Positions 1-42,750 of a stretch of DNA of 42,750 nucleotides are shown here, in pieces. This DNA is from a virus. Position numbers and translations under genes: made by a program. The stretch's first letter is position 1, and each line of letters starts with the position of its first letter. The stretch covers positions 1 through 42,750 of the IMG/VR virus record IMGVR_UViG_3300027969_000174; one strand, given 5' to 3'. The notes under the pieces are model-generated. The model ran no database searches, was not told where the DNA came from, and saw nothing but the letters and a program-made list of their open reading frames with translations.

Positions 1-694
1 TTTCAATCAAGGCATTGGCTTTTGGATTTAAAACTTTACGAGCATAATCTACGCCTTTTGCACCAACTTTAAATGGCGCCGCAACGACAGGTGTAATTGC
101 GTTCATTGGGTTGGTAAACTTGGCGCCCGTGGCTAAAACATTACTAACAGTAGGTGCTACACGGGCAGCGGCAGTGCTACCAGCAGACAAAATAGTAGAC
201 AGATCACCAGCAAAACCAACTGGGTCCGTAGCCATTGTTTTTTTAATAGCTTCTTCACTACCGTAGCGGTCTTTATAAAAACCACCAAACGCATCTGCGG
301 CTGCAATAGCTCTAGCTTTAGCTTCAGGATCATTTTGAAACTTATTAATAAAATCAGCTACATTTTCTGGCAATACTTTTTGAATAGCGCCTTTAGCTAC
401 ATCACGCATCCCTTTAAGGGTTTCAATTGGGCTAGATACGGCTTGGTAAACACCGCCAGCCATATTAATAGCACTAGGAATTACGTTAGTAAGCGCTTCT
501 GCGGGGATGTCAGAATACTGACGTTGACGCCCTACGGGAATACCGCTATTAGCACCGGATACCGTTACAAACGCTTGAGGCGCTGTTTCAGTTTGCATAC
601 GGCGTATTTCAGACGCAAAAGCTCTTGCATCATCTACGTTACCGGCAGCATCCGCTTTTACTAAAGCTGAACTTAATTGGTCTAAAGTAGCCAT
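1..694 (-). CDS. DNA ejection (internal virion) protein, N-terminal part, runs off the left edge
   Basis: The frame opens at an ATG at 694, two bases after the stop of the upstream gene, and stays open to base 1, giving 231 residues without a stop. It starts MATLDQLSSALVKADA and continues with an ADAAGN-DARAFASEIRRM segment, a short helical motif often seen at the start of large phage ejection proteins. Further on it is Ala/Gly/Thr rich (around residues 155-195), as expected for proteins that leave the capsid and cross the cell envelope. It is last in the order gp4-like, gp10-like, fibre, cupin, gp7-like, ejection, so it would correspond to a P22 gp16/gp20-type injection protein. The protein in the same place in the second module (34380-36356) has a different N-terminus. 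Family assignment rests on position and composition. Confidence 0.6.
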   Translation of the reverse strand, partial: MATLDQLSSALVKADAAGNVDDARAFASEIRRMQTETAPQAFVTVSGANSGIPVGRQRQYSDIPAEALTNVIPSAINMAGGVYQAVSSPIETLKGMRDVAKGAIQKVLPENVADFINKFQNDPEAKARAIAAADAFGGFYKDRYGSEEAIKKTMATDPVGFAGDLSTILSAGSTAAARVAPTVSNVLATGAKFTNPMNAITPVVAAPFKVGAKGVDYARKVLNPKANALIE

Positions 695-696
695 AA

Positions 697-1884
697 TTAT
701 TCATACTTCTTTAATAGAGCATCAATATTCGGATTGGTTTTTTGTGGCGCGCCAACGCTTACTTTTTCTTTTGCTGGTGCTGTAGGTAGTTCTACAATAT
801 CGCCACCAAGACCAAAACGTTTATTAATCTTATTAAGAGATTTAATGTTGGTTTCGTAACCTTTACTTGGATCCGTAGCGGCGTCAAGCAAGTTTTTCAA
901 TTCTTGGTTAGAGTTAATTTGCGAAGCTGCTATTCCAGTAGCTTTAACAATAGCTTGAACCAATATCGGACGTTGCGACATAATGGCATCACGCGCATCT
1001 TGCTCTGGTGTACCCAGCATAGAACCGCCAACTTGACCAACCATTGAAGATTGCAAAGCCGCAGAAATATTCTTTTGTGGGCTATTTTCTTTAGATTTAA
1101 TACCACCTAAATCTTTCAATACACCATACGAAGTTGCCATGTCAGTAGCTACGTCGTTTACTAAGTTTTTACCTTTAACAAGGGCTTGACCTTTGGTTGT
1201 AGCTTCAGGATTAGCTAAAGGAATAACCGTGCTAGAGGGATTAGCCGCCGTTGGACGTGTAACAAAACCGCCAACCGCTTCATTAAATATAGGTTGTGTA
1301 GCCGCTTTGTAAGTAAGATCTTGACCACGTTGCGCTGTAGTCGCAGAAATATCTTGCCCACGTTTAGAAATGTCGCCTTGATAACGTGTTTCAGCTTTAA
1401 CGCCTAATTCAGTAAAGTATGCTTTTCGTTTATCTAAAGGTAATGCAGATACAGCTTGCCAAGTCATCTGCGCTTGGTCTGGTGTTACTTCTTTACGCAA
1501 AATACCATCTTCTAAATGCGCTTTAATGTTGTTATCTGAAGGGTTAAACGCTAAGTCAGACATCTTTTGTTTAACTAAGTCAAAAGTTTTTTGATTAATT
1601 TCAACGCTTGTTTTTTTAATGCTGCCCTGAAGTTCTTGTGTTTTTAAAGCGTCATTTCTCAAAGCCATTGCCGTTTTAGGGTCAATAGCGGCCACTTGTT
1701 TAAAACCTTCAGGCGTACCAACATCAATACCTTGTGAATATAGTTCACGCAACTTGTTTTGCGTATCAATAGAACGATTCATTTCGCCGTATTTCAACGC
1801 TTCGTTCATCATCCCCAATTGGTTAATTGGTGACTCTAATTGAACGCCTTTAGCTTGGAGGGGGATACTTGGATCAATTGGCAT
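697..1884 (-). CDS. ejection / internal virion protein (left copy)
   Basis: A 395-residue protein beginning MPIDPSIPLQAKGVQLESP, with an AAGGAAT ribosome site just upstream of the ATG. It is rich in Gln, Lys and Ala and mostly helical. Two RGQD units (RGQDISATT, RGQDLTYKA) occur near residues 175-195. The paralogue at 36370-37533 has the same N-terminal motif and three such units, but the two differ at about half of the positions by eye. It lies directly after the gp7-like gene and before the large ejection protein, which is where P22-like phages carry DNA-injection proteins. I do not recognise a catalytic domain, so the role comes from context. Confidence 0.6.
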   Translation of the reverse strand: MPIDPSIPLQAKGVQLESPINQLGMMNEALKYGEMNRSIDTQNKLRELYSQGIDVGTPEGFKQVAAIDPKTAMALRNDALKTQELQGSIKKTSVEINQKTFDLVKQKMSDLAFNPSDNNIKAHLEDGILRKEVTPDQAQMTWQAVSALPLDKRKAYFTELGVKAETRYQGDISKRGQDISATTAQRGQDLTYKAATQPIFNEAVGGFVTRPTAANPSSTVIPLANPEATTKGQALVKGKNLVNDVATDMATSYGVLKDLGGIKSKENSPQKNISAALQSSMVGQVGGSMLGTPEQDARDAIMSQRPILVQAIVKATGIAASQINSNQELKNLLDAATDPSKGYETNIKSLNKINKRFGLGGDIVELPTAPAKEKVSVGAPQKTNPNIDALLKKYE

Positions 1885-1893
1885 AGCTATTCC

Positions 1894-2643
1894 TTAATAA
1901 TTTAACCCAGGGCCGTAGTAGCCTTGTTCAGCAGTTGCCATAGGGATATTAGTATTTGTAGGGCTGTTGTACGCAGAACGGTTAATCAATTGATTCATTT
2001 GATATGCGCCAACACCTTGACCTATAGCATTAGTATAAGCATTAGCAGAGCCAATTTGACCTGCGGCTTGAGCATTAGCTGCGCCTGTCATTAAATTAGC
2101 ATTAGATGACGCCATATTACCTACGTTAGCTGCTTGCCCTGCGGCGGCAGCTTGACCTTGACCGCTTAAAAATTGCAACGGATTTAATCTATTAGCACGA
2201 TTTATTTGATAACGATTAAATGCATTGCTATATTCTTGCGAGCCTAATTCTTGACCATAGGCTTGACCCGCTTTAAGAGCGTTACCAGAAATTAAACCGC
2301 CTCTAGCTGCCGCAGTAGCGTTCATGGCGTTCATGCCTTCTTTTAACCTAAAAGCATATCCAGGATCCATCCCCGCTGCAAAATCAGCCGCGGTAAAGTT
2401 TTGTGTAAATTGACCGCCTGGTTGAGTCATAGCAGATAGCTGATTTACAGCAGTTTCGCCTGCTGTACGATAGGGTTTGCTTAACTCGGCTTGTTGTTGC
2501 AATGCAGCTTGATTGGCTGCGGTAGCGTTATTAGCGGCGTCCGCTTGAGTTTGGGCTGCGCCGCTAGCCGCTCTTGATGACATATATGCACCGCCAAGAA
2601 TGGCTGCACCTCCAACAACGGCTGCTGTTATTCCACCTGCCAT
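1894..2643 (-). CDS. DNA transfer / ejection protein, P22 gp7-like (left copy)
   Basis: A 249-residue Ala/Gly/Asn-rich protein. It starts with a hydrophobic segment (residues 1-25, Ala/Gly/Val) followed by a Gln/Ala-rich helix (about 28-60). A strongly conserved centre, DPGYAFRLKEGMNAMNAT then AAARGGLISGNAL, is shared with the copy at 37543-38301. The C-terminal part repeats short Gln-Ala-Ala-Asn units before a QLINRSAYN motif that is also shared. This architecture is typical of proteins annotated as phage DNA transfer protein (P22 gp7 / p32 type), which are packed in the head and injected with the DNA. The gene lies one base away from the cupin-like gene and nine bases before the next ejection gene, so the three are probably co-transcribed. 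Confidence 0.65.
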   Translation of the reverse strand: MAGGITAAVVGGAAILGGAYMSSRAASGAAQTQADAANNATAANQAALQQQAELSKPYRTAGETAVNQLSAMTQPGGQFTQNFTAADFAAGMDPGYAFRLKEGMNAMNATAAARGGLISGNALKAGQAYGQELGSQEYSNAFNRYQINRANRLNPLQFLSGQGQAAAAGQAANVGNMASSNANLMTGAANAQAAGQIGSANAYTNAIGQGVGAYQMNQLINRSAYNSPTNTNIPMATAEQGYYGPGLNY

Positions 2644-2644
2644 A

Positions 2645-3178
2645 TTAATTCTCCCTATTACTAAAGCCGAATCCGTCGCCTAAAAGCATTTTAACGCTAT
2701 TATTTAATGGTTCAGTATCAATTTGTTGTTTCCTACGTTCTAAAGCCAATGGATTAGACATTAACCCACATTCAGGAATAATGTACAACCGTTCTTCAAT
2801 TGCTTCAATATCGGTACAATTATCTGGATTATCATAAATATCAACCCAAACTAATTCTTCGTCAAATACGCGTCCTACACGCTTAATGCCAGCAGGAGCG
2901 TCAAACTCCAATGGCGCCGTCAACGTATGAATTTCATCGTCGATGTTAACTGCGATTGTACCTTTTTCAAGCTTGACTTTGTAAGGTGTTTTATGTTCAG
3001 CCCCAACAATAACTGACCAAGGTGGGGCAATCATAGTGCGAATGTATTTACCTGGCTCAAAATCATGCAAAAACTTTACGTCGGCTTGAGGCATTTGCAA
3101 TAACGCTTCTTGCAAGCGCTCTACTTTTTCCCGTAAAGGAAGGGCCATTTGCGTAGAAGGGGCGGTAATTATTTGCAT
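2645..3178 (-). CDS. cupin-like virion-module protein without SET domain (left copy)
   Basis: A 177-residue protein. Residues about 35-125 look like a small beta-barrel of the cupin type: alternating strands with KVKLEKGTIAVNIDDE and APLEFDAPAGIKRVGRVF, without an obvious full metal-binding His set. It corresponds to the first 120 residues of the protein at 38303-39136: both have L-x2-PQAD, H-x-F-x-P-x2-YIR and a late DIE-x-(I/L)E-E/T segment. The SET-like domain of the other copy is absent here and is replaced by a short unrelated C-terminus. The gene sits between the fibre/needle-like gene and the gp7-like gene. The function is unknown; a virion-assembly or structural role is only inferred from position. 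Confidence 0.55.
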   Translation of the reverse strand: MQIITAPSTQMALPLREKVERLQEALLQMPQADVKFLHDFEPGKYIRTMIAPPWSVIVGAEHKTPYKVKLEKGTIAVNIDDEIHTLTAPLEFDAPAGIKRVGRVFDEELVWVDIYDNPDNCTDIEAIEERLYIIPECGLMSNPLALERRKQQIDTEPLNNSVKMLLGDGFGFSNREN

Positions 3179-3179
3179 A

Positions 3180-3824
3180 TTATGTAGCTTGCGTTTGTGC
3201 AGTTAAGATGCCGTTAACAAACGTCATACTGCCATTAGCGCCTATAGCCGTTAATTTAGCAGTTGTGATCGTAGCGGTAATACCTACGTTTTGCGTAGCC
3301 ATCGTACCAAGACCAAGGTTAGTTCTAGCCCCCGCAGCCGTAGTTGCGCCTGTACCACCATTAGCGATAATTAAAGTACCTGCAAGCGTAACCGCGCCTG
3401 TGGTGGCTGTAGCTGGGGTTAACCCTGTAGTACCACCACTAATGCTTAATACGCCTGTATTGACAATAGTCACAGCGCCTGTAGCCGCGCTAACTGACAC
3501 GCCTGAACCTGCGGCTACCGAAGTAACACCTGTATTGCTTATAGCAATAGTGCCATTACCATTGGTTACGCCGATGCCTGTGCTTGGCGTTAACGTATTT
3601 TTACTTAAGGTATTCCCTACACTATTACCAATGAGCAATTGACCATCGATATAGCTAGTTTGACCCGTACCACCACGATTGACAGCAACGCCGCCGTCAC
3701 CACCGCTGCCAGTAAAAGTAAATAAATTGTATAAAAAACGATACCAAACGGGGTTTATATCCCCATTATCTTCTATCAACGGCGTTCTAGGCGCGGGGAT
3801 CTTGGTAATATCGGTACTAGCCAT
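3180..3824 (-). CDS. tail fibre / needle-like protein with GGTG repeats (left copy)
   Basis: A 214-residue protein beginning MASTDITKIPAPRTPL. A short anchor (residues 1-40, with PVWYRFLYNLFTFTG) is followed by low-complexity Gly/Thr/Val/Ala repeats: NRGGTGQTSY, several TNTG-V-T-S units and NGGTGATTAAGARTNLGLG. The end, GANGSMTFVNGILTAQTQAT, is identical in the second copy. GGTG-T and ARTNLGLG patterns are typical of trimeric beta-fibrous phage tail fibre proteins. Its place immediately after the gp10-like gene matches the P22 tail needle (gp26) position. Needle versus fibre cannot be decided from sequence. The start ATG overlaps the stop region of the gp10-like gene at 3824. Confidence 0.65.
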   Translation of the reverse strand: MASTDITKIPAPRTPLIEDNGDINPVWYRFLYNLFTFTGSGGDGGVAVNRGGTGQTSYIDGQLLIGNSVGNTLSKNTLTPSTGIGVTNGNGTIAISNTGVTSVAAGSGVSVSAATGAVTIVNTGVLSISGGTTGLTPATATTGAVTLAGTLIIANGGTGATTAAGARTNLGLGTMATQNVGITATITTAKLTAIGANGSMTFVNGILTAQTQAT

Positions 3825-5263
3825 TATCTACCTGTAGGACTCATTATTAAATTAGCGCCTGTAATAACAATTTTTACAGGGTCAGTACCCGATAATTCAT
3901 AAACACGATCACGCAATTTCAAAGTCATGCCAAGACGACGCCAAAATGATCTAAAGCCATATTGACCAATGCGGCCCATTTTTGTCCAATGTTCGCTTGA
4001 CCAAGTGTGACCGCCATCGTCAGACCAACGCAACATGGCTTCAGGATCATCGCCTTGACCAGAATTAAGTCCTGGGCCTGATTCGCACATTAATTGCAAA
4101 CCATGTTGAGCAGTGCGATTAAGATTGTTTTGGTTTTCAGGAATAGGACGCCATGAGCGTAACCATTTTTGAGTAACGCCATTATCTTCATAAACATCTA
4201 AATCAAAAGTATACAAATTGCCATTTTCGTAGTCGCCTACAATGGTTTCGCTATTAAAACTCATTTGACATTGACTACGATGGCGTGTAAATGCGCCGTT
4301 ATCCCAACCTGCACGTTCGTGCCAAGCACCCGTAGCCACATCAAAAGCCCATGTTTTACCAACCGTAGGAAAAGCTAATATATAAAATGCATGACCTTCT
4401 TGCTGATAAGTGTACGCAACCGCATCAGAAACGTCGCCATAGCTTTGAATAGCAAACTCTATGGCATGGGTAGAGATACGTTTGCCAGTGTAGCCTTGGT
4501 TGCGGTAAACGATGCCATATCCCCTTGGATCTTGTCCAAGCCAAAATAGGCTGTTATCTAGTTTACAAATAGACGCTTTAGCAATACAACCAATTTCGTT
4601 ATAAGCACCTTGAATTGGCGCTAGTGGAAACGGTGTTGTAGCTGCGTCGTACCAAACTTCAGTAGTACCAGTACCAAATACCCAAACTTCACGGTTATTT
4701 GATACTACGGCTACCACGTTATCAGGGGTACTTTCAGCAGCCGCAAACGCTAAAGGGTCAATAGCGGTACCATCAAAAAGACCTGTAACCCAAATAATTT
4801 GTGTACCTGGCTGATTAAAGCAAAAGTAGCCGTCAATGTAACAAACCGTATCGGCACCATAAAAGTCAGGATCGGTGATTTGAACAAAGGTATTGGTTGT
4901 TTCGGTGTAAACGTACGCATTAGCGCCGCAAGCAATAAATATTTGAGTACCGTTATCAGCAATAGATACAGGGCCTGTACCGCTAATATCCCCTAATTTA
5001 GTGGCGGTGTAGTCAGGTAAGATTTTATAAAACTCAGTACCAGAAGCTACATAAGCATCAAGACCATTGCTTAAATGCGTCCAAAGCCCACGAATAGGGC
5101 CGGTACCAACTGTAGTGACTAGACGCAAACCTGGGGCGCGGTTAAGGAACCCGCCTGTTAAACCGCCTTCAGGGACGGCTTCGGGGAACAAATTAATCAT
5201 GCGGTTATCCGCAGCATTTACGCTACGGGCAACATACGCTTGGCCTAAAATCGGCGTCAGCAT
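3824..5263 (-). CDS. packaged-DNA stabilisation / tail accessory protein, P22 gp10-like (left copy)
   Basis: A 479-residue protein starting MLTPILGQAYVARSVNAAD with NRMINLFPEA and PGLRLVTTVGTGPIRGLW soon after. This opening, the length (P22 gp10 is about 470 residues) and the beta-propeller-like body with W-x-DDGGHTWS match the phage stabilisation family of P22 gp10. Such proteins close the portal channel and receive the tail needle. The gene abuts the gp4-like gene upstream and the fibre/needle gene downstream by shared start/stop bases, which indicates translational coupling. The copy at 39783-41222 has the same length and differs at scattered sites only. Confidence 0.82.
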   Translation of the reverse strand: MLTPILGQAYVARSVNAADNRMINLFPEAVPEGGLTGGFLNRAPGLRLVTTVGTGPIRGLWTHLSNGLDAYVASGTEFYKILPDYTATKLGDISGTGPVSIADNGTQIFIACGANAYVYTETTNTFVQITDPDFYGADTVCYIDGYFCFNQPGTQIIWVTGLFDGTAIDPLAFAAAESTPDNVVAVVSNNREVWVFGTGTTEVWYDAATTPFPLAPIQGAYNEIGCIAKASICKLDNSLFWLGQDPRGYGIVYRNQGYTGKRISTHAIEFAIQSYGDVSDAVAYTYQQEGHAFYILAFPTVGKTWAFDVATGAWHERAGWDNGAFTRHRSQCQMSFNSETIVGDYENGNLYTFDLDVYEDNGVTQKWLRSWRPIPENQNNLNRTAQHGLQLMCESGPGLNSGQGDDPEAMLRWSDDGGHTWSSEHWTKMGRIGQYGFRSFWRRLGMTLKLRDRVYELSGTDPVKIVITGANLIMSPTGR

Positions 5264-5979
5264 TAGTAGTTACCGGCAAATATGTTAAAGCGCTGACGAG
5301 TGCCAACAATGCTGTAAGGCAAAGACATAATGTCGTCAGGATTATTGATACGTTTAAGATTGCGCTTAGAAGTCATCGCAATACGAGCTACGTTAGGTGG
5401 TGGCTCAATACCGAACTCATTGGCAATTTCACACGCCAAGTTGTATTTAAATGCTCTCAAATAACCAGGAGGCATCAAAATGTTAGTGGATAAGCTAGGA
5501 ACGCTCATTAGCTCGTCTACAGAAATAAAATGCCATTCCAATACCTTAGTTGGTACAGGATATAAGGTCATGGTGATATTAGGGTATTCCATGTTGATCC
5601 ACATAACTTGTGGATAAGTGGAAGTAACCGTTTTAACCGCAATACCATCGTATTGCTGTTGGTTAATCAGTTTGATACCAAATGAGATGCCATTAGCTGG
5701 ATCACGGAAATAAGTAGAATCGTCAATCATAATAGGACGATTTCCTACAAAGTCGCCACTAGGCCCAAGCGTTTGAGTCTTAAGCCCCGGAGTCCATGAA
5801 TAAGTCTGATCTTGAGTATTAAATACAGATAGACGCTCAGTATTCCATGAGTCAATCATTTGATTAAGCGCAGTCAAAGCGTCTTGCGAAGTGGCAGCAG
5901 ACGGCGTTTCACCTTCAGCCAAAATACCTAATACGCGTAATGCGCCGTTAATTTGATCGTTGGCTGTATAAATCGCCAT
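5263..5979 (-). CDS. head-to-tail joining / tail accessory factor, P22 gp4-like (left copy)
   Basis: A 238-residue protein starting MAIYTANDQINGALRVLGI with a helical N-terminus (residues 1-50, ending DALTALNQMIDSW) and a later PPGYLRAFKYNLACEIANEFG segment. This pattern (two early helices, a W-containing centre, then a long helix with LAxxIAxEFG) is that of the P22 gp4-type tail accessory factor that extends the portal ring. Gene order (coat, small proteins, gp4-like, gp10-like) supports this. Comparison with 41222-41938 shows only two residue differences over the entire length although many third codon positions differ, so it is under strong protein-level constraint. Confidence 0.8.
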   Translation of the reverse strand: MAIYTANDQINGALRVLGILAEGETPSAATSQDALTALNQMIDSWNTERLSVFNTQDQTYSWTPGLKTQTLGPSGDFVGNRPIMIDDSTYFRDPANGISFGIKLINQQQYDGIAVKTVTSTYPQVMWINMEYPNITMTLYPVPTKVLEWHFISVDELMSVPSLSTNILMPPGYLRAFKYNLACEIANEFGIEPPPNVARIAMTSKRNLKRINNPDDIMSLPYSIVGTRQRFNIFAGNY

Positions 5980-5989
5980 AGCTTACCCC

Positions 5990-6190
5990 TTACTCTGTAG
6001 TTTTACGACGTGTTCTTTTTTCCAGTGTATTAACAGGAGCCGCAATAACTTCTTCTACTTCAGCTACAGGCTCTGGTTGCGTATCCAGTTCGTAGCGTTT
6101 CCAACCATGTGCTTCGTCATGTTCTGCTTCAGCCTCCATTGTAGCGACTTTAGAGCCATGAATGGGGTGTTTTAAGTAAATTATTGGCAT
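5990..6190 (-). CDS. small conserved phage protein of the head-tail region (left copy)
   Basis: A 66-residue protein starting MPIIYLKHPIHGSKVATME, then an acidic middle and a basic end (KRTRRKTTE). Proteins with the I-Y-x-KHPxHG-x-KVAT opening are common in tailed phages between the coat and head-completion genes. No function is known to me. The counterpart at 41949-42161 is four residues longer in the acidic middle and otherwise very similar. It sits 10 bases upstream of the gp4-like gene and behind a conserved hairpin. Confidence 0.7.
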   Translation of the reverse strand: MPIIYLKHPIHGSKVATMEAEAEHDEAHGWKRYELDTQPEPVAEVEEVIAAPVNTLEKRTRRKTTE

Positions 6191-6205
6191 GATTTCTTTA
6201 GTTAG

Positions 6206-6227
6206 ATAGGGAGCCTAAGCCCCCTAT
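6206..6227 (-). terminator. conserved intergenic hairpin (left copy)
   Basis: On the minus strand ATAGGGGGC and GCTCCCTAT pair over nine positions (one G-U) around a TTAG loop. It lies between the stop at 6232 and the ATG at 6190. The same hairpin is kept at 42177-42198. No U-run follows, so it may be a weak terminator, an RNA-stabilising element or a processing site. Confidence 0.5.
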
Positions 6228-6231
6228 TTTA

Positions 6232-6525
6232 TTAAGCTACAACAGCAAATTGCCATTTAGAGCCATCAGATACAAACAACTTGCCAGTACCAGTTGCATT
6301 GGTAGTAGTAGCAATAGAACCAGCAGCGGCGGTAGTTGTAGTAGTGTTAGCAGTAATAGCAGTAGTTAAAAAGTAAAGTGAAGCGACAGCATTACCAGCA
6401 GCAGCAGTACCAGATGTGGTAACGCTAGTAGCAGTAACAGCAGCAAGTGCGCTAGCACCTGTAACAGTCAAGCTATCAAACTGTGGATCTGCATACGCAA
6501 CACCGACAGCTTTGGTATTAGGCAT
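6232..6525 (-). CDS. GVAY-tagged small virion-module protein, Thr/Ala-rich (left cassette)
   Basis: A 97-residue protein starting MPNTKAVGVAYADPQFDSL. After this tag the chain is an Ala/Thr/Ser-rich, strand-prone sequence ending DGSKWQFAVVA. The opening motif (N-x2-x-GVAY-x-D) recurs in the proteins at 15321-15749 and 42201-42560, which have otherwise different bodies. The position next to the putative decoration protein suggests a virion surface or head-completion role, but no known domain is visible. In the second module this gene has been replaced by an unrelated body while both flanks are conserved. The ATG is preceded by an AAGGAAA ribosome site. Confidence 0.6.
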   Translation of the reverse strand: MPNTKAVGVAYADPQFDSLTVTGASALAAVTATSVTTSGTAAAGNAVASLYFLTTAITANTTTTTAAAGSIATTTNATGTGKLFVSDGSKWQFAVVA

Positions 6526-6543
6526 GATGTTTCCTTTATAAAG

Positions 6544-6561
6544 CCCGCCCCGAAGGGCGGG
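6544..6561 (-). terminator. GC hairpin with UUCG loop after the decoration-type gene (left copy)
   Basis: On the minus strand CCCGCCC-TTCG-GGGCGGG forms a perfect seven-pair stem closed by the extra-stable C(UUCG)G tetraloop, starting nine bases after the stop codon at 6570. The following bases are CTTTATAAAGG, a poor U-run, so termination is probably partial. The matching hairpin at 42578-42595 has six T. Confidence 0.65.
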
Positions 6562-6569
6562 ATATTACA

Positions 6570-6980
6570 TTAAGCTAAACGGTATAGAGTCCAAGCACCG
6601 TCGCCTGTTTTACGAGCGCGGAAAGCTTGTGCTGTACCAGCAGTAGCAACAACAGTCATCAGACCAACCAAAGTCCAACCAGTGTTTGTTGTCAAAGTAA
6701 TAACGCCAGATGTATTACCATCTACGTTAATTACTGAGAAATCAAATGAACTGTTTGTTTTAGCGCTAGAAATTAGCGTATCCAAATCAGCACAAGTTGG
6801 GAGTTGATAAGAAACTGCACTTGCGCCTGGATTGCCAAGAATAATGCCATTTTGCAATTGAGCAGCAGTCAGAGTTACGCCAGTTGTCAAAGACACAGGA
6901 GCAGCTTGGATTACTAAATCTACTTCGTTTAAATTGCCGTCACCAAATTGGTAACCGCCAGCGCCATTAGGTAGTGCCAT
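6570..6980 (-). CDS. putative head decoration / capsid-associated protein (left copy)
   Basis: A 136-residue protein starting MALPNGAGGYQFGDGNLNEV. It is strand-rich with an IILGNPGASAVSYQLPT segment and ends KTGDGAWTLYRLA. The first gene after the coat protein and its small size, beta-rich composition and high conservation are what is expected of a capsid decoration or head-stabilising protein. That role is inferred; I do not recognise the family. The last 147 bases are repeated at the right edge of the window with only three base changes. An AAGGAAT ribosome site precedes the ATG. Confidence 0.6.
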   Translation of the reverse strand: MALPNGAGGYQFGDGNLNEVDLVIQAAPVSLTTGVTLTAAQLQNGIILGNPGASAVSYQLPTCADLDTLISSAKTNSSFDFSVINVDGNTSGVITLTTNTGWTLVGLMTVVATAGTAQAFRARKTGDGAWTLYRLA

Positions 6981-7005
6981 GATATTGATTCCTTAAAAAA
7001 TAAAT

Positions 7006-7032
7006 TTAAAAAGCCCCCGCTTGCGCGGGAGC
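7006..7032 (-). terminator. intrinsic terminator after the coat gene
   Basis: On the minus strand GCTCCCGC-GCAA-GCGGGGGC (one G-U pair) is followed by TTTTT and an AT-rich run, nine bases after the coat protein stop at 7041. It is a good Rho-independent terminator. It would limit transcription from the coat operon into the tail genes, giving an excess of coat and scaffold messages. Confidence 0.75.
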
Positions 7033-7040
7033 AATTAGGT

Positions 7041-8243
7041 TTAACCCCAGATACGGCAAGCCATTGCTGGACGGATTGTGCTAAAGCCATACAATACGTC
7101 AATACGGCAAGGTAAACGGTCATTATTGATGTCGTACTGACGTACAACACGCATAGAGATACCGTTGTGAACTTGGCGGGAAGCCATGTCAACACCTTGT
7201 GGCAACAACAAGTCAGCGGTCGCAAAAGTAATCGCATCTTTGTGGTAAACCAAGTTTTGAGCGTATTGGCTAGAAGCTGAACCAAACATTGTTACTACAG
7301 CAGAAGCTTGTGGGAATGAATCCACAGTTGCCAATGCGTTAGCAGATGTATAGATAGCAGGGCTAATAGACAATGTAGCTGTAGAAGAACCAGTTGCAGC
7401 AGCAGTTACGGTGAACTGTTGCAAGCTACCTGTTGACTCACGAGTTTGTGGGTTAACAGCGTATACGTTAGCGATTGTGAATACATCGCCTACGTTCCAA
7501 GTCTTGCTTGAGCCTGTGAAGCTAATACCTAAAGTAGTAGCACCTTCAGTTGTAACTGTAGAAGTTACAGTGATAGCTGTACCCCAAGCACCAGTTGTGT
7601 GTTGCTTGATAGATTGGCTCATGTTAACTTCGTCGAAGCCCAATACACCCATACCCATCATGCCATTCTTAAACTGACGGCTGATTGTGTCTGTAGGGTT
7701 AAACAGACCTTTCATGCCTTCAACTAAGCCAGCGTTAGCAGCAGGGTTAACTGTAGCGTAACGTGGGGACATAACAGCAGCGTTTTCGTTCAGTTTTTGT
7801 TGAGCTTGCAACAGAACCAAAGAAGTAGCTGGAGTTGTACCAGGAGTACCAACTGAGCTATAAATAGCTTTGTAGCTGTTAGCTACGTCAGCATCAATAG
7901 AAGAAGCCAACTGTGAGATACGTGGTTTCAAAACACGCTCTGCAAAGTCATCTAACTGCATTGTCAATTCAGCAGAGGTGAAGTTAACACCAATGTGCTT
8001 TTGACTAGCAACAGACAAAGTTGTGAACTGCTCGTTGTCGTCTTGAACTTGCAAGGCGGCACCGTCAGTTACCAAAGCGCGGTCTGGTAGGCGGATACGG
8101 AGAGTAGAACCGATTTTTGCGCCTTCAACAGCGAAAGAATCGTCATACTGGCGGTTTACGTTACGGGTTAAAACAAGATTATTCTCAAGGATTTCAAGTG
8201 CCTTGCGTGTAATCATGTCGATTGTTAAGATCGAGTTAGACAT
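7041..8243 (-). CDS. major capsid (coat) protein, P22 gp5-like
   Basis: A 400-residue protein. The N-terminal half has the HK97-type coat pattern of P22: a long helix with ITRKALEILENNLVLTR, GSTLRIRLPDR, and LKPRISQLASSIDADVANSYK. Residues about 225-300 form an inserted beta-rich domain with WNVGDVFTIANVYAVNPQT and LQQFTVTAAA, equivalent to the P22 insertion (I) domain. The C-terminus, RIDVLYGFSTIRPAMACRIWG, parallels the end of P22 coat. P22 coat is 430 residues, so the length fits. It lies directly after the scaffold gene and before a strong terminator. It should assemble with scaffold into a T=7-type procapsid, the latter point from family knowledge. Confidence 0.9.
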   Translation of the reverse strand: MSNSILTIDMITRKALEILENNLVLTRNVNRQYDDSFAVEGAKIGSTLRIRLPDRALVTDGAALQVQDDNEQFTTLSVASQKHIGVNFTSAELTMQLDDFAERVLKPRISQLASSIDADVANSYKAIYSSVGTPGTTPATSLVLLQAQQKLNENAAVMSPRYATVNPAANAGLVEGMKGLFNPTDTISRQFKNGMMGMGVLGFDEVNMSQSIKQHTTGAWGTAITVTSTVTTEGATTLGISFTGSSKTWNVGDVFTIANVYAVNPQTRESTGSLQQFTVTAAATGSSTATLSISPAIYTSANALATVDSFPQASAVVTMFGSASSQYAQNLVYHKDAITFATADLLLPQGVDMASRQVHNGISMRVVRQYDINNDRLPCRIDVLYGFSTIRPAMACRIWG

Positions 8244-8269
8244 TATAGTTTCCTAATAAAAAGTAATAA

Positions 8270-9055
8270 TTAGCGGTTTCTCTGCGCTTCCCACTTCTTG
8301 ATCTGACGTTGGCGTTCTGCTTCAATCCACTCTGACGTACTCATCGACTTAATCGAACGAGGATCAGTTGTGTCTGTCGCAGGCGATCCAGAGGATCTTG
8401 CCGTAATCGGAGCAATTGGTGCTGGGGCGCTCGAAGTCTTTTTTACAACTGGGTTATCAGCTAATTTAGCCTCAATTTTCCCTAATTCTTTTGCCTGCTG
8501 GAGTGGCGATAAACGTGAAATACGATCTGCTTCTTTCGGATTAGACCCTAGGTAATAAGCCATATCGGGGCCAACTTCTGAAGCTTGAATCGTTTGAGCC
8601 ATAGCGTCAGTGATTGGAAGTTTGGGGTTGTAGGCGACTTGTTCAAAGTCATCATACTTATTCCGTGCTTCTTCTTCACGTTCGTGAAAGGACTCAATGA
8701 TCTCAGACTGCGCTCTAGCTTGTTCACGCCTAGCAAGCAATTCTTCTGCCTTACGTTCTGCCAATACCTCGGCATACTCGTCAGGTGAATTAAACTGCTC
8801 AATCGGCGGGATTTCTACCGGGGCTTTTCGAGCTTGTGCTTCTGTCGCTCTAGCTGCCTGTTCTCTTTCCCACTTACGTTGTTCTCTAGCAAGTCTTTTG
8901 CCAATAGCGGCGTCTAGTTCTTCTTGTGTGAAGGTCTTGGACTCTACTGTTGACTCTACTGCTTCCGGCGCTGTTACTTCAGATTCAGGTACAGCCGTTG
9001 CTACCTGTTCTGGCGCGGATACTTCCGCTGGTACTACTTCTTGACTTTCGTCCAT
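8270..9055 (-). CDS. capsid scaffolding protein
   Basis: A 261-residue, highly charged and largely helical protein. The N-terminus is acidic and Val/Pro/Glu-rich (residues 1-45). A long charged coiled-coil-like centre follows (about 45-130, with KRLAREQRKWEREQAARATE and EELLARREQARAQ), then a Ser/Pro/Thr-rich linker and a basic C-terminal helix (EWIEAERQRQIKKWEAQRNR). The position immediately upstream of the coat gene, the length and the basic C-terminal helix all fit a P22 gp8-type scaffolding protein whose C-terminus binds coat. It is the first gene after the promoter at 9108-9136. Confidence 0.85.
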   Translation of the reverse strand: MDESQEVVPAEVSAPEQVATAVPESEVTAPEAVESTVESKTFTQEELDAAIGKRLAREQRKWEREQAARATEAQARKAPVEIPPIEQFNSPDEYAEVLAERKAEELLARREQARAQSEIIESFHEREEEARNKYDDFEQVAYNPKLPITDAMAQTIQASEVGPDMAYYLGSNPKEADRISRLSPLQQAKELGKIEAKLADNPVVKKTSSAPAPIAPITARSSGSPATDTTDPRSIKSMSTSEWIEAERQRQIKKWEAQRNR

Positions 9056-9076
9056 TTCGATGTTCCCTAAGAAACC

Positions 9077-9093
9077 CTGGTGTATCGCACCAG
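9077..9093 (-). promoter_or_regulatory. 5' leader hairpin of the scaffold-coat message
   Basis: On the minus strand CTGGTG-CGATA-CACCAG forms a perfect six-pair hairpin between the predicted transcription start (about 9101) and the scaffold ATG at 9055. It could stabilise the abundant coat message at its 5' end, a common job for such leader hairpins. Confidence 0.5.
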
Positions 9094-9107
9094 TACAATT
9101 GATACAA

Positions 9108-9136
9108 AATATATTCTTTAAATTCTAATCCGTCAA
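9108..9136 (-). promoter_or_regulatory. sigma70-type promoter for scaffold and coat
   Basis: On the minus strand TTGACG (9136-9131) and TATATT (9113-9108) are separated by exactly 17 bases. The site lies in the 180-base gap between the fibre gene and the scaffold gene, the longest gap in the late region. Transcription would start near 9101 and cover scaffold and coat up to the terminator at 7006-7032. Confidence 0.7.
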
Positions 9137-9235
9137 GCGCTAGTTATGCGGTTTTATATATAACAAATACATTGTTTTGCACGACTTTAATTAAATCAAC
9201 GGTCAATTTCGCCGCAACCATGCTTTTTTTAACTT

Positions 9236-9934
9236 TTATTTACCAGCCCAACCAGTATTTCCGCTTCCAGATTGTTTGACATACAGTGAAGTGAGTACGC
9301 CGCCATCAGATCGTGAATATAAAGAACCCACGGGTGCAGTCACAACACCTTCTGGACTACCAGTACCGCTTGTCCAAGTAATACCGCCAGGCAATGAAAC
9401 TCCTTTGCCTGATGTGCTTACTACAAAATTGCCGTTAGCTAAGCTAAAATCGCCTGTTGTACCAACCGTAGCGCGAACCACGTTATTTGCAATTAAATTA
9501 AAATTGTTGTTGGTAGTAGTCCCAGCATGAGGTACGTTACTTAACATCTGAACACGAAAATTCCCTGTTCCATCTGAAATATCTATATATCCGTTTGAAG
9601 GCACAGTAAATCTAGCTACGTTTACAGCAGCGCTTGAAACATCAAACTTATACCCAGGGACTGTATTAATCCCCACATTCTGACTAGCGTCAATTCTAAT
9701 TGCTGTAGTCGAGTTAGTTGTAATACCTAGTGTATTTGTAGTTAGCAAGTGCATACCATTTGTAGCCGCGGTAGAGCTTGTTACTGCAACGGAAGCAGCG
9801 CTTACTGCGCGGCCTGCGGTTAAATTAGTAACGGAAACTTGCTTAGTTGTAGTGCCTTGAACAATAGGTAGTACCTCAGTACCCGCAAGCGGTGTAGTTG
9901 AAGCGGGTAAACCTGAAATTTTGACGTCTGCCAT
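9236..9934 (-). CDS. tail fibre-like virion protein
   Basis: A 232-residue protein starting MADVKISGLPASTTPLAGTE with VLPIVQGTTTKQVSV. It continues as a Thr/Ser/Val/Gly-rich beta-structural chain (NVGINTVPGYKFDVSS, GNGNFVVSTSGKG-type units) and ends PVGSLYSRSDGGVLTSLYVKQ then SGSGNTGWAGK. The head segment and this tail are common at the ends of phage fibre or appendage proteins from environmental phages. It follows the tailspike gene, so it may form a second host-contact or structural appendage. No enzymatic motif is visible. An ATTTCC/AAGGAAAT ribosome site precedes the ATG. Confidence 0.65.
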   Translation of the reverse strand: MADVKISGLPASTTPLAGTEVLPIVQGTTTKQVSVTNLTAGRAVSAASVAVTSSTAATNGMHLLTTNTLGITTNSTTAIRIDASQNVGINTVPGYKFDVSSAAVNVARFTVPSNGYIDISDGTGNFRVQMLSNVPHAGTTTNNNFNLIANNVVRATVGTTGDFSLANGNFVVSTSGKGVSLPGGITWTSGTGSPEGVVTAPVGSLYSRSDGGVLTSLYVKQSGSGNTGWAGK

Positions 9935-9979
9935 GATATTTCCTTAAATTATTGTGCTATTACGCGATAAAATTATTCA

Positions 9980-11818
9980 TTATCGTACTAACATCCAAAA
10001 TATACGAACCGTTGTACCTGCACCTGGAGCTACATCAACATTTAATGTAAAACCAGATGTTGCTCTAGCGGTCATGTACGCAGAGTGTGACCCCGCTGCT
10101 GGAGAACCAGTAACATTCCAAGATCCAAATACAAGTCCATAATTTACATCGGATTCAGCCGTGCCAAAAGTTACAGCCGCAGAAGTAGCTGTATCCGCAA
10201 TATCTACATATCCAAATAAATTGTTTGAGTATGTTTGAGTGCTAGATATACCTTTTAAAGCTCTTTGACGGATACAATTTAAATCTGAAGTAATGTCTAC
10301 GGTAGAACCAATAGTTGTCTGATAGCGTTTTAAACCACCTACACCTTGATAATACGCGGCGGGGTTATATAAATTAGTTGTATAAGTTCCATTATCGGTC
10401 AAAGTACCAATAGTTCCAGCTTGCTGGCTAATATAGGTATAGCTTGCACTAGCGCCAATAGTTATGTTTACGCCGCAATAATTTGCTTGTAAAAAGTTTG
10501 CTGTTCCGGTAACTAATTGAATTTCAGTTGAACCTGAAAACAAATTATTAATTATTTTGTTGTAGTTTGAACTATAAGTATTTGGAAAAGCAGAAGTATA
10601 AGATGATGTTTGTAAAGCTTTTGTTGTATTGTTTTCAACCCAAGCGCCATCAATAACTGTTCTTTCCCCACCTTCTAACAATACGCCGTACGCATTAGCA
10701 GAATATTCACCGCCAGCAATTATATTTTGAAAAGAACCGCGGATACGGATACCAGCAGTAGTGTTGTGGTTTCCAATACAGCGTAGAACCATTACAGCAT
10801 TAGTAGAATACTCAAGCCCTGCTTTTAAAGATTCACGTAAAAATATTCCGTTCCCAGCGTTATATTCCGTTACACATTCAGTCAAACTGCAATCAACAGC
10901 TTGAGCTAATTCAATACCACTAGCAGTGCTATTTAATACTTTTATGCGATGAAAGTTAGATTGAGCAACGTCGTATACATACAACCCTTTACCAGTGCTT
11001 GTGCCATTTATTGTTAAATCATGCACATAAATAGATAGCTTTGTAGGATCGACACCACCCGCAGACTTAACTTGCAAACCATAGTCTGTCCCCGTATTAG
11101 AGATAATAGTTTGATCAATCCCAGCGCCATAAAATTCATGGTTAGACGATGTAATTATCAATGAAGCATTAATTTTATATGTACCAGCGGGTAAATAAAC
11201 TTTAGAAGAAGCATTAATTGCTGCTTGAATAGCTGTTGTGCTATCTAGAACTCCAGTAGGATCTGCGCCAAAATCTAAAACGCTTACGGATTCTTGAAGT
11301 TTAGCTTGAACTGTTCTTGAAAATTTAGCTGTCCCTGTACCAGAACCAACGCCTGTAGCCGTAAACAAAACACCTACAGTATTGCTTGTGGCTCCAATAG
11401 CTTGAAAATTAGTTGTTCCTACTGAGGTAATTAAATACGTTTGACCGACAATAAAAGATCCTGCGGTAGCTACATAACCTTGTTCATAAGAAATACTAGA
11501 CGCGTCATTAAATATAGGAGGTAAAGCTGCTGTTGGTATATTATCGTATGTACCAATTAATACGTCATTTGCGTCTTTTAAAACAAATTTATACCCATAT
11601 CCATAGGAAAGCCATATTTCGCCAGTTGATACTCTCCCTGCCGCATTTAAAATAATTGGGTTTGTATGATATGTAACACCTGTATTACTTGTATATGTAG
11701 CTAAAGGCGTAGTTGTCCCCGCTGAGTATGTATATATTTTACCGCCCGTTAATACATTCCCGCTGTCGTCTAAAAATTGGGCGCCTGCGCCTGCAAATAA
11801 CGATAAAGTAACAGCCAT
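9980..11818 (-). CDS. tailspike with head-binding domain and pectate-lyase-like beta-helix
   Basis: A 612-residue protein. Residues 1-110 resemble the P22 tailspike head-binding domain: GGKIYTYSAGTTTPLATYTS, NPIILNAAGRV and GYGYKFVLKDANDVLIGTYD. Around residue 190 comes the hallmark SVLDFGADPTGVLDSTTAIQ then VYLPAGTYKI of the pectate-lyase-like superfamily. Residues about 210-460 show right-handed beta-helix rungs (IYVHDLTINGTSTGKGLYVY, GIRIRGSFQNIIAGGEYSANA). The C-terminal 150 residues are a separate beta domain ending MLVR. Such spikes bind and usually cleave host surface polysaccharide. Catalytic residues cannot be assigned by eye. It lies far from the other tail genes, upstream of scaffold and coat. 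Confidence 0.85.
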   Translation of the reverse strand: MAVTLSLFAGAGAQFLDDSGNVLTGGKIYTYSAGTTTPLATYTSNTGVTYHTNPIILNAAGRVSTGEIWLSYGYGYKFVLKDANDVLIGTYDNIPTAALPPIFNDASSISYEQGYVATAGSFIVGQTYLITSVGTTNFQAIGATSNTVGVLFTATGVGSGTGTAKFSRTVQAKLQESVSVLDFGADPTGVLDSTTAIQAAINASSKVYLPAGTYKINASLIITSSNHEFYGAGIDQTIISNTGTDYGLQVKSAGGVDPTKLSIYVHDLTINGTSTGKGLYVYDVAQSNFHRIKVLNSTASGIELAQAVDCSLTECVTEYNAGNGIFLRESLKAGLEYSTNAVMVLRCIGNHNTTAGIRIRGSFQNIIAGGEYSANAYGVLLEGGERTVIDGAWVENNTTKALQTSSYTSAFPNTYSSNYNKIINNLFSGSTEIQLVTGTANFLQANYCGVNITIGASASYTYISQQAGTIGTLTDNGTYTTNLYNPAAYYQGVGGLKRYQTTIGSTVDITSDLNCIRQRALKGISSTQTYSNNLFGYVDIADTATSAAVTFGTAESDVNYGLVFGSWNVTGSPAAGSHSAYMTARATSGFTLNVDVAPGAGTTVRIFWMLVR

Positions 11819-11828
11819 AACTTATTCC

Positions 11829-11987
11829 TTAAACAATAATGAAACTGCCGTCCTCTTGGACGAGGTTGTCATCAGATTCAGTGGCTAAATTGTCGAACTC
11901 TTGATCTCTGCCATAGCCAGAAAAGAACGTGGCAAGACTGCCAATTCCAATGGCTACACCAACACGGAGTCCAACACCCCAACTCAT
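11829..11987 (-). CDS. 52-residue small membrane-anchored phage protein
   Basis: The frame runs from an ATG at 11987, which overlaps the TGA of the upstream gene as ATGA, to a TAA at 11829-11831, 10 bases before the tailspike ATG. The product starts MSWGVGLRVGVAIGIGSL, a short hydrophobic Gly-rich segment of about 20 residues, followed by an acidic tail (DQEFDNLATESDDNLVQEDG). The start-stop overlap and the lack of any other frame in this gap support a real gene. The function is unknown. Confidence 0.65.
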   Translation of the reverse strand: MSWGVGLRVGVAIGIGSLATFFSGYGRDQEFDNLATESDDNLVQEDGSFIIV

Positions 11988-12289
11988 CGAATATTGACAG
12001 GTTTAGCGTACACAGTGCCAGCCGTAGACACTTGCAACACGCTAACACGCCAAGGGGCGCCTGAACCTGTTTGCGGTGCAAAAAACGGGATTGGTGTGTA
12101 AGCTGGGATGGGAGTGCTTGAAGTTGTAGCAGTAGCGCCTACACCGACAGCAACATAAACGTCTTGGGTAGCCCAAACTAATACGCCTTGTGGCCCTGGG
12201 TTCCAAGTGCCAACAGTAGCCGCAGCAGCGCCACTTGCAACAGAACTAGCGGGGTATTCAGTGTCGGCTAGAGGGTGTAAAAGTTCCAT
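11984..12289 (-). CDS. small conserved virion-region protein
   Basis: A 101-residue protein starting MELLHPLADTEYPASSVASG. It is Ala/Thr/Gly/Pro-rich and strand-prone, with WATQDVYVAVGVGATATT and ending AGTVYAKPVNIR. No known domain is recognisable. It lies between the DUF5856-like gene and a 52-residue membrane peptide in the portal operon, with an AAGGAAC ribosome site, so a minor structural role is plausible but unproven. Confidence 0.65.
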   Translation of the reverse strand: MELLHPLADTEYPASSVASGAAAATVGTWNPGPQGVLVWATQDVYVAVGVGATATTSSTPIPAYTPIPFFAPQTGSGAPWRVSVLQVSTAGTVYAKPVNIR

Positions 12290-12299
12290 ATTTGGTTCC

Positions 12300-12662
12300 T
12301 TATGCTAAAAAGCGTAATTTGTATAGCGTTGATAGGTAAAGTTGCACGACATTATCAATAATTTGCTGCAACGATGTATCAGCTTTATCGACTACATCAT
12401 ATCTTGCACCTTCTATTTCTGCAAGCTGTGATTCAAGAAATTCAACAACATTTGATGTTTTTTTAGCTGACATTAAACTAATTGGGCCAATCAAGCCATG
12501 CCGACCCTGATAAGCCTCAGCAAAATCATCTGCGTGGTCAATAATACTCTCGTAAAATTTTTGCAAAGCTTTGTGCTTTGAATAGCTACGGGTATTAAGA
12601 TGAACCGAATGGGTTACATCACGGGCTAGGAATAAAATTCCTACAAAATCGGCGGCTTTCAT
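12300..12662 (-). CDS. DUF5856-like phage protein
   Basis: A 120-residue all-helical protein starting MKAADFVGILFLARDVTHSV followed by HLNTRSYSKHKALQKFYESI and a DHADDFAEAYQGRHG segment. This opening is characteristic of a widespread phage family that I recall as DUF5856, with His and Glu/Asp spacing reminiscent of ferritin-like helical bundles. The function is not known to me. Its ATG overlaps the portal stop as ATGA, so it is translationally coupled to the portal gene. Confidence 0.65.
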   Translation of the reverse strand: MKAADFVGILFLARDVTHSVHLNTRSYSKHKALQKFYESIIDHADDFAEAYQGRHGLIGPISLMSAKKTSNVVEFLESQLAEIEGARYDVVDKADTSLQQIIDNVVQLYLSTLYKLRFLA

Positions 12663-14908
12663 TGTGGCATCATCCCTTCAGGAGGCGTTTGTGGTGGCAT
12701 TGGTTGACCTTGAGGTTGCATTGGCTGTGCCATTTGCGCTTCTCTTTGATCTTCTTCTTGCATATCCATTGCGGTATCACGTTGCATCTCGTTTACAAGA
12801 TCGCCATTAGTCATCATTCCATGTACGGTACCCAACACAATGTCTTGGATCTGTTCAGGTGACATAGACGCTTGAACCGCAGATAAACGCTTAGTTTCAG
12901 CGTCAAACATCTTAATTTGTGCTTCAAAATCTTTACGTTCTAAATCTTGCATTTCAATGGATTTGCCCACGTTTTGCAACATTTGGTGCATTTGTTCCAT
13001 TTCTTGACCCATTGCTTGCATTTGCTGTTGTGCAGCTTGCAAAGCCGGATCTTCGTCAGTTTCAGACATTAATTTAGGATCAATTGTTTTAGCCAAGCGT
13101 TTAGCCATCTCTTGAGCGCCAGGCCAATCCATATTCTTAACAAATAGATCGCCAGCAACAGTCCACAGTTGAGGATTGCCTTGCAAAATTTGTGCCATTG
13201 CTTCAAGGGCTTCTTGACGCTTAGTCATGTAGCTTGGGCCTGTAGTAGCAACCACATCATATACGCCGACGCTAGGATTGTAGACTTTTTCAATCACAAT
13301 ACCTTGTTGGTCAACAATCTTTTTAACTGGTTCAGGTTGGTCAGGGTTTAATTTAACCATAGACACTTCACCATCTACACCAACAATACGAGCAATACGC
13401 TCTGTATCGTAAATCTTAGGAATAAGGTCAATTAATTGACGGGTAGCATAACGAATTGCTTTGTTTAAGTTATCACCGTAATGGTAAGTACCTACATCGC
13501 CTTGACGTTCACGCGCAAGAATGGCTTTACCTGATCTTTCGTTGCTTGTAGCACCTAAACTAGAGTCATATTGCCCAGTTGTAGACTTAATATCGTCACT
13601 AGCGCCCATTTTGGCTTGAATCAAGCCAGTTTGAGCTAATGGGGGCGGGGCGCGTTGCGGTAAGGGCAAAGTAGCGCCCATACCATCAGTTACATCAGGG
13701 TTTACCTCTAAATACGGCCAATTGGTCGTATTAGCAGTTTTCCATTGGTTCTCGTAGCCTTCAAACTGACCGCCATAACCGATAAACGGTGCTTTTGGCG
13801 CTAAAGCAAGCATTTCTGCCTCTTGTGATACCCAATAGTTGTACATACGTTGTGCATCTTTGGCGTTACGAACCAAGCCTGATACATAAATACGACCATC
13901 TACTTCAAATTCATTACCAATTACACGGATCACAGGGATCCATTTTCCTGCCCATTCCTGTTCTTGGAGAACTTCATAGCCATTGGTTTTCATCCACATG
14001 ACTTTTTTGACATCAACCGTGCGGGATTTGATAGGTTTTAAGCCCATCTGCTTCATATTCTTATCTTCAGGGCTACCATCGTAAAAAGATTGGTTGCCAG
14101 GGTACAAATTCAGTTTAGTTGGGGTATGCGTATAGTAGAAATACTCAACAATACGAATTGTGTTCTCGTTTAGCCATTGGCTTAGAGAATCATCACCTAC
14201 ACCTTGGGACATAATTGAAGTAATCGGCGCTGCGTTTGGAAATTGACGCTCATATTCGTCTTTTTCCATGTCTTGACTGATAAAACACCATTCGGCATCA
14301 CACCCAGCAGGGTCTTGGATCATTGGATCCATGTAAACGCTGAACGCGTTACGAATACGACCTAAACGAATGTCTTGATCAAACGAATCATCGTAGCAAA
14401 ACTCAGTCAGAATACGGAAATAGCCTTCACCATACGTTACTTGATTCTCGCAAGCAGTGTCATAGACCACATCGGCGTCAGACATATACTCGATATGGCG
14501 AACCATACCTTCAAAAATCTCTGCTACTTCTACATCGCCTTTATCGTCCGCGGGAATGACTTTTCCAGAGGGTCGATTCTGACGTTGTTCATTTGTTACT
14601 TGTTTGACGTGCTGCGGCAGTTTATTAATTGTGAGGCAAGGTCTTGCGTTGATAGTCTGTCCTTGAACAGAGCCACGCGTTGCCAATACGTCGGCAGGCC
14701 ATTGCCATTGATTATCTGGCGAACCAGCCATAAACCGAAGGTCATCTAGTTCATCTTCACGGGATTCAGAATACGCAGACATCGCCATTTGAAAGCGATG
14801 GCGCATTGTTGCAAGCGTATCGGACTGCTCGTTTGGAGTAGTTGTAGGGTTACCACCTACGTCGGCTACTTTGCCGACGATATTCATTGAAGTTTGGTCA
14901 TACGCCAT
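12659..14908 (-). CDS. portal protein, P22 gp1-like
   Basis: A 749-residue protein, close to the 725 residues of P22 portal. The N-terminal third has the P22-type pattern: a helical start (residues 30-60), NARPCLTINKLPQHVKQVTN, EQRQNRPSGKVIPADD, and QVTYGEGYFRILTEF. VYMDPMIQDPAGCDAEW follows. The centre holds the wing and stem segments, and the C-terminus is a long Gln/Met/Glu-rich helix ending in Pro/Gln repeats, comparable to the P22 portal barrel. It forms the dodecameric DNA channel that docks terminase and the gp4-like ring. Its ATG lies inside the end of the GroES-like gene (11-base overlap). Confidence 0.9.
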   Translation of the reverse strand: MAYDQTSMNIVGKVADVGGNPTTTPNEQSDTLATMRHRFQMAMSAYSESREDELDDLRFMAGSPDNQWQWPADVLATRGSVQGQTINARPCLTINKLPQHVKQVTNEQRQNRPSGKVIPADDKGDVEVAEIFEGMVRHIEYMSDADVVYDTACENQVTYGEGYFRILTEFCYDDSFDQDIRLGRIRNAFSVYMDPMIQDPAGCDAEWCFISQDMEKDEYERQFPNAAPITSIMSQGVGDDSLSQWLNENTIRIVEYFYYTHTPTKLNLYPGNQSFYDGSPEDKNMKQMGLKPIKSRTVDVKKVMWMKTNGYEVLQEQEWAGKWIPVIRVIGNEFEVDGRIYVSGLVRNAKDAQRMYNYWVSQEAEMLALAPKAPFIGYGGQFEGYENQWKTANTTNWPYLEVNPDVTDGMGATLPLPQRAPPPLAQTGLIQAKMGASDDIKSTTGQYDSSLGATSNERSGKAILARERQGDVGTYHYGDNLNKAIRYATRQLIDLIPKIYDTERIARIVGVDGEVSMVKLNPDQPEPVKKIVDQQGIVIEKVYNPSVGVYDVVATTGPSYMTKRQEALEAMAQILQGNPQLWTVAGDLFVKNMDWPGAQEMAKRLAKTIDPKLMSETDEDPALQAAQQQMQAMGQEMEQMHQMLQNVGKSIEMQDLERKDFEAQIKMFDAETKRLSAVQASMSPEQIQDIVLGTVHGMMTNGDLVNEMQRDTAMDMQEEDQREAQMAQPMQPQGQPMPPQTPPEGMMPQ

Positions 14909-15176
14909 TTAGTATCCCTATCACATCAGGCTCACGCATCATAAGCAGTTCTTCGCCATCGACTGTGACCTTTTGCCCGGAAAACTCACCGAATAGCACA
15001 TGGTCGCCTTCTTTGACGTTCATAGGCTCAATATGTCCTTTCGGACTTTTTTTACCTTCACCAATTGCCACTATGATACCGCTAAATAATTTGTTTTGGG
15101 GTAAAACTATTAAATCAGATAACTTTTCTGTGTCTTGACGAATTAAAACACAATTACTCAGAGGTTTTAAACTCAT
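14898..15176 (-). CDS. GroES-like co-chaperonin
   Basis: A 92-residue protein with the Cpn10 pattern: L-P-L-x2-x-V-L-I-type first strand (MSLKPLSNCVLIRQDTE), a mobile-loop region at about residues 17-32 (SDLIVLPQNKLFSGIIV), V-x-x-G-E-G-K, then EGDHVLFGEFSGQKVTVDGE and ELLMMREPDVIGIL, which parallels the GroES ending. Length (GroES is 97) and motif order fit. It would cap host GroEL during folding of phage proteins, most likely the coat protein, as T4 gp31 does. Its ATG overlaps the TGA of the small gene upstream and its end overlaps the portal start. Confidence 0.88.
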   Translation of the reverse strand: MSLKPLSNCVLIRQDTEKLSDLIVLPQNKLFSGIIVAIGEGKKSPKGHIEPMNVKEGDHVLFGEFSGQKVTVDGEELLMMREPDVIGILNGV

Positions 15177-15319
15177 TTTTTAGATTTGCCTTTAGACATT
15201 GCTTCTCTTTTAACTGAATACGCAATCGCTACCGCTTGCTTGACGGGCTTGCCACTTTTAACTTCGGCTGACACGTTCTTACGAAACGCTTCTTTGCTAG
15301 TGCTTTTCTTGAGTGGCAT
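15173..15319 (-). CDS. 48-residue basic phage protein (MPLKK family, DUF6496-like)
   Basis: The frame opens at an ATG at 15319 and stops at 15173, overlapping the GroES-like ATG as ATGA. The product starts MPLKKSTSKEAFRKNVSAE and contains KSGKPVKQAVAIAYSVKRE, then a Lys/Ser tail. MPLKK...QAVAIA proteins of this size are frequent in tailed phages next to packaging genes and I recall them as DUF6496. They are strongly basic and presumably bind DNA or act in the head, but no function is established to my knowledge. Confidence 0.72.
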   Translation of the reverse strand: MPLKKSTSKEAFRKNVSAEVKSGKPVKQAVAIAYSVKREAMSKGKSKK

Positions 15320-15320
15320 A

Positions 15321-15749
15321 TTAACTTTCTGTATGAATAATGATGTAATTTAACTTAATCACTTCGCTGTACGCGTTGTTAGTCACATTCTTAAGTTCTA
15401 AAGTAAATGATCCGTCTGCTATTGATGCGACAAATATATTGTATGCACCTAATGTACCACCTGATGCTACGTTAGCTACAACTGCATCTCTAGCGCTTAC
15501 ACTGCTACAAGTTACTATAAACACGGCGTTAGCGTTAGGCGCCATTTGCGCGTTAGCGGTAGTAATTTGACCTGAAGGGGTATTAATCGTTACCCCTGTA
15601 GTCTTGTTGTTTTGTTGGGTTACGGTACCAAACCGAGCAGCAGAATAGCCTAATGTTCCGTTACTAACAATGTCAGTAGCCTTAACAATATCTGCGTTGA
15701 TGATGTTTTGATCTTCGTACGCCACTCCAATCGGTTTAGTATTTGCCAT
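15321..15749 (-). CDS. GVAY-tagged virion-module protein in the packaging operon
   Basis: A 142-residue protein starting MANTKPIGVAYEDQNIINAD. The tag N-x2-x-(I/V)GVAY-x-D is shared with the proteins at 6232-6525 and 42201-42560. The rest is a Val/Thr/Ala/Asn-rich beta chain (TTGVTINTPSGQITTANAQ, NANAVFIVTCSSVSARDAVV) ending in FTLELKNVTNNAYSEV. It looks like a small beta-sandwich virion protein. The gene lies between two small basic-protein genes downstream of terminase. I do not recognise a domain family. Confidence 0.6.
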   Translation of the reverse strand: MANTKPIGVAYEDQNIINADIVKATDIVSNGTLGYSAARFGTVTQQNNKTTGVTINTPSGQITTANAQMAPNANAVFIVTCSSVSARDAVVANVASGGTLGAYNIFVASIADGSFTLELKNVTNNAYSEVIKLNYIIIHTES

Positions 15750-15751
15750 AA

Positions 15752-15907
15752 TTATTTCGCTTTCTTTGCGGTTTTAGCCGATTGCTTGAAGTCTTTAGCT
15801 GTGGGCGCGCCTGCTGCCCCCGGCTTTCTCATTTTTTCGCCGCTACCCGCCTTGATACGAGCTTGCTTGGCGTGTATGTTTGCGTACAGTCCTGGTTTAG
15901 TTGCCAT
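15752..15907 (-). CDS. 51-residue basic phage protein (KPGLYANIHAK family)
   Basis: The frame starts at an ATG at 15907 that shares a base with the terminase TAA (TAATG) and stops at 15752. The product starts MATKPGLYANIHAKQARI and has GSGEKMRKPGAAGAPTAK followed by a Lys/Ala-rich end. This YANIHAK...GSGEKMRKPG...GAPTA motif set is one of the most common small-protein signatures of tailed phages in this position. Highly basic; function unknown. Confidence 0.75.
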   Translation of the reverse strand: MATKPGLYANIHAKQARIKAGSGEKMRKPGAAGAPTAKDFKQSAKTAKKAK

Positions 15908-17436
15908 TATGACCCCATCCATGAGTTGAGGGCAGCGCCCTGTGATTGATACGTTTGTTTTCGCATTGTACCTTTACTTTCCCGATGTGCAACAGGAAAT
16001 GCAAAAGTTAATGCTATAGCGTCTGCACTGTCAGGTGACGCTAATCCTCTAGCCTTCATGTCTTTCTTTGATTCCAAGAATATAGCACCTTTACTGTCCG
16101 GCTTCATCAATGGTGAAATCAAGTCAGTCTTGAGGGTTTTCTCTTTGGGAATAGACGCGGTGCGTAGCCATTCCTTCATCTGCCCCCATATCTGCGCTCT
16201 CATGTTGCCGTACATCATGGGGTTTTTACTGCGGTTAGCGAAGTTGACACCCCGTATCTTGTAGCGTTGTTCCTTGAGCCGATCCACCACGCCAGCACCT
16301 AACCCACCCTCGTCGATGGCTACTACCGCTGGTTCATATTGCTCGATCGCTTCAATCACATGGCCAACCACAGTCATAGTGTCATCCCCCTTGAACTTGC
16401 GTATCTCCACGATGTCACGTCCTTGACGCACTGCAATAACAGTAGAGTCTGAGCCAAACCGAGCAGGGTCTACCCCAATGACAATGGGCGCGGAGTCATC
16501 CTTGTACTTCTCTCGCCGCATGGCTTCGTCAACTAAGCTGGATGGGATGAACTGATCGTCGCCTTCTGAAGGGAATGAACCGTACACTTCAACGTGTGCC
16601 TGGTACGAGTCAGGGCCATATTCTTCAATGATCTGGTTGTACACGTTCTTGTCGGTGCCTTCTACATCTCTAGCGTCTACCTGCCTAGATTGCCAGAAGT
16701 CCCGTTTGCTACCCTCAATTGCCTCGTAGAAGTAGCCCGTATTGCGACGCGGGTTAGAGAAGCAACACCAAAAGCGGTTGGGCGTGTTCTCTGTAAAGAA
16801 GCCCGATGTCACCGCCCAGATAGAATCATCAATACCCGATGCCTCATCAAACACGACCATTACGCCATCGTAGTTATGCACACCCGCAAAGGCGTCAGGA
16901 TTCTCAGCCGACCATAGGCGGCCTTCTAAGTTCCAATAGCGGGTACCTTTTTTGAGGTCACGTTCGACTAGCTCAGTGAGCCACTTAGCGGGCATTACTC
17001 TGGTGGCTGATATTTCCCACCAGTAAGTGTTCACTGACATTGATGACCACTTAGTGATCTCAGCCCATGTGACACTTCTGAGCTGGGACTCACTGTTAGC
17101 GGACACGATGACTGTTGACCCAATCCGGGTTGTCATCATCCATAGCACTAACCAAGACACTAAGGCTGACTTACCAATACCACGACCAGAAGCGATGGCT
17201 AGGCGTAGTACGTCAAAGTCAATCTTGCCGTTGTTCTGTTTGATGTGTTCGCCAAGGTCGTTTAACACCTGCCTTTGCCATTTGCGTGGGCCAGTAAAAT
17301 GTTCCAAAGGGGTACCTTGCTCTCCCCAAGGGAACGCAAACATGACAAACGCCAGTGGGTTGTCTTTGATGGCTGGACTCCACAATCTTGCCATGAGTTC
17401 CATCTCGTCTGCTGCTGAGTAGCGGGGTTCTTGCAT
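15907..17436 (-). CDS. terminase large subunit
   Basis: A 509-residue protein with both terminase activities. The ATPase has Walker A SGRGIGKS (residues 83-90) and Walker B VMVVFDEAS (192-200; D197, E198). The RNase H-like nuclease shows GVDPARFGSDST (from residue 321, D323), VVAIDEGG (371-378, D375) and SPDSADAIALTF (467-478, D469 and D472). It cuts concatemeric DNA and pumps it through the portal. The start codon overlaps the stop of the small subunit as TAATG, and the next gene begins in the same way at its end. A headful or pac mechanism cannot be told from sequence alone. Confidence 0.93.
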   Translation of the reverse strand: MQEPRYSAADEMELMARLWSPAIKDNPLAFVMFAFPWGEQGTPLEHFTGPRKWQRQVLNDLGEHIKQNNGKIDFDVLRLAIASGRGIGKSALVSWLVLWMMTTRIGSTVIVSANSESQLRSVTWAEITKWSSMSVNTYWWEISATRVMPAKWLTELVERDLKKGTRYWNLEGRLWSAENPDAFAGVHNYDGVMVVFDEASGIDDSIWAVTSGFFTENTPNRFWCCFSNPRRNTGYFYEAIEGSKRDFWQSRQVDARDVEGTDKNVYNQIIEEYGPDSYQAHVEVYGSFPSEGDDQFIPSSLVDEAMRREKYKDDSAPIVIGVDPARFGSDSTVIAVRQGRDIVEIRKFKGDDTMTVVGHVIEAIEQYEPAVVAIDEGGLGAGVVDRLKEQRYKIRGVNFANRSKNPMMYGNMRAQIWGQMKEWLRTASIPKEKTLKTDLISPLMKPDSKGAIFLESKKDMKARGLASPDSADAIALTFAFPVAHRESKGTMRKQTYQSQGAALNSWMGS

Positions 17437-17885
17437 TAGGCTATCTTAAGTTTCTCTGTTTGTTTGACTTCTACGTACTCTACGTCCTGCACCTCATTAG
17501 CTACAAGGGCTACTCTTTGTTGCGCCATCTCTAGCGCCTGGCTGATCGAGATGCGTTGGTCGATTTCGACATTGATCTGTTGCTTGGCTACCCAATCGTG
17601 CTGATTCTGCAAGATGGTTGTAGCCGCTTTAATGTCGCCTTCTAGCGCTGCGTCGTGTAACACTTTGCTCATGGACATCTCAGCCTCAGTCCTAGCTTTG
17701 AGTTCAGCGTATTCCACGATGGGGTCGAACTGGCACAGTTGGCGGTACTCGGTGGGCATCATGCCTGCGGCAATTGCAAGGCGATCACCTTTTAGCCCTA
17801 AACGTGCGGCGTCCATGATTGCTTTGAGCCTAGCTTCGGTGGCTTGTAGCTTTCGCGGCTCATACGGAAATGAGAGGAAGGTCAT
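17436..17885 (-). CDS. terminase small subunit
   Basis: Taking the ATG at 17885 gives 149 residues starting MTFLSFPYEPRKLQATEAR. The frame can be extended to 17930, but the extra 15 residues are encoded by an AT-rich low-complexity stretch. Neither start has a clear ribosome site. The body is helical: an HTH-like segment with RLAIAAGMMPTEYRQLCQ (about residues 35-55), a long charged helix (AELKARTEAEMSMSKVLHDAA), a GDIKAATTILQNQHDW segment typical of phage terminase small subunits, and a C-terminal oligomerisation-like region. It recognises the packaging start site for the large subunit, which follows directly. Confidence 0.8.
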   Translation of the reverse strand: MTFLSFPYEPRKLQATEARLKAIMDAARLGLKGDRLAIAAGMMPTEYRQLCQFDPIVEYAELKARTEAEMSMSKVLHDAALEGDIKAATTILQNQHDWVAKQQINVEIDQRISISQALEMAQQRVALVANEVQDVEYVEVKQTEKLKIA

Positions 17886-18174
17886 AGGCGTGATGTTATC
17901 ACTTTTAATAAAAAAATAAAAACTATGCACGTTTTTGCAATGTGTATAGAAAAGGGCGTTTTGCTATAAAAATAAAAATTGTTCGTGATACCTCCCCAGC
18001 CACAACAGTCGGGCGCAAGGCCCTAGGGGGGTGGGGTAAACCCTAACACCCTTATGCTATAAGGCTTTGCAGGCGATAAAAAGCATAGAGCTATATAGAA
18101 TAAGGCTTAGCGGGTAGGTGGAAATAGGCGGGCGTGGGGCGTTTTCCCTTTTACCCTTTTAGTGGCGGGCGCGT

Positions 18175-18225
18175 GGCTGCCAGGCGCCAGGGCGCGGCCA
18201 TTGTCGCCGGGTGATTGTGGCAGCC
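18175..18225. repeat. GC-rich inverted repeat
   Basis: GGCTGCCA at 18175-18182 is the exact complement of TGGCAGCC at 18218-18225, enclosing a 35-base GC-rich segment that can itself pair. It borders the dyad array on its left. Confidence 0.6.
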
Positions 18226-18238
18226 GGGCGCGGGCCTA

Positions 18239-18687
18239 GGTCAAATTGTCAAATTGTCATTTGAATTTAGCCAAGCGGGCGCGTGGCCGTAAACCTAGGT
18301 CAAATTGTCATTTGAGTAAACCTAGGTCAAATTGTCATTTGTATTTGATATGGGTCAAATTGTCATTTGTCTAGATATAGGTCAAATTGTCATTTGTATT
18401 TGTTTACCAGCTTTTCCTTTTTTGCGTGGGAAATTCCCGCAGGGCGCGGGCGAAAATATAGGTCAAATTGTCAAATTGTCACGCGAAAATAATCGCTGGC
18501 TTATAACATTGCCCGCCATAGCTCTATACAAATATACAATCTATTAAGATAAAGATAAATTAATGACAATTTGACCCTACTAAGCTTTAAGCCCTTATTC
18601 TATAAGCCCCTAATATGGGTCAAATCGCCCTTTGCAAATGACCCATAAAATGACAATTTGACCCATGTTTAGACAATTAGACCTAGG
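18239..18687. repeat. iteron / operator array, consensus GGTCAAATTGTCATTTG
   Basis: Copies in forward orientation start at 18239 (a doubled AAATTGTC form), 18298, 18325, 18353, 18380 and 18461 (doubled form). Reverse-orientation copies lie at 18562-18576 and 18648-18666, with a degenerate one at 18670-18687. The core TCAAAT-TGTC-ATTTGA is itself a dyad with six-base arms, complete at 18249-18264 and 18300-18315. Between the reverse copies, ATGGGTCA (18615-18622) pairs with TGACCCAT (18639-18646). The first copies are preceded by CCTAGG. It is an array for a dimeric DNA-binding protein. Confidence 0.85.
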
Positions 18688-18710
18688 GAAACTACCTAGA
18701 AAAATAATTG

Positions 18711-18739
18711 TTGACAAGTGTAAAACAATCCTTTACATT
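18711..18739 (+). promoter_or_regulatory. strong early promoter
   Basis: TTGACA (18711-18716) and TACATT (18734-18739) are 17 bases apart, a near-consensus sigma70 promoter. It points to the small early genes and lies just to the right of the dyad array, so a protein bound to the array could control it. Confidence 0.75.
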
Positions 18740-18765
18740 ACTTATATGGGCCGCAGCAAACCCAT

Positions 18766-18785
18766 TTAATAAACTAAAGTAAAGG
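18766..18785 (+). repeat. early-gene leader repeat, copy 1
   Basis: TTTAATAAACTAAAGTAAAGG precedes the ATG at 18792. The core AACTAAAGTAAAGG, which includes the ribosome site, recurs upstream of 19201, in changed form upstream of 19920, and on the minus strand upstream of 27754. The bases CGCAGCAAACCC ahead of it look like a remnant of the hairpin seen in copies 2 and 3. Confidence 0.65.
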
Positions 18786-18791
18786 CAAAAA

Positions 18792-18977
18792 ATGACCAAA
18801 TCACAATTAAAGCAAATCGAAATGGCGCGCGCTTACATTCAAAACGGCATGGCCGATTGTGCAGCCCGCAGCGTATCCGGAATGATCCGCGCCGCAATGA
18901 CCGCCAAATCACGCAATGCATTACTAGCGTTTGCGCTTGAAAATGGCCTCACAAATCAACCTGATTTTATTATTTAA
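18792..18977 (+). CDS. small conserved early phage protein
   Basis: A 61-residue basic helical protein starting MTKSQLKQIEMARAYIQNG, with ARSVSGMIRAAMTAKSRNAL and ending QPDFII. Proteins with an MTK-x-QLKQI-x-x-A-x-x-Y-I opening are frequent in early regions of beta- and gammaproteobacterial phages. The function is unknown to me. It is the first gene after the early promoter, with an AAAGG ribosome site about nine bases before the ATG. Confidence 0.7.
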   Translation: MTKSQLKQIEMARAYIQNGMADCAARSVSGMIRAAMTAKSRNALLAFALENGLTNQPDFII

Positions 18978-18987
18978 GGGGCGCAAA

Positions 18988-19128
18988 ATGACCAAATCAG
19001 AATTTATTGCAATTTGCCAAGAAAAAACAATCGCGCCAGCATTGGCCCTAGAAAATGACGACGTGCGCCAGGCGCTAAGATTAAACGATGTATTTTGGCT
19101 AATAGCTATCCTAGACAATCAATTTTAA
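18988..19128 (+). CDS. 46-residue early protein
   Basis: I use the ATG at 18988, preceded by TTAAGGGG, rather than an in-frame ATG at 18931 that would overlap the previous gene. The product starts MTKSEFIAICQEKTIAPALA and ends DVFWLIAILDNQF. It shares the MTKS opening with its neighbour. It is helical and mildly acidic. The function is unknown. Start choice rests on the good ribosome site and minimal overlap. Confidence 0.62.
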   Translation: MTKSEFIAICQEKTIAPALALENDDVRQALRLNDVFWLIAILDNQF

Positions 19129-19137
19129 GTAGTAACC

Positions 19138-19190
19138 GCAGCGCCAGGGGCGGCAATACCGCCGCGCCCTGTTAATAAACTAAAGTAAGG
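19138..19190 (+). repeat. hairpin-plus-leader cassette, copy 2
   Basis: GCAGCGCCAGGGGCGG begins a GC-rich hairpin (GGCGG-CAATA-CCGCC), followed by CGCCCTGTTAATAAACTAAA and GTAAGG just upstream of the clamp-like gene. The arrangement matches the cassette at 19861-19911. Confidence 0.65.
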
Positions 19191-19200
19191 TAAAACCATC

Positions 19201-19851
19201 ATGTCAAATCAATTCACTATTAAACAATCCGCGCTTAAGGCCCTAGTATTGCTGGCAGCTAAAAAAGATATTCGCTATTACCTAGTTGGCGTAAACGTAG
19301 AATTTTCCCCGTCAATTACTCGCATTGTGGCAACCGACGGCCACAAACTAGGCTTATATCAATCCGGCGCTCAAAATGTCGGCAATGGCGGGTTAATGAT
19401 TCCAGCCGATGTAATCAACGCGTTGCCAAAATCCGGCAGTTATGATCCTGAGCTAACATTCATAAAATGCGACGGCAACGCGACGGGCTGGACAATTACC
19501 GGATTACCTAATAACGGCCAAGTAGTTTTCCAAGAAATTGACGGAAAATTCCCCGATTATCAACGGGTATGCAGTTTTAAAACCGACGGGCAGCCAGGCG
19601 GCTATAACCCGGAATATTTAATGCAATTCTTAAAAGTCCAGCATTTATTAGGCGGATCCAAAAAATGCACAATCAACGTATTCCAAAATGGTAAAAGTGG
19701 CGCCCTAGTAACCCTAGCGGGCGTGGATAATTTTTATGGCGTCATTATGCCGATGAAAACCGACGCCGACGGCGTAACCGGCGCCAGCGTACCGCCTGAT
19801 TTTATAACCGATTTAAAAACCAGCCCGCCATCATTGCAGGCCGTGGCCTAA
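19201..19851 (+). CDS. truncated beta sliding clamp-like protein (DnaN domain II plus end of domain III)
   Basis: A 216-residue protein that aligns by eye with E. coli DnaN from the second domain on. DIRYYLVGV (residues 23-31) matches DVRYYLNGM, IVATDGHKLGLY (42-53) matches VATDGHRLAVC, GLMIPADVINAL (64-75) matches the second half of domain II, and DGKFPDYQRV (114-123) matches DGRFPDYRRV. YNPEYLMQFL (135-144) and YGVIMPMK (179-186) match the last part of domain III. Domain I and the first half of domain III are missing. Bacterial clamps have about 366 residues. It could be a phage clamp assembling in another stoichiometry, a decoy for clamp-binding proteins, or a modulator of the host clamp. 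The gene has the repeated early leader and a clear ribosome site. Confidence 0.82.
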   Translation: MSNQFTIKQSALKALVLLAAKKDIRYYLVGVNVEFSPSITRIVATDGHKLGLYQSGAQNVGNGGLMIPADVINALPKSGSYDPELTFIKCDGNATGWTITGLPNNGQVVFQEIDGKFPDYQRVCSFKTDGQPGGYNPEYLMQFLKVQHLLGGSKKCTINVFQNGKSGALVTLAGVDNFYGVIMPMKTDADGVTGASVPPDFITDLKTSPPSLQAVA

Positions 19852-19860
19852 TGATTTAAT

Positions 19861-19911
19861 GCAGCGCCAGGGCGCGGCGGGTGCCGCCCCTGTTAATAAA
19901 CTAAACGAGAG
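19861..19911 (+). repeat. hairpin-plus-leader cassette, copy 3
   Basis: GCAGCGCCAGGGCGCGGC leads into a GCGGC-GGGT-GCCGC hairpin, then CCCTGTTAATAAACTAAAC before the ATG at 19920. It is the same design as 19138-19190, with a different loop and stem, so the pairing but not the exact sequence is kept. Confidence 0.65.
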
Positions 19912-19919
19912 TAAACAAA

Positions 19920-20255
19920 ATGAAAACAACCGTAAGTATTTATGATTTCCGCCGCGAATTTTCACAATGCCGCCCTGATAACTTCAGTTATGAAGGCCTA
20001 GGCATTTTATTTGACTATCTTGAAGAACTAGGCGACGGCTGCGGCGAAGAAATAGAACTCGACGTAATCGCCTTGTGCTGCGATTTTTCAGAAGATCATT
20101 TCAGCGACGTTGCTGCCAATTACGATATTGACCTATCAGATTGTGACGGCGATGAAGATCAAGAATTGCAGGCCGTCATTGATCACCTAAACGAGCGCGG
20201 CGCGGGCTATTGCGGCGTAACCGACGAAAAAACCATTGTTTACCAAAATTATTAA
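19920..20255 (+). CDS. acidic early phage protein
   Basis: A 111-residue, strongly acidic protein starting MKTTVSIYDFRREFSQCRPD. It contains LFDYLEELGDGCGEEIELDV then IALCCDFSED, and a DIDLSDCDGDEDQEL run; the end is ERGAGYCGVTDEKTIVYQNY. This family is common in phages of many Gram-negative hosts and is not functionally assigned to my knowledge. The very high Asp/Glu content and small size would fit a DNA-mimic inhibitor, but that is speculation. It follows the third leader cassette. Confidence 0.72.
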   Translation: MKTTVSIYDFRREFSQCRPDNFSYEGLGILFDYLEELGDGCGEEIELDVIALCCDFSEDHFSDVAANYDIDLSDCDGDEDQELQAVIDHLNERGAGYCGVTDEKTIVYQNY

Positions 20256-20265
20256 GGGGCTAATA

Positions 20266-20379
20266 ATGAATAAGCAGCCAGAACCATCAAAGCTTGAAAT
20301 AGTAGCCGCCGGTATTTTAGGCGGCGTATTGTGCGGCGGTATGCTCGCCTTGTATTTTTACCTACACGGGGGGTTTTAA
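20266..20379 (+). CDS. 37-residue single-span membrane peptide
   Basis: The ATG at 20266 follows TTAAGGGGCTAATA and the frame ends with TAA at 20377-20379, which overlaps the next ATG (TAATG). The product is MNKQPEPSKLEIVAAGILGG followed by a hydrophobic stretch and a short HGGF end. Residues 11-33 make one transmembrane segment. The ribosome site and coupled stop/start favour a real gene. The function is unknown. Confidence 0.62.
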   Translation: MNKQPEPSKLEIVAAGILGGVLCGGMLALYFYLHGGF

Positions 20380-20606
20380 TGAAACCTAGATCAACCGAAT
20401 TTTATTCCGACGCGTACGCTTACGCCGTGGGCTATCGCGACGGGCGCAATTACAGCCCGTGCGAATTGCCCGATGTATCAATTTTTTCTGATCATCATCA
20501 AACCCTATACCGCGACGGGTACCAGCAAGGGCAGCGCGATTATGAGCGCTATGACCACCACAATGCAACACCGGCCTACGCGCCAATACAATCCGGAGAA
20601 AATTAA
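20379..20606 (+). CDS. 75-residue tyrosine-rich early protein
   Basis: I start at 20379, where the ATG overlaps the previous stop, rather than at an upstream non-coupled codon. The product starts MKPRSTEFYSDAYAYAVGYR and has DGRNYSPCELPD and YRDGYQQGQRDYERYDHHNA. It has unusually many Tyr, Asp and Arg. The A-Y-A-x-G-Y-R-DG and Y-x-x-GY-x-x-G-x-x-D repeats resemble small phage proteins of unknown role that carry paired GYxxG motifs. No domain assigned. Confidence 0.62.
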   Translation: MKPRSTEFYSDAYAYAVGYRDGRNYSPCELPDVSIFSDHHQTLYRDGYQQGQRDYERYDHHNATPAYAPIQSGEN

Positions 20607-20607
20607 A

Positions 20608-20832
20608 ATGAACTATTCCACAAGTGATTTACACGTATTGCAGCAAGTCCTGGCGGATAATTTGGCCTTTAATCAAAACTTAATTAGGAAAACCCTAGAA
20701 ACCCGTATTACCACCGTTGATATGATTTTGCACAATGCCGCGCTTAACGCCCGCGACAATGACGGTCGCGCCGCCTGGCACGATATAAACCAGGCCCGTA
20801 ACGTATTAACAGAAATATTAGGGGGCTTGTAA
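20608..20832 (+). CDS. 74-residue helical early protein
   Basis: The chosen ATG at 20608 has a GGAG ribosome site nine bases upstream (20595-20598). A longer frame to 20473 would overlap the previous gene heavily. The product starts MNYSTSDLHVLQQVLADNLA, runs as amphipathic helices with a DNDGRAAWHDINQARNVLT segment, and ends EILGGL. The function is unknown. Its TAA overlaps the next ATG. Confidence 0.62.
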   Translation: MNYSTSDLHVLQQVLADNLAFNQNLIRKTLETRITTVDMILHNAALNARDNDGRAAWHDINQARNVLTEILGGL

Positions 20833-20999
20833 TGAGAGTTAAAAACGAGCTAGTAAAAGAAATACGCGAAATATTGGCCGCTATAGATCGCGATCTAGAT
20901 CCATTTTTGCGCGGCGATTCTATGCGCTATACGGGTTATTTACAAGAAAATGCCGTTGATCTATACGCATTAATTCAAAAATTATTGGAGGTCAAATAA
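20832..20999 (+). CDS. 55-residue helical early protein
   Basis: The frame from the ATG at 20832 (TAATG with the previous gene) to the TAA at 20997-20999 encodes a product starting MRVKNELVKEIREILAAIDR, followed by DLDPFLRGDSMRYTGYLQEN and ending KLLEVK. It is short, charged and helical. The coupled start and stop on both sides is the main evidence for a real gene. The function is unknown. Confidence 0.58.
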   Translation: MRVKNELVKEIREILAAIDRDLDPFLRGDSMRYTGYLQENAVDLYALIQKLLEVK

Positions 21000-21133
21000 T
21001 GTATAGAGTAATTTATAACACTTACCTAGGCGGGATAGAATCGCAGGCTTGCCGCCGCTTTAGTAACGCGTACAAGGCTAAGAATTTTGCCCGCTTAGTG
21101 AATGGCACCGTAGAAAAAGCGCGGCGCTTATGA
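20999..21133 (+). CDS. 44-residue basic early protein
   Basis: The ATG at 20999 overlaps the previous TAA and is preceded by TTGGAGGTCAAATA, a good ribosome site. The product is MYRVIYNTYLGGIESQACRR followed by FSNAYKAKNFARLVNGTVEK and ARRL. Strongly basic, with a YRVIYNTYLGGIESQ opening that resembles small single-domain phage proteins. The function is unknown. Confidence 0.58.
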   Translation: MYRVIYNTYLGGIESQACRRFSNAYKAKNFARLVNGTVEKARRL

Positions 21134-21192
21134 TCGCAATCGCCTGCGGCCTTGTGATTGCCCTGTTAATTGCCGAGATATTAGATCTATAA
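21130..21192 (+). CDS. possible 20-residue hydrophobic peptide
   Basis: An ATG at 21130 overlaps the previous TGA as ATGA. The frame encodes MIAIACGLVIALLIAEILDL and then stops, directly before the terminator at 21212. It is a perfect short membrane helix with an acidic end. It may be a toxin-like or membrane-active micropeptide, but so short a frame could also be chance. Confidence 0.35.
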   Translation: MIAIACGLVIALLIAEILDL

Positions 21193-21211
21193 ACCCGCTT
21201 TAATTAACCCG

Positions 21212-21234
21212 CCCGGCCATGTGCCGGGTTTTTT
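21212..21234 (+). terminator. intrinsic terminator of the early plus-strand operon
   Basis: CCCGGC (21212-21217), loop CATGT, GCCGGG (21223-21228), then six T. It is a textbook Rho-independent terminator 20 bases after the last early frame. Confidence 0.85.
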
Positions 21235-21240
21235 ATTGCC

Positions 21241-21537
21241 TATTTATTGGCGGGCGGCTGCTGCGCCTGGCAAACTGTAAAACAATTTAAAGCGCCCTAG
21301 GCGCTGCGATCGCCTGCGCTGCTGCCTATGTATTACCTCGGCCACAATCGCCCGCCCTGCGCCATTCTGGGCGCCCTGCCGCCGCCGCGCCTGCCTGCCC
21401 GCCCTGGCCTACGCGCGCGCCTGCGCGCCCATGCGCCCGCCCGCGTACGCGCGCGCCTGCGCGTATGACCCGCCCATTACCAGTTTGTTTTAATTCTTGC
21501 AGGCAAACGCTCCCGTTTTTTGCAGGCAAACGCTCTC
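21241..21537. other. GC-rich convergence zone without genes
   Basis: About 300 bases lie between the early terminator and the end of the primase-helicase gene. The middle is extremely GC-rich (50 of the 60 bases at 21361-21420 are G or C) and contains TACGCGCGCGCCTGCGCG twice (21410-21427 and 21446-21463). I see no convincing gene; a 67-residue minus frame here is Arg/Gly/Ala low complexity. Composition is quite unlike the neighbouring replication genes. Confidence 0.55.
21497..21535. repeat. tandem TTGCAGGCAAACGCTC
   Basis: Two exact 16-base copies at 21497-21512 and 21520-21535, 23 bases apart, directly behind the primase-helicase stop codon. A 16-of-17 match to the segment GCAGGCAAACGCTCCCG lies inside that gene near 21957. 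Confidence 0.7.
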
Positions 21538-23841
21538 TTATTTCACACGCACAAGCTGAGGCTGCGGATTTTCTTCTACTGCACGGCGAAGCTCTGATTT
21601 TTTAAAGGTTTCATAAACATCAGGCGCAGCAAAGATATGCTTTTTACTTGGGTAATCGTGGGACGCTAAACGACCACAATCAATCCAACCCGCCTCTTTA
21701 AGAGCGTGTAGTAATGCAGCCTGTGGCACCTTAACACCAGACGGGGCCAACCCTGCTAAGCGATCACACAGGCTATGAAATGGCGAACCAATCACACCTT
21801 TGACAAACTCACCTTTGCGCTCACGCAACATATCAACCAAATAAGACTCAGCCATACTCATGCCATGCTCAATTAAATTCTGTTTAAACTCAGTCGTTGC
21901 GGGTGCTGCGCTAGGATTAAATTTAGATACATCTCTAGCCATAAGCCATTTTGCTATGCAGGCAAACCCTCCCGATCTATACCAATCCCAAATCTTTTTA
22001 GCTTGATCACTATTCATTCTTGGTGCGGTAGACCACACACAGAACCAACGGCGATCTTGTGACGCCAGGCTAATAGGCACAGGGTCATTACTAAACGCCA
22101 AAACGAACAGGCGATTAGCCATGTGATAGGGATGCAGGCCCTTGCGATTAATAGGCAACATCTCAGGAGGCGCAGCAATAATTGGCTTTAGCTGATTCGC
22201 TAATTGTCTACGCGTTGCAGCGTCAGGCTCTTTTAATTCGTTGATGATCAAAATCTCGGACTCTAACTGATAACCCCATTGGCTATTGACTGAATTGTTA
22301 TCCATGATGCCGCGATTCTTTAGATGGTCACCACAGACGGCCCAAATGAATGGCGCCCAAAATGTATCTTTACCGCTACCCTCATCGCCCGCGTGAAGGA
22401 TTGCATGATTTACTTTGATCTTAGGGTGCTGCACCTTAAACGCCATCACATCAAGAATATGATCTAGCTCGGCTTGTTCAGGCACTAGCTCTTGGCAATG
22501 ATTCATCCACAGAGAAATGTCGCCGTTGTTTGCACCGGATAGATCAGGTCTAGCGTCACGCCAGCGATTACCGAATAAATCACCATCACGCGTAACAATC
22601 ACATCTTCACCAGCAGCATAAGTCACACCAACAAGCGCCTTAGCACCATTGGCTTGTCTGTTCTCATCAAAGCAGATTGATGCCTCTACCTTACGGCCAG
22701 TATGAATACTCTTGCAGGGGATATGACGGAACAATGCGTTGAACGTCTGGCGACTAACTTCGCGTCTATCTTGCATATCAAAATAGGATTCATCATCTTG
22801 GATATAAGCAAAGCGGTTGTACCAATCGGCCTTCTCAATACGACCAAGCTCTTTACGCTCTACTTCAGCAATCAATTCGGCTGCCGTATCTCTATAAACT
22901 TCATTTGGTGTCAATTTTGACAGGGCCGTATTCATCTTCTCTGCTAGTAACTCATCACGCAAACCGTGATCAACTTCAGGGCCACCATTATCGGCTACCC
23001 AATCCAAAAACATTTGTGAACTAAAGTCCACGCAATGACCATGCAGACAGCAGAATGAACGATCAAGGGGCTTGTAGCGCCCTTCAATGTTGCCATCAGT
23101 ATGCTCCGCGTTATTAGGACAGACGATGCCCATCCAACCCTCACCATTAACGCCAGACATGATTAGTCCTTGATCGTTAAGCCATGTAACAACTGAATCT
23201 TTGCCAGTATCAGCTAATCTTATGGCAACATTTGTAGCCGTATCAGCAACATCTGGCACAACATCAAGTGCAATGCAAATATCTTCTAAATTGTATTCAA
23301 GTTCAGGATTAAATTGTATCAATGTTGATACAAAGTTATTGCGCCCTGGCTTAAGATTAATTGATCCTGGCAGACGGAAATTCCGAACGGCATTAGTTGC
23401 GCCTGGATCTGTATAGCCTGCCTTGGCAATCGCTTTGATTGCTGCAGTAAAGTCACCCTTGGTTGGTTGTTCTTTAAATGCATAACCCCATTGATATGAT
23501 CCTTCCGAAGTTTCCATAATCCATGTAGGTGCAAGAGGTGGTTCTTTGGACTTAGTGCCAATGTCATCTAACATCATTACAAGGACGTATTCGCAGTTGG
23601 CGGCAGACGCAGACATCTTGCCGTCGGCAAAGCGGTCAAGGATAAACGAGCCTGTATTGCCGTAGATTGCCCAATCTTTCTTGATCTTAGCAGTAGGCAA
23701 GAACGCAGGCCAAGTGCATTTAATTGTGCCATCAGCATGAGTTTGAAATTGCCCGTTGCCGTCTAATTGTGGCTTTTGTCTAACAATTAAAGCAGTTTCA
23801 CCTTCGGGTGCTAATCCTGTGATATATTCTAAAAAGTTCAT
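21538..23841 (-). CDS. primase-helicase (RepB/PrimPol-like primase plus SF3-type DUF5906 helicase)
   Basis: A 767-residue fusion. The N-terminal primase half has MLDDIGTKS (residues 90-98, acidic catalytic pair) and NFRLPGSINLK (154-164), as in RepB-type archaeo-eukaryotic primases. A Cys/His cluster (C241, H247, C264, C265, H267, H269, C270) looks like a zinc site. The helicase half has Walker A GDEGSGKDT (485-493), Walker B-like ILIINEL (530-536), sensor VLAFSND (580-586) and an arginine pair DRRWF (596-600), the DUF5906 / SF3 arrangement. It should unwind and prime the phage genome for the family A polymerase encoded upstream. AAAGGT lies eight bases before the ATG. Confidence 0.85.
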   Translation of the reverse strand: MNFLEYITGLAPEGETALIVRQKPQLDGNGQFQTHADGTIKCTWPAFLPTAKIKKDWAIYGNTGSFILDRFADGKMSASAANCEYVLVMMLDDIGTKSKEPPLAPTWIMETSEGSYQWGYAFKEQPTKGDFTAAIKAIAKAGYTDPGATNAVRNFRLPGSINLKPGRNNFVSTLIQFNPELEYNLEDICIALDVVPDVADTATNVAIRLADTGKDSVVTWLNDQGLIMSGVNGEGWMGIVCPNNAEHTDGNIEGRYKPLDRSFCCLHGHCVDFSSQMFLDWVADNGGPEVDHGLRDELLAEKMNTALSKLTPNEVYRDTAAELIAEVERKELGRIEKADWYNRFAYIQDDESYFDMQDRREVSRQTFNALFRHIPCKSIHTGRKVEASICFDENRQANGAKALVGVTYAAGEDVIVTRDGDLFGNRWRDARPDLSGANNGDISLWMNHCQELVPEQAELDHILDVMAFKVQHPKIKVNHAILHAGDEGSGKDTFWAPFIWAVCGDHLKNRGIMDNNSVNSQWGYQLESEILIINELKEPDAATRRQLANQLKPIIAAPPEMLPINRKGLHPYHMANRLFVLAFSNDPVPISLASQDRRWFCVWSTAPRMNSDQAKKIWDWYRSGGFACIAKWLMARDVSKFNPSAAPATTEFKQNLIEHGMSMAESYLVDMLRERKGEFVKGVIGSPFHSLCDRLAGLAPSGVKVPQAALLHALKEAGWIDCGRLASHDYPSKKHIFAAPDVYETFKKSELRRAVEENPQPQLVRVK

Positions 23842-23865
23842 TTGTAATACCTTTCGTGAGGTTTG

Positions 23866-23895
23866 CCCCCTAGCCTAAAAACTAGGGGGTTTTTC
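23866..23895 (+). terminator. hairpin with T-run pointing against the replication operon
   Basis: CCCCCTAG (23866-23873), an eight-base loop, CTAGGGGG (23882-23889), then TTTTTCTTTTT on the plus strand. It lies in the gap between polymerase and primase-helicase, which are both on the minus strand. Read on the plus strand it is a strong intrinsic terminator; on the minus strand it is only a hairpin in the primase leader. Confidence 0.7.
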
Positions 23896-23898
23896 TTT

Positions 23899-25869
23899 TT
23901 ATTTGCCGTAACGCTGCATGGAATGGATTTCAACACCTAGGGGTATTCCCTTAGCCCAATTGGGTGGCGTACACATAACTTCTTCCATTCGTTTCATCAT
24001 CATTTCGGGTTTATCTGTTTCTACAACAATTTCATCGTGGACGTGGAGAACAACATCATCCAACTGGCGTAAAGAATGACGCAATAGGTCATTAGCAACA
24101 GCTTGAGTAATATTTTCACACGCCAATCCTTTCCATAATCTAGCTCTAGGCCATTCTTTAGCATCCGCAGCAGGTTTCCATGCTGACTTAGCGTACGTTA
24201 TTCCGTCCGCTTCTAATCTTGCAAATGGATAACAAAGAACGCGCCCCGAAGGTAGAGCATACCAAAGATGTAAGCCATCGAACATATAGGTAACCCTACC
24301 TGCGCTAAATTCATGCTTAGGATTCCGTATAGCCCTGGTATACGCTTCTTCTAGGTTTTGCCAATAAGGAACTGCCCAAGGGTTAGCTAATCTCCACCCT
24401 GCTACCATGCGCTTGGCTTGTGGTTCGGGCAAGAGAATACCATACGCCCTACCCATCGCAGCAAACGCGCCTATGCCACCTGCAAATCCACAGGCTAACT
24501 CTTGGACTTTGCCAATCTGTCTTTGGTCGCTAGTGACTTCTTCAACGCTGACATGGAAAGTTGCACTAGCGTTTACTTTGTAAACATCCTCACCCCGTGC
24601 AAAGAGCGATAACTTCTTGATCCCTGCGTCGCAGTTTGACAACCAAGGGTTAACACGGGCTTCGATACCTGACCAATCTGCAACAACAAGTGATCTATTT
24701 GCGCCGGGGATAAGCGCTGGTCTAAGCATCCCTTTGAGGACGTCGGTAACTCGTCGTCCAAAGGCAGGGACAATTGAGTGGCCTCTAACCATAGCTTGTC
24801 TAACGGCATCAGGATCCTGAGCGCACTTGCGGGTAAAGTTGTGGACTTGGGCGCCGTAGGACGAAGCGCGGCCCGTAGCGCTTCCACCTGCAAAAACAAA
24901 TGCCCCACGAACTCGGTGATCTTCTTCATCTGCTAAATCCTTTAATCGGTTAAATTTCGCAACACTAGACGCCCATAGGTCGTCCGCACATTGGATAACA
25001 TCTGCAACTTCCGTCGGTATTTGGTCGGGGTTTTCTTCAGCAAGAATAAGTAGGTTAGCTCGAACTGACTTGTCGATCGAATATTTCTTGTCGCCATCTT
25101 TATAGTTTTCCATGAGTTTTTTGGCATCGTCGCCAACACGGGCAAGTACCCATTCTTTCATGCGAGGTGAGCGCACCGATGATATTTCGCCTTGGGTTAT
25201 CTCAGATACTAGGTTCTCGATCTCTGCAAGCTCGTGGCTCGCATAACGAATCGCCGATTCAGCTAATGGCTTATCTAGTAACACGCCGCGATCATTGATG
25301 CGCTCATTAACATGATAGTCCATAAGCTCATCTGCTGATAGTTGACGCATGGCTTGTGATATAGCCCGCATGGTTCTGACATCTTGTAAGGCGTAATTAC
25401 CCATTTCTGCCAGCAAGGTGGGGTCTGTATTAAATGTACCATCTGCCTTGGGAATACACAACAAACGTATTAATTGATTGCCCCGGTGGTCTTTACGCAT
25501 ACTGCTACTAGCAAAGCGTCCAACGTCCTCAAGTGAGCCTGGAGCGCAGTTAGCCCGTGCTTGTGCAGCCGTGCAATACCATTGCGTTAGTAGGGGTGTA
25601 GGTACTTTGTAATCTTGGCATAGAACAAACTCAGTAATGAGGCGATCAAAGCCTGCGTTGTGCGCTCTGATCTGACCATCGTTAAAGAAATGTTGTCCTA
25701 CACGTTTAGGGAAAGGTTGGTCAGGCGTCCATAAAGCTACTTCTTCATCGTCAAAGGCATACGCCATGCAAATGATTTCGGTGCTTGGATCCTGAGCGTA
25801 GTTATAAGAGCCACGGGTGCGTAGATCGCATCGTGAGCGTGTTTCGTAATCAAGCCAAAGTATTGTCAT
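23899..25869 (-). CDS. family A DNA polymerase with 3'-5' exonuclease
   Basis: A 656-residue protein. Exonuclease motifs: LDYET (residues 6-10; D7, E9), RAHNAGFD (68-75) and YALQDVRT (159-166, D163). Polymerase motifs: A at VVADWSGIEARV (395-406, D398), B at QRQIGKVQELACGFAGG (449-465), and C at VLHVHDEIVVE (607-617, D612). There is no 5'-3' nuclease domain, as usual for phage replicative enzymes. It is the phage replicase, acting with the primase-helicase. The next ATG context is poor: the closest purine-rich stretch is about 16 bases upstream and lies in a possible structured leader (25870-25949). Confidence 0.92.
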   Translation of the reverse strand: MTILWLDYETRSRCDLRTRGSYNYAQDPSTEIICMAYAFDDEEVALWTPDQPFPKRVGQHFFNDGQIRAHNAGFDRLITEFVLCQDYKVPTPLLTQWYCTAAQARANCAPGSLEDVGRFASSSMRKDHRGNQLIRLLCIPKADGTFNTDPTLLAEMGNYALQDVRTMRAISQAMRQLSADELMDYHVNERINDRGVLLDKPLAESAIRYASHELAEIENLVSEITQGEISSVRSPRMKEWVLARVGDDAKKLMENYKDGDKKYSIDKSVRANLLILAEENPDQIPTEVADVIQCADDLWASSVAKFNRLKDLADEEDHRVRGAFVFAGGSATGRASSYGAQVHNFTRKCAQDPDAVRQAMVRGHSIVPAFGRRVTDVLKGMLRPALIPGANRSLVVADWSGIEARVNPWLSNCDAGIKKLSLFARGEDVYKVNASATFHVSVEEVTSDQRQIGKVQELACGFAGGIGAFAAMGRAYGILLPEPQAKRMVAGWRLANPWAVPYWQNLEEAYTRAIRNPKHEFSAGRVTYMFDGLHLWYALPSGRVLCYPFARLEADGITYAKSAWKPAADAKEWPRARLWKGLACENITQAVANDLLRHSLRQLDDVVLHVHDEIVVETDKPEMMMKRMEEVMCTPPNWAKGIPLGVEIHSMQRYGK

Positions 25870-25949
25870 GGTAGGGTGGGGCGGTATCCTTCTTAGTTCT
25901 GAAATCTCTGCGAGCCATAGAACTGAATAATGTCAACCGCCCCTATTAA
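25870..25949 (-). promoter_or_regulatory. possible structured leader of the polymerase gene
   Basis: In the 80-base gap, GGGGCGGT and ACCGCCCC (25936-25943 and 25878-25885) can pair as an outer stem on the minus-strand RNA. Inside it AGTTCT and AGAACT can pair as an inner stem. The only purine-rich ribosome-like segment, GAAGGAT, lies between the two 3' arms. It may be a translational control element, or a chance pairing. Confidence 0.4.
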
Positions 25950-26603
25950 TTACCCGCGACGACGACGTGCTGGCGCAGCCGTTTCAGCTTCTACAGGCGC
26001 TTCAATTGCAGGCGCTTCTTCTGCTGGGGCTTCGCCATCCATACCAACCCATTCCAATACTTTGAAAACAGGGGTAAAGATACGACCATACGACTTGTGG
26101 GTGTAATGCTCTTTGCCAAGCTCAACAACTGGTACTGGCTTGTCTTGATCTTTTTCTACTTGCGTAGCGATTGCAACTGCTAAGGCTTGAACGCCTTTTT
26201 TACCGCCAACTGACGTTGTGGTGTAGCGTACTTCCATATCCTTATCAGCGCCATCAAGACACTTCATAGAAAAGCCTACTTGAGTTTCCCAACCTTTTTT
26301 AGCACCGGGAGGCGCTGCATCTAGTTCAGGCAATGGTTGGCTAACGCTTCCCATCTTCTCAGCCAACACTTCACCATCGCCCCAAGCAATATAACCGTGA
26401 ACGAATGAGAAAGGATTAACTGCCCAAGTAGAGTCATCTTCGATCTCGGTCTGATCTGCACCGAAAACCCAATGACCTGTTTTGTCCATCTTGATGATAA
26501 CGGTACCTGCACCGCCAACATCAGTTTCGATAGTACGCAACGCTGTTGCTAATGACTTTACTGAAGGTAAGTTTGCACCGGAAAATGTTGTGATATTCGA
26601 CAT
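25950..26603 (-). CDS. putative ssDNA-binding / replication accessory protein
   Basis: A 217-residue protein starting MSNITTFSGANLPSVKSLAT. It has GTVIIKMDKTGHWVFGADQT, FSFVHGYIAWGDGEVLAEKM, GWETQVGFSMKCLDG and a GKEHYTHKSYGRIFTPVF segment. The last 30 residues are Glu/Ala/Pro-rich and end in RRRRG. This sequence family is widespread in phages of Proteobacteria, always beside the DUF2800 nuclease and DNA polymerase. A beta-rich core with a flexible acidic tail suits a single-strand DNA-binding protein, but I infer this from context and tail, not from a recognised OB motif. Confidence 0.6.
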   Translation of the reverse strand: MSNITTFSGANLPSVKSLATALRTIETDVGGAGTVIIKMDKTGHWVFGADQTEIEDDSTWAVNPFSFVHGYIAWGDGEVLAEKMGSVSQPLPELDAAPPGAKKGWETQVGFSMKCLDGADKDMEVRYTTTSVGGKKGVQALAVAIATQVEKDQDKPVPVVELGKEHYTHKSYGRIFTPVFKVLEWVGMDGEAPAEEAPAIEAPVEAETAAPARRRRG

Positions 26604-26614
26604 AATTTGATTCC

Positions 26615-27754
26615 TTATTGAAGTTTAGAAAGGGCTGCGGTCAATTGCTGCCCGATTTGTAAAACCGCTGGTCTTGGATCAGAATCCTCAACCATCGTAC
26701 TGCCACTACTTACTGCTACTACTTGATTGGCAGGCAATTGCTTGCCGTGCTTTTTCAATACTTTTTCTGCTTGAGCAGGAGATATTACTTTACTTACAAG
26801 CAATTCATCTTCGGGTAAACCCTCGTTCATCATAGCTACCAAAGCTTGATCTTCGTCAACCCATTGGCGTGTAGCACGTTTAGCTACTAACTTGTAGCCA
26901 GGAATAGGCTTACCTACTTCTAAGACTTGATGCGCTAAAGCGCGTAAGTCTGTGATCCATTGTTCTAGGGTATCAGCTTTCTTAAGATAGTCAGCAATTT
27001 GCGCTACATTAAGAATGTCAATCTGGGCGTGTAGGGTACGTTCTACTGCGCCTGTCATCATAGGACAAGTAGGCTTGGCAGCGCACCAACGGCAATGATC
27101 ACCTACTTTAAGGGGTGCGTCAGGCATAGAACTAATCTTGACTGCGGTTGCTAACTCTTGTTCAAACGCTTTGATACGTTTAGCTGTTGTAACCCAACGC
27201 TTTACACTTGGTGGTTGGACAATGATGCACTCAATTTCGTCACAATCATCAAATACCCATTGGACTTCAGGGGTTCGCATAGCTGCGGCTGCGTAAAACA
27301 TAAGTTGATCGTTTTCTTCGGCGTCAACTGCAACTCCTGAACCAAACTTCCAGTCAAGGATGAAAGCTCGTCTACCAATACGGCCAAGCAGATCGGTGCT
27401 ACCAAACACATCAGGAAGAAAATCACCGAAGCCAACACGGGTTTCTGTTGCATATTCCATTTCCTTATTAGGGTCAATTTCATCTAAAGCGCGTAAGGCG
27501 GGATAAACCTTCTCATTGATAAGTTCATCGGTTAATTTAACATCGCCATACTTCATGCCAATACAGGACTCAGGCGTATGACCTGTTGAAAGAATAATGT
27601 CCATGACGTTATGAAGTAGGGTGCCTTCGTCAGCGTATTTGCTAGATGGCTTTGCTGGCATCTTGGCGCATAGGGCTACTGAACCAGGACAAGCAATAAC
27701 CCGTTTGGCTGTAGAGCCACCAACAACACGGGAATGTAAGACAGGTGCGTTCAT
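26615..27754 (-). CDS. DUF2800 PD-(D/E)XK nuclease with Fe-S-type cysteines
   Basis: A 379-residue protein. GTLLH (residues 44-48) supplies the early His, GSTDLLG (118-124) D121, and FILDWKFGSG (131-140) the D134/K136 catalytic core of Cas4/RecB-type nucleases. Cysteines C22 and C221-x2-C224-x5-C230 match the 4Fe-4S cluster of AddB/Cas4 proteins. DUF2800 proteins accompany phage replication genes and probably process DNA ends during recombination or replication. It is the first gene of the minus-strand replication operon and has an AACTAAAGTAAAGG leader like those of the early genes. A C-terminal 100 residues carry no recognised motif. Confidence 0.82.
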   Translation of the reverse strand: MNAPVLHSRVVGGSTAKRVIACPGSVALCAKMPAKPSSKYADEGTLLHNVMDIILSTGHTPESCIGMKYGDVKLTDELINEKVYPALRALDEIDPNKEMEYATETRVGFGDFLPDVFGSTDLLGRIGRRAFILDWKFGSGVAVDAEENDQLMFYAAAAMRTPEVQWVFDDCDEIECIIVQPPSVKRWVTTAKRIKAFEQELATAVKISSMPDAPLKVGDHCRWCAAKPTCPMMTGAVERTLHAQIDILNVAQIADYLKKADTLEQWITDLRALAHQVLEVGKPIPGYKLVAKRATRQWVDEDQALVAMMNEGLPEDELLVSKVISPAQAEKVLKKHGKQLPANQVVAVSSGSTMVEDSDPRPAVLQIGQQLTAALSKLQ

Positions 27755-27827
27755 TTTGTTTCCTTTACTTTAGTTAAGTGAGATTAAACTTTACCACAGA
27801 ATTTATTTGTGTGCTAAACTTTTTTAC
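27755..27827. promoter_or_regulatory. divergent start region with leader repeat, copy 4 (minus strand)
   Basis: This 73-base gap separates the replication operon (minus) and the VRR-NUC gene (plus). The minus strand carries AACTAAAGTAAAGG immediately before the ATG at 27754. On the plus side TAAACT (27815-27820) lies eight bases before the ATG at 27828, and no ribosome site is visible there, so the plus message could be leaderless. Promoter boxes on both strands are weak. Confidence 0.45.
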
Positions 27828-28124
27828 ATGGAAAAGAAAACTAAACCTGAAAGAGAAGCAGAGATTGAGAAATACTTTGTTTGGGCGGTTGCCTCAATTG
27901 GTGGCAAGACTTATAAGTTCAAGTCTGTTACTCAGCGCGGCGTGGCTGATCGTATAGCTTGTTTGCCCAATGGACAGACTTGGTTTGTTGAGATCAAGCG
28001 CCCTAAAGGCGGTTACCTATCGCCTATGCAAGATGTATTTGCGGAAGAAATGAAGTTGTTGCGCCAAAACTACGCTTGTTTATGGACAAAAGAAGATGTT
28101 ATGGAATGGTTAAGTAAATTATGA
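27828..28124 (+). CDS. VRR-NUC domain nuclease
   Basis: Starting at the ATG at 27828 gives 98 residues, MEKKTKPEREAEIEKYFVWA onward; an upstream TTG at 27807 is possible but has no support. The VRR-NUC core is visible: an early E (residues 10-14), QRGVADRIA (37-44, D41), TWFVEIKRP (51-59; E55, K57) and SPMQ (65-68). Phage-type stand-alone VRR-NUC proteins are PD-(D/E)XK nucleases that cut branched DNA. It overlaps the following SNF2-type helicase gene as ATGA, a standard phage pairing. Confidence 0.88.
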   Translation: MEKKTKPEREAEIEKYFVWAVASIGGKTYKFKSVTQRGVADRIACLPNGQTWFVEIKRPKGGYLSPMQDVFAEEMKLLRQNYACLWTKEDVMEWLSKL

Positions 28125-29455
28125 AGCTAAGAGATTACCAAGAAAAAGCAGCCGACTTCTTGTACGAGAACGACCGCGCCATGATCCTTGCTCCAGTTGG
28201 CGCAGGAAAGACAGCGTTAACGTTAACTGCCATGCAATCTATGACTGTTAACAAATATGTTAAGCGTTGGTTAGTTCTTGCCCCTAAGCGTGTTTGTACT
28301 GACGTGTGGCCTGTAGAACAACTTAAATGGGCTACAGGGTTAACCCTAAGTATTGCAGTAGGTACACCTGCCGAGCGTCTTAAAGCGCTGCGTAGTAAAG
28401 CTAATGTTGTGGTCGTCAACTATGACAACATCCAATGGTTATCTGAGCAATTTTTAGACTTTGATGGAATTGTGTTTGATGAACTAACCAAGCTTAAGAA
28501 CCCATCAGGCAAGCGCTTTAAATCATTGGCTAAGGTAGTTGATAACATTAAGACCCGTTGGGGTTTAACTGGTAGCTTTACTAGCAATGGTTTAGAAGAT
28601 GTCTTTGGTCAATGCAAGATAATTGATCAAAATCTATTAGGACGTGCCAAAGGCGCATTTATGCAACAGTATTTTGTTTTAGTTAATAAAGACTTTGGCG
28701 AATGGGAACCACGCGTAGGCTCATTAGCTCAGGTCATGGCTCGGATTAAGCCTGCAACATTTTTGTTAGACGCTGGCGAATACGCTGACAAGTTGCCGCC
28801 ATGCCATGTGGTTGAAATGAAATGTGATTTAGTTGACCGCGCCCCATACGAGAAAATGAAGAAGGATTTTGTTATTGAGTTTAAAGACGTGCAAATTACC
28901 GCCGTCAACGCAGGTGTAGTTACAGGCAAATTGCAACAGATGGCAGGCGGTTGGGTCTATGAAACAGTTACAACAGCCTCAGACACACCTGGTCGCATGA
29001 ATGTGAGCAAGACGCCTATATGGTTTAGTCATCACAAATTTGATATGTTGGATGAATTAATTGAGGAAAACCAACACGCCAATACCATCATTGTTTACAA
29101 CTACATTGAAGAATTGGCTGAACTTAAGCGTCGGTATCCTAACGCACAAACAATCAATGACCCCAAGGCTATTGAGCGTTGGAATGATGGCAAGACTGAG
29201 TTGCTATTGATTCATCCTAAGTCAGCCGGGCATGGTCTTAATCTTCAGCATGGCGGTAGCAAGATGGTTTTTGTATCTTTGCCTTGGAGCCTTGAGTTGT
29301 ACGAGCAGACAGTAGGCCGCCTGCACCGCAGCGGTCAGAAGCATGATGTATGGGTTTACCTTTTGCTTACCAATAAAACTATTGACGAGCGTATTTGGGC
29401 TGCATTAAATGATAAACGCGCAATATCTGACATTGCATTGGAGGAATTGAAATGA
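28121..29455 (+). CDS. SNF2-type (SF2) DNA helicase/ATPase
   Basis: A 444-residue protein with ordered SF2 motifs: LRDYQ (Q motif, residues 3-7), Walker A APVGAGKTAL (24-33), motif Ia LVLAPKRV (51-58), motif II FDELTKLKN (119-127), GLTGSF (148-153), motif V PKSAGHGLNLQHG (366-378) and motif VI EQTVGRLHRSGQ (395-406). GRLHRSGQ is typical of SNF2-like enzymes. It probably translocates on DNA together with the VRR-NUC nuclease, in recombination or repair of phage DNA. The next gene overlaps its stop (ATGA). Confidence 0.88.
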   Translation: MKLRDYQEKAADFLYENDRAMILAPVGAGKTALTLTAMQSMTVNKYVKRWLVLAPKRVCTDVWPVEQLKWATGLTLSIAVGTPAERLKALRSKANVVVVNYDNIQWLSEQFLDFDGIVFDELTKLKNPSGKRFKSLAKVVDNIKTRWGLTGSFTSNGLEDVFGQCKIIDQNLLGRAKGAFMQQYFVLVNKDFGEWEPRVGSLAQVMARIKPATFLLDAGEYADKLPPCHVVEMKCDLVDRAPYEKMKKDFVIEFKDVQITAVNAGVVTGKLQQMAGGWVYETVTTASDTPGRMNVSKTPIWFSHHKFDMLDELIEENQHANTIIVYNYIEELAELKRRYPNAQTINDPKAIERWNDGKTELLLIHPKSAGHGLNLQHGGSKMVFVSLPWSLELYEQTVGRLHRSGQKHDVWVYLLLTNKTIDERIWAALNDKRAISDIALEELK

Positions 29456-29655
29456 GAGATGAATGGAACGCTGGCTACGAAAAAGGTCGGGATGACTACT
29501 GTTGCAACGGCGATTGCAACCAGGGTAGGACTTGCCCGTTACGCACAAAGACACTAACAGATGAGGAAATAGGCGAACTGATTGGTCAATACAGCCATTA
29601 CGAAAATTGGGAAGGTTTTGCTAGAGCAATATTAAGAAAGGCGCAAGAGAAATGA
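29452..29655 (+). CDS. small Cys-containing phage protein
   Basis: A 67-residue protein starting MRDEWNAGYEKGRDDYCCNG. It has DCNQGRTCPLR, so five Cys close together (CCNGDCNQGRTC), which could bind a metal, followed by an acidic helical half. GYEKGRDD...CxQGRxCP proteins are common in the small-gene arrays of phages. The function is unknown. Its start overlaps the helicase stop and its stop overlaps the next start. Confidence 0.68.
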   Translation: MRDEWNAGYEKGRDDYCCNGDCNQGRTCPLRTKTLTDEEIGELIGQYSHYENWEGFARAILRKAQEK

Positions 29656-29846
29656 GTGCAAATGAACTAGCTGGTTTGATGGAACTAGCACCTACTTATA
29701 TTCAGTATCGTAAAGAAGCAGCCGCCATGCTACGCAAACAAGCAGAAGAAATAGAGTATTGGAAATCTGCTTTTGAACGGGCTATGACTTTGAACGACCA
29801 AGTTAAATATTTAGAAGCGCAGGTGTACGGGGGAACAACAAAATGA
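29652..29846 (+). CDS. small coiled-coil phage protein
   Basis: A 64-residue protein starting MSANELAGLMELAPTYIQYR followed by KEAAAMLRKQAEEIEYWKSA, a heptad-like charged helix. It ends VYGGTTK. The sequence suggests a coiled-coil oligomer. The function is unknown. It is coupled at both ends by ATGA overlaps. Confidence 0.66.
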   Translation: MSANELAGLMELAPTYIQYRKEAAAMLRKQAEEIEYWKSAFERAMTLNDQVKYLEAQVYGGTTK

Positions 29847-30016
29847 AATTAATTGAAGAAGCATTAAAACTAGCTAACGATATTGACGAATACGCACCAA
29901 ATACTAATATTGCCACCATTATTCGAGAACTTGTACAAGTTATCGTACAACAAGAGAAAGTTATAAATGAAACGATTACAGCTTCTAAAAGCAAAACTAA
30001 AAGCAGCAAAAGCTGA
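29843..30016 (+). CDS. 57-residue helical phage protein
   Basis: ATG at 29843 overlaps the previous TGA. The product starts MKLIEEALKLANDIDEYAPN, continues as a helix with REL-VQVIVQQEKV, and ends in a Ser/Lys-rich tail. MKLIEEALxLA proteins are frequent in phage small-gene arrays. The last 50 bases are also covered by the next frame (29967-30140), so one of the two may be shorter in reality. The function is unknown. Confidence 0.6.
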   Translation: MKLIEEALKLANDIDEYAPNTNIATIIRELVQVIVQQEKVINETITASKSKTKSSKS

Positions 30017-30140
30017 AAGCATTATCCGGCATAGGACTTACAACGCCGCAGAACGTGCGGTTATTAAGTTAGGGAAAACCATTACTGAATTAGAAAGGAG
30101 AATTGACCATGAGCAAACTAAGTTGGCGTCAACTAAATGA
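29967..30140 (+). CDS. 57-residue basic protein, overlapping frame
   Basis: ATG at 29967 with GAGAAAG upstream. The product starts MKRLQLLKAKLKAAKAESII, contains RHRTYNAAERAVIKLGKTIT and ends ELERRIDHEQTKLASTK. It is a basic coiled-coil-like helix. It overlaps the previous gene by 50 bases and the next by 32, which is long for this phage. It covers an otherwise empty 92-base gap, which favours it. Confidence 0.5.
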   Translation: MKRLQLLKAKLKAAKAESIIRHRTYNAAERAVIKLGKTITELERRIDHEQTKLASTK

Positions 30141-30303
30141 TGTTCTTTGTAACATGAACGAAGCCGATATTTGGTCAATGTTGGAGGCCGAACGCTTTGG
30201 CGAGAAGCGGGCGTCTGTATTACAACGCCTACATCAACGCTATAACGTATTACGTGTATCACGCGAACGTATTGAACTTTTAAAGGAAGCGAAGAACCCA
30301 TGA
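30109..30303 (+). CDS. 64-residue small phage protein
   Basis: I take the ATG at 30109, which has AAAGGAGAATTGACC upstream, an excellent ribosome site. The product starts MSKLSWRQLNDVLCNMNEAD, contains IWSMLEAERFGEKRASVLQR and LHQRYNVLRVSRERIELLKE, and ends NP. It is a compact helical protein with several basic residues, perhaps a DNA-binding or regulatory protein. Not recognised. It overlaps the next start (ATGA). Confidence 0.68.
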   Translation: MSKLSWRQLNDVLCNMNEADIWSMLEAERFGEKRASVLQRLHQRYNVLRVSRERIELLKEAKNP

Positions 30304-30509
30304 GCGACCATGACGCTGTAAACCATCCAAAACACTATACAAGCCATCCAAGTGGGGTGGAATGTATCCAGATAACCGAACACATGAGCTTTTGCCTTGG
30401 CAACGCCGTTAAGTACATTTGGCGAGCAGACGAAAAGCATGACGCCATCGAAGATTTACGCAAAGCAAAGTGGTACATAGAGCGAGAGATCGCAAGGAGA
30501 TTGAAATGA
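30300..30509 (+). CDS. DUF3310 family protein
   Basis: A 69-residue protein with the complete DUF3310 signature: VNHPKHYTSHPSGVECIQIT then EHMSFCLGNAVKYIWRADEK and DLRKAKWYIEREI. The family occurs in many phages, including as part of the T7 gp1.7 nucleotide kinase region, and is thought to be associated with nucleotide metabolism; the single domain alone has no proven activity known to me. It is coupled to both neighbours by ATGA overlaps. Confidence 0.88.
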   Translation: MSDHDAVNHPKHYTSHPSGVECIQITEHMSFCLGNAVKYIWRADEKHDAIEDLRKAKWYIEREIARRLK

Positions 30510-30817
30510 AAAAAGTGATAATGATGTTGTTGTTAATTAGCAACAGTGCTATTGCCCAAACAACATACCTATACGGCGCCCAAGGGCAAAGCTTAGGTAC
30601 TGTCATGCAATCAGGCAATACGCAATACTTTTATGGCCCACAAGGTGAAAGCCGTGGCACCGCCATGCAGTCTGGCAATACAACGTATGTATACGGCGCA
30701 CAAGGTCAAGCTGTAGGTACCGTAATGGCACCTGCGTATATACCAATGCCATATACCACGCCCCTCTATAATCCATCATCCATGACACCTATTTATGACT
30801 CGATATTTGGACGATGA
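30506..30817 (+). CDS. secreted protein with three YGxQGxxxGT repeats
   Basis: The ATG at 30506 overlaps the DUF3310 stop. The 103-residue product has a clean signal peptide, MKKVIMMLLLISNSAIAQ, predicted to be cut after A-x-A. Three repeats follow: TYLYGAQGQSLGTVMQSGNT, QYFYGPQGESRGTAMQSGNT, and TYVYGAQGQAVGTVM (residues about 19-75). The rest is Pro/Tyr/Met-rich. The repeat resembles short YGPQG beta-hairpin repeats in host and phage secreted proteins of unknown role. It must act in the host periplasm or cell surface, unusual for a small-gene array of this sort. Confidence 0.75.
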   Translation: MKKVIMMLLLISNSAIAQTTYLYGAQGQSLGTVMQSGNTQYFYGPQGESRGTAMQSGNTTYVYGAQGQAVGTVMAPAYIPMPYTTPLYNPSSMTPIYDSIFGR

Positions 30818-31005
30818 CCCTAAGAACCTGCAATAACTGCCAACAACGTAAAAATAATGCAACTGGCAGCGTAGTAAATAACCCAGGCGGTCTAACTTAC
30901 AAATGGTTTTGCCAAGACTGCACCACGAAAAGGAATCAAAATGAACTCAATAAAAAGATTATGGTTAGTATTAGTCAACCCACCAGCAGCGATGGTTCTT
31001 GCTAA
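30814..31005 (+). CDS. small zinc-ribbon-like protein
   Basis: A 63-residue protein starting MTLRTCNNCQQRKNNATGSV. Two CxxC knuckles, CNNC (6-9) and CQDC (about 33-36), frame a short strand region with NNPGGLTYKWF, typical of a zinc ribbon. The tail after TTKRNQN is less conserved-looking and overlaps the next gene by 65 bases, so the working part is the first 40 residues. The start overlaps the previous stop (ATGA). Confidence 0.66.
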   Translation: MTLRTCNNCQQRKNNATGSVVNNPGGLTYKWFCQDCTTKRNQNELNKKIMVSISQPTSSDGSC

Positions 31006-31135
31006 AAAAGAACTTGAGTCTGCCCGGCGCAGTTATTTAGAGAACAAGACCCATCAGGAGTATTACTCAAACCTATGTTCGTTTGATAGCCAACGGATTA
31101 CACGTCTTGAGAAGTACATAGAGCCAAATGAGTAG
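30941..31135 (+). CDS. small phage protein with hydrophobic N-terminus
   Basis: A 64-residue protein starting MNSIKRLWLVLVNPPAAMVL then AKKELESARRSYLENKTHQE, with an AAAAGGAATCAAA ribosome site. Residues 6-20 are hydrophobic and the rest is a charged helix, giving a short membrane-anchored helical protein, or a simple amphipathic one. The AxKELExARRxYLE...HQEYYxNLxxFxxxRIxRLEKYI pattern is a familiar phage small-protein motif of unknown function. It overlaps the zinc-ribbon gene by 65 bases in another frame. Confidence 0.66.
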   Translation: MNSIKRLWLVLVNPPAAMVLAKKELESARRSYLENKTHQEYYSNLCSFDSQRITRLEKYIEPNE

Positions 31136-31274
31136 TTGGCTAATTATTGTTACAGGAATAATTTATGCGTATATTGCCGTTGAGCAAGGATTCAAAGGTA
31201 ACTTGCCTATGTGTATTTGTTACGCTTGCTATGCTGGCGCTAATGTGGGCCTGTATATGATGGCTACTAAATGA
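31128..31274 (+). CDS. 48-residue two-helix membrane protein
   Basis: ATG at 31128 overlaps the previous gene end by eight bases. The product is MSSWLIIVTGIIYAYIAVEQ followed by GFKGNLPMCICYACYAGANV and GLYMMATK. Two hydrophobic segments (4-18 and 27-44) flank a short polar turn. The pattern WLI..TG..YAY.A.EQ...GN...... is common among small phage membrane proteins of unknown function. Its TGA overlaps the next ATG. Confidence 0.65.
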   Translation: MSSWLIIVTGIIYAYIAVEQGFKGNLPMCICYACYAGANVGLYMMATK

Positions 31275-31390
31275 GCTTTACCATCTATACGCATGATGGC
31301 ATGAAGGTTATTCAATGGTTCTTTAATATAGATGAACTTATTAAAGCAATGTTAAATAACCCCAAAGATAGTTATCACCGAAATTTCTAA
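31271..31390 (+). CDS. 39-residue small protein, last of the plus-strand array
   Basis: ATG at 31271 overlaps the previous TGA (ATGA) and the frame ends at 31390. The product is MSFTIYTHDGMKVIQWFFNI then DELIKAMLNNPKDSYHRNF. No domain is recognised. The coupled start supports translation. It is followed by the gene-free AT-rich gap. Confidence 0.5.
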   Translation: MSFTIYTHDGMKVIQWFFNIDELIKAMLNNPKDSYHRNF

Positions 31391-31731
31391 TGTCCTATTT
31401 TTGCATGACTTTTTATTAAAATTTCATGCAGTTACAAGCGTTTTCAAAATAGGTTAGAAATTTCCCGATAGGGAATAATTGCTTAAAAATGTAGCATATA
31501 TTGTATAAATTTCCCGATAAGGAAACTTTACAATCAATGACCAATACCTTTACAATCCGTTGGCAAAACTTTACAAATACCGACAATATGTACATTTTTT
31601 GCTGATTTTTATACATATAGGTATCAATATGTATACGCAATCAATACTTATAGGTTACAAAGTTATACAAATGTATAACAAAATGTTTAACTAATTACAC
31701 AATTACCGACAATTAGTAACATAAAGGTTAC
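31391..31731. other. AT-rich gene-free gap between converging genes
   Basis: 341 bases between the end of the plus-strand array and the end of the SprT-like gene. They are very AT-rich and contain two related dyads (31462-31475, 31510-31525), three TTTACAA runs near 31527-31580, ACCGACAAT twice, and many TATAC/GTATAC steps. A 74-residue minus frame here looks like AT-rich noise. No clear terminator is visible for either side. It may hold regulatory sites or a second origin-like element. Confidence 0.5.
31458..31525. repeat. two TTTCCCGATA-GGAA dyads
   Basis: AAATTTCCCGATAGGGAAT starts at 31458 and AAATTTCCCGATAAGGAAAC starts at 31508, so the two lie 50 bases apart, near five helical turns. 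Each is a dyad (TTCCC/GGGAA; TTTCC/GGAAA). They look like operator half-sites. Confidence 0.65.
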
Positions 31732-32085
31732 CTATAATTCTAGCGGATCAAGCCCTAATTCATCAGCCACCATTTTGCAGCGGTTTCTAAATGGTTTGCC
31801 ATGCTGCGCCCATTTAGCTCCTTCTTGGCGATGAAAACTCATGTGGATCATTTCGTGAGCTAGTGTGGTGACAACGGTGTAATAATGCCCGCACCGTCCA
31901 GATGAAATGGTAATGGTATGCTCAAAGTCCTCGCCCGTATCGTATAGGTAGGTTCCCATTAGCTCCGGGTCAGATGTAACTACAAAATCAATTTCTTCAG
32001 GTAGTGGCATCTTCCACTTAGTAAATGGATAGCAGCAATACAGAGAAGCGTATAGGTTTTTGACAACCTCTGAGGTTAGCTTCAT
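31732..32085 (-). CDS. SprT-like zinc metalloprotease
   Basis: From the ATG at 32085, two bases after the upstream stop, the product has 117 residues starting MKLTSEVVKNLYASLYCCYP. The zinc site HEMIH is at residues 77-81 (TTLAHEMIHMSFH) and the third ligand is probably H95 in QHGKPFRNRCKMVADELG, the arrangement of SprT/Spartan-type proteases. A longer start at 32106 would need TTG. Spartan-like enzymes cut DNA-bound proteins; phage versions are of unknown target. It shares an operon with the phosphoesterase. Confidence 0.82.
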   Translation of the reverse strand: MKLTSEVVKNLYASLYCCYPFTKWKMPLPEEIDFVVTSDPELMGTYLYDTGEDFEHTITISSGRCGHYYTVVTTLAHEMIHMSFHRQEGAKWAQHGKPFRNRCKMVADELGLDPLEL

Positions 32086-32087
32086 GT

Positions 32088-33065
32088 TTATACGTTGTTT
32101 ATACAACCTCTAAACTCAAATTCACCATTTTGCTCGTCGCTGACCATAATCATCTCTGGCATTAACATCCTGCCCTGGTCAAACGAAAGCATTACAAACC
32201 CGCTACGCCAGTCTTTTGGGCCATCTTCGCAATACTCAAACGTAGGTGACATAGGATCAGCCAAACATCCGGTCTGAACCCCCCACCAGTGACCTTGATA
32301 ATTTGAAATCGGTTGGCAAGCGAGAACGTGCGTATGACCTGTAATAATGTTGGTATTGCCTGCGGCTATCAAATTACTATACCCAGCAGAACGACCGCCT
32401 TTATGCCGATGCTTGATTACCGTATCTTCGCCAATCCAAAAACTCCAACAAGTTTCCCAATTAGGAAAATGGTATTTAAGGCTAAAACCATCTACGCCGC
32501 TGTACTCAGGCACTTTATTAACCAACCAAGCCTCGTAGCGCATATCGTGGTTACCTAGTGTCCATATTAATCGGCAACCAGCAGGTCTTACTTTTTCAAT
32601 TTCATCTAAATGATAACGGCAGGCGTTAAGTTCGTCTAAGACACTAGGCTTCTGATCGTAGTTAATGCTTGGGAAACGGCTTAAAACCTGCCCATCGAAG
32701 GCGTCGCCGTTGCAGATGATCACCTGTGGCTTAAACTCTTTAATCATCACCAAGAGGGCTTTAAACGCCGTGGTGGTGGTATCAGTAAAATGGGCGTCTG
32801 AGAACACTATGACGCGTTTGACCTTATCAACATCAATACCCCTACGGACATTGTGCGCTGCTAAATCTATTTTCTTTTTTTCTTTTTTTGGATCACGCAT
32901 AGAACTATGCGTATCTAAAGTTATCCCGTAGCGTATTTGTAGCGTAGCCCGTCTATTAAGAGCGCTTCTAGGGTTTATACCTAGCTCTTTAGCAACTAGC
33001 GTAGGAGAGCCTAATCGTTTCCAGCACTCTATAAACTTTTTATCTTCTTTTTTAGATATTTGCAT
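32088..33065 (-). CDS. calcineurin-like metallophosphoesterase with N-terminal HTH
   Basis: A 325-residue protein. Residues 8-45 resemble a helix-turn-helix (CWKRLGSPTLVAKELGINPR). The phosphoesterase has all core motifs: FSDAH (88-92), NGDAFD (119-124), LGNHDMR (170-176), a KHRHKGG (218-224) and ITGHTHV (241-247). Family members hydrolyse phosphate mono- or diesters with a two-metal centre. Fusion to an HTH suggests action at or near DNA. The product is co-transcribed with the SprT-like protease and downstream of the lysis genes. Confidence 0.85.
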   Translation of the reverse strand: MQISKKEDKKFIECWKRLGSPTLVAKELGINPRSALNRRATLQIRYGITLDTHSSMRDPKKEKKKIDLAAHNVRRGIDVDKVKRVIVFSDAHFTDTTTTAFKALLVMIKEFKPQVIICNGDAFDGQVLSRFPSINYDQKPSVLDELNACRYHLDEIEKVRPAGCRLIWTLGNHDMRYEAWLVNKVPEYSGVDGFSLKYHFPNWETCWSFWIGEDTVIKHRHKGGRSAGYSNLIAAGNTNIITGHTHVLACQPISNYQGHWWGVQTGCLADPMSPTFEYCEDGPKDWRSGFVMLSFDQGRMLMPEMIMVSDEQNGEFEFRGCINNV

Positions 33066-33116
33066 ATACGCCTAGTAGAATTTTGCCAATTAAATCAGGC
33101 AATTATGACAACTTAG

Positions 33117-33560
33117 TTACGCTACTGTACCACCCGCGTCTTTATAAGCTGTAATTAATTTATCTAGTTTGTTTTCATGCTGACCATAACCAGCGCCAGG
33201 CAATGAAGCCCAGATGTTTTTGACCTTATCAATTGCTACATTGATGTAGCCTTTTTCAATATATTCCAATGCACCGCGTTCTCTAATTTGCTGTATAGCA
33301 ATTAAGTCTTGAGATAAAGGGCTAAAGTTAGGTAGGTTGAGTTGTTTCTTATAAGCGTCGTAATAACGGCTTAAGAGTTGGTATCTCCCCGCCGCCGTGG
33401 ACGCAAGGCCGGGACGAAGCCATACCAATTTTCTAGGATGGTCGTCATAGCTTTCAAATAAAGCCCCACCCACAATGACATTATAACCATTGTCACCCTT
33501 TCCAGCAGTGCCTTCAGACACCGCAATCATATCGAGAAAAGCCTGTAAATTTGGACTCAT
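33117..33560 (-). CDS. endolysin, lambda R-like (transglycosylase-type lysozyme)
   Basis: A 147-residue protein that follows lambda R closely: FLDMIAVSEGTAGKGDNGYN, VIVGGALFESYDDHPRKLVW, STAAGRYQLLSRYYDAYKKQ, SQDLIAIQQIRERGALEYI and IWASLPGAGYGQHENK. The catalytic Glu is E16 in SEGT. Lambda R has 158 residues. It has no signal sequence, so it needs a holin to reach the peptidoglycan. Its ATG overlaps the Rz-like stop (ATGA). Confidence 0.93.
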   Translation of the reverse strand: MSPNLQAFLDMIAVSEGTAGKGDNGYNVIVGGALFESYDDHPRKLVWLRPGLASTAAGRYQLLSRYYDAYKKQLNLPNFSPLSQDLIAIQQIRERGALEYIEKGYINVAIDKVKNIWASLPGAGYGQHENKLDKLITAYKDAGGTVA

Positions 33561-33946
33561 TTGACTTCAAGTTGCTGTCGTAACCAATCTTGCAACGATA
33601 CTAATTGCTGCGTTGTATAGGCGCAAGCAAGTTCAAGGTTGGTGGCTTTTCCATCAATACCGATGGTGGATTTGGTAACGGCGGACATTGAACCGCTACT
33701 GGGTTGGCGCAACCCACCATAAACAGACTTAAGAGCAGACAACTTAGCTTGGTACTCATTTTCAATTCCTTTATTGACTAGCGTTTGTTGCTTGGCAATG
33801 GATTCGTTTTTGGCTTGTTGAACTTTAGCCACCGCTTCAACTTCTGCTTTGAAGGCCACCAAATTCCGATGCTCATAACCCCAGCCCAAAAGCAAACCAG
33901 CCATAAAAATACCTGCCAGAATTGCGATTCGTACATACGAAATCAT
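33557..33946 (-). CDS. Rz-like inner-membrane spanin
   Basis: A 129-residue protein with one N-terminal membrane anchor (residues 4-23, VRIAILAGIFMAGLLLGWGY) and a long periplasmic helix with Lys/Gln/Glu-rich coiled-coil (30-75). It ends with DWLRQQLEVK. Its location between the holin-type gene and the endolysin, and an Rz1 gene embedded in another frame, define it as the inner-membrane spanin. It would pair with Rz1 to fuse the inner and outer membranes at lysis. Confidence 0.88.
   Translation of the reverse strand: MISYVRIAILAGIFMAGLLLGWGYEHRNLVAFKAEVEAVAKVQQAKNESIAKQQTLVNKGIENEYQAKLSALKSVYGGLRQPSSGSMSAVTKSTIGIDGKATNLELACAYTTQQLVSLQDWLRQQLEVK
33601..33759 (-). CDS. Rz1-like outer-membrane lipoprotein spanin, nested inside Rz
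   Basis: In a different frame of the Rz gene, an ATG at 33759 preceded by AAAGGAATTGAAA opens a 52-residue frame ending at 33601. The product starts MSTKLSCLLLSLFMVGCANP, a lipoprotein signal with the modified Cys at position 17, followed by a Pro-rich segment (CPPLPNPPSVLMEKPPTLN). The signal, Pro-richness, length (lambda Rz1 is 60) and nesting are those of Rz1. No other frame explains the good ribosome site within Rz. Confidence 0.88.
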   Translation of the reverse strand: MSTKLSCLLLSLFMVGCANPVAVQCPPLPNPPSVLMEKPPTLNLLAPIQRSN

Positions 33947-34146
33947 TTTGCGGCGAGAGGCTGCGTAGTGACCATTCTTAGCGTTGCTACGATAACGCCG
34001 ATAATAATCATAATTAAGCTGAAGTATTGCGCTGGGATTAGGTCTTTAAGATAAATAGAGTTATCCATCAAAGCCCCAAAAAGCACCAATAAAACAGAAA
34101 ACCACATCGTTTTGGACTTTAACGCGCCCATTATGTTAGCCATCAT
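33943..34146 (-). CDS. holin-like membrane protein
   Basis: A 67-residue protein with two hydrophobic segments, residues 15-28 (MWFSVLLVLFGALMD) and 42-60 (YFSLIMIIIGVIVATLRMV), separated by NSIYLKDLIPAQ, and a short basic N-terminus. Size, topology and position directly upstream of Rz and the endolysin indicate a class II-type holin. The start and stop overlap with both neighbours. Confidence 0.72.
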   Translation of the reverse strand: MMANIMGALKSKTMWFSVLLVLFGALMDNSIYLKDLIPAQYFSLIMIIIGVIVATLRMVTTQPLAAK

Positions 34147-34376
34147 TTATCAGCCTTTTGGTCTAATTTGTCCAAAATACGTTGCAAAGTAGCCTCTAAC
34201 TTATCAAACTTAACGTCTAAATCTACTTTGCGAACATAATTTGTTGGTAACGAAATTTCAATATCTTGAACATCTTGCTTTAATTGCTGAACCGAGTCCC
34301 ATATCTGGCGACACCACCAACCAACGCCGAGAGCTGCGCCAGCACCAAGTAAGTTAAATAAATATTGCCAATCCAT
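34143..34376 (-). CDS. membrane-anchored coiled-coil protein of the lysis cassette
   Basis: A 77-residue protein starting MDWQYLFNLLGAGAALGVGW. Residues 5-22 are a membrane segment; the rest is a charged helix (VQQLKQDVQDIEISL and VKFDKLEATLQRILDKLDQK). It overlaps the holin-like gene and follows the ejection gene by three bases. It could be an accessory holin, antiholin or lysis regulator. I cannot tell which. Confidence 0.66.
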   Translation of the reverse strand: MDWQYLFNLLGAGAALGVGWWCRQIWDSVQQLKQDVQDIEISLPTNYVRKVDLDVKFDKLEATLQRILDKLDQKADK

Positions 34377-34379
34377 GAT

Positions 34380-36356
34380 TTACCTCGCAAGTGCATTTAC
34401 GTTTTGTGATTGCTGGGGTGCTAAAGCATTTGCAGGCATTTCAGGTACTTCTGCTGAAACACCCATAAGGGCTTTTCCAACCGCAGGGTTCTTAGCTACG
34501 GTGTTGATTTTAGCCCAAGTATCAGGATCGCTTATAGCTTTTAGAACTTTAACGCGGTCTTGTCCAGGTAACAATGCAAGCAATTCGTCAAAAGATTTAG
34601 CGCTTTCGCCAGCTTTGGCAATTTCTTTGATAGTTTTTTCACCAACTTTAAGACCTAATACGTCAAGCATCTTATTGGCTGTAGTAGCAATGACGTTAAA
34701 AATGTTAGGCAAACGATAGTTTGGCAATTCGTCTTTAAGCAATTTAGTTGCTAATTGTTGACCAGCAGAAATTTGTTTACCAACAGACGCATCCGTAGCC
34801 AATTGATCTGCTACACCGCGAACTGTTTGCAACTGCTCAGGCGTCAATACTTCAGCCAAAGATTCATAGCGAGGCGCACCTTTACCGCCAGCACGTTTAA
34901 GCATAGCAGTTTCGCCGCGGCCTAATACATTAAGGAATGGGCCAATACGCTCACCGCCGCCTGGCTTCTCCAACACAGACGCCATTTCTTTAAGCACTTG
35001 CGCTTGGTTAACTGGCGCAGATAAATCAGAGAATATAGTTCTAGCTTCTTTATATTCAGGTACTTTAGTTTCAAATACCTTGATGTAGTCGTCTAATAAC
35101 GTACGCGCAGCCATTTGTGTATCACGACCTGCGCCTGTAGATGCAGTAGGGCCATAAGCAACGTCAGATAAAGCACGTCTAATGTAGTGCATAGACTCAC
35201 CAGTTAATTGTGGTAGTTTGCTTTCTACAGGAACCATGATTGGTTTGCCAAATTGGTCGAATTGACCTGGCATTTCCATCATTTGCCCAGCCGTTTTTTG
35301 ACCCATGACAAAAGGACGGCCTTCCATCTTAGCAATATTAGCCGCCGCAGCCAAAGTGCCTTCTGGCATACGAGCTAATACAGCAGATACGTCTTTATCT
35401 AGCGGCACAATTGCTTTATCCGCCGCTTCGTAGAATGGCTTAGACGCATCTCTACGCGCAACAACAGCCGCGTTAAGATCCGGTGTTATTTCTTTGATAG
35501 TAGACATACGCGCAGCTTCATCAGCCAAAGCTTTAGATTCTTGTACGGCAGGCGATGTTCTAGAAATAGTTTTTTGAAGCACTGCTTGAGCGCCTGGGGC
35601 TACAACTTTACCTTGTGCAAGGGCTTGTTGAGCAGTTACGTTATCACCAGCTTTAATAGCTTCTTGTAGCGCATTACGCCCAGCAGCGACGTTTTCGGGT
35701 GTTTCAAATGATTTACGAGCAATCTTAGCTGCCAATTGCTTAGGTAACTGGTTAATGTCAGCAACTTTACCCATGACGGCTGTGCCAGCGTCTACTAACT
35801 TATTAATAGCTTTGCCAGCTACTTGACCGCCAACTTCAAAAGCAGCGCCTTCAGCTACGTTGCCTACCGCACGGTTCATAGCTTGACCACCTGTTTCAGG
35901 TTTAGCCAATCCAAGAGCTACGTCAGCTTTGTTAAGCAATTCTTTAGCAGTAGCATATCCAAGGGCTGAACCAGCCACACCGCCTGTTACAGGGTTAATA
36001 ACTACAGTTGGTGAAGCAATAGCACCAGCACCAGCGCCAAGCACACCACCAGCAACACCACCAAGCATTTCGGCAGTTGGGCCAAGCATTTGACGGGTTT
36101 TTACTAAACCAGCGTACAAGTTAGGACTAGTTTTAGCAAACGCTGGTAATTCAGCACCAACATTAGCGCGGGTTTCAGGTTCAGCAGCTACGGGCGCTGA
36201 TAGACCAAATTTAGCGCGGATAGCACTTTGCGTTTCAAGGTTAGCGTTAGCAAAATTAGGATCTAAAGGCGCAAATTTGTCAAAAATAGCTGCTTTTGTA
36301 GCAGGATTAGCATTAACGTAATTTGGATCCGAAAGGATGTCTTGTAAGCCTGCCAT
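34380..36356 (-). CDS. large ejection / internal virion protein
   Basis: A 658-residue protein. Two tandem 20-residue repeats open it (residues 10-29 DPNYVNANPATKAAIFDKFA; 32-51 DPNFANANLETQSAIRAKFG). A Gly/Ala-rich hydrophobic region (about 98-135) is followed by a long Ala/Lys/Glu helical body. This composition is that of P22 gp16/gp20-type proteins injected ahead of the DNA, the hydrophobic part perhaps serving in envelope crossing. It is in the same position as the partial gene at 1-694 but its N-terminus differs. The C-terminus (KVLKAISDPDTWAKINTVAK) is a helical domain without a recognised enzyme motif. Confidence 0.68.
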   Translation of the reverse strand: MAGLQDILSDPNYVNANPATKAAIFDKFAPLDPNFANANLETQSAIRAKFGLSAPVAAEPETRANVGAELPAFAKTSPNLYAGLVKTRQMLGPTAEMLGGVAGGVLGAGAGAIASPTVVINPVTGGVAGSALGYATAKELLNKADVALGLAKPETGGQAMNRAVGNVAEGAAFEVGGQVAGKAINKLVDAGTAVMGKVADINQLPKQLAAKIARKSFETPENVAAGRNALQEAIKAGDNVTAQQALAQGKVVAPGAQAVLQKTISRTSPAVQESKALADEAARMSTIKEITPDLNAAVVARRDASKPFYEAADKAIVPLDKDVSAVLARMPEGTLAAAANIAKMEGRPFVMGQKTAGQMMEMPGQFDQFGKPIMVPVESKLPQLTGESMHYIRRALSDVAYGPTASTGAGRDTQMAARTLLDDYIKVFETKVPEYKEARTIFSDLSAPVNQAQVLKEMASVLEKPGGGERIGPFLNVLGRGETAMLKRAGGKGAPRYESLAEVLTPEQLQTVRGVADQLATDASVGKQISAGQQLATKLLKDELPNYRLPNIFNVIATTANKMLDVLGLKVGEKTIKEIAKAGESAKSFDELLALLPGQDRVKVLKAISDPDTWAKINTVAKNPAVGKALMGVSAEVPEMPANALAPQQSQNVNALAR

Positions 36357-36369
36357 ATTAGGTTCCTAA

Positions 36370-37533
36370 TTACTTAAGTAAAGGATTGCTTGTATCTACA
36401 CCACCAGCGCTCATTCCTTCGTTTGCCATTACTTCATTAACAAACTGACCTTTACGAGCCTTCATTAAACGCAATACTTCTTTACCAGCTTCTTTACGAA
36501 TTTCGTTTGGTAAGGATGCGTCTGCCAATTGACCTGCCGCTTCTTTGTAAGACGCAGTATCTTTATCAGACTGTGGGCCTTCAAAGCGCGGTACCATCTT
36601 AAGCGCCATATCAGCAATCGGTTTCAATTTAGCAATAGCAATTGCGCCTGGTGTGGCTTTACCAATAATTCCAACGCCAATATCAATTGCACGACCAGCG
36701 CCGCTACCAGTAGATTGGTCAATCAAACCGCCATCTTTAGTGACGCGTTCAAGTTCAGTAATAGCCAAACCAAGGTCTTTACTTTGTTGTTTTTGCAACG
36801 CAGCAGTCTTTTCAAATGTAGCGCTTGGTTTACCAACTTGACCTGGTTTGCCAATAACTTCACCAAAGCGATTAAATTGGGTCACGTTACCTGCCGCGTC
36901 AGTAAGAGTATTGGCTACAACGTCCGGGGCGTATTGCATATCTTGACCACGGCGTGTGGTGGACGCAGAAATATCTTGACCACGCATAGTTGTAGTTGCA
37001 GAAATGTCTTGACCACGGCGTGTAGTTTCTAGTTGAGCGCGTTCTTGGACTTTCATACCCATATCGGTAAAGAATTGCTTACGTTGCGCCGCGTTCATTG
37101 GCATTACTTGTTGAAGTAATGCTTGCGCTTGTGCTTGTGGAAGCTCGCCTTTTAATACGCTATCTTGCAAATGAGCAGTTACGTTCTCATTAGATGGGTT
37201 AAATACTAGATTACCAAACTGTTCACGTTGAATATCTAATTGTTTAGCTTTAGCGTCTAAACCAAGCTTTTTAGCTTCTAGGCCAAGCTTTTCTTGTTCA
37301 CCAAGCGCTTTACCATACGCCAAACCTGTTTTACCGTATTTAATTAATTCAGAACGTGCTTCAGGTTTAGTTAGGTCAGCACTTCTAAGATATTCATTTA
37401 AACGATTTTGTTCTTCAATACCGCGGTTCATCTCGCCAATTTTCATGGCTTCACCAACCGCAGCTAACTGATTAACAGGTAAATCAATGTTAAAAGGTTT
37501 AACTTGAAGGGGGATATTTGGATCAATTGGCAT
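36370..37533 (-). CDS. ejection / internal virion protein (right copy)
   Basis: A 387-residue protein starting MPIDPNIPLQVKPFNIDLPV, homologous to 697-1884 in opening and in the RGQD units: RGQDISATTT, RGQDISASTT and RGQDMQYAPD (about residues 177-205), one more than in the left copy. The rest is helical and diverged, with short insertions and deletions. An AAGGAAT ribosome site precedes the ATG. The role follows from position among ejection genes. Confidence 0.62.
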   Translation of the reverse strand: MPIDPNIPLQVKPFNIDLPVNQLAAVGEAMKIGEMNRGIEEQNRLNEYLRSADLTKPEARSELIKYGKTGLAYGKALGEQEKLGLEAKKLGLDAKAKQLDIQREQFGNLVFNPSNENVTAHLQDSVLKGELPQAQAQALLQQVMPMNAAQRKQFFTDMGMKVQERAQLETTRRGQDISATTTMRGQDISASTTRRGQDMQYAPDVVANTLTDAAGNVTQFNRFGEVIGKPGQVGKPSATFEKTAALQKQQSKDLGLAITELERVTKDGGLIDQSTGSGAGRAIDIGVGIIGKATPGAIAIAKLKPIADMALKMVPRFEGPQSDKDTASYKEAAGQLADASLPNEIRKEAGKEVLRLMKARKGQFVNEVMANEGMSAGGVDTSNPLLK

Positions 37534-37542
37534 ATTTATTCC

Positions 37543-38301
37543 TTAACTTTGAACTGGGCCAATAAAGTTACTAGAGCCTTCTGTACCAGAGCCATATCCA
37601 CCATAGTAGCTAGTTGGTTGATTATACGCAGAACGGTTGATCAATTGATTCATTTGATACCCGCCAATACCTTGACCAATAGCGTTGGTATAGGCATTAG
37701 CCGCGCCAACTTGACCTGCGGCAGTAGCATTACCTGCACCAGTAATGTTAGCAGCTTGTGAACTACCAAAAGAGCCTACATTGGCTGCTTGATTACTTGC
37801 GCCTGCTTGACCGATGTTAGTTAAAAATTTCAATGGGTCTAACAAGTTATTACGATTCATTTGAAACATATTTTGTGCGCGGTTAAATGCGTTGCTATAT
37901 TCTTGCGAACCTAATTCTTGTCCAAATGCTTGACCTGCTCTAAGAGCGTTACCAGAGATCAAACCACCACGGGCAGCCGCAGTAGCGTTCATGGCGTTCA
38001 TGCCTTCTTTAAGTCTAAAAGCATAGCCAGGGTCAGCTTGATACGCGCCGGGGCCAAAAGTAAAGTCTTGTGTGGCTACGCCACCAGGTTGAGTCATAGC
38101 AGACAATTGATTTACGGCGGTTGTACCCGCAGTTGTAAACGGTTGTTGTAAAGCTAATTGTCGATCTAGCGCTTGTTGTTGCGCTGCGGTAGCTTGATTG
38201 GCTGCATCGGCTTGTGTTTGTGCAGCGCTTTTAGAAGCTTGGGACGATAAAACGCCGCCAATTACGGCGCCTCCTACGATGGCTGTTGCGACTCCAGACA
38301 T
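37543..38301 (-). CDS. DNA transfer / ejection protein, P22 gp7-like (right copy)
   Basis: A 252-residue protein, clearly the counterpart of 1894-2643: same hydrophobic N-terminus (SGVATAIVGGAVIGGVLSSQ), the identical ATAAARGGLISGNAL core, and the same QLINRSAYN motif. The linkers and the last 20 residues differ. It starts one base after the cupin-SET gene and would be packaged and injected with the DNA. Confidence 0.66.
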   Translation of the reverse strand: MSGVATAIVGGAVIGGVLSSQASKSAAQTQADAANQATAAQQQALDRQLALQQPFTTAGTTAVNQLSAMTQPGGVATQDFTFGPGAYQADPGYAFRLKEGMNAMNATAAARGGLISGNALRAGQAFGQELGSQEYSNAFNRAQNMFQMNRNNLLDPLKFLTNIGQAGASNQAANVGSFGSSQAANITGAGNATAAGQVGAANAYTNAIGQGIGGYQMNQLINRSAYNQPTSYYGGYGSGTEGSSNFIGPVQS

Positions 38302-38302
38302 A

Positions 38303-39136
38303 TTAATTTCTCCTTATTGCTAGGCTCAACGCCTGACGGTAATCAATTGTGATTTCTTCACCCAAATTACCGCCTTTACAACCGACGATAGGCACAACTG
38401 CTACCAAGTTTACATCACCATTATCTAACAAAATCATCTTGGCGTTGGGATTTTTTGCATGATTTGTAAATCTTCCTGCTGGCGTACGTTTACCAGCAAT
38501 TCTAGCAGGCGCAATCACTTCGCCTGCTTCAATGTTTCCTGTGGCAAAAACGCCTTTGCCTTCAATATTTGAAGGAGATACCATCATCTTGTAGTTACCA
38601 TACGGCATATCAATTTGGTCATCTAAATTCTGTACTTGCGCTTGTACTGTTTCTTGGTCAAAGCCGTATTCAGCAATTGCCGCGTAATAATCTGCAATAT
38701 CTTTAGAATGATCAAAAGACAGCAATAACTGTTGATTTTTTTGATTCTCTTGCCAAGTAGCGCTTTTATCTAAAAACATCGTTTCTAGCTTTTCTATGTC
38801 GGTTTCGTCTGTTGCGTAGACGTTTTGCCAAATCATCGTTTCATGGATATAACCAATCTTACGCCCTGGGCCTGCCACAAACGTCTGAGGCGCTACTAGC
38901 TCAGTATGTGAGCCATCCTCGTTAACCATTGTTACGCGCCCAGCAAGCATGATATTTAGGTGCGTTGTAGTTTGACGATGACCAATTGAGAATGTATCAG
39001 CGGGGATTGTTACTTCACGGATATAAATGCTTGGGCCAAACCGATGCACCACGGGGCAGTCTGCCTGTGGTTGTTTTAAAAATTCAGCTTCTAAAACCTG
39101 AATCTTTTGTTCGGTGATAGCGGTTAATTGGGTCAT
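38303..39136 (-). CDS. cupin-like domain fused to a SET-like methyltransferase domain (right copy)
   Basis: A 277-residue fusion. Residues about 30-105 form a cupin-like barrel (GHRQTTTHLNIMLAGRVTMV, PQTFVAGPGRKIGYIHET), homologous to the protein at 2645-3178. Residues about 180-270 have the SET hallmarks: NIEGKGVFATGNIEAGEVIA (189-209), RFTNHAKNPNA (222-232; canonical R-x-x-NHS-x-x-PN) and GEEITIDYRQAL (259-270), with the candidate catalytic Tyr at Y266. In SET enzymes these bind S-adenosylmethionine and the lysine channel. The usual Ser/Cys after NH is Ala/Lys here, so activity is unproven. The ATG overlaps the previous stop. A virion-protein lysine methyltransferase is a possibility. Confidence 0.72.
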   Translation of the reverse strand: MTQLTAITEQKIQVLEAEFLKQPQADCPVVHRFGPSIYIREVTIPADTFSIGHRQTTTHLNIMLAGRVTMVNEDGSHTELVAPQTFVAGPGRKIGYIHETMIWQNVYATDETDIEKLETMFLDKSATWQENQKNQQLLLSFDHSKDIADYYAAIAEYGFDQETVQAQVQNLDDQIDMPYGNYKMMVSPSNIEGKGVFATGNIEAGEVIAPARIAGKRTPAGRFTNHAKNPNAKMILLDNGDVNLVAVVPIVGCKGGNLGEEITIDYRQALSLAIRRN

Positions 39137-39783
39137 TACGTAGCTTGCGTTTGTGCAGTTAAGATGCCATTAACAAAAGTCATACTGCCATTAGCGCCTA
39201 AAGCGGTTAATTTAGCAGTTGTAATCGTAGCAGTAATACCTACGTTTTGCGTAGCCATCGTACCTAAACCTAGATTAGTTCTAGCTCCTGCGGCAGTAGT
39301 TGCGCCTGTGCCACCATTAGCTAAAGCTAAAGTACCTGAAAGCACTACAGCCCCAGTTGTTGCGCTAGATGGAGCTAATCCTGTAGTCCCACCACTAAAA
39401 GAAGTAACGCCTGTATTGGCTATGGTTACTGCGCCTGTAGCCGCGCTGACTGATACACCCGCGCCCGCAGTTACCGAAGTAACGCCTGTGTTAGCAATAG
39501 CAATTGTGCCATTACCATTGGTAACGCCAATACCAGTACCTGGTGTTAATGTATTTTTGCTAAGGGTATTCCCTAAGCTGTTACCAATCAGCAATTGCCC
39601 ATTGGTATAGCTTGTTTGACCTGTACCACCACGGTTAACAGCAAGACCGCCGTCCCCACCGCTGCCGGTAAAAATAAATAGGTTGTATAGGAAACGATAC
39701 CAAGCAGGCGTAATATCGTTTGTTTCTGGGTCTAGAAACGGTGTCCTAGGCGCAGGGATTTTAGTAATATCTGGATTTGCCAT
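39136..39783 (-). CDS. tail fibre / needle-like protein with GGTG repeats (right copy)
   Basis: A 215-residue counterpart of 3180-3824, starting MANPDITKIPAPRTPFLDPE with NDITPAWYRFLYNLFIFTG. The repetitive Thr/Gly/Ala body, NGGTGATTAAGARTNLGLG and the terminal 20 residues are near-identical; the linker and some repeat units differ. It is likely a trimeric beta fibre or the tail needle. Its stop overlaps the start of the cupin-SET gene. Confidence 0.65.
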   Translation of the reverse strand: MANPDITKIPAPRTPFLDPETNDITPAWYRFLYNLFIFTGSGGDGGLAVNRGGTGQTSYTNGQLLIGNSLGNTLSKNTLTPGTGIGVTNGNGTIAIANTGVTSVTAGAGVSVSAATGAVTIANTGVTSFSGGTTGLAPSSATTGAVVLSGTLALANGGTGATTAAGARTNLGLGTMATQNVGITATITTAKLTALGANGSMTFVNGILTAQTQAT

Positions 39784-41222
39784 TATCTGCTAGTCGGCGT
39801 TACTATTAAATTAGCGCCTGTAATAACGATTTTTACAGGGTCAGTACCAGACACTTCATAGACACGATCACGCAACTTAAGCGTCATGCCAAGACGACGC
39901 CAAAAGGCACGGAAACCATATTGACCAATCTTACCCATTTTTGTCCAATGTTCGTTAGACCACGTATGGCCGCCATCATCAGACCAACGAAGCATTGCTT
40001 CAGGGTCGCTACCTTGACCTAAATTAAGTCCTGGGCCTGACTCGCAAAGCAATTGCAAGCCATGTTGAGCCGTACGCATAGTAGTGTTTTGATTTTCAGG
40101 AATAGGACGCCATGAACGTAACCACTTCTGAATAACGCCATTATCTTCGTATAGTTCTAAGTCAAATGCGTATAAGTTGCCATTCTCATAGTCACCAACA
40201 ATAGTTTCGCTATCAAAACTCATTTGGCATTGGGCGCGATGGCGGGTAAATGCACCGTTGTCCCAACCTGCACGTTCATGCCAAGCACCTGTAGATACGT
40301 CATACGCCCAAGTCTTGCCAGCAGTCGGAAACGCTAACACATAGAACGCATGACCTTCTTGCTGATAAGTGTAAGCAACAGCGTCAGAAACATCGCCATA
40401 GCTTTGAATAGCGAACTCAATGGCATGGGTAGAAATGCGTTTGCCTGTGTAACCTTGGTTGCGATAAACGATGCCATAGCCCCGTGGATCAGCGCCAAGC
40501 CAAAACAAGCTGTTATCTAATTTCGCAATAGACGATTTGGCAATACAACCGATCTCGTTATACGCGCCTTGAATTGGCGCTAATGGAAACGGTGTTGTGG
40601 CTGCGTCATACCAAACTTCAGTTGTGCCTGTACCAAATACCCATACTTCACGATTGTTTGATACTACGGCTACCACATTATCCGGTGTACTTTCAGCAGC
40701 CGCAAACGCTAATGGGTCAATTGATGTGCCATCAAAAATGCCTGTAACCCAAAGAATTTGTGTGCCTGGTTGGTTAAAGCAAAAGTAACCATCAATGTAA
40801 CAGACTGTTTCCGCCCCATAAAAGTCAGGATCAGTAATTTGAACAAAAGTATTAGTTGTTTCGGTGTAAACGTACGCATCGGCGCCGCAAGCAATGAATA
40901 GTTGCGTACCATTGTCAGCAATAGATACTGGGCCTGTACCGCTAATATTACCTAATTTAGTAGCAGTAAAGTCAGGCAAAATCTTATAAAACTCATTGCC
41001 AGACGCTACATAAGCATCTTCACCATTAGTTAAATGCGTCCAAAGCCCACGAATAGGGCCAGTACCAACCGTAGTAAGTAATCGCAAGCCGGGCGTACGA
41101 TTAAGAAAACCCCCTGTGTAGCCACCTTCAGGCGTGGCTTCTGGAAATAGGTTAATCATACGGTTATCCGCAGCGTTAACGCTACGAGCAACGTACGCTT
41201 GCCCTAAAATCGGCGTTAGCAT
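39783..41222 (-). CDS. packaged-DNA stabilisation protein, P22 gp10-like (right copy)
   Basis: A 479-residue protein of the same length as 3824-5263 and nearly the same sequence, with scattered substitutions (for example EAVPEGGLTGGF against EATPEGGYTGGF). Start and end motifs and the W-x-DDGGHTWS segment are kept. It would occupy the tail-portal junction. Being the same in both copies means either one of them is a second allele or the phage carries two. Confidence 0.82.
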   Translation of the reverse strand: MLTPILGQAYVARSVNAADNRMINLFPEATPEGGYTGGFLNRTPGLRLLTTVGTGPIRGLWTHLTNGEDAYVASGNEFYKILPDFTATKLGNISGTGPVSIADNGTQLFIACGADAYVYTETTNTFVQITDPDFYGAETVCYIDGYFCFNQPGTQILWVTGIFDGTSIDPLAFAAAESTPDNVVAVVSNNREVWVFGTGTTEVWYDAATTPFPLAPIQGAYNEIGCIAKSSIAKLDNSLFWLGADPRGYGIVYRNQGYTGKRISTHAIEFAIQSYGDVSDAVAYTYQQEGHAFYVLAFPTAGKTWAYDVSTGAWHERAGWDNGAFTRHRAQCQMSFDSETIVGDYENGNLYAFDLELYEDNGVIQKWLRSWRPIPENQNTTMRTAQHGLQLLCESGPGLNLGQGSDPEAMLRWSDDGGHTWSNEHWTKMGKIGQYGFRAFWRRLGMTLKLRDRVYEVSGTDPVKIVITGANLIVTPTSR

Positions 41223-41938
41223 TAATAATTACCAGCAAAAATGTTAAAGCGCTGACGAGTGCCAACAATGCTGTAAGGCAAAGACATAATGTCGTCAGGG
41301 TTATTAATACGCTTAAGATTGCGCTTAGAAGTCATCGCAATACGGGCTACATTAGGTGGTGGCTCAATACCGAATTCATTGGCAATTTCACACGCCAAGT
41401 TGTACTTGAAAGCACGTAAATAGCCAGGAGGCATCAAAATATTGGTAGATAAACTAGGAACACTCATTAGCTCGTCTACAGAAATAAAATGCCATTCCAA
41501 TACCTTAGTAGGTACAGGATAGATGGTCATAGTGATATTTGGGTATTCCATGTTAATCCACATAACCTGTGGATAAGTGGAGGTCACTGTTTTAACCGCA
41601 ATACCATCATATTGCTGTTGATTAATTAGTTTGATACCAAATGAAATACCATTAGCAGGGTCACGGAAATAAGTAGAGTCGTCAATCATAATTGGACGAT
41701 TACCTACAAAGTCACCGCTAGGCCCAAGCGTTTGGGTCTTTAAACCGGGTGTCCATAGATAAGTCTGATCTTGCGTATTAAATACAGATAGACGCTCGGT
41801 ATTCCACGAATCAATCATTTGATTGAGTGCAGTCAAAGCGTCTTGAGAAGTAGCAGCGGAAGGCGTTTCACCTTCAGCCAAAATACCTAATACGCGTAAT
41901 GCGCCGTTAATTTGATCGTTGGCTGTATAAATCGCCAT
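41222..41938 (-). CDS. head-to-tail joining protein, P22 gp4-like (right copy)
   Basis: A 238-residue protein identical to 5263-5979 except at residue 61 (Leu for Ser in QTYLWTPG) and about residue 137 (Ile for Leu in TMTIYPVP). The bases differ at many third positions. It therefore represents a real diverged allele, not a read error. Role as in the left copy. Confidence 0.8.
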   Translation of the reverse strand: MAIYTANDQINGALRVLGILAEGETPSAATSQDALTALNQMIDSWNTERLSVFNTQDQTYLWTPGLKTQTLGPSGDFVGNRPIMIDDSTYFRDPANGISFGIKLINQQQYDGIAVKTVTSTYPQVMWINMEYPNITMTIYPVPTKVLEWHFISVDELMSVPSLSTNILMPPGYLRAFKYNLACEIANEFGIEPPPNVARIAMTSKRNLKRINNPDDIMSLPYSIVGTRQRFNIFAGNY

Positions 41939-41948
41939 AGCTTATCCC

Positions 41949-42161
41949 TTACTCTGTAGTTTTACGACGTGTTCTTTTTTCCAGTGTATTAACAGGAGCC
42001 GCAATCACTTCTTCTATTGCTTTAATTTCTTCAACTACGGGCGCTGGTTGCGTATCCAGTTCGTAGCGTTTCCAGCCGTTTGACTCATCATACTCCGCTT
42101 CGGCTTCCATTGTAGCGACTTTAGTCCCATGAATGGGGTGTTTCATGTAAATTATTGGCAT
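41949..42161 (-). CDS. small conserved phage protein of the head-tail region (right copy)
   Basis: A 70-residue protein starting MPIIYMKHPIHGTKVATMEA with acidic middle and KRTRRKTTE end, the counterpart of 5990-6190 with four extra residues in the acidic part. The function is unknown. Confidence 0.7.
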   Translation of the reverse strand: MPIIYMKHPIHGTKVATMEAEAEYDESNGWKRYELDTQPAPVVEEIKAIEEVIAAPVNTLEKRTRRKTTE

Positions 42162-42176
42162 GATTTTTTCAGTTAG

Positions 42177-42198
42177 ATAGGGAGCCTAAGCCCCCTAT
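42177..42198 (-). terminator. conserved intergenic hairpin (right copy)
   Basis: Same nine-pair stem and TTAG loop as 6206-6227, between the stop at 42201 and the ATG at 42161. Conservation in both copies suggests a function for the RNA. Confidence 0.5.
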
Positions 42199-42200
42199 TT

Positions 42201-42560
42201 TTATGCAGCAGCAATAATTACCCAGTTTGTACCATCTTCGCAAACCAAAGTAGCCCATTTACCAGCAGTAGCAGCCAAAATAGCTGTTCCAGCGGTAGCT
42301 GAAGTCAAAGGTTTTACGTTAGATGAAGCTGAGATAACTGTATATGTACCTGATAAGTTTTTAATAGTAATCGTACGGCCGATATAGCTTGAACCGCTAG
42401 GTAGCGTTACTGTTACGTTAGCTGCCGAACCGTTAGCTACAACATAGTTCTCTGAATCGCCGAGTGTAAAACTTGCAGTTTTAGTTACAGGCGCGTTCAA
42501 ATAAAATGCTGTAAGGGCTGGGTCAGAATACGCAACACCAACGGGTTGATTATTTGCCAT
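42201..42560 (-). CDS. GVAY-tagged small virion-module protein (right cassette)
   Basis: A 119-residue protein starting MANNQPVGVAYSDPALTAFY. After the tag the body is a beta chain (VANGSAANVTVTLPSGSSYI, ITIKNLSGTYTVISASSNV) ending DGTNWVIIAAA, unrelated to the Thr/Ala-rich body of 6232-6525 in the matching place. TVTLPSGSSYIGRTITIKN resembles phage fibre or appendage modules. An AAGGAAA ribosome site precedes the ATG, right after a terminator-type hairpin. Confidence 0.6.
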   Translation of the reverse strand: MANNQPVGVAYSDPALTAFYLNAPVTKTASFTLGDSENYVVANGSAANVTVTLPSGSSYIGRTITIKNLSGTYTVISASSNVKPLTSATAGTAILAATAGKWATLVCEDGTNWVIIAAA

Positions 42561-42571
42561 GATTTTTCCTT

Positions 42572-42595
42572 AAAAAACCCGCCCCGAAGGGCGGG
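42572..42595 (-). terminator. intrinsic terminator with UUCG loop (right copy)
   Basis: On the minus strand CCCGCCC-TTCG-GGGCGGG then TTTTTTA. A perfect seven-pair stem with a stable tetraloop and six T, starting nine bases after the stop of the preceding gene. It is a strong terminator; the counterpart at 6544-6561 has the same stem but a poorer T-run. Confidence 0.8.
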
Positions 42596-42603
42596 ATATT
42601 ACA

Positions 42604-42750
42604 TTAAGCTAAACGGTAAAGAGTCCAAGTACCATCGCCTGTTTTACGAGCGCGGAAAGCTTGTGCTGTACCAGCAGTAGCAACAACAGTCATCAGACCA
42701 ACCAAAGTCCAACCAGTGTTTGTTGTCAAAGTAATAACGCCAGATGTATT
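42604..42750 (-). CDS. putative head decoration protein, C-terminal end (right copy, cut by the window edge)
   Basis: The last 48 residues of a frame ending KTGDGTWTLYRLA with its stop at 42604-42606. It matches the end of the gene at 6570-6980 with only three base differences in 147. The rest lies beyond the window. Confidence 0.7.
   Translation of the reverse strand, partial: NTSGVITLTTNTGWTLVGLMTVVATAGTAQAFRARKTGDGTWTLYRLA

Follow-up and report, generated by a model that had tools for sequence, protein, structure and literature searches.

A natural sliding clamp without domain I is known from Escherichia coli, where beta*, a short, UV-induced form of beta, is encoded by the host. The clamp cleft, an antibiotic target, is a hub that schedules the polymerases, the repair and the replication control of bacteria. 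Its 18 motif-binding residues and the dimer-interface residues of beta have been listed (PMC11139829). Bearers of the clamp-binding motif are Pol III alpha, delta, Hda, the TLS polymerases and MutL (PMC11139829), joined by RecB, whose motif QVEMEF was newly reported (PMC13254535). Here we describe a 216-aa phage protein, the half-clamp or mini-clamp, encoded in the window, which is the whole stretch of DNA analyzed, a single virus record 42,750 bases long.

The half-clamp protein was matched by Pfam DNA_pol3_beta_2 (PF02767, the DnaN central domain) with an E value of 2.7e-7, by the clamp profile phrog_947 (E 1.3e-12) and, in a sequence search, by bacterial clamps in the PDB (E 2e-8). PHROG_3007 matched over its full length (E 4.3e-30), with residues 5-188 of 216 aligned to positions 3-187 of 190 in the profile. 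In the family alignment with E. coli DnaN, residues 1-123 (domain I) and ~249-310 (first half of domain III) had no counterpart, and nothing else large was gone. AlphaFold2 modeled the protein from an alignment of 58 homologs with a pLDDT of 88.5 and a pTM of 0.80, and in a VIA-align superposition model residues 1-187 fitted E. coli beta 124-366 (6fvl_D) to 2.2 Å over 176 residues (Z 17.0). Because of this superposition, the two retained parts, domain II and the latter half of domain III, are predicted to stand to each other as they do in native beta. The same arrangement was predicted for a relative from Salmonella phage KFS-SE2 (L067, of the Skatevirus type, which is without a recognizable polymerase), which was modeled with a pLDDT of 95.5 and a pTM of 0.89 and matched E. 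coli beta 125-366 with Z 13-14 and ~3 Å over ~165 residues. An earlier note made from the letters alone had proposed a clamp-like protein lacking domain I and half of domain III, with three of six half-domains left. Profiles, alignment, AlphaFold2 and VIA-align support this proposal, the count is right by both alignment and model, the blocks DIRYYL, VATDGHKL, GKFPDYQRV and YGVIMPMK stand in the ORF in the order that the note gave, and the monomer is modeled with a clamp fold. By sequence and predicted structure, the ORF is thus confirmed as clamp-derived and as corresponding to domain II plus the second half of domain III of DnaN. Its start codon lies 10 bases after a plausible ribosome-binding site, TAAGG. 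Coordinates are collected in Table 1.

Table 1 Features of the half-clamp gene and its surroundings in the window.
Feature	Position	Strand	Basis
Iteron-like array, 10 copies of GGTCAAATTGTCA (8 exact; 8 on +, 2 on -)	18239..18663		Motif count
Putative Shine-Dalgarno sequence TAAGG of the half-clamp ORF	19186-19190	+	Sequence
Mini-clamp (half-clamp) ORF, 216 aa	19201..19851	+	Open frame, profile matches, AlphaFold2, VIA-align
Domain II first half, DnaN-type; residues 1-57 = E. coli ~124-183	19201..19371	+	Alignment, structure model
DIRYYL, residues 23-28; cleft residues R25 (=R152), L28 (=L155)	19267..19284	+	Family alignment
VATDGHKL, residues 43-50; cleft residues T45, G47, H48, K49, L50 (=172, 174-177)	19327..19350	+	Family alignment
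Domain II second half, DnaN-type; residues 58-124 = E. coli ~184-248	19372..19572	+	Alignment, structure model
GKFPDYQRV, residues 115-123; cleft residues P118, R122, V123 (=242, 246, 247)	19543..19569	+	Family alignment
Domain III, second half only, DnaN-type; residues 125-187 = E. coli ~311-366	19573..19761	+	Alignment, structure model
YGVIMPMK, residues 179-186; cleft residues V181, M183, P184, M185, K186 (=360, 362-365)	19735..19758	+	Family alignment
C-terminal tail, residues 188-216; low model confidence; lone aromatic residue	19762..19848	+	AlphaFold2 and tail comparison
Primase-helicase (DUF5906 / RepB-primase-like), 767 aa	21538..23841	-	Profile matches
Family-A DNA polymerase, 656 aa	23899..25869	-	Profile matches

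The gene is not peculiar to the window phage and belongs to an old, widespread family. Homologs were found in 114 phage records at an E value of 0.01 and in 219 at an E value of 1, both lists taking in some full-length clamps, and a single search matched the half-clamp to 312 IMG/VR loci. Hosts of the phages include Salmonella, Escherichia, Klebsiella, Acinetobacter, Vibrio, Burkholderia, Xanthomonas and Pseudomonas. The short architecture is common to all 58 aligned relatives (mean identity 23%; family members of about 170-260 aa), 46 of which were matched by PF02767, and each of 23 carrier records (23/23) contained exactly one PHROG_3007 match. These relatives were gathered with degenerate patterns by sub-clade, which biased the columns near E. 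coli positions 144-157 and 168-178; statistics were therefore repeated without them. In a maximum-likelihood tree a single branch with support of 100/98 parts half-clamps from full clamps, consistent with one origin. About 37 of the 58 relatives carry a C-terminal tail, mostly with a lone W or F placed 4-15 residues past the MPxR end (VPPDF, APAW, ADTSW and APDTAW are examples), while many others stop at MPMRL or one residue further. The lone aromatic residue is possibly a fold-back ligand for the protein's own cleft or a motif for a partner.

Annotation of the family is inconsistent. Across many phage records half-clamps are named 'RusA-like Holliday junction resolvase' (PHROG_3007 and RefSeq, for example NC_004333 gp15, NC_054642 and PQ850598), which looks like a misannotation from the profile matches. 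No RusA family was among the Pfam matches of the 216-aa protein (E up to 0.1) or of the 58 relatives (E up to 0.01), and a RusA resolvase identity was rejected on this ground. In Bcep781 the half-clamp, gp15, is annotated 'DNA Pol III b subunit fragment' and Rus is a different gene, gp22. No description of the half-clamp family was found in the open-access literature searched, where this unusual DnaN variant, widespread and misnamed, is uncharacterized.

Whether the short form is merely a broken gene can be judged from its relatives and from deletions in deposited mutant clones. Salmonella phage seszw wild type (MZ375232) carries the half-clamp gene. From clones 150S, 170S, 200S and 290S exactly this gene and a 66-aa neighbor are gone at this place, with flanking genes intact, and the seszw records MZ375324, MZ375328, MZ375334 and MZ375352 lack both relative to MZ375232. 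At least 25 MZ375xxx records with the coat gene are absent from the list of half-clamp-bearing records. Clone type (L/S) was tried as a predictor of the gene's presence in this series and is inconsistent, as 190S retains the gene. If the clones are viable, which their deposition as phage clones implies, the half-clamp seems dispensable on the laboratory host in seszw. These absences, with the truncation relative to DnaN, are what a functionless, decaying remnant of an acquired dnaN would explain. Against decay, dN/dS between near relatives is 0.07-0.15, indicating purifying selection, and the architecture and cleft are alike in 58 diverse relatives that form one well-supported family in the tree. 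Selection and the single branch argue against a remnant strongly enough that we consider it next to impossible. Frameshift or assembly error as the origin of the short ORF was rejected on the same dN/dS values and on dozens of intact relatives of the same shape; the frameshift in related phages that the earlier note had allowed for was not seen, the 58 relatives sharing one architecture.

What the family has kept and lost was then read against the residue lists of PMC11139829. By the family alignment, all 18 cleft positions (18/18) fall in the retained part, as opposed to none of the 13 dimer-interface positions (0/13; I78, F106, I272, L273 and ion pairs among them). Within the half-clamp family, cleft positions had a mean conservation of 2.97 bits versus 1.35 for the rest (p 9e-9), a difference that still held after the search-pattern columns were dropped (p 2e-6); for comparison, full clamps gave 2.80 versus 1.49 bits. 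R25, Y27, L28, T45, G47, H48, G115, P118, R122, Y139, M183 and P184 are nearly invariant over the 58 relatives, cleft position 344 is unconserved, and 364 and 176/177 are conserved only in part. By simple counting, an internal deletion of 62 residues can be placed in domains II-III in 180 ways, only 11 of which drop all domain III interface residues yet spare every cleft residue. Alignment and model together indicate that both faces of the canonical dimer interface are lost and that the motif-binding cleft is retained and strongly conserved. The inner-surface basic residues R197/K198 are mostly lost in the family, and a family-specific Lys or Arg is found at E. coli position 329 in 48 of 58 relatives (K145 in the window protein). 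Judging from helix periodicity, this side chain probably points from its helix in domain III toward the DNA, and its conservation hints at contact with DNA.

The genomic surroundings of the half-clamp bear on its possible partners. Besides the replication genes of Table 1, the window encodes a P22-like portal, a DUF2800 nuclease, a small endonuclease and a DEAD/SNF2 helicase. The GGTCAAATTGTCA array, for which 0.03 copies would be expected by chance, immediately precedes the mini-clamp operon; near relatives have six (L005/L029), three (L034) or two (L031) copies. The array resembles replication-origin iterons or an operator. The record ends, 697-6716 and 36370-42750, are collinear over about 6-7 kb with 70-92% DNA identity and 31-99% protein identity, as if a circular genome of ~36 kb had been closed on a diverged strain variant or a tail module had been duplicated. 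In phages of the Skatevirus type a ParB-like gene lies near the half-clamp (L013 18162-18971), and a distant ParB-like gene lies near it on the other strand in the distantly related L042 (3969-4559). The hexameric motif QMHLSL in the Skatevirus ParB-like neighbor was set aside as probably due to chance, since it probably falls in the ParB helix-turn-helix and is absent from the L042 ParB.

The main rival to the reading that we prefer draws on this neighborhood. It takes the half-clamp as a ring-less, monomeric accessory of the phage's family-A polymerase, of the UL42 type, which would hold the polymerase (or a helicase or nuclease) to DNA or to the host replisome. In BcepC6B-type phages the half-clamp gene directly follows the family-A polymerase gene on the same strand, in Xhv1 it directly precedes that gene, in L038 and L043-L045 it adjoins the polymerase gene, and the window phage has both polymerase and primase-helicase within 6 kb. 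The conserved basic residue at position 329 would suit such a helper as well. In the window clade, however, the half-clamp is flanked by the small terminase gene and the primase-polymerase cluster, both of which are on the opposite strand, and beyond the nearest relatives it has diverged more quickly, with 36-60% identity against 65-79% for the polymerase. Several complete carriers also have no recognizable polymerase: PF00476, phrog_17, PF00136 and PF07733 matched nothing in Bas77, KpnS_VR6602, SHI, Vibrio 1.115 or Skarpretter, each covered as a full record, although absence by profile falls short of proof. The clamp-binding motif that the earlier note looked to in the phage polymerase did not materialize, as no conserved motif was seen in the polymerase, nuclease or helicase of the window phage; the sole candidate in the primase, QAALL/QSALL, is a poor fit, and motif counts were near chance in the window and five other carrier loci. 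For lack of a conserved motif, a processivity clamp that engages the phage polymerase through a canonical motif was rejected, and the broader helper role strikes us as unlikely, with roughly the standing of a second choice.

The same data speak to a true ring clamp of four chains and 12 half-domains, perhaps with composite domains built from two half-domains, the new stoichiometry that the earlier note had suggested. Three half-domains per chain fit the arithmetic, the clamp fold is retained and new interfaces are conceivable. The proposal is unsupported because the interface is lost, no loader is recognizable, some carriers are without a recognizable polymerase and seszw clones are without the gene. 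All canonical interface residues are affected by that loss, and a profile search for clamp-loader delta and delta-prime found neither in the 23 carrier records, where a host loader could serve instead. The predicted secondary structure of the L067 protein has no helix at the place of the second inner helix of domain II, and the loss of R197/K198 from the inner surface counts against a ring as well. We regard a four-chain ring as very improbable.

We favor, at a probability of about 0.5, a reading in which the half-clamp serves as a decoy or adaptor, a docking module without a ring whose cleft binds proteins of the host or of the phage, with a mechanism that we infer as follows. The half-clamp would close no ring and act as a soluble docking module, and its cleft would take up clamp-binding motifs borne by other proteins. 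Where a phage lacks its own polymerase, the partners would be host proteins or unrecognized phage ones, candidates on the host side being Pol III alpha, delta, Hda, the TLS polymerases, MutL and RecB. The phage might compete with the host clamp for these motif bearers or redirect them to phage DNA, a function that would be non-essential yet selected. Counted in favor of the docking module are the fold, the loss of the dimer interface, the retention and conservation of the cleft, the lack of a recognizable loader, the carriers without a recognizable polymerase, the seszw deletions, the purifying selection, the single branch in the tree and the lack of a conserved clamp-binding motif in the phage's own polymerase, nuclease and helicase. 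Host proteins appear to be likelier partners than phage ones, because several carriers have no recognizable polymerase and the replication proteins of the window have no good conserved motif. The decoy for host clamp-binding proteins proposed in the earlier note agrees with the kept, conserved cleft, while its partner stays a candidate. On the other side, the polymerase adjacency in BcepC6B-type phages and Xhv1 suggests a replication partner, the Lys/Arg at position 329 hints at DNA contact, and the incomplete conservation at cleft positions 344, 364 and 176/177 fits a docking module less well. If the decoy caught Pol III alpha or delta, moreover, a phage dependent on the host replisome for its own replication would be harmed.

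A related alternative has the half-clamp act directly on the host clamp loader or clamp, occupying delta through the cleft or entering a mixed assembly, and so block or alter host replication. Delta binds this same cleft in beta (PMC11139829), and the cleft is conserved in the half-clamp. The half-clamp has lost, however, the surfaces by which it could pair with a host protomer, and phages relying on host replication would be harmed, so that direct action on loader or clamp appears distinctly unlikely.

A bolder form of the docking-module reading is that these proteins are widespread viral, ring-less clamp mimics that would use the DnaN cleft as a soluble bait, capturing or redirecting host motif-bearing proteins while hidden under the 'RusA-like' label. 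The processes touched would then be replication, mismatch repair, translesion synthesis or RecBCD. We hold this bait together with its reach tentatively, at somewhat short of even odds. If true, phages would address the clamp hub by mimicry and not solely by clamp-binding inhibitors, and a small soluble tool for studies of clamp-binding motifs would be at hand. The annotation of a large phage family would be corrected as well, including that of the BASEL laboratory E. coli phages Bas14 and Bas77-Bas81.

Compared with DnaN (PF02767, E. coli beta), the half-clamp shares the fold of domain II and the second half of domain III and a complete motif-binding cleft, which is a binding site as predicted from sequence. 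It differs in having neither domain I, the first half of domain III nor the dimer-interface residues, so that the three domains I-II-III and the head-to-tail interface of a DnaN are absent, and in its length of about 170-260 aa versus ~366. PHROG_3007 is matched over the whole profile and differs in its RusA-like name, which lacks profile support. PCNA, whose domains I-II have been aligned with domains II-III of beta (PMC13254535), and T4 gp45 are trimeric clamps of similar length and of the clamp superfamily. They have four half-domains, or two complete clamp domains, per chain, whereas the half-clamp model has three, or one and a half, and its cleft is DnaN-type. Gp168 (PDB 7evp) is likewise a phage protein acting on clamp biology and was among the VIA-align matches owing to the clamp chain of that entry; it binds the clamp itself, whereas the half-clamp is itself a clamp fragment. 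E. coli beta*, for which trimerization has been reported, keeps the whole of domain III, unlike the half-clamp.
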